From Elusimicrobia bacterium HGW-Elusimicrobia-2 (GTDB lineage: Bacteria > CG03), in NCBI GenBank assembly GCA_002841685.1, contig PHAM01000024.1, forward strand, positions 1 to 26,804: a stretch of DNA of 26,804 bases, written 5' to 3'. The notes beneath the pieces are model-generated. The model ran no database searches, had not been told where the DNA came from, and was given only the letters and a program-made list of their open reading frames with translations. Shown here piece by piece: positions 1 through 26,804 of the stretch; the stretch's first letter is position 1; the number at the start of each line of letters is the position of its first letter. The translations under genes were made by a program, and so were the position numbers.

Positions 1-8
1 TTCGGTTT

Positions 9-30
9 CCCCCTTTTATCAAAAAGGGGG
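9..30. repeat. Perfect 9-bp hairpin near window edge
   Basis: CCCCCTTTT (9-17) and AAAAGGGGG (22-30) are exact reverse complements around the 4-nt loop ATCA. No T-run follows on either strand, so it is a poor intrinsic terminator. It could be a dispersed palindromic repeat or the end of an upstream unit. The window edge hides its context. Confidence 0.6.
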
Positions 31-40
31 AAAATAAAGA

Positions 41-94
41 GTTCACTTTTGATTCTTAAATCTAACAAAAACGGTTCACTTTTGATTTTTAAAT
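41..94. repeat. Two-copy 21-nt direct repeat upstream of secE promoter
   Basis: A 21-nt unit beginning GTTCACTTTTGATT lies at 41-61 and again at 74-94, with one C/T difference and a 33-nt period (about three helical turns). It ends 20 nt before the -35 box of the secE promoter. That position would suit an activator-binding or UP-like region, but it could also be a remnant of a dispersed repeat. No coding potential is evident here. Confidence 0.6.
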
Positions 95-114
95 GACATG
101 CTTTGCGGAAATAC

Positions 115-142
115 TTGACACATCACAGGAAGTTTTTATAGC
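115..142 (+). promoter_or_regulatory. Sigma70-type promoter for the secE-nusG-rpl-rpo operon
   Basis: A consensus -35 TTGACA (115-120), a 16-nt spacer and a -10 TATAGC (137-142, four of six matches) predict a transcript start near 149. That leaves only about 11 nt of leader before the secE ATG. No promoter of comparable quality was seen inside the block as far as rplU, so it may drive most of the 11 kb. Confidence 0.65.
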
Positions 143-159
143 ATTAGTCCTTTTATGGT

Positions 160-339
160 ATGAGCAACGTTATAAAATTTTTCAAAAGCGTGTATGCGGA
201 ACTGGACCGCATATCGTGGGCGTCGAAAAGAGATGTGGCGGGTTTTACTGTTGTCGTGCTGGTTTTGGTGGTTATGGTGTCGTTTTTTATTATGGTGGTT
301 GATTTGATAATTTCGAAAATAGTGGGGATATTTATCTGA
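160..339 (+). CDS. secE: Preprotein translocase subunit SecE
   Basis: This is a 59-aa protein, the usual size for single-TM SecE. The N-terminal amphipathic part reads VIKFFKSVYAELDRISWASK and contains the family's conserved E-L-x-(R/K)-(I/V)-x-W pattern. One long hydrophobic segment follows at about residues 28-48. It would clamp SecY in the inner-membrane translocon. The stop codon (337-339) overlaps the nusG ATG by one base, which is the classic secE-nusG pair. The ATG at 160 gives the full conserved N-terminus. No Shine-Dalgarno sequence is evident and the predicted leader is about 11 nt, so initiation may be nearly leaderless. A longer frame at 93-302 overlaps it out of register and is spurious. 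Confidence 0.93.
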   Translation: MSNVIKFFKSVYAELDRISWASKRDVAGFTVVVLVLVVMVSFFIMVVDLIISKIVGIFI

Positions 340-881
340 TGGGCGAATATAAATTCTATGTTGTTCAGGCCCTTGTGGGTTCGGAAAAGAGGGTTTACGA
401 GGTCATCCAGGCCAAAATATCATCTTATGCCGAAGAGGGCGCCGAACCCAAGATAAGACAGGTGATAATGCCCGAAGAGAAAGTGGTGGACATCAGGAAA
501 AAGAAGAATGTCGTGCGCCCCAGAAAGATACTTCCCGGGTATATTATAATAGAGATGGTGCTTGACGAGGAAACCTTCTGGTTCATCAACGGTATCCGCG
601 GCGTGAGCGGTTTTCTCGGGGGCAAGACCCCTTTTACCGTAAAGCCGCAGGAAGTGGAATACCTCAAAGAAATGGTGACGGAATCCGAAAAGGAAAAACC
701 GCGTCCGTCGGTGCAGTTCGCCAAAAACGACAACGTGCGGATCATTGACGGGCCTTTCGCCAATTTTGCGGGGGAGATAGATCACGTGGACGAGGCTAAG
801 GGCAAGCTGAGAGTACTGGTGTCCATATTCGGCCGCTCGACTCCGGTGGAGCTTAAATTTTATCAAGTGGAGAAAACATAA
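339..881 (+). CDS. nusG: Transcription termination/antitermination protein NusG
   Basis: The protein has 180 aa, typical for NusG. The N-terminal NGN domain begins [20 protein letters not shown] and contains the [14 protein letters not shown] segment and an [10 protein letters not shown] turn. A C-terminal KOW domain (about residues 125-178) carries the [18 protein letters not shown] signature. NusG binds the RNA polymerase clamp through the NGN domain and Rho or S10 through KOW. The start overlaps the secE stop, and the stop TAA shares its last base with the rplK ATG, so translation is likely coupled along the operon. The N-terminal domain has a charged insert ([11 protein letters not shown]) before the RPRK motif. 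Confidence 0.97.
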
Positions 882-1315
882 TGGCAAAGAAAAAAAAGAT
901 AAAGGCCCAGATAAAACTTCAGATTCCCGCGGCCGCCGCTAACCCGGCGCCACCGGTAGGCCCCGCGCTCGGCCAGCACGGCGTTAACATCATGGAATTC
1001 TGTAAGCAGTTCAACGAAGCGACAAAGGGGGAAGAGACAGGAATGCTCATACCCGTGGTCATATCTGTTTATGAAGACAGGAGTTTTTCTTTCATAACAA
1101 GAGTGCCTCCGATATCCTCTCTTATCAAAAAAGCTGTCGGTATAGCAAAAGCCTCCGGCGTGCCCAATAAGGAAAAGAAGGGAAAGCTCAGTATGGCGCA
1201 GGTCAGGGAAATAGCGGCGAAAAAACTGCCCGATCTTAATACGGAGAACATGGATTCCGCCTGCCGGATGGTGGAAGGCACGGCCCGCAGCATGGGTATT
1301 GAAGTGGGGGACTGA
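881..1315 (+). CDS. rplK: 50S ribosomal protein L11
   Basis: At 144 aa it matches the normal L11 length. The N-terminal domain shows the conserved proline-rich switch region around [20 protein letters not shown] (about residues 14-33) and the [13 protein letters not shown] helix. The C-terminal 23S rRNA-binding domain has the [14 protein letters not shown] and [13 protein letters not shown] segments. L11 forms the GTPase-associated centre with 23S rRNA and L10-L7/L12. It starts on the last base of the nusG stop. The NRPP region targeted by thiopeptide antibiotics is present in the form NPAPP. Confidence 0.98.
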
Positions 1316-1322
1316 TTTTCTT

Positions 1323-1997
1323 ATGAAAAACAAAAGATATGCGGAATCGCTTAAAGCTGTTGAGGAAGGCAGGGCATATACGCTTGAAGAGGGCCTGAAA
1401 ATACTTAAAAGTTTCAAAAAAGCGAAGTTTGACGAAAGCGTTGAGATGCACATAAGTCTCAACACGGGCATGAAAAAAATCCCGCAGAGCATCACCGGTT
1501 CCGTGTCTCTGCCGGCCGGCACGGGAAAAACCGTGCGCGTGGCGGTGATAACTAAAGGCGCCAAGGCGGAGGAAGCTCTTGCAGCAGGCGCGGATAAAGT
1601 CGGTGGAGAAGATATCATAATCGAGATACAGGCCGGTAAGATAGATTTTGACGTACTCCTCACCACTCCGGACTGCATGAAGGATGTCGCGAAAGTGGCC
1701 AGGATCATAGGCCCCCGCGGGCTGATGCCCACGCCTAAAGCCGGCACGGTGACCATGGATATCGCCGCCGCGGTGAAAAATTACAAGGCGGGGCTGCTCA
1801 GATGGAAAGTTGATTCTTCCGGCAACATTCACGCCGCCTGCGGAAAGATATCGTTCGCGGATGATAAGCTCGCGGAAAACATAAAAGCGTTTCTGGAATC
1901 TGTCAGATCGGCGAAAATGCCTTTACCCGCGGGTAATGTGATTAAAAAAGTTTCTATAGCGACGACGATGTCGCCGGGTGTGCGCATCAGCGCGTAA
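1323..1997 (+). CDS. rplA: 50S ribosomal protein L1
   Basis: This 224-aa L1 has the expected two-domain pattern: YTLEEGLKILKSFKKAKFDESVE near the N-terminus, the central second-domain segment with IIGPRGLMPTPKAGTV, and a returning C-terminal part ending TTMSPGVRI. The strongly conserved GPRGLMPxPK(A/T)GTV loop is intact. ATG 1323 is chosen over an upstream in-frame TTG (1299) because that one lies inside rplK and adds a non-family octapeptide. The gap to rplK is only 7 nt. L1 builds the L1 stalk and in many bacteria represses its own mRNA. No obvious operator can be asserted here. Confidence 0.97.
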   Translation: MKNKRYAESLKAVEEGRAYTLEEGLKILKSFKKAKFDESVEMHISLNTGMKKIPQSITGSVSLPAGTGKTVRVAVITKGAKAEEALAAGADKVGGEDIIIEIQAGKIDFDVLLTTPDCMKDVAKVARIIGPRGLMPTPKAGTVTMDIAAAVKNYKAGLLRWKVDSSGNIHAACGKISFADDKLAENIKAFLESVRSAKMPLPAGNVIKKVSIATTMSPGVRISA

Positions 1998-2010
1998 TTG
2001 AGGGAAAAAA

Positions 2011-2541
2011 ATGAAACTCAGAGCTGAAAAAGTAAAGTGGTTGGAAAATAAAGATAAGTTTGTAAAAGAGAACAGGGCGTTTATTTTCGCCGAATTTCAG
2101 AAAATGACCGTTAAGGATATGACAGAACTGCGTATGCGCCTGAGCCGCGCCCGGGCTGTCACGGAAGTCGTGAAGAACAGGCTTTTCAAAAAACTGATGC
2201 AGGACGAATGGGAGCAGATAGCGTCTTTCGTCCACGGGCCCACGGCGGTTGTTTTTACCGACGACTCGCTCATCAGCGATGTCTGCAAGGCTCTTGGGGA
2301 TTTCTCAAAAGAAAATGAGCATTTCAAGGTACGCGGAGGTTTTTTAAGGCCCGGCCGGGTGCTGAGCGCCGGCGATATTTCAGGCATCGCGTCCATGCCT
2401 GACAGAGATACGCTCATAGCGATGGTGGCGCGCGCGGCGCAGGGCCCGCTTTACGCTTTTCACAATGTGTGCAAAATGCTGTTGTCAGGCGTTGTTTTCG
2501 CCCTGAGCGATTACGCGCGTAAAAAAGAGCAGCAAAACTAA
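2011..2541 (+). CDS. rplJ: 50S ribosomal protein L10
   Basis: The 176-aa L10 shows the N-terminal rRNA-binding domain with a K-x-N-R-L-F-K-K motif (residues about 54-60), the conserved HGPTAVVF segment and the FKVRGGFL stretch. The C-terminal helix that anchors L7/L12 dimers ends in a basic tail. The spacing to rplA is 13 nt with a purine-rich GAGGGAAAAAA stretch as ribosome binding site. There is therefore no room for the long rplJ leader used in E. coli for L10-L12 autoregulation. Confidence 0.96.
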   Translation: MKLRAEKVKWLENKDKFVKENRAFIFAEFQKMTVKDMTELRMRLSRARAVTEVVKNRLFKKLMQDEWEQIASFVHGPTAVVFTDDSLISDVCKALGDFSKENEHFKVRGGFLRPGRVLSAGDISGIASMPDRDTLIAMVARAAQGPLYAFHNVCKMLLSGVVFALSDYARKKEQQN

Positions 2542-2580
2542 GAGTTTCGAAATCGATGATATGGTAGAAGGGAGGAGATA

Positions 2581-2958
2581 ATGGCTATAAGCAAAGATGA
2601 GATTATTGAAGGTATTTCAACGATGACTGTCATGGAGCTCAGCGAGCTCGTCAAGGCGATTGAAGAAAAATTCGGAGTCAGCGCACAGATGGCGGCTCCG
2701 CAGGTTGTTGCCGCAGCGGGTGCGGGCGAGGCCTCCGCCGAGGAAAAAACAGAATTTGACGTGATCCTTAAAGTCGTGGGTGACAAAAAAATTCAGGTCA
2801 TCAAAGTTGTCAGAGAGCTCATGTCTCTGGGCCTTAAGGAAGCGAAAGACGTAGTGGACAGCGCGCCCAAAAAAGTGGGAGAAGCGCTGCCGAAGGAAAA
2901 GGCGGAAGAAATAAAGGCGAAACTCGAAGAAGTCGGTGCTACTTGTGAAATAGCATGA
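2581..2958 (+). CDS. rplL: 50S ribosomal protein L7/L12
   Basis: At 125 aa it is a standard bacterial L12. The N-terminal dimerisation helix pair ([20 protein letters not shown]) is followed by an alanine-rich hinge at about residues 38-55 and then the globular factor-binding domain. That domain carries [19 protein letters not shown] and the [10 protein letters not shown] signature. Multiple dimers recruit translation GTPases to the ribosome. A strong GGGAGGAG Shine-Dalgarno lies just before the ATG. It is the only strong one in this block, which fits the need to make L12 in excess over L10. The stop overlaps the rpoB ATG. Confidence 0.98.
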
Positions 2959-5900
2959 GGGAAATAAGATTAGAGCGTGTCAAGGGTAGGGATTTTTCCT
3001 CGACCACGCTCTTTCTGGATATACAGACAAAATCCTATCAGGATTTTTTACAGGCGGATGTTCCCCAGCCCGAAAGAAAGCCCATTGGTCTTGAAGGAGC
3101 GTTCCAGGATATTTTTCCCATTGTCTCAACGAACGGCCGGATGGAACTGGAGTATGCCGGTTATTCGGTAGGCAAGCCTGCCCTGACGGAGATTGAAGCC
3201 AGGAAAAAAGAGCTGACTTATTCCATCCCGGTTAGAATCAAACTGCGTCTCAAAAAATACAGAGAGCAGGGTGCCGTTCCGCACATTTTTGAGAAGGAAA
3301 TCAATTTCTGCAATGTTCCTTATATGACCAAAAGCGGGAATTTCATCATAAACGGCAACGACAGGGTGATAGTGAATCAGCTCCACCGTTCGCCGGGAGT
3401 GATTTTCGAGGAAGCCGCGGCTCACGAGGTGACGCAGCTGGGCCGTCAGAAGTACACAGCCGGCATCATCCCCTACCGCGGCGCATGGGTGGAATTTGAG
3501 TTTGATTACGACAATGCCCTGATCGTCGTCATAGACAGGAGAAAAAAATTCCCCGCTACGGTGATACTCCGCGCCCTCGGTCTTGAGACAAATGACCAGA
3601 TCGTGGAAAGGTTTTATCAAACGGAAGAAGTGCCTGCCGGCTCAATAGATCTGGAGTCCCCCGAAAGAACCTATCTCGGAAAAACCCTTCCCCCCGCCGC
3701 GGACGGGAAAGTGCCGTACTACGCAGGATGCGGAATAGATTCCAACCTTATACAATTCGCCATCGCTGCGGGCATGAAAAAGATCACGGTTATAACAAAA
3801 GCCTCAGCTGCGGACAATGTGGCCATACTGGAGACCCTGAAGAAGGACAATGTGCGCTCACAGAAACAGGCGATAGTGGAATTTTTCAAAAAACTGAGGA
3901 TACAGGAATTCACGAGCGAAGCGACAGCGAAGGATTTTTTTTCGACGCTGCTTTTCAAGAGCACGAAAAGATATGACCTGTCCTTCGTGGGCAGGTACAA
4001 ACTTAATCTCAGGCTGGCGAAGACCTACGAAAAACTCGGATTGAAGGTGCCGTCGCTTTCCAGAAGAACGCTCTGCTATGAGGACATTCTGGCCGTAATA
4101 TACAATGTCATAGCGCTCAACCAGAAACTTGAGAGCAAGGTGGACGACATAGATCACCTCGGCAACAGAAGGATCAGGTCGGTGGGAGAGCTGTTGCAGA
4201 ATCAGATTAAAATAGGCCTGACAAATCTCGCCAGGGTTTCGCGCGACAGGATGAATATGAAACAGGATGTGAAAAATCCGCAGGAGCTTGTCAACACGAC
4301 TTCCATCATAACCACGATTAACAAATTCTTCGCCACATCCCAGCTTTCACAGTTTTTGGATCAGACCTCACCTGTGTCGGAGCTGACTCACAAGAGAAGG
4401 CTTTCGGCCATAGGGCCGGGCGGGCTCAACCGCAAACGCGCCGGTTTTGAAGTGCGCGACGTGCACAATTCCCATTACGGAAAAATATGCCCTATTGAAA
4501 CCCCTGAAGGCCAGAATATAGGCCTCATTGTTTCCCCTGCGGTGTATGCTCGCGTGAATCAGTACGGCCTTTTAGAAACACCCTATAAAAAAGTTGAGAA
4601 TGGCGTTGTCACCGGCAAAGTGGAATACATGACGGCAGATGAGGAAGAGCGCTGTACGATAGGCCCGGCCACAATGAAGGTTGATAATAACGGCCGCATA
4701 ATAGACAATTCTATAATGGCCCGGCGCGGTGGCGAGTTTCTGTTCGCCTCTTCTAAGGAAATACAGTATTCGGATGTCGCTTCCAACCAGATATTGAGTC
4801 CTTCGGCGGGGCTGATACCTTTTATTGAACATGACGATGCCAACAGAGCTCTTATGGGAGCGAACATGCAGAGGCAGGCGGTGCCGCTGCTTTCCACTGA
4901 GGCCCCTCTTGTGGCCACGGGCATGGAAAAGAGCATAGCCGTGGACAGCCTGGCTGTTGTTTGCGCCGAGAACCCCGGAACGATTGTGAGCGTTCAGTCG
5001 GACAGGATAATGATAGAGAGAGAAGACGGTCAATATGATGTTTATGATCTGTTGAAATTCCTAAGGACCAACCAGAACACCTGTATAAATTACTCGCCGA
5101 TGGTCACGGTGGGCCAGAAAGTGAAAAAAGGCACTGTCCTCACAAGGGGCTGCGCCACGGATGACGGCCTTCTCGCCCTTGGTAAAAATGTCCTTGTGGC
5201 CTATCTTTCCTGGGAAGGCTATAATTATGAGGACGCCATAATAGTCAGCGAAAGGCTGGTGAAGGATGATGTCTTTACCTCAATCCACATCACGCGTCAC
5301 GAGTCCGAAGTGCACACCGGCGTCGGCGGGGCTGACGACAGATCGGAAGAAATAACGCGGGATATTCCGGGCGTTTCTCCCGCTCAGATAGCCAGACTTG
5401 ATTCAAACGGCATCGTTGTCGAGGGCACCTATGTGGAGCCGGGCGATATCCTGGTGGGAAAAGTGATTCCCGAAGAAGAAACCTATGTGCCTCACGAGGT
5501 GCTTCTGCGCAGTATTTTCGGTGATAAGGGCCGCCGCTTCAAAGATGTGTCTCTCACCGTTCCGCCGGGGACAAGAGGGACTGTTATAGGCGTGGAGCTT
5601 TTTGAAAGGAAATCCAAGCTCACAAAATTTCAGAGGGAGAAAAAGGTCAAGGCCGTCACGGAAAAATTCAAAGATCTCGGTGCGGAACTCCGCTCCATGA
5701 GGAACGGCGAGATAAAAGACACGGACCGCGATCTGGAGAAAAAGAAGATTACCTCAGCCCAGCACAAAAAACTGGTGGAAAAGATCCAGAAATTCTATGA
5801 ATTTGAGCTGGACATGATGAAAAAGCAGAGAGATACGGCCGTTAAAGACGCCAAGGGCGCCACGGATCTGCCGCCGGGGGTGAGCAAGAAAGTCAAGGTA

Positions 5901-6662
5901 TACATCGCCACCCGCAGAAAAATATCCATAGGCGACAAAATGGCCGGCCGTCACGGCAACAAGGGCGTTGTATCAATAGTGCTGCCGGTTGAGGATATGC
6001 CTTTTCTTCCGGACGGAACGCCGGTTGACATGATGATCAGCCCGCTGAGCGTGCCGTCCAGAATGAACATCGGCCAGATCTTTGAGACGCTCCTGGGTTT
6101 CTCAGCCAAAAAACAGAATGTGAGGTTTATATGCCCGTCTTTTAACAGCCCTGTTTTTGAAACCGATGTGGCCGGAAACCTGAAAAAGGCCGGCCTCCCG
6201 CCAACAGGCGCTTTCACCCTTTTTGACGGCCGGACGGGCCGTCCGCTTATGGAAAAGGTCAGTGTGGGTTACCCCTATATGCTCAAACTTGTGCATATGT
6301 CCGAGGATAAGATCCACGCCCGTTCCACCGGCCATTACTCAATGGTCACCAGGCAGCCGGTGGGAGGCAAATCCCTGATGGGCGGCCAGCGTTTCGGGGA
6401 GATGGAGGTGTGGGCCATCGAGGCCTACGGCGCCGCTAATCTGCTCAGGGAGTTTTTGACCGTAAAGAGCGATGATGTAAAAAGCCGCCAGAAACTGCTG
6501 GAGACAATAATAGGCGATGAGCCCGGTAAAGACGAGAAGCCGAAAGACAGATTTATGCCAGCCCCGTCGACGCCGGAAGCTTTCCAGGTGCTCGTGAGGG
6601 AACTGCAGTCAATGGGTTTTAAGGTTGAGCTTTCGAAAAATAAAGGTGCCGCGAAAAAATGA
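2955..6662 (+). CDS. rpoB: DNA-directed RNA polymerase subunit beta
   Basis: The 1235-aa beta subunit is intact. It is shorter than the 1342-aa E. coli protein, as in many non-proteobacteria. The rifampicin pocket at about residues 457-490 reads [20 protein letters not shown] followed by RLSAIGPGG. The residues equivalent to E. coli Q513, D516, H526, R529 and S531 are retained, so it looks rifampicin-sensitive. Downstream are [11 protein letters not shown]-type and [14 protein letters not shown] motifs, the [10 protein letters not shown] active-site lysine region, and a C-terminal [19 protein letters not shown] block. The start overlaps the rplL stop (ATGA) and the stop overlaps the rpoC start (ATGA). 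Confidence 0.99.
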
Positions 6663-9600
6663 AAAATAAATCAAAAGATAATCTGGATTTCACGAGTTTT
6701 GACAGTCTGAAAATTTCTCTGGCCTCTCCCCAGATGATCAAGAAATGGTCTTACGGTGAAGTGAAAAAGGGCGACACGATAAATTACAGGACTTTCAAGC
6801 CTGAGAGAGACGGGCTTTTCTGCGAGGCGATATTCGGGCCCACAAAAGATCACGAGTGCCAGTGCGGCAAATACAAATTCCGCAAGTACGAGGGAATCGT
6901 CTGCGAGCGTTGCGGCGTGGAAGTCACCGAATCCGAAGTGCGCCGCCACAGGCTCGGTCACATAGATCTGGCGGTGCCGGTTTCTCATGTCTGGTTTCTG
7001 AGAAAGACCCCTTCCCGCGTGGGCGTGCTCCTCGGTATGAAGATCACGGATCTTGAAAAGGTCATTTACTACGCCAATTATATCGTGACGGATCCCGGTG
7101 CGACGCCGCTGAAGCTGAAGCAGCTGCTCTCAATAGACGATCACGCGCGCTTGAGGAAACTCTACGGCCTCAGGTTCAAAGCGGGAATCGGAGCTTCCGC
7201 CATCCGGAAACTCCTTAAAGAAATGAATGTGGAAAAGCGGATGGAAGAACTCAGGGCTAAACTCAAAACCGAGAAATCATCCGTGGGCATCTCGCGCATG
7301 GACAAGCATCTTAAAATAGTGGAAAGTTTTTTTTACTCCGGCAACAAGCCCGACTCCATGATATTGACGGCGCTGCCGGTGATGCCTCCAGGTCTGAGGC
7401 CGCTGGTGCCGCTTGAGAGCGGCCGCTTCGCCTCATCGGATCTTAACGATCTGTACCGCAGGATCATCAACAGGAACAACAGGCTCAAACACATAAAAGA
7501 GCTCAGGGCTCCCGAGGTTGTCGTCAACAATGAAAAACGCCTTCTTCAGGAAGCGGTTGACGCCCTTATAGAAAACGGCATCCGCGGCAAAACCGTGGTG
7601 TCCGCATCCGGCCGCGCGCTCAAATCCCTCGCGGATATAACAAAAGGGAAAAGAGGCCGCTTCAGGCAGAACCTCCTCGGCAAAAGAGTGGATTTTTCCG
7701 GCCGCGCCGTTATTGTCGTCGGGCCGCAGCTCCATATTGACCAGGTGGGCGTGCCCAAATATATGGCCGTGGAACTCTTCAAGCCTTTTATCATAAGAGA
7801 GCTGCGCAAGCAGGGCCTGGCCTCTCACATAAAAGACGCCAACAGGGTGATACGCGAACAGCCCGGTCTTGTTTTTGATCTTTTGGAAAAGATAATGAAG
7901 ATGTATCCGATCATGATAAACCGCGCTCCGACACTCCACAGGCTCAGCATACAGGCCTTTTATCCGGTTCTTGTGGAAGGAAACGCCGTGCAGCTCCATC
8001 CCCTCGTGTGTTCGCCGTTTAACGCGGACTTTGACGGTGACCAGATGGCGCTCCATCTGCCTCTGACGCCCGAGGCGAGAATGGAGGTGATGACCCGCCT
8101 TATGTCAACGAAAAACTTTTTTTCTCCGGCCAACGGCAATATGCTCGATACCCCGTCCCAGGACATGGTGCTCGGTATCGCGTATCTGACGAAGATGAAA
8201 CCGGGGGAAGTCGGCGAGGGTAAAATATTCAAGGACGCGGATGAGGCCATAAGGGCTTTCCGCTTTAATGTTGTCGGGCTCCACGCCAAAATAAAAGTGG
8301 CGGGACTGAATGAAATATCGGAAAAAGACAAAGACGGCAAAATTCTAAAGCCTTCGGAGTGGAAAGACTACACCACGCCCGGGCGCATCATCTTCAATGA
8401 CATCATTCCCGCGGGCATTGACAAGATCAACATGGAGATGACGAAAAGCAAGATCCATGAATTGATCATGATCATACACATCAAGGCGAATAACTATGTT
8501 CTGGCGCAATTCCTGGACAGGATAAAAAGGCTGGGCTTTCATTACGCGACGGTGTCGGGCAGTTCCATTCTGGTGGAGTCTCTGATCCAGTGCGGAGCCA
8601 AAGACAGGATAATCAACGAATCAAAAGAAAAAGTTTTGAGGTTTGATAAGAGTTATCAGGCCGGTATAATGAGTAAGCAGGAAAGGTATAACAGGATAAT
8701 ATCCCTCTGGCAGGACACCAGCGACACGCTGGCGGATATGGTTTTTGAGGATATGGCCAAGCAGGAACTCAAACCGTATAAGGTCGGTGAGCCGAGGTTC
8801 AATTCACTTTACATAATGGCCTCTTCCGGAGCGAGAGGTTCGCGCACGCAGGTGCGTCAGCTTGTGGCGATGAGAGGCCTGATGGCCAAGCCGCAGAAAA
8901 GAGTGACCGGCGAGATCGGTGAGGTCGTTGAGACGCCCATTGTTTCCAATTTCAGGGAAGGCATGACTGTGCCTGAATATTTTATTTCGACTCACGGCGG
9001 CAGAAAAGGCCTTTCGGACACGGCCCTCAAAACCGCTGAGGCGGGCTATCTTTCAAGAAAACTTGTGGATGTCGGCCAGGATGTCGTCGTTTGCATGGAT
9101 GACTGTCAGTCCGTCAACGGCATCACGGTTTCCGCTCTCATGGAGGGTCAGAATGTCGTTGAGTCGCTGTCCGAAAGAATAGTGGGACGCGTTGTCATTG
9201 ATAACATTGTTAACCCCATCACCGACGAGGTGCTCATAAAAGAAGGTGAACTTGTCAGCGAAGCTGACGCGAAGAAAATAGAGGACGCGGGTTTTGTATC
9301 GGTCAAAATAAGATCCGTCCTCACATGTCAGTCACCCCGCGGCTGCTGCGCCAAGTGCTACGGAAGAGATCTTTCAACAGGCCGGATGGTCAGGTTGGGC
9401 GGTACGGTCGGCGTCATCGCGGCCCAGAGTGTCGGCGAGCCGGGCACACAGCTGACACTGCGGACTTTCCACATCGGCGGTATAGCCGGAAGGATCATGG
9501 ACACCTCTGAATTGCGCGCCATGTCGGACGGTAAAGTGGAATTTGAACATCTTCAGACAATAAAAAACAAAGAGGGCGTTCTCGTCGTCATCAGCAAAAA

Positions 9601-10735
9601 CGCAAAAATGATATTCAGGCATCCGAAAAAAGTCATCCCCCAGACTTTCAGCCTCCCCTACGGCGCTGAAATTAAATTTAATGACAGCAGAAAAGTGCGA
9701 AGGGGCGAGCTGATAGGCCAGTGGAATCCCAGGGAAATGCCTCTTATCGCGGTGCACTCCGGAACCATCCGCTGGAGAGACATAATTTCGGGCATCACAA
9801 TCAGGGAAGACAGGTCCAAAGAAACCGGACTTCTTGAACGCATAGTCATACCTTATCAGAGGAGTAAATACAGGCCGCAGCTGGAAGTTGTGGGAGATAA
9901 CGGCAAAAAAGATGTTTTCCCCCTTCCTCCCGACACGCACATCAGCGTCTCAAACAAAGACAAAGTTGTGGCGGGCGATATTGTGGCCAAGATCCCTCAG
10001 GAGATAACAAAGATCAAGGACATTACCGGCGGACTGCCGCGCGTGACCGAGCTTTTTGAGGCCCGCAGGCCGAAAAAGGCCGCTGTCATCACCGAGATTT
10101 CCGGGATTGTTGAGATCATGCAGTCGGAAAAAGGTGAGATGATGGTGAAGATCACTCCGTCCCGCGGAGGAGAAGCGAGGGAATATCTGATTCCGCACGG
10201 CAAACATCTTATTGTTTATAACGGCGATGAAGTGTCGGCTGGAGACCTGCTCACCGACGGAGCCATGGATCCCCATGACATCCTCAAGGTGCAGGGCGAG
10301 AAAGGCGTGCAGACCCATCTTCTTGACGAGGTTCAGGGCGTTTATCGACTGCAGGGCGTCAAGGTGAACGACAAGCACATAGAGATCATCGTGAAACAAA
10401 TGCTTTCCATGGTGCGCATTGTGGATCCCGGCGATACATCTTTTGTTCCGGGCGAGCAGGTTGGAAAATGGGAAGTGCGCGAGGCGAACGAAAAGCTTGC
10501 GCCTTCCAAGAAAAAGGCCTCCTTTGAATCCATTCTGCAGGGCATAACGAGAGCCGCCCTGAACAGCAAGTCGTTCATATCCGCGGCGTCGTTCCAGGAG
10601 ACCACAAGGGTACTCACCGAAGCCGCCATAAGAGGGGCCGAGGATAATTTTGAGGGCCTGAAAGAAAATATTATAGTGGGCAGGAAGATACCCGCCGGCA
10701 CGGGCCTGGCGGAAACGAAGAGGACCTTACAATGA
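6659..10735 (+). CDS. rpoC: DNA-directed RNA polymerase subunit beta'
   Basis: The 1358-aa beta' subunit is complete. An N-terminal zinc ribbon begins at about residue 67 (CQCGKYKF, then VCERCGVEV). The lid/rudder region has GKRGRFRQNLLGKRVDFSGR. The catalytic NADFDGDQMALH loop at about residues 457-468 carries the three Mg-binding aspartates. A second zinc site uses CQSPRGCCAKC at about residue 890. The trigger loop/bridge region is recognisable around GSRTQVRQL and GTQLTLRTFHIGG. It overlaps rpoB by 4 nt and, unusually, its own stop overlaps the start of rplU by 4 nt in place of an rpsL/rpsG junction. Confidence 0.99.
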   Translation: MKNKSKDNLDFTSFDSLKISLASPQMIKKWSYGEVKKGDTINYRTFKPERDGLFCEAIFGPTKDHECQCGKYKFRKYEGIVCERCGVEVTESEVRRHRLGHIDLAVPVSHVWFLRKTPSRVGVLLGMKITDLEKVIYYANYIVTDPGATPLKLKQLLSIDDHARLRKLYGLRFKAGIGASAIRKLLKEMNVEKRMEELRAKLKTEKSSVGISRMDKHLKIVESFFYSGNKPDSMILTALPVMPPGLRPLVPLESGRFASSDLNDLYRRIINRNNRLKHIKELRAPEVVVNNEKRLLQEAVDALIENGIRGKTVVSASGRALKSLADITKGKRGRFRQNLLGKRVDFSGRAVIVVGPQLHIDQVGVPKYMAVELFKPFIIRELRKQGLASHIKDANRVIREQPGLVFDLLEKIMKMYPIMINRAPTLHRLSIQAFYPVLVEGNAVQLHPLVCSPFNADFDGDQMALHLPLTPEARMEVMTRLMSTKNFFSPANGNMLDTPSQDMVLGIAYLTKMKPGEVGEGKIFKDADEAIRAFRFNVVGLHAKIKVAGLNEISEKDKDGKILKPSEWKDYTTPGRIIFNDIIPAGIDKINMEMTKSKIHELIMIIHIKANNYVLAQFLDRIKRLGFHYATVSGSSILVESLIQCGAKDRIINESKEKVLRFDKSYQAGIMSKQERYNRIISLWQDTSDTLADMVFEDMAKQELKPYKVGEPRFNSLYIMASSGARGSRTQVRQLVAMRGLMAKPQKRVTGEIGEVVETPIVSNFREGMTVPEYFISTHGGRKGLSDTALKTAEAGYLSRKLVDVGQDVVVCMDDCQSVNGITVSALMEGQNVVESLSERIVGRVVIDNIVNPITDEVLIKEGELVSEADAKKIEDAGFVSVKIRSVLTCQSPRGCCAKCYGRDLSTGRMVRLGGTVGVIAAQSVGEPGTQLTLRTFHIGGIAGRIMDTSELRAMSDGKVEFEHLQTIKNKEGVLVVISKNAKMIFRHPKKVIPQTFSLPYGAEIKFNDSRKVRRGELIGQWNPREMPLIAVHSGTIRWRDIISGITIREDRSKETGLLERIVIPYQRSKYRPQLEVVGDNGKKDVFPLPPDTHISVSNKDKVVAGDIVAKIPQEITKIKDITGGLPRVTELFEARRPKKAAVITEISGIVEIMQSEKGEMMVKITPSRGGEAREYLIPHGKHLIVYNGDEVSAGDLLTDGAMDPHDILKVQGEKGVQTHLLDEVQGVYRLQGVKVNDKHIEIIVKQMLSMVRIVDPGDTSFVPGEQVGKWEVREANEKLAPSKKKASFESILQGITRAALNSKSFISAASFQETTRVLTEAAIRGAEDNFEGLKENIIVGRKIPAGTGLAETKRTLQ

Positions 10736-11049
10736 GCGATATAAAAGATTACGCGGTCATAGAGGGCTGCGGCAAACAGTATTTTGTGAGCGTTGGAGAC
10801 AAGGTTGAGCTCGACAACGAGGGGCTTGAGAGCATGGATAAGGTTCTTCTGGTGAAAACAGGGGACAAAGTCCTCATAGGCGAACCCGTGCTCTCCGGAG
10901 CGAAAGTCGGCCTTAAATTCATCGGAGCGCAAAAAGCTCCGAAGGTCATTTCGTTCAAAAAAAAGCGCCGCAAAGGCTACCGCCGCAAAATAGGCCACCG
11001 CCAGCAGTACTTCGTCTACGAAGTAAAAGACATCAAGACCGCCGCCTGA
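10732..11049 (+). CDS. rplU: 50S ribosomal protein L21
   Basis: The 105-aa protein has the L21 layout. An N-terminal beta barrel includes YAVIEGCGKQYFVSVGDKVE with the conserved G-K-Q-Y. The basic C-terminal tail has the FKKKRRKGYRRKIGHRQQY signature (family pattern K-R-R-K-x-Y-R-R-x-x-G-H-R-Q). Its ATG overlaps the rpoC stop, so it is translationally coupled to RNA polymerase. In most bacteria rplU forms an operon only with rpmA and obg, so its physical attachment to rpoC is notable. A promoter lies between it and rpmA. Confidence 0.97.
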   Translation: MSDIKDYAVIEGCGKQYFVSVGDKVELDNEGLESMDKVLLVKTGDKVLIGEPVLSGAKVGLKFIGAQKAPKVISFKKKRRKGYRRKIGHRQQYFVYEVKDIKTAA

Positions 11050-11073
11050 CATCGCCCCGCCATCGGGACGCTT

Positions 11074-11100
11074 TTGTTATCAGGATTTCTTTGCTATAAT
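11074..11100 (+). promoter_or_regulatory. Extended -10 promoter for rpmA-obg-proB
   Basis: A perfect TATAAT (11095-11100) is preceded by TG one base upstream (TGCTATAAT), the extended -10 signature. The -35 is weak: TTGTTA at 11074 with a 15-nt spacer, or TTTTGT with 17 nt. The start is predicted near 11107, giving a short leader with a GGAGG ribosome site before rpmA. Just upstream, CCCG-CCAT-CGGG followed by a few T residues (11056-11076) may be a weak terminator after rplU. Confidence 0.6.
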
Positions 11101-11133
11101 AATCCGAAAATTAAATAAACGGAGGCTATAAAA

Positions 11134-11379
11134 ATGGCACATAAAAAAGGACAGGGTTCATCGTCGAATGGAAGAGACTCGGAAGGCCGCAGGCTCGGTG
11201 TTAAGGTATCGGGCGGACAGACCGTGAAGGGCGGCGGCATAATACTCCGCCAGCGCGGGACAAAAGTTATTCCGGGCATTAACGCGGGGATAGGGCGGGA
11301 CGACAGCATTTTCGCGAAAATCGCGGGCACAGTCAAATTCCACAGCAGGGCCGGCAAAAAAATAGTTTCTGTGGAATAA
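11134..11379 (+). CDS. rpmA: 50S ribosomal protein L27
   Basis: The 81-aa L27 begins [20 protein letters not shown], close to the family pattern MAHKKGxGSSxNGRDSxxKR. It therefore starts directly at the mature-type N-terminus, without the cleaved leader peptide found in Firmicutes. The [22 protein letters not shown] core is typical. L27 reaches the peptidyl-transferase centre. A strong GGAGG ribosome site precedes the ATG. The next gene, obg, starts 9 nt after its stop. Confidence 0.97.
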
Positions 11380-11388
11380 CCCAGCCTT

Positions 11389-12363
11389 TTGAAATCGCAT
11401 TTCGCCGATAGGGCTAAAATCACGGTTAAAGCCGGCGACGGCGGCAGCGGCTGTGTTTCGTTCAGAAGAGAAAAATTCATACCGAAAGGCGGCCCCGACG
11501 GCGGCGACGGCGGCAACGGCGGCAGCGTCATTCTCGAGGCCTCGCCTCATCTTGTCACACTTTACGATTTCAAACTTCGTCCCTACTACAAAGCCGAAAA
11601 CGGCATGGGCGGTGAAGGCAGCAGAAAAATGGGAAAGGACGGGGAAACACTCAGGATAAAAGTGCCCTGCGGCACCGAGGTTTACAGAGATGGCAATCTC
11701 ATAGCCGATCTTGTTTTCGAGGGAGACAGTGTCACGGCGGCGCGGGGCGGTCATGGCGGCCGCGGAAATGATTTTTTTAAAAGCGCCGTGAACAGAACTC
11801 CCCGCCGTTTTGAAAAAGGAACCCTCGGAGAAGGGGGAGAACTGCTCCTTAAACTCAAACTCATAGCGGATGTGGGGCTGGTTGGTTTTCCCAACGCCGG
11901 CAAGTCCACTCTTCTGGGGCGTATCTCAAACGCGCATCCGCGCGTGGCGGCGTATCCTTTCACCACGCTCAAACCCAATCTCGGCGTGGTGGAGACCCCG
12001 ACGGGAAAGATCAGTTTTGCCGATCTGCCGGGTATCGTTGAAGGGGCTCACGCGGGCAAGGGCCTGGGGTTTGAATTCCTCGCTCACATTGAAAGGGTCA
12101 AGATCCTTCTTTTTGTCCTGGATGTGAACGGCTTCAGCTCACCGGGCGATCCTTACGCCGATTTTAAAATCCTGCTGGATGAGATAAAACAATATAATCC
12201 TTTTCTGCTGGAAAAACCTTTTGTGATAGCCGTGAATAAAATAGATACCTGCGGCGACACGGGCGCGTATACTGATTTCAGCGGAAAGCATTTCGGGATC
12301 TCCGCGCTCGAAGGAACGGGCGTCAAAGGCCTTATAGAACACATAAGAGAGGTGTTATGTTGA
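11389..12363 (+). CDS. obg: GTPase Obg (CgtA), ribosome assembly
   Basis: The 324-aa protein has the glycine-rich Obg fold (FADRAKITVKAGDGGSGCVS through GGPDGGDGGNGG) at residues about 5-155. A GTPase domain follows with G1 GFPNAGKST at about 166-174, the YPFTTLKPNLG switch I, DLPGIVEGA as G3, NKID as G4, and a G5 ISALEG near the C-terminus. It acts in late 50S assembly. The C-terminal OCT domain of Bacillus-type Obg is absent. The start is TTG: an in-frame stop (the rpmA TAA) lies four codons upstream, and no ATG occurs before the conserved FADRAKI segment. It overlaps proB by 7 nt. Confidence 0.96.
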   Translation: MKSHFADRAKITVKAGDGGSGCVSFRREKFIPKGGPDGGDGGNGGSVILEASPHLVTLYDFKLRPYYKAENGMGGEGSRKMGKDGETLRIKVPCGTEVYRDGNLIADLVFEGDSVTAARGGHGGRGNDFFKSAVNRTPRRFEKGTLGEGGELLLKLKLIADVGLVGFPNAGKSTLLGRISNAHPRVAAYPFTTLKPNLGVVETPTGKISFADLPGIVEGAHAGKGLGFEFLAHIERVKILLFVLDVNGFSSPGDPYADFKILLDEIKQYNPFLLEKPFVIAVNKIDTCGDTGAYTDFSGKHFGISALEGTGVKGLIEHIREVLC

Positions 12364-13466
12364 ACAAAGAGAAATCCGCCTGCGGCGGAAAAAGAGCTGT
12401 TGTGAAACTGGGCACGGGTTTGTTGAGCGATAACGGCGGGATCAGCGCCTCTGTCATAAGCGCAGTCTGCGGGGAAATAGCGTTTCTTAAAAAGAAGGGT
12501 TTTCAAATCCTTGTTGTTTCCTCCGGCGCCGTCGGATGCGGGATGATAAAGCTCGGCCGGAAGCGGCCTGCGGATATCTCCGGTGCGCAGATGCTGGCTT
12601 CCGTCGGACAGCCTTTGCTGATGGATATGTGGATGAAAGCGCTTTCAAAAAAAGGCCTCACCGCCGCTCAGGTACTATGTTCTGCGGATGATTTCTCCGA
12701 CAGAAAAAAGTATCTGAATCTCAGAAGGGCGCTTCTGAAAATCCTTGAAGAGGGCATTGTGCCCGTGATAAACGAAAACGATTCGGTAACCGTTGACGAA
12801 CTTAAATTCGGCGACAATGACAGGTTGTCGGCTCTGGCCGCAAGTCACATAGAGGCGCGCGACCTTGTGATCCTCACAAATGTTGAAGGGCTTTATGTTG
12901 ACGGTAAACTTGTGAGCGAATTAAAAAATATAGATGACGCGGTTTTAAGGAGCGTTGGCTCCGCCTCTGAGTTCGGCACCGGGGGCATGAAGAGCAAGCT
13001 CCTTGCCGCAAAGATAACGCGGCTTTCCGGATGCCGTTTGACGATAGCTTCGGGGAAAAAGCGCGGGGTGCTCAGAAAAATCCTCTTTGACGGGGAAAAT
13101 CCCGGCACGATTATTCTTCCTTCGGGAAAGATCAGGAACCGCAAGAGATGGATAGCTTTCGCCAGTGCCTGCCGCTCGTCTATAAGTGTTGACGCCGGCG
13201 CGTATAAAGCGATAGTGAAAAACGGCAGGAGCCTGCTCGCCGCCGGCATCACGGGAACCGAAGGTCAGTTCGCTGAAGGCGACACGGTGAATATTGTTCA
13301 CGGGAAGAAAGTTTTCGCCCGGGGTATCGTGAATTATTCGGATTCCGAGGTGAGGAAGATACAGGGCTGCCAGAGCCGCCTCATCAGCAAACTGCTCGCG
13401 CGTGAAACCTGTCCGGAAGTCATCAACAGAGATAATCTCGTTCTCACTGACAAATGCGATTTATAA
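12357..13466 (+). CDS. proB: Glutamate 5-kinase
   Basis: The 369-aa protein has the amino-acid kinase domain first: AVVKLGTGLL, VVSSGAVGCGM, the VPVINENDSV and FGDNDRLSALAASHI motifs, and LTNVEGLY. A C-terminal PUA domain follows from about residue 280 (SISVDAGAYKAIVKNGRSLLAAGITG). It phosphorylates glutamate in the first step of proline synthesis. The ATG lies inside the end of obg with a GAGAGG ribosome site. The obg-proB order is widespread, but proA, the usual next gene, does not follow. Instead there is an intergenic palindromic element and then the sphingolipid genes. Confidence 0.96.
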   Translation: MLNKEKSACGGKRAVVKLGTGLLSDNGGISASVISAVCGEIAFLKKKGFQILVVSSGAVGCGMIKLGRKRPADISGAQMLASVGQPLLMDMWMKALSKKGLTAAQVLCSADDFSDRKKYLNLRRALLKILEEGIVPVINENDSVTVDELKFGDNDRLSALAASHIEARDLVILTNVEGLYVDGKLVSELKNIDDAVLRSVGSASEFGTGGMKSKLLAAKITRLSGCRLTIASGKKRGVLRKILFDGENPGTIILPSGKIRNRKRWIAFASACRSSISVDAGAYKAIVKNGRSLLAAGITGTEGQFAEGDTVNIVHGKKVFARGIVNYSDSEVRKIQGCQSRLISKLLARETCPEVINRDNLVLTDKCDL

Positions 13467-13477
13467 GTGCGTGTCGA

Positions 13478-13594
13478 CCGCCGCGTGGATGCCGCGTCAA
13501 GGGACGCTCACGTATGCGGTTCGCTCTCAATTCGCTTCGGGAAGCTGGTAAAGCCCTCGCTCATAGAGCCTTGACGGACATCCCGCGCGGCGGG
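13478..13594 (+). repeat. Palindromic intergenic element A
   Basis: This fills most of the proB-cerR gap. Outer arms of about 25 nt pair with few interruptions: 13478-13502 (beginning CCGCCGCG, ending CGTCAAGG) and 13569-13594 (beginning CCTTGACG, ending CGGCGGG). Three nt inside lies a core (13506-13565) that recurs inverted at 17106-17166. It has GCTCACGTATGCGGTTCGCT identical over 20 nt, CAATTCGCT identical, a variable middle of 18 nt that can fold (GGG/CCC, GCT/AGC), and CCTCGCTCATA identical. No protein-coding signal was seen. Confidence 0.65.
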
Positions 13595-13605
13595 TTGTGG
13601 CCTCA

Positions 13606-14553
13606 ATGAAAATATTTTTAACGGGCGCCACGGGCTTTATAGGAAAAAATCTCGTCGAGCATCTGAAAGGACATGAGCTTTTCTGCCTTGTCAGGAGCCG
13701 GGAAAAATTTGAGAGCATAAAGGGTGAAAATGTTTTTCCGGTTTACGGTGATATACGGGAAGATCTCCCGGACCTGCCCGAAGCCGAGGTCATAATACAT
13801 AACGCCGCCGTGGTGCGGGCTCCTTCAAAAACATATTATGAGGTGAATACGGCGGGCACCTCGGCTCTGCTCAATAAGGCGAAGAAAATAAAAACGCTGA
13901 AAAAATTCATATTTATTTCGTCCCAGGCGGTGTCAGGGCCTGCCGGATTGAGCCGGCCGGCGGAAGAAAGCGACGAGCCCCGCCCCGTGTCGGACTACGG
14001 GAAAAGCAAGGCCCTCGCCGAGAAACTGGTCAGGGAATCCTCGCTGCCCTATCTCATCTTACGCCCTGCGGCTGTTTACGGTCCTGGAGACAGGGACCTT
14101 TTTGTCACTTTCCAAATGGTGAAGAATGGGCTGGCTTTTCTGCCGTCGGGCGAAAGGTTCCTTAATTTTATCAATGTGAAGGACGTTTGTGCGGGAATAG
14201 AGAAAGCCCTTTTTTCTACATGCGTGAACGACACTTTTTTTCTCGCTCACCCGGAGCCGCAAACGCAGGAAAGTTTCGTCGGGGCTATTGCCGCGGCGGC
14301 GGATAAAAAATGCCGCCTCCTGCGCGTGCCTTCTCCTTTTCTGAAACTGGCGGGGGCGTTTTTTGCAGTGACCGGATTTTTCACCCGCAAAACCGCTCTT
14401 CTCAATCCGCAGAAGGTGAAGGAGCTTCTCGCGGGACACTGGATTGTTAATACCGAGCGCATGCTCAGGGGGCTGGATTTTCATCCCGCCTATGATCTGA
14501 AGAGAGGCGCCGCCCTTACAATGAAATGGTATGAGGATCAGGGCTGGCTTTAA
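13606..14553 (+). CDS. NAD-dependent epimerase/dehydratase, CerR-like ceramide reductase candidate
   Basis: This is a 315-aa extended short-chain dehydrogenase. The Rossmann motif GATGFIG sits near the N-terminus. The IIHNAAVVRA strand and a YGKSK catalytic motif (Y131, K135) follow, then LRPAAVYGPGD and a substrate-domain FLNFINVKDVC. It directly precedes spt and the BcerS-like gene. In Caulobacter an SDR of this class (CerR) reduces the keto group after N-acylation, so I infer that role. A sugar-nucleotide epimerase/reductase is the alternative from sequence alone. ATG 13606 gives MKIFLTGATGFIG. An in-frame GTG at 13597 is possible. No clear ribosome site is visible. Confidence 0.7.
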   Translation: MKIFLTGATGFIGKNLVEHLKGHELFCLVRSREKFESIKGENVFPVYGDIREDLPDLPEAEVIIHNAAVVRAPSKTYYEVNTAGTSALLNKAKKIKTLKKFIFISSQAVSGPAGLSRPAEESDEPRPVSDYGKSKALAEKLVRESSLPYLILRPAAVYGPGDRDLFVTFQMVKNGLAFLPSGERFLNFINVKDVCAGIEKALFSTCVNDTFFLAHPEPQTQESFVGAIAAAADKKCRLLRVPSPFLKLAGAFFAVTGFFTRKTALLNPQKVKELLAGHWIVNTERMLRGLDFHPAYDLKRGAALTMKWYEDQGWL

Positions 14554-14565
14554 TTCAAGCTTCGC

Positions 14566-14579
14566 TCCGCCGCGGCGGA
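14566..14579. repeat. 14-nt perfect palindrome TCCGCCGCGGCGGA
   Basis: A self-complementary GC-rich site lies in the 135-nt gap between the cerR-like gene and spt. It lacks a T-tract, so it is not a convincing terminator. It could be an operator or part of a dispersed repeat. Confidence 0.45.
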
Positions 14580-14616
14580 CGCAACACTGCAATTATGCCT
14601 GGCCTTATGTATTGTC

Positions 14617-14645
14617 TTGACGGAAAAATTTGTTTATTGTTTAAT
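14617..14645 (+). promoter_or_regulatory. Sigma70-type promoter for spt
   Basis: TTGACG (14617-14622, five of six), an exact 17-nt spacer and TTTAAT (14640-14645, five of six) form one of the best promoters in the window. The predicted start near 14652 gives a leader of about 37 nt containing a strong GGAGGAGG ribosome site (14676-14683) 5 nt before the spt ATG. So spt and the downstream acyltransferase can be transcribed independently of the cerR-like gene. Confidence 0.7.
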
Positions 14646-14688
14646 TTACATAGAAGCCGTGACATAGCAACTGCCGGAGGAGGTATAA

Positions 14689-15990
14689 ATGGAACTTTTT
14701 GATAAGGTTAAAAATTTCACCATAGCCCGCGAGGTGCAGAAGGCCGGGCTTTATCCCTATTTCCACACTGTGGAATCCGGGCAGAACGCCGTGGTGACAT
14801 GCGAGGGCCGCCGCATGATAATGATGGGCTCAAACAGTTACCTCGGCCTCGCCACCGACCAGAGGCTGAAAAATGCCGCCATAATGGCAACCCAGAAATA
14901 CGGCACGGGATGTGTGGGGAGCCGCTTTCTCAACGGCACGCTTGATATACATGAACAGTTAGAAAAAGATCTTGCCGAATATATAGGCAAACCCGCGGTC
15001 ATTGTCTTCACCACCGGCATGCAGGTGAATCTCGGTGTGATATCAGCTCTGGTGGGAAAAAAAGATTACATAATAGCCGATAAATTCGATCACGCCTCAA
15101 TTCTCGACGGCTGCCGTTTGTCCGCGGGCATGCTTGTGAGATTTAAGCATAACGATATAGATGATTTTGAGCATGTGTTGAAGAGTCTTCCGGAAGACGC
15201 CGGAAAACTTGTTGTAGTTGACGGCGTTTTTTCCATGGAAGGCGATGTCGCTCCGCTTGATAAACTGGTGCCCATCGCGAAAAAGTACGGCGCCAGGTTC
15301 ATGGTTGACGACGCTCACGGCGTGGGCGTTCTCGGACGATGCGGCCGCGGCACCTGTGACCATTTTGGTTTGACCGACGAGGTGGACCTCATCATGGGGA
15401 CATTCTCAAAATCTTTCGCATCCACCGGCGGTTTCATAGCGGGGGATGAGGATGTCATCCATTACATAAAGCATCACGCCCGGGCTCTGATTTTTTCCGC
15501 CGCGCCCTCTCCGGCCAATGTGGCGTCGGTTATCAAAGCTCTTGAAATAGTCAAAAAGGACAAGAAAAGAATAGCGCGTCTGTTGAAGGTGTCCGAATAT
15601 ATGAGAGATAAACTGAAAAGCATAGGTTTCGACACCGGCTCGACGACAACGCCGATCATTCCTGTCGGTATAGGTGATGACATGACGGCTTTCAAGATGT
15701 GGAAGAGACTTTTTGACAAGGGCGTTTTTGTCACGCCCGTGGTCGCGCCCGCCGTGCCTCCGGGCCGCGCGCTTATAAGGGTGAGTATGATGGCTTCTCA
15801 CACGAAAAAACATGTTGATGAAGCCTGCGCGGCTTTTAAAGAGGTGGGGGAAGAACTCGGGATAATTCAGAAAGGAAGTGGCGAAAAAGTGACTCCGAAA
15901 CCGCAACGTATGACAAAAATGTGGAATGCCCTCAATGGCTGGATGAAAAATCTATGGAACTGGCGCAGGTCAAAACGCCCGATGAATTAA
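14689..15990 (+). CDS. spt: Serine palmitoyltransferase (PLP-dependent alpha-oxoamine synthase)
   Basis: The 433-aa fold-type I PLP enzyme condenses serine with a long-chain acyl thioester to 3-ketosphinganine. The N-terminal YPYFHTVESGQNAVV and MGSNSYLGL segments, GTGCVGSRFLNGTLDIHEQL, DHASILDGCRLS (stacking His135), VDDAHGVG (Asp207/208, His210) and GTFSKSFASTGGF (PLP Lys241) follow bacterial SPT. The GTFSKS(F/L)AS form separates it from KBL and AONS, which have a glycine-rich lysine loop. SPTs of Bacteroidetes share the same blocks. Promoter and ribosome site are strong. About 40 C-terminal residues (from roughly 390, ending in a Trp/Arg-rich tail) extend past the usual SPT end and overlap the next gene. 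Confidence 0.88.
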   Translation: MELFDKVKNFTIAREVQKAGLYPYFHTVESGQNAVVTCEGRRMIMMGSNSYLGLATDQRLKNAAIMATQKYGTGCVGSRFLNGTLDIHEQLEKDLAEYIGKPAVIVFTTGMQVNLGVISALVGKKDYIIADKFDHASILDGCRLSAGMLVRFKHNDIDDFEHVLKSLPEDAGKLVVVDGVFSMEGDVAPLDKLVPIAKKYGARFMVDDAHGVGVLGRCGRGTCDHFGLTDEVDLIMGTFSKSFASTGGFIAGDEDVIHYIKHHARALIFSAAPSPANVASVIKALEIVKKDKKRIARLLKVSEYMRDKLKSIGFDTGSTTTPIIPVGIGDDMTAFKMWKRLFDKGVFVTPVVAPAVPPGRALIRVSMMASHTKKHVDEACAAFKEVGEELGIIQKGSGEKVTPKPQRMTKMWNALNGWMKNLWNWRRSKRPMN

Positions 15991-17066
15991 AGCGTTTCAT
16001 AGAATTTCCCTACGCTTTATACAAAAAAGACCCCAACTGGGCGCCGCCTCTCATTTCAGAAATGAGAGAAATGTTTTCTGATAAAAATCCTTTCTGGAAG
16101 CACTCTGAAAAAGCACTTTTTCTGGTGAGCGGACCGGGTGGAGGAACGCTCGGCCGCATCGCCGCCATTATCGATGAGAATCACAACAGATTTCACGGCG
16201 AGAAATGCGGTTTTTTCGGTTTTTTTGAATGCGGGGAGGACGCCGCCGCCTCGCGGATCCTTTTTGGCGCGGCCCTGTCTTTTCTCCGCTCCCGAGGCAT
16301 GACAATCGTCAGGGGGCCCATGAACCCGTCCACAAACGACGAGTGCGGGCTTCTTGTGGAAGGCCCGGGTGAGCCGGCGAAGATAATGATGCCCTACAAT
16401 CCCCCATATTACGCGGATCTCATCTCATCCGCGGGTTTCTACAAGGCAAAAGACCTGATAGCTTTTGTAACGGACACCGGAAGGGTGCCGGCGAAACGCC
16501 TTTCGTCCATTTCCGAAAGAGTGCTGAAAAGGAATCCCGCCATAAGCGTCAGGCCCATCAACAAAGATGATTTTGAGAACGAAGTGAAGATCATTATGGA
16601 CATCTATAATGCCGCGTGGGAGAAGAACTGGGGCTTTGTTCCGTTCACCGACGATGAAATTTTTTATATGGCGGGCAAACTCAAACATATCGTGGATCCG
16701 GGGCTTTTGCAGATCGCTTTTTACGGCAGGGATCCGGCGGGTTTTATAATGACGCTGCCGGATATAAACGAGGCGCTTAAAAAGATCCGGGGCCGGCTGA
16801 CGCCGCTTGCGGCGCTCAGGTTTTTTTATTATTTCAAGAAAATCAAAAGCATACGCGTTCTCACCATGGGGGTGAAGAAGCGTTATCATCAGATGGGGAT
16901 AGAAAGCCTTCTTTATTATCGGTCGCTTAAAGAGGCGCTCGAAAAGGGCTATAAGGAATGCGAATTCTCATGGGTGCTGGAGGACAATGTGATGATGATG
17001 CGCGCGGCGGATATGCTCTCTGGCAAAGCCTACAAAAGATACCGGATCTTTGAGAAGTCTCTGTGA
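15954..17066 (+). CDS. GNAT-fold acyltransferase of the YghO / bacterial ceramide synthase (BcerS-like) family
   Basis: The protein has 370 aa from ATG 15954. Family blocks are clear: FIEFPYALYKKDPNWAPPL, a KNPFWKHSEKALFLV segment, GRIAAIIDENHNRFHGEK, CGFFGFFEC, GMTIVRGPMNPSTNDECGLL and IMMPYNPPYYADLISSAGF. They match the YghO/BcerS-like family as I know it. A member N-acylates the sphingoid base in Caulobacter, so with spt overlapping upstream I infer ceramide synthase. Other N-acyl transfers remain possible. ATG 15954 is preferred over an in-frame GTG at 15921 because the family begins near the ELKRFIEFPY helix. The overlap with spt is 37 nt. The stop abuts element B directly. Confidence 0.72.
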   Translation: MELAQVKTPDELKRFIEFPYALYKKDPNWAPPLISEMREMFSDKNPFWKHSEKALFLVSGPGGGTLGRIAAIIDENHNRFHGEKCGFFGFFECGEDAAASRILFGAALSFLRSRGMTIVRGPMNPSTNDECGLLVEGPGEPAKIMMPYNPPYYADLISSAGFYKAKDLIAFVTDTGRVPAKRLSSISERVLKRNPAISVRPINKDDFENEVKIIMDIYNAAWEKNWGFVPFTDDEIFYMAGKLKHIVDPGLLQIAFYGRDPAGFIMTLPDINEALKKIRGRLTPLAALRFFYYFKKIKSIRVLTMGVKKRYHQMGIESLLYYRSLKEALEKGYKECEFSWVLEDNVMMMRAADMLSGKAYKRYRIFEKSL

Positions 17067-17294
17067 GCACCCGAAATCACTGCAGACGGTATCCGGAGCG
17101 GGCCATATGAGCGAGGAGTTTTGCACAATGCTCCGAGCGAATTGGCAGCGAACCGCATACGTGAGCGGCCGTCTACGGGTACCGGCCGCGATGAATAAAG
17201 AGCGGCGACCGAACCCGAAGGGTGAGGGAAAGGCACGGGCGCGAGATGTGAGCGCCCCGGATACCTCTGCAGTGATGAATAGGCACGCACCCGA
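17067..17294 (-). repeat. Palindromic intergenic element B (MITE-like)
   Basis: This fills the whole gap between the acyltransferase stop and the next ATG. An 8-bp direct repeat GCACCCGA lies at both edges (17067-17074 and 17287-17294). Inside are inverted arms 17076-17100 (ATCACTGCAGA...) and 17253-17276, matching over 24 nt with one extra base and one mismatch. A core at 17106-17166 is the inverted partner of element A. A further hairpin GCGGCCG/CGGCCGC sits at 17165-17171/17183-17189. An 84-aa frame crosses it but lacks any family pattern and is not called. Confidence 0.65.
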
Positions 17295-17797
17295 TGAAAG
17301 ATAATTATATTTTTACAGGCCGCGGGAAAAAAATAGTTGTGGAGAAGAAGCGCGGCCAGACCCGCGTCCGCGTTGTCTTAAAACTTCTGGCCTATGAAAT
17401 GTTTTCAGGCAGGCTGAGATTTTCCGGTAAGGCCGGTTTCACTTTCAAACCCGATCTGTACGCCGGAGCAGTTGACGGTCAGAAAGCTTTGTGGGCGGAC
17501 TGCGAAGAGCCGTCTGAGAAAAAGATAATGTTTTTCCATTCTCGCAAAGATATTTTTTCGGTGTTCGTGTTCCTTCTGGGGAAGGATTCCGCTCTGGCTC
17601 TGGCGAAACTTTTCAAAAGGCACTCGGTTGAGGCTGTTATATATGCCTTTGAGGAAGAATTCATACAAAAACTGGCCGGAGCGCTTTACAGGAAAAACAC
17701 TTTCAAATGTGTTTTATCGGGAGGCCGTGTGCAAGTAACCCTCAACGGCTCCGCTTACAGCAGTTCCGTTTACTCCAACATCGCGGCGGCTTTTTGA
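17294..17797 (+). CDS. Hypothetical protein, possibly distant YaeQ-like
   Basis: A 167-aa protein I do not securely recognise. It has a basic N-terminal beta-like segment (RVRVVLKLLAYEMFSG), a central PDLYAGAVDGQKALWADCEE block followed by PSEKKIMFF, and a C-terminal half of mixed helices. The PDL...LW...PSEKKI spacing faintly recalls YaeQ, a PD-(D/E)xK-nuclease-fold family, but the resemblance is weak and its catalytic residues cannot be assigned. No signal peptide or membrane segment is evident. The ATG is formed on the right-hand 8-bp repeat of element B and has no Shine-Dalgarno, so the element may have altered its 5' end. It precedes a tRNA on the opposite strand. Confidence 0.6.
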   Translation: MKDNYIFTGRGKKIVVEKKRGQTRVRVVLKLLAYEMFSGRLRFSGKAGFTFKPDLYAGAVDGQKALWADCEEPSEKKIMFFHSRKDIFSVFVFLLGKDSALALAKLFKRHSVEAVIYAFEEEFIQKLAGALYRKNTFKCVLSGGRVQVTLNGSAYSSSVYSNIAAAF

Positions 17798-17833
17798 AAA
17801 AACAGAAATTTGCCTTGATTCCTTTAAAGTTAA

Positions 17834-17906
17834 AGCCGGCGAGAGGAATCGAACCCCCGACCAGCGGTTTACAAAACCGCTGCTCTACCAGCTGAGCTAC
17901 GCCGGC
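17834..17906 (-). tRNA. tRNA-Thr (anticodon UGU)
   Basis: Read on the minus strand it folds as a full cloverleaf. The acceptor is GCCGGCG/CGCCGGC, the D arm GCTC-AGCTGGTA-GAGC, and the anticodon stem GCGGT/ACCGC with loop TTTGTAA (anticodon TGT). The T arm is GGGGG-TTCGATT-CCTCT with two G-T pairs, and the discriminator is T. CCA is not encoded, so it needs CCA-adding enzyme, in contrast to the tRNA-Gln at 26288. It lies antisense between two plus-strand genes. Confidence 0.95.
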
Positions 17907-17949
17907 TTAAACTGAAAAAAGCTTACTTTATTTTTGGCCGTTAATCAAG

Positions 17950-17955
17950 TATAAT
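17950..17955 (+). promoter_or_regulatory. -10 box positioned for a leaderless thiD2 transcript
   Basis: A perfect TATAAT at 17950-17955 lies so close to the ATG at 17962 that the expected start falls on or next to the A of that ATG. No Shine-Dalgarno is present and the -35 (TTTATT, 17927-17932, 17-nt spacer) is weak. No TPP riboswitch (THI box) fits here, because the upstream space is occupied by tRNA-Thr. Confidence 0.5.
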
Positions 17956-17961
17956 GTGCCC

Positions 17962-18363
17962 ATGCGCAAACTGAGTATCATTGACGCTAACCTCAACCGC
18001 GCCAGGGAGGGGTTGAGGGTCGTGGAAGACATAGAAAGATTTTATTTTAAGAGCGGCAAATTCGCGGATCTGAGAAAACTCCGCCATCGTCTGGCGGCGC
18101 TTTTCGCGGATGATTATGAGAGCCTTGTGAAAAGCCGCGATGTGAGGAGGGATAAAGGCGCGGGAATCTCCGAAAAAGGAAGGAGCTGCGTCACTTCCGC
18201 TCTCCGGGCGAATATCTCGCGCGCCGGAGAGGCTCTCCGCGTTCTTGAAGAAATAATCAAGCTTGACGATGTGAAAAAGTCCGGCAGGATAAAAAGAATC
18301 CGCTTCCGGCTTTATGAGATAGAAAAGGGTTTTGTAAAAGAATTATGCAAACAAAAAAAATAA
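17962..18363 (+). CDS. thiD2: Stand-alone ThiD2, hydroxymethylpyrimidine-phosphate kinase
   Basis: The protein has 133 aa. The signature DANLNRAREGLRVVEDIERF at the N-terminus, LRHRLAALFADDYESLVKSRDVRRDKG, and a second copy-like ANISRAGEALRVLEEIIKL identify the ThiD2 domain. This domain is usually fused in front of thiamin-phosphate synthase ThiE but here stands alone. ThiD2 is known as a monofunctional HMP-phosphate kinase, giving HMP-PP for coupling to the thiazole. The next gene is thiC, which makes its substrate. Start: ATG 17962, or GTG 17956 (adds two residues). The stop lies 19 nt inside thiC. Confidence 0.85.
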   Translation: MRKLSIIDANLNRAREGLRVVEDIERFYFKSGKFADLRKLRHRLAALFADDYESLVKSRDVRRDKGAGISEKGRSCVTSALRANISRAGEALRVLEEIIKLDDVKKSGRIKRIRFRLYEIEKGFVKELCKQKK

Positions 18364-19571
18364 TCAGACAGCTGGCCGCCGAGGAAGGAATTCCCATGGG
18401 AGTTTTTGAGAAAAATTATAAAGCCGGCCGCATCGCCATTATGAAGAGCCGCCTTTCAAAGAGACGCGCGGTTGCCGTCGGAAAAGATCTGAGCGTTAAA
18501 ATAAACGCCAACATAGGCCTTTCGCCTCTTGCTTCCGACTGGAAAACGGAGATAAAAAAACTGGACGCCGCGGTTCAATACGGAGCCGACGCGGTTATGG
18601 ATCTCTCCTGCGGAAAGGATTTCCTGAGGGTCCTCAAAAAAGTGCTGGAGCGCTCAACCATACCCGTGGGCACGGTACCGGCCTATCATCTTTTTTCAAA
18701 GTACAAACGGCCTTCTCCCGGCGCTTTTTTTGAGGTGATAGAAGAGCAGCTTGCGCTCGGAGTGGATTTTGTAACGGTGCACTGCGGTGTGACGCGCGAA
18801 TCGCTCAATTATCTGAAAAAGCACCCGCGCCTGGGCGGGGTCGTCTCAAGAGGGGGAGGCCTGATTTTCGGCTGGATGCAGGACACTGGATGGGAGAATC
18901 CTCTCTACAGCGATTTTGGCAGACTCGTAAAAATAGCTAAAAAATATAACGCCGTGCTGAGTCTCGGCGACGGCCTGCGTCCCGGCTCCATTTCTGACGC
19001 GAATGATTATCTCCAGATCCTCGAGCTTAAAACTCTCGGAAAACTTTTCCTCAAAGCCCGCCGCGGAGGAGTGGATGCCATGATAGAAGGCCCGGGGCAC
19101 ATACCTATCTCGCAGATAGAGAAAGTCGTAAAAGACGAGAAAAAATTCTGTCACGGCGCGCCTTTTTATGTGCTCGGCCCCCTGGTGACGGATGCCGCCG
19201 CGGGATTTGACCACATAACTTCGGCCATAGGAGGGGCTCTCGCAGCCTCTTATGGCGCGGATTTTCTCTGCTATGTGACACCTGCCGAGCATCTTGGCCT
19301 GCCTGACGCCGATGATGTGCGATTAGGCGTGATAGCCTCGCGCGTGGCCGCTCACGCGGCGGATGTTTCCAGAGGCCGTCCCGCAGCGCTGAAAAGGGAC
19401 AAAACCGTTTCACGCGCCCGCTTCCGTCTTGACTGGAAAGGCATGAAAAAAAATCTCCTTTTCCCCGAAGTAATAAAGGCCGGTCATCTCAGCAAAAAGG
19501 TCTGCACGATGTGCGGCGATTTCTGCCCCATAGAGCAGACGCGCAGGATAATGAAAAAGATCGTGAAATGA
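18345..19571 (+). CDS. thiC: Phosphomethylpyrimidine synthase ThiC
   Basis: This 408-aa, short-form ThiC converts AIR to HMP-phosphate with a [4Fe-4S] cluster and SAM. Diagnostic blocks are present: NANIGLS near the N-terminus, SLGDGLRPGSISDAND, MIEGPGHIPISQIEKV, APFYVLGPLVTDAAAGFDHI, FLCYVTPAEHLGLPDADDVR and AHAADVSRG. The C-terminal cluster cysteines are C387, C390 and C394 (CTMCGDFC). This is CX2CX3C, where long ThiC proteins have CX2CX4C. The N-terminal ThiC-associated domain is absent. It overlaps thiD2 by 19 nt, and its stop overlaps the next ATG. BzaF-type hydroxybenzimidazole synthases are close relatives, but the thiD2 partner favours thiamin. Confidence 0.92.
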   Translation: MQTKKIIRQLAAEEGIPMGVFEKNYKAGRIAIMKSRLSKRRAVAVGKDLSVKINANIGLSPLASDWKTEIKKLDAAVQYGADAVMDLSCGKDFLRVLKKVLERSTIPVGTVPAYHLFSKYKRPSPGAFFEVIEEQLALGVDFVTVHCGVTRESLNYLKKHPRLGGVVSRGGGLIFGWMQDTGWENPLYSDFGRLVKIAKKYNAVLSLGDGLRPGSISDANDYLQILELKTLGKLFLKARRGGVDAMIEGPGHIPISQIEKVVKDEKKFCHGAPFYVLGPLVTDAAAGFDHITSAIGGALAASYGADFLCYVTPAEHLGLPDADDVRLGVIASRVAAHAADVSRGRPAALKRDKTVSRARFRLDWKGMKKNLLFPEVIKAGHLSKKVCTMCGDFCPIEQTRRIMKKIVK

Positions 19572-20077
19572 AATCCCCGCAAAAAATATTTCTTCCCCTG
19601 AAGCATCCGGAAAAGCTCCGGGCCGGGGATTTTTTACTTTTAAACGGATCCCTTGCCGTCGCGCGCGACAGCACGCTCCAGAGATTTTTCGCCTCGTCCC
19701 GTAAAAATTTTCCCGGCGATGCGGCGATTTTTTACTGTGGTCCTATTATCAGGGACGCCGAGGTGATAGCTTCCGGCCCTACGACATCTTCAAGAATGGA
19801 TTGGGCGCTGGAGGGGATTCTTTCCAAGGGCGTCGGCGTTATAATAGGCAAAGGCGCTCTTTCGCCGGCGGGCTCGGCAGCATTGATAAACCGCGGTGTT
19901 TATTTTGAGGCCCCGGGCGGCGCGGGGGCTCTTCTGGCCTCCCGCGTGACGGCGCACAAGACCATTGCTTATGCTCATCTCGGCGCGCAGGCGCTGAGGC
20001 TCTTTGAGGTGAGGGATTTCCCTGTCATAGTGTCGCAGGATTATGAAGGCCGCAATATATGGAGGAAAAAATTGTGA
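19568..20077 (+). CDS. Class I fumarase / tartrate dehydratase beta-type subunit
   Basis: The protein has 169 aa. It has the Fe-S hydro-lyase beta-subunit pattern: KLRAGDFLLLNGSLAVARDSTLQRF, an IFYCGPIIRD segment, GPTTSSRMD (family GPTT(S/A)xRMD), GVIIGKGALS, YFEAPGGAGALLA, and LGAQALRLFEVRDFPVIV near the end. Such subunits pair with a cluster-binding alpha subunit to hydrate fumarate or dehydrate tartrate. The alpha subunit is not in this window, so the partner is elsewhere or the role differs. ATG 19568 overlaps the thiC stop. An upstream in-frame start lies inside thiC and adds non-family residues. Confidence 0.88.
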   Translation: MKSPQKIFLPLKHPEKLRAGDFLLLNGSLAVARDSTLQRFFASSRKNFPGDAAIFYCGPIIRDAEVIASGPTTSSRMDWALEGILSKGVGVIIGKGALSPAGSAALINRGVYFEAPGGAGALLASRVTAHKTIAYAHLGAQALRLFEVRDFPVIVSQDYEGRNIWRKKL

Positions 20078-20541
20078 GAGAAGTGCGGGTGGCGGTCGGC
20101 GTTAAAATAAAAAAATTAAAGGTCAAACCCTCTCCGGGTAAAGTCTTTTACAGGGTTTATGAAAAAGGTCACCCTGAAACTATACCCGTCATCAAGGAAG
20201 CCTCCCGCAAAGCCTGCTCGGATTTTGACAGCTATTCTGCCCTCATTTACAAAGACACGGGGAAAAGATTTGTGTTCATGACCGGTATTTACGCCCCGGA
20301 GGGTGCGGCCTCGCCGTCAAAAGAGCCGGATGATATGGCAGAGAAGGCGCGCAAAGCCGTTTTCACCGAAGTGTTTCTGAAGATGAAACATATCATGGCT
20401 GAAATAGTCGCCCGCGAGCTGGGCGAAAAAAAATTGAAAGTGGAGGCCGAAGAAATCCCTCTATCAGAGGCCGTCGATATTCTTGGAGCCGAGGGATTTG
20501 ATTTTGAGGAAGGGCCGGTTGCCGGGGAACTTAAAATATAA
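20074..20541 (+). CDS. Conserved-looking hypothetical protein (155 aa)
   Basis: I do not recognise this family. The protein is soluble, rich in Lys and Glu, with a basic N-terminal beta region (VAVGVKIKKLKVKPSPGKVFYRVYEKG) and a middle segment with FDSYSALIYKDTGKRFVFMTGIY. A long charged helix (DDMAEKARKAVFTEVFLKMKHIMAEIVARELG) follows. The start is best placed at GTG 20074: it overlaps the previous TGA as GTGA and has GGAGG (20061-20065) 8 nt upstream, while the alternative ATG 20059 would swallow that ribosome site. It sits in the thi-fum-waa run, directly before waaA. Confidence 0.72.
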   Translation: MREVRVAVGVKIKKLKVKPSPGKVFYRVYEKGHPETIPVIKEASRKACSDFDSYSALIYKDTGKRFVFMTGIYAPEGAASPSKEPDDMAEKARKAVFTEVFLKMKHIMAEIVARELGEKKLKVEAEEIPLSEAVDILGAEGFDFEEGPVAGELKI

Positions 20542-20544
20542 GAT

Positions 20545-21801
20545 ATGGGACTGACGCTTATAATCATCAACACCCTCACGCTTCTTTTTCTTCCGCCGCT
20601 GCTTTTTCTGGCAGCGCTGCCCAATCTTTACCGGTATATTAAAAGGAGCAGGGGAACATTTCACCAGCGCTTCTATCTTCCCGCCGCCGATTTCATTCCC
20701 GGCGGAGTGTGGTTTCAGGCCTCTTCCGTGGGTGAGGTGAAACTGGCGCTTGTGCTTGCCGCCGAGCTCAAGGACACAGGCCGGCCGCTCTATCTATTTG
20801 CCATGACTCCGGAAGGCAGGGCGCTGGCGAAGACCTCCGGCGCTTTTACCGGAGTTTACTACGCCCCCGTGGATATTTTTTTCATCACCCGAAGTTTTAT
20901 GAAAAAAGTCGCCCCGGCCCTTGTGGTGCTGATAGAGCTCCAGCTCTGGCCCAATCTTATAGAGTCCGCCTCGCGTCACTCTAAAATAGCGCTTGTAAAC
21001 GGCAGGGTTTCTGACAGGAGTTTCCCGAAATACAAACTTATCAAGGCTCTGACGCGGATGATGCTCGAAAAAATAGAAGTGATATCGGCCCGCACGAAGA
21101 AAGACGCCGGCAGATTCATCGCCATGGGCGCCGATCCCGCGCGTGTGTCGGTGACGGGGAATATCAAATACGATATTGTCGCTGGGCCGTCTGCCGAAAG
21201 ATCCCGTCGGAAAGATTACGCTGTTCCGGAAGCGGCCCTGGTCGTAAGCGCCGGTAGCACTCACAGGGGTGAGGAAGCGGCCGTTATAGACGCTGTTCTT
21301 CCGCTGGGAAAGGATGTTTACTGCATAATAGTTCCCCGGCACATAGAGCGCATAAGAGAAATAGAGCGCGTTTTCAGGCGGAGAAAAATACTCTGTTCCC
21401 GCTTCAGCCGCTCAGGCGGGTTTACGCCCGGCTCACGCTTTCTGCTTGTGGACAGGATAGGGTTGCTCGACGGCATTTACGGAATTTCGGATATCTGTTT
21501 TGTCGGCGGTTCACTCGTGCCTCACGGCGGTCAGAATTTTGTTGAGGCTGTCCGGAGGAAAAAAGCCGTTGTTGTGGGTTCTCACACAGGGAATTTCAGT
21601 GAGGAATTTGATATACTGAGAGATGAGCTTTTTGTTGTTCCGGACAGAGTTGCTCTGGCAAAGGCTTTTGGCGATCTTGCTTCTTCAAAGGAAATGAGAG
21701 AGAAAAAAGCCGCCGCGGCTTTTGAAAAACTGGATATGCTCAAAGGCGCCCTGCGCCGCAACACGGTCGTCATAAAAGACCTGTTGCTGAATAATATATG
21801 A
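20545..21801 (+). CDS. waaA: 3-deoxy-D-manno-octulosonic acid (Kdo) transferase
   Basis: This 418-aa GT30 enzyme transfers Kdo from CMP-Kdo to lipid A precursor at the inner-membrane face. An N-terminal membrane anchor (about residues 3-25) is followed by WFQASSVGEVKLALVLAAEL, with the S-x-G-E catalytic glutamate. LIELQLWPNLI, NGRVSDRSFPKY, SVTGNIKYD and the C-terminal FVGGSLVPHGGQNFVEAV nucleotide-sugar motif are all typical. It starts 3 nt after the previous stop with no clear ribosome site. The stop overlaps the K+ channel start. Its presence indicates an LPS outer membrane. Confidence 0.96.
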   Translation: MGLTLIIINTLTLLFLPPLLFLAALPNLYRYIKRSRGTFHQRFYLPAADFIPGGVWFQASSVGEVKLALVLAAELKDTGRPLYLFAMTPEGRALAKTSGAFTGVYYAPVDIFFITRSFMKKVAPALVVLIELQLWPNLIESASRHSKIALVNGRVSDRSFPKYKLIKALTRMMLEKIEVISARTKKDAGRFIAMGADPARVSVTGNIKYDIVAGPSAERSRRKDYAVPEAALVVSAGSTHRGEEAAVIDAVLPLGKDVYCIIVPRHIERIREIERVFRRRKILCSRFSRSGGFTPGSRFLLVDRIGLLDGIYGISDICFVGGSLVPHGGQNFVEAVRRKKAVVVGSHTGNFSEEFDILRDELFVVPDRVALAKAFGDLASSKEMREKKAAAAFEKLDMLKGALRRNTVVIKDLLLNNI

Positions 21802-22805
21802 ACAGAAAAATTGCGACGATTATTTTCCTGGTGCTTTTTGTGATAGGCGCCGGGACTTTCGGCTACATGCTGATAGAGAAATGGAATCTCATGGATTCCC
21901 TCTATATGACCTCAATAACGCTTTCCTCCATCGGCTTCGGCGAGGTGCATCCTTTGAGCCCCGCGGGGAAAATATTCACGATGGTGCTGATACTCTTCGG
22001 CTTTTCGCTCGTGGCGGGCCTGGCCGGTCTTTTTACATCCCTGATACTGCAGGGAGAAGTGGGGAATGTTTTAAGGAGGCAGAAGATGAATGAGATCATA
22101 AAAAACATGAAAGGGCATCACATAATATGCGGCCTTTCGCCCGTCGGCGAGGCGATCGTGGGTGAGTTCTACCAGGCAAGGCAGCATTTCGTCGTCATAG
22201 AAAAGGACGAGAAGAATCTGGATAGGATTAAAAAAACGCTTCCCGATCTAAGGTATATCATAGGCGACGCTTCCCAGGACGATGTTCTCATAGAGGCGGG
22301 TGTTGAAAAAGCTAAAACAATACTTTCCTGCCTCAGCAGCGATGCCACCAATATGTATGTTGTGATATCGGCGAAGAGCCTCAACCCCAGGATCAAGGTT
22401 GTCGCTGAAGCTGTTGAAGAAGAAGCGGAAGCAAAGCTGAAAAGGGCGGGAGCCGATGCCGTAGTGTCGCCGCAGAAGATCGGCGGTTTGAGAATGGCCT
22501 CAACGGCGCTGCGGCCGAATGTGGTGACCTTTCTCGACATAATGCTCAAGGAGAACGAGGGGGAATGGAGAATAGAAGAGATGCCCATACCGGATAAATC
22601 CCCATTTCTCAATTACACGCTTGCCAAAAGTCAGATCAGCAAAAACACGGGACTGGTTGTGATAGCTATCAAAAAGGCCCTCACGGGCAGATTTATTTAT
22701 AATCCCGACGCCGCCACATTACTGGAGGCGAATGATAAAATACTCGTTCTCGGAAACCCCGATAAGATGGAGAGGCTCGACCGCTATATTTCGCAGGGAA
22801 AGTGA
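21798..22805 (+). CDS. Two-TM potassium channel with RCK (TrkA-N/TrkA-C) domains
   Basis: The protein has 335 aa. TM1 spans about residues 5-27. A pore helix and filter follow as SITLSSIGFGEVHPLS (filter GFGE in place of GYGD), then TM2 at about 55-80. A cytoplasmic RCK Rossmann domain starts HHIICGLSPVGEAIVGEFY, and a TrkA-C-like domain (about 245-330) completes it. This is the MthK-like layout of a ligand-gated K+ channel. The nucleotide motif reads G-L-S-P-V-G, with Ser in place of the second Gly of GxGxxG. It is embedded between waaA and two heptosyltransferase-like genes with a 4-nt overlap upstream. Confidence 0.9.
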   Translation: MNRKIATIIFLVLFVIGAGTFGYMLIEKWNLMDSLYMTSITLSSIGFGEVHPLSPAGKIFTMVLILFGFSLVAGLAGLFTSLILQGEVGNVLRRQKMNEIIKNMKGHHIICGLSPVGEAIVGEFYQARQHFVVIEKDEKNLDRIKKTLPDLRYIIGDASQDDVLIEAGVEKAKTILSCLSSDATNMYVVISAKSLNPRIKVVAEAVEEEAEAKLKRAGADAVVSPQKIGGLRMASTALRPNVVTFLDIMLKENEGEWRIEEMPIPDKSPFLNYTLAKSQISKNTGLVVIAIKKALTGRFIYNPDAATLLEANDKILVLGNPDKMERLDRYISQGK

Positions 22806-22867
22806 GACGGTATGAATTTTGAGGAATGACCGGACTCATCAAAATCTGCCGGACAGAAGGATTAATA

Positions 22868-23854
22868 TTGAGGCAGAATTTTGCCGTCATAAGATTCAGT
22901 TCGCTGGGCGATGTGATACTCACGACGCCGTTCTGCGAGAATATCAAACTCAATCATCCGGGGAGCTTCATATCTTTTTTCACGAAAAGGGCATATGCGC
23001 CTGTTTTTGAGGAGAATCCTTTTGTGGACAGGGTCATAGCGCTTGAAGATCATGGTTTGCCGCAGCTCATCCGCCTCATGAGGAAAATAAATCCGGACAG
23101 GATTTATGACCTTCATTCTTCTCTCCGCAGCCGCGCTCTGGGCGCGTTGTTTCCTTTGCGTGCGAGTAGAGTCAAAACTTACAGAAAGGAGAGGAAAAAG
23201 ATTTTAAAAGGTCAAAGCGCCATCATTCCCGACGCCGTCAGAAGATATCTTGACGTTCTTGCGGCGGATAAAATAAAAATACACACGGATAAAACGGCTT
23301 TGTTTTTAAGTGCCCGCGAAAAAGACAGGGCCCGCCGGATTCTTTTGAGCCAGGGTATTCCCCCGGACGGTGAGATCATCTGCGTGGCGCCTCAGGCAAA
23401 ATGGCCCCTTAAGGAATGGAGCCGCTTTCCTGAATTCTTTGAGGCGGCGGCGAAGCCCGGGCGCTATTTTATACTGACAGGGGATGATTATGCCCGGGCG
23501 CAAAATCTTCTTCCCGCGAACAGGTATCATGTAAATTTTGTAAAAAATCTCAGCGGGCGATTGAGCATGAGGATGTTTTTCGCCGTTATGGACGCGGCAT
23601 CATGCGTTATAAGCATGGATTCCGGAGCCGCGCACGCGGCCTCGGCTCTCGGAAAACCTCTCATTGTTTTTTTTGGCCCCACAGTCATGGATTTCGGTTT
23701 CGCCCCCGCCGGGGCGAAGATAATGCAGGTGGATGTTCCCTGCCGTCCCTGCCATCTCCACGGCGGGAAAGACTGCGCCAGGGGAGACAGGGTGTGCATG
23801 GAGTCCATAAGCGCAAAAGATCTCACGCTCGCTGTGGAGGAGATGCTCAAATGA
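22868..23854 (+). CDS. Glycosyltransferase family 9 (heptosyltransferase-like)
   Basis: The protein has 328 aa from TTG 22868. The GT9 N-terminus is FAVIRFSSLGDVILTTPF. The middle PDRIYDLHSSLRSRALGALF and the C-terminal SMDSGAAHAASALGKPLIVF, FGPT and CRPCHLHGGKDC...CM motifs are family hallmarks. GT9 enzymes add heptose (or related sugars) from ADP-heptose to the LPS inner core in the cytoplasm. TTG 22868 is favoured because AGAAGGA lies 6 nt upstream and the conserved first strand follows at once. ATG 22826 would add 14 atypical residues. The stop overlaps the next GT9 gene by 4 nt. The exact sugar cannot be told from sequence. Confidence 0.88.
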   Translation: MRQNFAVIRFSSLGDVILTTPFCENIKLNHPGSFISFFTKRAYAPVFEENPFVDRVIALEDHGLPQLIRLMRKINPDRIYDLHSSLRSRALGALFPLRASRVKTYRKERKKILKGQSAIIPDAVRRYLDVLAADKIKIHTDKTALFLSAREKDRARRILLSQGIPPDGEIICVAPQAKWPLKEWSRFPEFFEAAAKPGRYFILTGDDYARAQNLLPANRYHVNFVKNLSGRLSMRMFFAVMDAASCVISMDSGAAHAASALGKPLIVFFGPTVMDFGFAPAGAKIMQVDVPCRPCHLHGGKDCARGDRVCMESISAKDLTLAVEEMLK

Positions 23855-24870
23855 AGATCCTGATAATTCAGTCGGCTTTTATAGGCGATGTCATACTGGC
23901 GCTTCCGCTTGCCGAGGCGGTCAAGCAGAGTTTTCCTGAGAGTGAGATACATTTTCTGACGCTCCCGGCCTATAAAAAATTCGTGGAAAAACATTCCGCC
24001 GTCTACAGGGTGATCCCTGACGACAAAAAAGGCGGAAACCGCTGCCCTGTAAATTTTCTTTCTTTCTGCGCGAAATTGAGAAAAGAAAAATACGATATCA
24101 CCCTTGTTGTGCACAGATCTTTCAGGAGCGCTCTTATGGCGCGTCTTGCGGGCATAAAAAAGAGAGTGGGTTTTGATATTTCACCGGGGAGTTTTTTCTT
24201 CACCGAAAAAGTGAAATATGAACAGGCCTCGCACGAGATAGAAAGAAATCTCGGCCTCGCCCGCCGGGCGGGTTTTGACGCATGGGACGGGAAATGGAAT
24301 ATGCCCTTTGACGAGGATTTTGAGGAGGCCGAATTCGGCGTTCCCCCGTCAGAGTCCCGCGCGGAAAAGCCGCTTGCTGTCATAAGCCCTTTTTCAAACT
24401 GGGGCACGAAGAGATGGCCCGCGGAATACTGGATAAAGCTGATAGACCTTCTCGGCCGGGATTTCAGGGTGGCCGCCGCCGGAGCTCCCGGGGATGTCGA
24501 GGGCTGGAGGGAGATAAAAAAAGCCGTTGACGGCGAAGTGATGGATTTTGTGGGAGAGACGGATTTTCTTGAACTGGCCGCGCTTATCAAAAACGCCGAT
24601 ATACTCGTAACAGGGGATTCGGCGCCGCTTCATCTGGCCTCGGCATATGGGGTGCCAACCGTCGCTATTTTCGGCCCGACGGTACCCGCTTTCGGTTTCG
24701 GGCCTTTCAGGCAGAAAAATATTATCCTACAGAAAACTCTGCCCTGCCGCCCCTGCAACATCCACGGACCGCAGAAATGCCCGCTCGGTCATCATCGCTG
24801 TATGAGAGACATCAGCCCCGGGGAAGCTCTTGGAGCCGCCCTGCAACTGCTGGATGAAACCCGTAAATAA
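23851..24870 (+). CDS. Glycosyltransferase family 9 (WaaF-like heptosyltransferase)
   Basis: The protein has 339 aa. It begins MKILIIQSAFIGDVILALPL, the canonical GT9 start, and shows ISPFSNWGTKRWPAEYW (substrate-side WP.K.W-like strand). VTGDSAPLHLASAYGVPTVA, FGPTVPAFGFGP and a CRPCNIHGPQKCP...CM ending follow. It is paralogous to the preceding gene: both share the Cys-rich C-terminal pattern. Together they look like sequential inner-core glycosyltransferases. ATG 23851 is chosen over an upstream in-frame start (23602) that lies fully inside the previous gene. It probably ends the thiD2-waaA transcription run. Confidence 0.93.
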   Translation: MKILIIQSAFIGDVILALPLAEAVKQSFPESEIHFLTLPAYKKFVEKHSAVYRVIPDDKKGGNRCPVNFLSFCAKLRKEKYDITLVVHRSFRSALMARLAGIKKRVGFDISPGSFFFTEKVKYEQASHEIERNLGLARRAGFDAWDGKWNMPFDEDFEEAEFGVPPSESRAEKPLAVISPFSNWGTKRWPAEYWIKLIDLLGRDFRVAAAGAPGDVEGWREIKKAVDGEVMDFVGETDFLELAALIKNADILVTGDSAPLHLASAYGVPTVAIFGPTVPAFGFGPFRQKNIILQKTLPCRPCNIHGPQKCPLGHHRCMRDISPGEALGAALQLLDETRK

Positions 24871-24876
24871 CAGTGG

Positions 24877-24922
24877 GATTATTCCGCGATTATTCCGCGT
24901 TTTTTCTGGCAATTTCGCGGAA
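24877..24922. repeat. 11-nt tandem repeat plus inverted half-site before the FKBP gene
   Basis: GATTATTCCGCG occurs at 24877-24888 and 24888-24899 (11-nt period, one helical turn). CGCGGAA at 24916-24922 inverts its TTCCGCG part, ending two bases before a TATAAT. This could be an operator or a weak terminator (a T6 run follows the second copy). Confidence 0.45.
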
Positions 24923-24924
24923 GT

Positions 24925-24930
24925 TATAAT
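24925..24930 (+). promoter_or_regulatory. -10 box, probable promoter of the FKBP-nitroreductase pair
   Basis: A perfect TATAAT at 24925-24930 lacks a good -35 (TTTTCT-like at 17-nt spacing). Start is predicted near 24937, giving a leader of about 93 nt that carries an AAAGGAG ribosome site 6 nt before the ATG at 25030. Confidence 0.45.
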
Positions 24931-25029
24931 ACAATGAAAAAGATATCGTCCGCCGGGCGTGGGGCGGGTTATCAGAAAATAAATATTGGAAAGTTTGGCG
25001 TTTGGGACAATTGAATAAAGGAGAAGTGC

Positions 25030-25731
25030 ATGAAAAGTGAAGTCAGGTCTTACGCGGGTTTTATATTGCTTTGTTTGATTATGCTTCCGGCTTTTGGGTG
25101 CGCGAAAAAAAACATGGAAACACAGAAAGAGAAAGTCGGCTACAGCATCGGATGGGATATCGGGAACAACTTGAAGAGCCAGGGCATAGACGCGGATCTC
25201 GCGTTCATGAAAGAGGGCATCAAAGACGCGCTCGATGAAGCGCAGCCGCGGCTCACGCTCGAGGAACGGCGCGAAGTGATGATGGCGCTGACGGCGGAAC
25301 TGCAGAAAAAGCAGACGGAGGGCAACGGGGAATTGTCCGCGAATAACAAAAAAGAGGGTGAGGCCTTCCTTAAGCAAAACGGCAAAAAAGAAGGCGTGAA
25401 AACGACCTCCAGCGGCCTTCAGTATAAGGTGATAAAAAAAGGCACAGGGGCGAGCCCTTCCGCGACGGATAAAGTGACGGTTCATTACAGCGGCACGCTG
25501 ACAGACGGCACCGAGTTTGACAGCTCCTACAAAAGGGGAGAGCCCGCGACATTTCCTTTGAACGGAGTGATACGCGGCTGGACGGAAGCGCTGCAGCTGA
25601 TGAAAGAAGGCGGGAAGTGCGAATTATATATTCCGTCTGAACTTGGTTACGGCGAAAGAGGTTCGGGAAGAACGATAGGGCCGGGCGCGGTTTTGATCTT
25701 TACGGTGGAACTTATCTCGGTCAACAAGTAA
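25030..25731 (+). CDS. FKBP-type peptidyl-prolyl isomerase, probable lipoprotein (FkpA/Mip-like)
   Basis: The protein has 233 aa. A signal sequence with a hydrophobic core ends LPAFGC, a lipobox-like site, so it is probably a lipid-anchored envelope protein. An N-terminal FKBP dimerisation domain (KVGYSIGWDIGNNLKSQGID...FMKEGIKDAL, about residues 37-75) is followed by a charged linker. The C-terminal FKBP domain (about 125-233) has VTVHYSGTLTDGTEFDSSY, PATFPLNGVIRGWTEALQLM and ELGYGERG, with active-site Tyr, Phe, Asp and Trp residues visible. It assists folding of outer-membrane or periplasmic proteins. The Shine-Dalgarno is strong. Confidence 0.93.
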   Translation: MKSEVRSYAGFILLCLIMLPAFGCAKKNMETQKEKVGYSIGWDIGNNLKSQGIDADLAFMKEGIKDALDEAQPRLTLEERREVMMALTAELQKKQTEGNGELSANNKKEGEAFLKQNGKKEGVKTTSSGLQYKVIKKGTGASPSATDKVTVHYSGTLTDGTEFDSSYKRGEPATFPLNGVIRGWTEALQLMKEGGKCELYIPSELGYGERGSGRTIGPGAVLIFTVELISVNK

Positions 25732-25741
25732 GGGGATTATT

Positions 25742-26239
25742 ATGGAAACTTATGATGCGATAAAAAAAAGAGTGAGCGTGAGGAAATATTCCTCGCAAAC
25801 TGTGTCGAAGGAAGACCTGGAAAAAATAGTGAGTGCAGGCGCGCGCGCCGCCACGGCGAACAATGTCCAGCCCTTTGAGTTTATAGTGGTGACCGGCGCG
25901 GAAAAAAGAAAAGAACTCGCCTCCATAGCCCCCAAAAACGGACCCTATATGGCTGAAAGCCCCGCTGTCATCGCTGTTATAAGCGAGCCGGTCAAGTATT
26001 ATCTTGAGGATGGTTCTGCCGCTACTCAGAATATTTTATTGATGGCCAGAGACCTGGGTCTTGGTACTGTGTGGGTCGCCGGCAACAAAAAAGACTACGC
26101 TCCGGCGATACTGGCGGCGCTGAACGCCCCGCCGGATCATAAACTTGTCAGCCTCGTGTGCGTCGGTTATCCGAAAGACGGCTTCGTGGAGACTCCTAAA
26201 AAGAAGCTCGGCGAAGTCCTTCACTGGGAAAAATACTGA
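25742..26239 (+). CDS. Nitroreductase family protein
   Basis: The 165-aa FMN-dependent oxidoreductase is at the short end of the family. It begins with the typical METYDAIKKRVSVRKYSSQTV (Arg/Ser FMN-phosphate contacts) and has an AATANNVQPFEFIVV segment. A central AAATQNILL-like helix (GSAATQNILLMARDLGLGTVWVAG) is followed by VCVGYPKDG near the end. The substrate is unknown: quinones, flavins or nitroaromatics are all possible. It lies 10 nt after the FKBP gene with an AAGGGG ribosome site, so the two are probably co-transcribed. Confidence 0.93.
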   Translation: METYDAIKKRVSVRKYSSQTVSKEDLEKIVSAGARAATANNVQPFEFIVVTGAEKRKELASIAPKNGPYMAESPAVIAVISEPVKYYLEDGSAATQNILLMARDLGLGTVWVAGNKKDYAPAILAALNAPPDHKLVSLVCVGYPKDGFVETPKKKLGEVLHWEKY

Positions 26240-26251
26240 GCTTAAACCCGT

Positions 26252-26280
26252 TTGATTTTACATCTGTAATTTTGTATTTT
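26252..26280 (+). promoter_or_regulatory. Promoter of tRNA-Gln
   Basis: TTGATT (26252-26257), a 17-nt spacer and TATTTT (26275-26280) put the expected start at about 26287, immediately before the mature 5' end of the tRNA at 26288. Confidence 0.5.
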
Positions 26281-26804
26281 GAACCATTGCCGGGTCGTTC
26301 AATTGGTAGGACACCAGACTCTGAATCTGGGCGTTGGAGGTTCGAGTCCTCCCCCGGCAGCCATTCATTTCATTACGAACTATTATCTCAGACGGTCGTC
26401 CGGCTCGTCCTTCGCAACACGCCGAACTCCCTTTGTCCGCCGGCTCGCAGTTTTCCGCCACATTGCGGCGGTCTCCTGCTCCCCAGCTGGGCGTGGTTTG
26501 CTCTACGATTGAGCCTGTCCCGCCCCCGCCCGGGACAGGCTCAATCGTTTGCCCTCCCGCGGGATTATATTTTAGATTTATTCTGATTTCTGAAGGCGAA
26601 TAACTGATTCCTTCAATGTATTTCCTGATTTGCAGATTCCGCTCTATCCCTTTTGTTTCTTTTGCGGTTTTCAGCGCCGAATTTATCAAATTTCGGGTGG
26701 TTTCGGCGGAAAATTTCAAATCAGTATCCTGTAGTTCGAGTCCTTTCCGGTACCCCGAAGGCTTATGATTGAGAGTGAAGATAAAACTATCAAGATATGA
26801 GGTA
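26258..26804 (-). CDS. C-terminal part of a possible site-specific (serine-type) recombinase, incomplete
   Basis: A minus-strand frame stays open from the window edge (26804) to a stop at 26258, so the N-terminus is outside. The upstream 80 or so residues look genuine: HKPSGYRKGLELQD, then TTRNLINSALKTAKETKGIE and IRKYIEGISYSPSEIRINLK. The last block resembles the C-terminal strand-and-helix end of recombinase/resolvase proteins, but no catalytic residues are in view. From about 26560 downward the frame runs through the inverted repeat and antisense through tRNA-Gln, which is not credible coding. The gene is probably truncated or its end replaced. A hypothetical protein is the alternative. 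Confidence 0.35.
   Translation of the reverse strand, partial: TSYLDSFIFTLNHKPSGYRKGLELQDTDLKFSAETTRNLINSALKTAKETKGIERNLQIRKYIEGISYSPSEIRINLKYNPAGGQTIEPVPGGGGTGSIVEQTTPSWGAGDRRNVAENCEPADKGSSACCEGRAGRPSEIIVRNEMNGCRGRTRTSNAQIQSLVSYQLNDPAMVQNTKLQM
26288..26363 (+). tRNA. tRNA-Gln (anticodon CUG)
   Basis: A complete cloverleaf is visible. The acceptor is TGCCGGG/CCCGGCA, the D arm GTTC-AATTGGTA-GGAC, and the anticodon stem CCAGA/TCTGG with loop CTCTGAA. The T arm is GGAGG-TTCGAGT-CCTCC and the discriminator is G. CCA is encoded at 26361-26363. The U1-A72 pair is typical of bacterial tRNA-Gln. The 3' end borders a region that looks like inserted DNA. Confidence 0.96.
26505..26548. repeat. 18-bp perfect inverted repeat
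   Basis: Arms 26505-26522 (beginning ACGATTGAGCC) and 26531-26548 (ending GGCTCAATCGT) are exact reverse complements around an 8-nt C-rich loop. Only TTT follows on the plus strand, so terminator function is doubtful. The region 26364-26560 also has a direct repeat CCGGCTCG and a CCGC/GCGG hairpin, and no convincing gene. It may be a dispersed palindromic repeat or recombination site. Confidence 0.75.

Follow-up and report, generated by a model that had tools for sequence, protein, structure and literature searches.

A predicted minimal dihydroceramide synthesis gene trio in a member of the Elusimicrobia

Analysis of a 26,804-nucleotide stretch of Elusimicrobia bacterium HGW-Elusimicrobia-2 (contig PHAM01000024.1; hereafter the window), taken from a 1.78 Mb genome that is 96% complete with 0.4% contamination, revealed three adjacent genes on the + strand within positions 13606-17066. 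The first, which follows proB (12357-13466, + strand), encodes a CerR-like extended SDR, a putative 3-keto reductase of 315 aa (13606-14553); it starts with ATG and has an alternative GTG start 9 bases upstream at 13597. The second is spt, encoding a predicted serine palmitoyltransferase of 433 aa (14689-15990), preceded by a strong Shine-Dalgarno-like sequence, GGAGGAGG, at 14676-14683. The third encodes a bCerS/YghO-like N-acyltransferase of 370 aa (15954-17066; ATG start, with an alternative GTG at 15921) and overlaps the end of spt. Approximately 3.5 kb downstream of the trio lies waaA (20545-21801; PF04413, E 9e-44), and neither an acyl carrier protein nor an acyl-ACP synthetase was found inside the trio cluster. 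This layout agrees with a first-pass annotation of the DNA, which had described an extended SDR directly upstream of spt, a YghO/BcerS-family gene overlapping it, waaA at a distance of 4 kb and no dedicated ACP or acyl-ACP synthetase in the cluster. A promoter scan found no more sites than in shuffled sequence. Mobilization of the trio by flanking short repeats was also considered and ruled out, since sister genomes carry the trio at the same place with a gap between proB and the SDR gene that is too short for the repeat.

Assignment of the PLP enzyme to the Spt family is supported by profile, structural match, active-site residues and phylogeny. The best NCBIfam model was SerpalmtaseCFB, the Bacteroidetes SPT model (E 1.1e-167, 557.7 bits, compared to 420 bits for the next-best model), though the score falls below the 640-bit equivalog cut-off of that model, an annotation threshold tuned to Bacteroidetes rather than a functional property. 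The best solved relatives were the SPTs of Sphingobacterium multivorum (PDB 3a2b, E 1.6e-132). The GTFSKSFAS lysine loop, from which the first-pass annotation had recognized Spt, spans residues 237-245 (GTFSKS, residues 237-242, at 15397-15414 on the + strand), and its PLP lysine K241 aligns to K244 of the Sphingobacterium enzyme. In S. multivorum numbering, the alignment showed identity at N52, Y54, S81, H138, S185, D210, A212, H213, T241, S243, K244, A274 and R367, so that the entire catalytic and serine-pocket set (N52, H138, S185, D210, H213, T241, S243, K244, A274 and R367) is retained; roles have been described for most of these residues (PMC10196870, PMC9304779). Serine at the S243 position and alanine at the A274 position distinguish the protein from the E. 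coli enzymes Kbl and BioF. A 74-row tree, in which the outgroup branches were long, placed the window Spt with triad-linked Spts and the biochemically characterized S. multivorum SPT inside a 70-row group (99% SH-aLRT) that excludes Kbl and BioF, and the Spts of the window's phylum formed one group with 97% support.

The acyltransferase matched no Pfam or NCBIfam model. Using tblastn, we found full-length homologues (E 2e-57) annotated as YghO, N-acetyltransferase or 'dATP pyrophosphohydrolase', and yghO-like homologues were present on plasmids. One homologue, on a Pseudomonas plasmid, lies near genes annotated as encoding a PLP aminotransferase-family enzyme, a phosphopantetheine-binding protein, an SDR, a fatty acyl-AMP ligase and LptF/LptG. 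This neighbourhood matches the genes reported from Caulobacter and related bacteria (PMC11324152). The window acyltransferase and that of this AasR/AcpR-type Pseudomonas cluster share 35% identity over 373 columns. By the standard for bCerS homology of a Black Sea survey (full-length match, E <= 1e-30; PMC11334938), the protein is a bCerS homologue, the reference here being the Pseudomonas plasmid protein. An AF2 model of high confidence (pLDDT 95.2) matched tandem GNATs by Foldseek and VIA-align (best match 7q3a, Z 23.9, rmsd 3.3 A over 305 aligned residues), with long-chain N-myristoyltransferases among the lower-ranked matches (Z ~15.6), so the acyltransferase is predicted to adopt a tandem-GNAT fold.

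Of the three assignments, that of the SDR as CerR-like is the least secure. The protein has a TGATGFIG Rossmann loop and an SDYGKSK (YxxxK) active site and matched Pfam Epimerase (E 8e-25), and it is 28% identical to the SDR of the Pseudomonas AasR/AcpR-type cluster and 28-30% identical to the SDRs of distant clusters. Phylogenetic analysis grouped it with SDRs that other phyla encode beside Spt or bCerS; the sugar-nucleotide SDRs formed a separate group of 18 rows (99% SH-aLRT) that excluded it. Forks among the triad SDRs, Proteobacteria CerR included, are open in this tree, and all of them may or may not form one clade. Replacement of the SDR within the window's family, considered because the free tree placed it far from other SDRs of the phylum, was dropped, since keeping the SDRs of the phylum in one group gave a tree that was 36.6 log units better (p-AU 0.925). 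Caulobacter CerR has been assigned to the periplasm, with a proposed role in the final step (PMC11087976), whereas others propose the eukaryotic order of steps (PMC11324152). The window SDR has no room for a signal peptide upstream of its Rossmann strand; the Pseudomonas SDR likewise begins directly with the Rossmann fold and has no export signal, and therefore the N-terminus does not discriminate periplasmic location or step order.

Conservation of the gene arrangement indicates that the trio did not come together by chance. The order SDR-Spt-bCerS is kept in four families of the window's phylum (f1, to which the window belongs, f3, f5 and f6), while bCerS and a close Spt are both absent from the single genome of f4. 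Among 80 named loci fetched via the acyltransferase, which span Zixibacteria, Nitrospirota, Acidobacteriota, Verrucomicrobiota, Planctomycetota, Bdellovibrionota and other lineages, 53 included a homologue of Spt in the DNA that was fetched, 49 had a co-directional spt within 300 bp of the bCerS-like gene and 17 had the exact co-directional SDR-Spt-bCerS order. Actinomycetota plasmids carry Spt, bCerS and SDR genes in a row.

We propose, with a probability of roughly 0.88, that these three genes constitute a minimal bacterial dihydroceramide synthesis module. In this pathway, Spt would form 3-ketosphinganine by condensing L-serine and a fatty acyl thioester, the bCerS-like tandem GNAT would N-acylate the long-chain base and the CerR-like SDR would reduce the 3-keto group, with substrates, acyl donor and product all predicted and the second and third steps in either order. 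The trio very probably makes ceramide, the sphingolipid core, and the reading of the locus as a ceramide set in the first-pass annotation is upheld by the Spt profile and by both phylogenies, which separate the PLP enzyme from KBL/AONS and the SDR from the sugar epimerases. The product would presumably be a component of the outer membrane made alongside LPS. The genome has LpxC and waaA, which support an LPS outer membrane and make it very likely that lipid A is produced as well.

Examination of the whole genome suggested a source for the acyl chains. Spt of Rhodobacteria uses a specialized carrier, AcpR, loaded by AasR (PMC9386255), but a genome-wide search for a dedicated ACP or acyl-ACP synthetase outside the trio cluster found neither: the only PP-binding ACP is on a contig other than that of the trio, and no AMP-binding (PF00501) enzyme was detected in this 96% complete genome, which also has a single match to the ketoacyl synthase C-terminal domain. 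The AMP-binding search was positive in 12 of 14 control genomes, indicating that it works. With one ACP and no AMP-binding enzyme, Spt and bCerS would most likely draw acyl-ACP, carried on the cell's only ACP, straight from the type II fatty acid synthase, the main caveat being that a synthetase for acyl-ACP or acyl-CoA may lie in the 4% of the genome absent from the assembly.

Among other explanations for the trio, the one that fares best, although we consider it unlikely, is synthesis of a related amino-lipid, in which Spt would prefer alanine or glycine and lead to a 1-deoxy- or 1-deoxymethyl-ceramide, with the other two enzymes acting as in the dihydroceramide module. The side-chain-facing position corresponding to A79 of S. 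multivorum SPT (C133 of human SPTLC1) is valine in the window Spt and in all ten Spts of the phylum that were compared, and T, A or S in most other Spts; in addition, the Black Sea survey reports that 1-deoxyceramides abound where Spt-like genes occur in anaerobic bacteria (PMC11334938). However, N49, H135, S182, S240, K241 and R364 of the window Spt match the serine-binding pocket, and the A79 position, which in different Spts is freely occupied by T, A, S, V or C, is a weak predictor. Formation of a sulfonolipid from cysteate by an enzyme of the SulA/CapA type is highly improbable: fold and family are shared and the cysteate acyltransferase 28eh is among the PDB matches, but its E value is 3e-65 compared to 2e-132 for SPT, and Lys281, which distinguishes SulA, is replaced by Ala271, so that identity with SulA was rejected and serine rather than cysteate is the expected substrate (PMC9304779). 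Just as improbable is an accidental cluster of a Kbl or BioF enzyme, a sugar epimerase and an unrelated GNAT; all three proteins belong to large superfamilies and the best NCBIfam match of the SDR is HpnA, far below its cut-off, but Kbl/BioF identity is rejected by the Spt tree and by the GTFSKS serine where Kbl and BioF have glycine, sugar epimerase identity by the SDR tree, and coincidence by linkage conserved in many phyla.

Comparison of the dihydroceramide module proposed here with known systems indicates that the trio is real but a routine addition to the known ceramide gene trio. In Caulobacter crescentus, enzymes of the same three families (CC_1162, CC_1154 and CC_1164) catalyze the condensation, the N-acylation and the reduction of the keto group (PMC11087976, PMC11324152); homology was gauged here on the equivalent genes of a Pseudomonas plasmid. 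Unlike Caulobacter, the window's cluster and, as far as seen, its genome have no dedicated AcpR or AasR, and the bCerS-like gene overlaps spt, whereas cerS of Rhodobacteria is stated to be always in a separate operon (PMC11324152). The same co-localized trio occurs in uncultured anaerobes of many phyla in the Black Sea, where the survey reports Spt-like proteins in 38 phyla, often clustered with bCerS and CerR, making this a module of known kind; the window's lineage is not named in the main text of the survey (PMC11334938). Our literature search on Elusimicrobia and sphingolipids found nothing. What is new is modest: a further lineage, a supply of acyl-ACP that is likely the housekeeping one and an Spt tail specific to the lineage. 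A little-studied uncultured lineage joins the predicted sphingolipid makers with a three-gene set small enough to be expressed whole, and its single ACP without an acyl-CoA/acyl-ACP synthetase would provide a clean natural case for asking whether bacterial Spt and bCerS can work on housekeeping acyl-ACP alone.

Finally, the window Spt, which keeps all the catalytic residues of its best solved relative (S. multivorum SPT, PDB 3a2b/8guh), differs from that enzyme not only by valine at A79 but also by ~40 additional C-terminal residues (394-433) that include a Trp-rich, basic helix. The AF2 model predicted this segment as a separate helix (residues 406-428; 15904-15972, + strand) after a low-confidence linker, and it has the highest hydrophobic moment among the 18-mers of the protein (0.68 compared to 0.61 at the 99th percentile). 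The tail of the window Spt ends in WMKNLWNWRR and that of Spts from other f1 genera in WMRRLWR or WMRYLWK; the corresponding sequences are WMAGLWR in f2, WMKHLWR in f5 and WMKKLWR in f6, giving a conserved motif, WMxxLWR, with the character of a basic, Trp-rich amphipathic helix. The tail is missing from f3 Spts and was found in none of the 60 Spts compared from other lineages, and by this sequence comparison the tail is specific to the phylum within the set. It is not a by-product of the overlap between spt and the bCerS gene, because f5 Spts keep WMKHLWR without gene overlap. The tail may tether Spt to the membrane, and we tentatively suggest, as a possibility somewhat less probable than its opposite, that in this lineage Spt is held at the inner membrane by its own helix and fed housekeeping acyl-ACP, with the 3-keto base then being formed at the membrane beside bCerS. 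Such wiring would be unlike that of either the Caulobacter Spt, which is soluble (PMC11087976) and served by AcpR, or the transmembrane eukaryotic enzyme. Some Myxococcota Spts also have long tails, which are different in kind.

In families f3 and f6 of the phylum, the SDR gene is immediately preceded by a gene encoding a 187-aa hydrophobic protein (L138:6430-6993, L137:1363-1926, G008:C235:3397-3957 and G013:C20:40101-40658, in coordinates local to each locus or contig), which matched no Pfam family; family f1, to which the window belongs, lacks this protein. Judged by eye, it resembles CTP-dependent lipid or dolichol kinases and, because of this kinase-like appearance, the protein could modify the ceramide head.

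Within the window, a YaeQ-like gene (17294-17797, + strand; PF07152, E 6e-10) lies 3′ of the bCerS gene, a position retained throughout f1, and at locus L033 the two genes abut. The trio itself is bracketed by two oppositely oriented copies of a 65-80 bp interspersed repeat, upstream at 13502-13578 (+ strand) and downstream at 17106-17170 (− strand). Examination of the RNA fold of this repeat revealed nothing unusual. The same repeat has ~12 more matches elsewhere in the genome, with 77-90% identity, and is also found in congeners and in genome G007.

Three Spts of Myxococcota and relatives (loci L117, L099 and L128) carry C-terminal extensions of ~100 residues, which differ from the Spt tail of the window's lineage with its terminal Trp-rich basic amphipathic helix (WMxxLWR). 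In family f4, genome G009, which lacks bCerS, encodes a 540-aa alpha-oxoamine synthase homologue (L136:4242-5864) with an additional N-terminal part of ~180 residues; signalling genes lie nearby.
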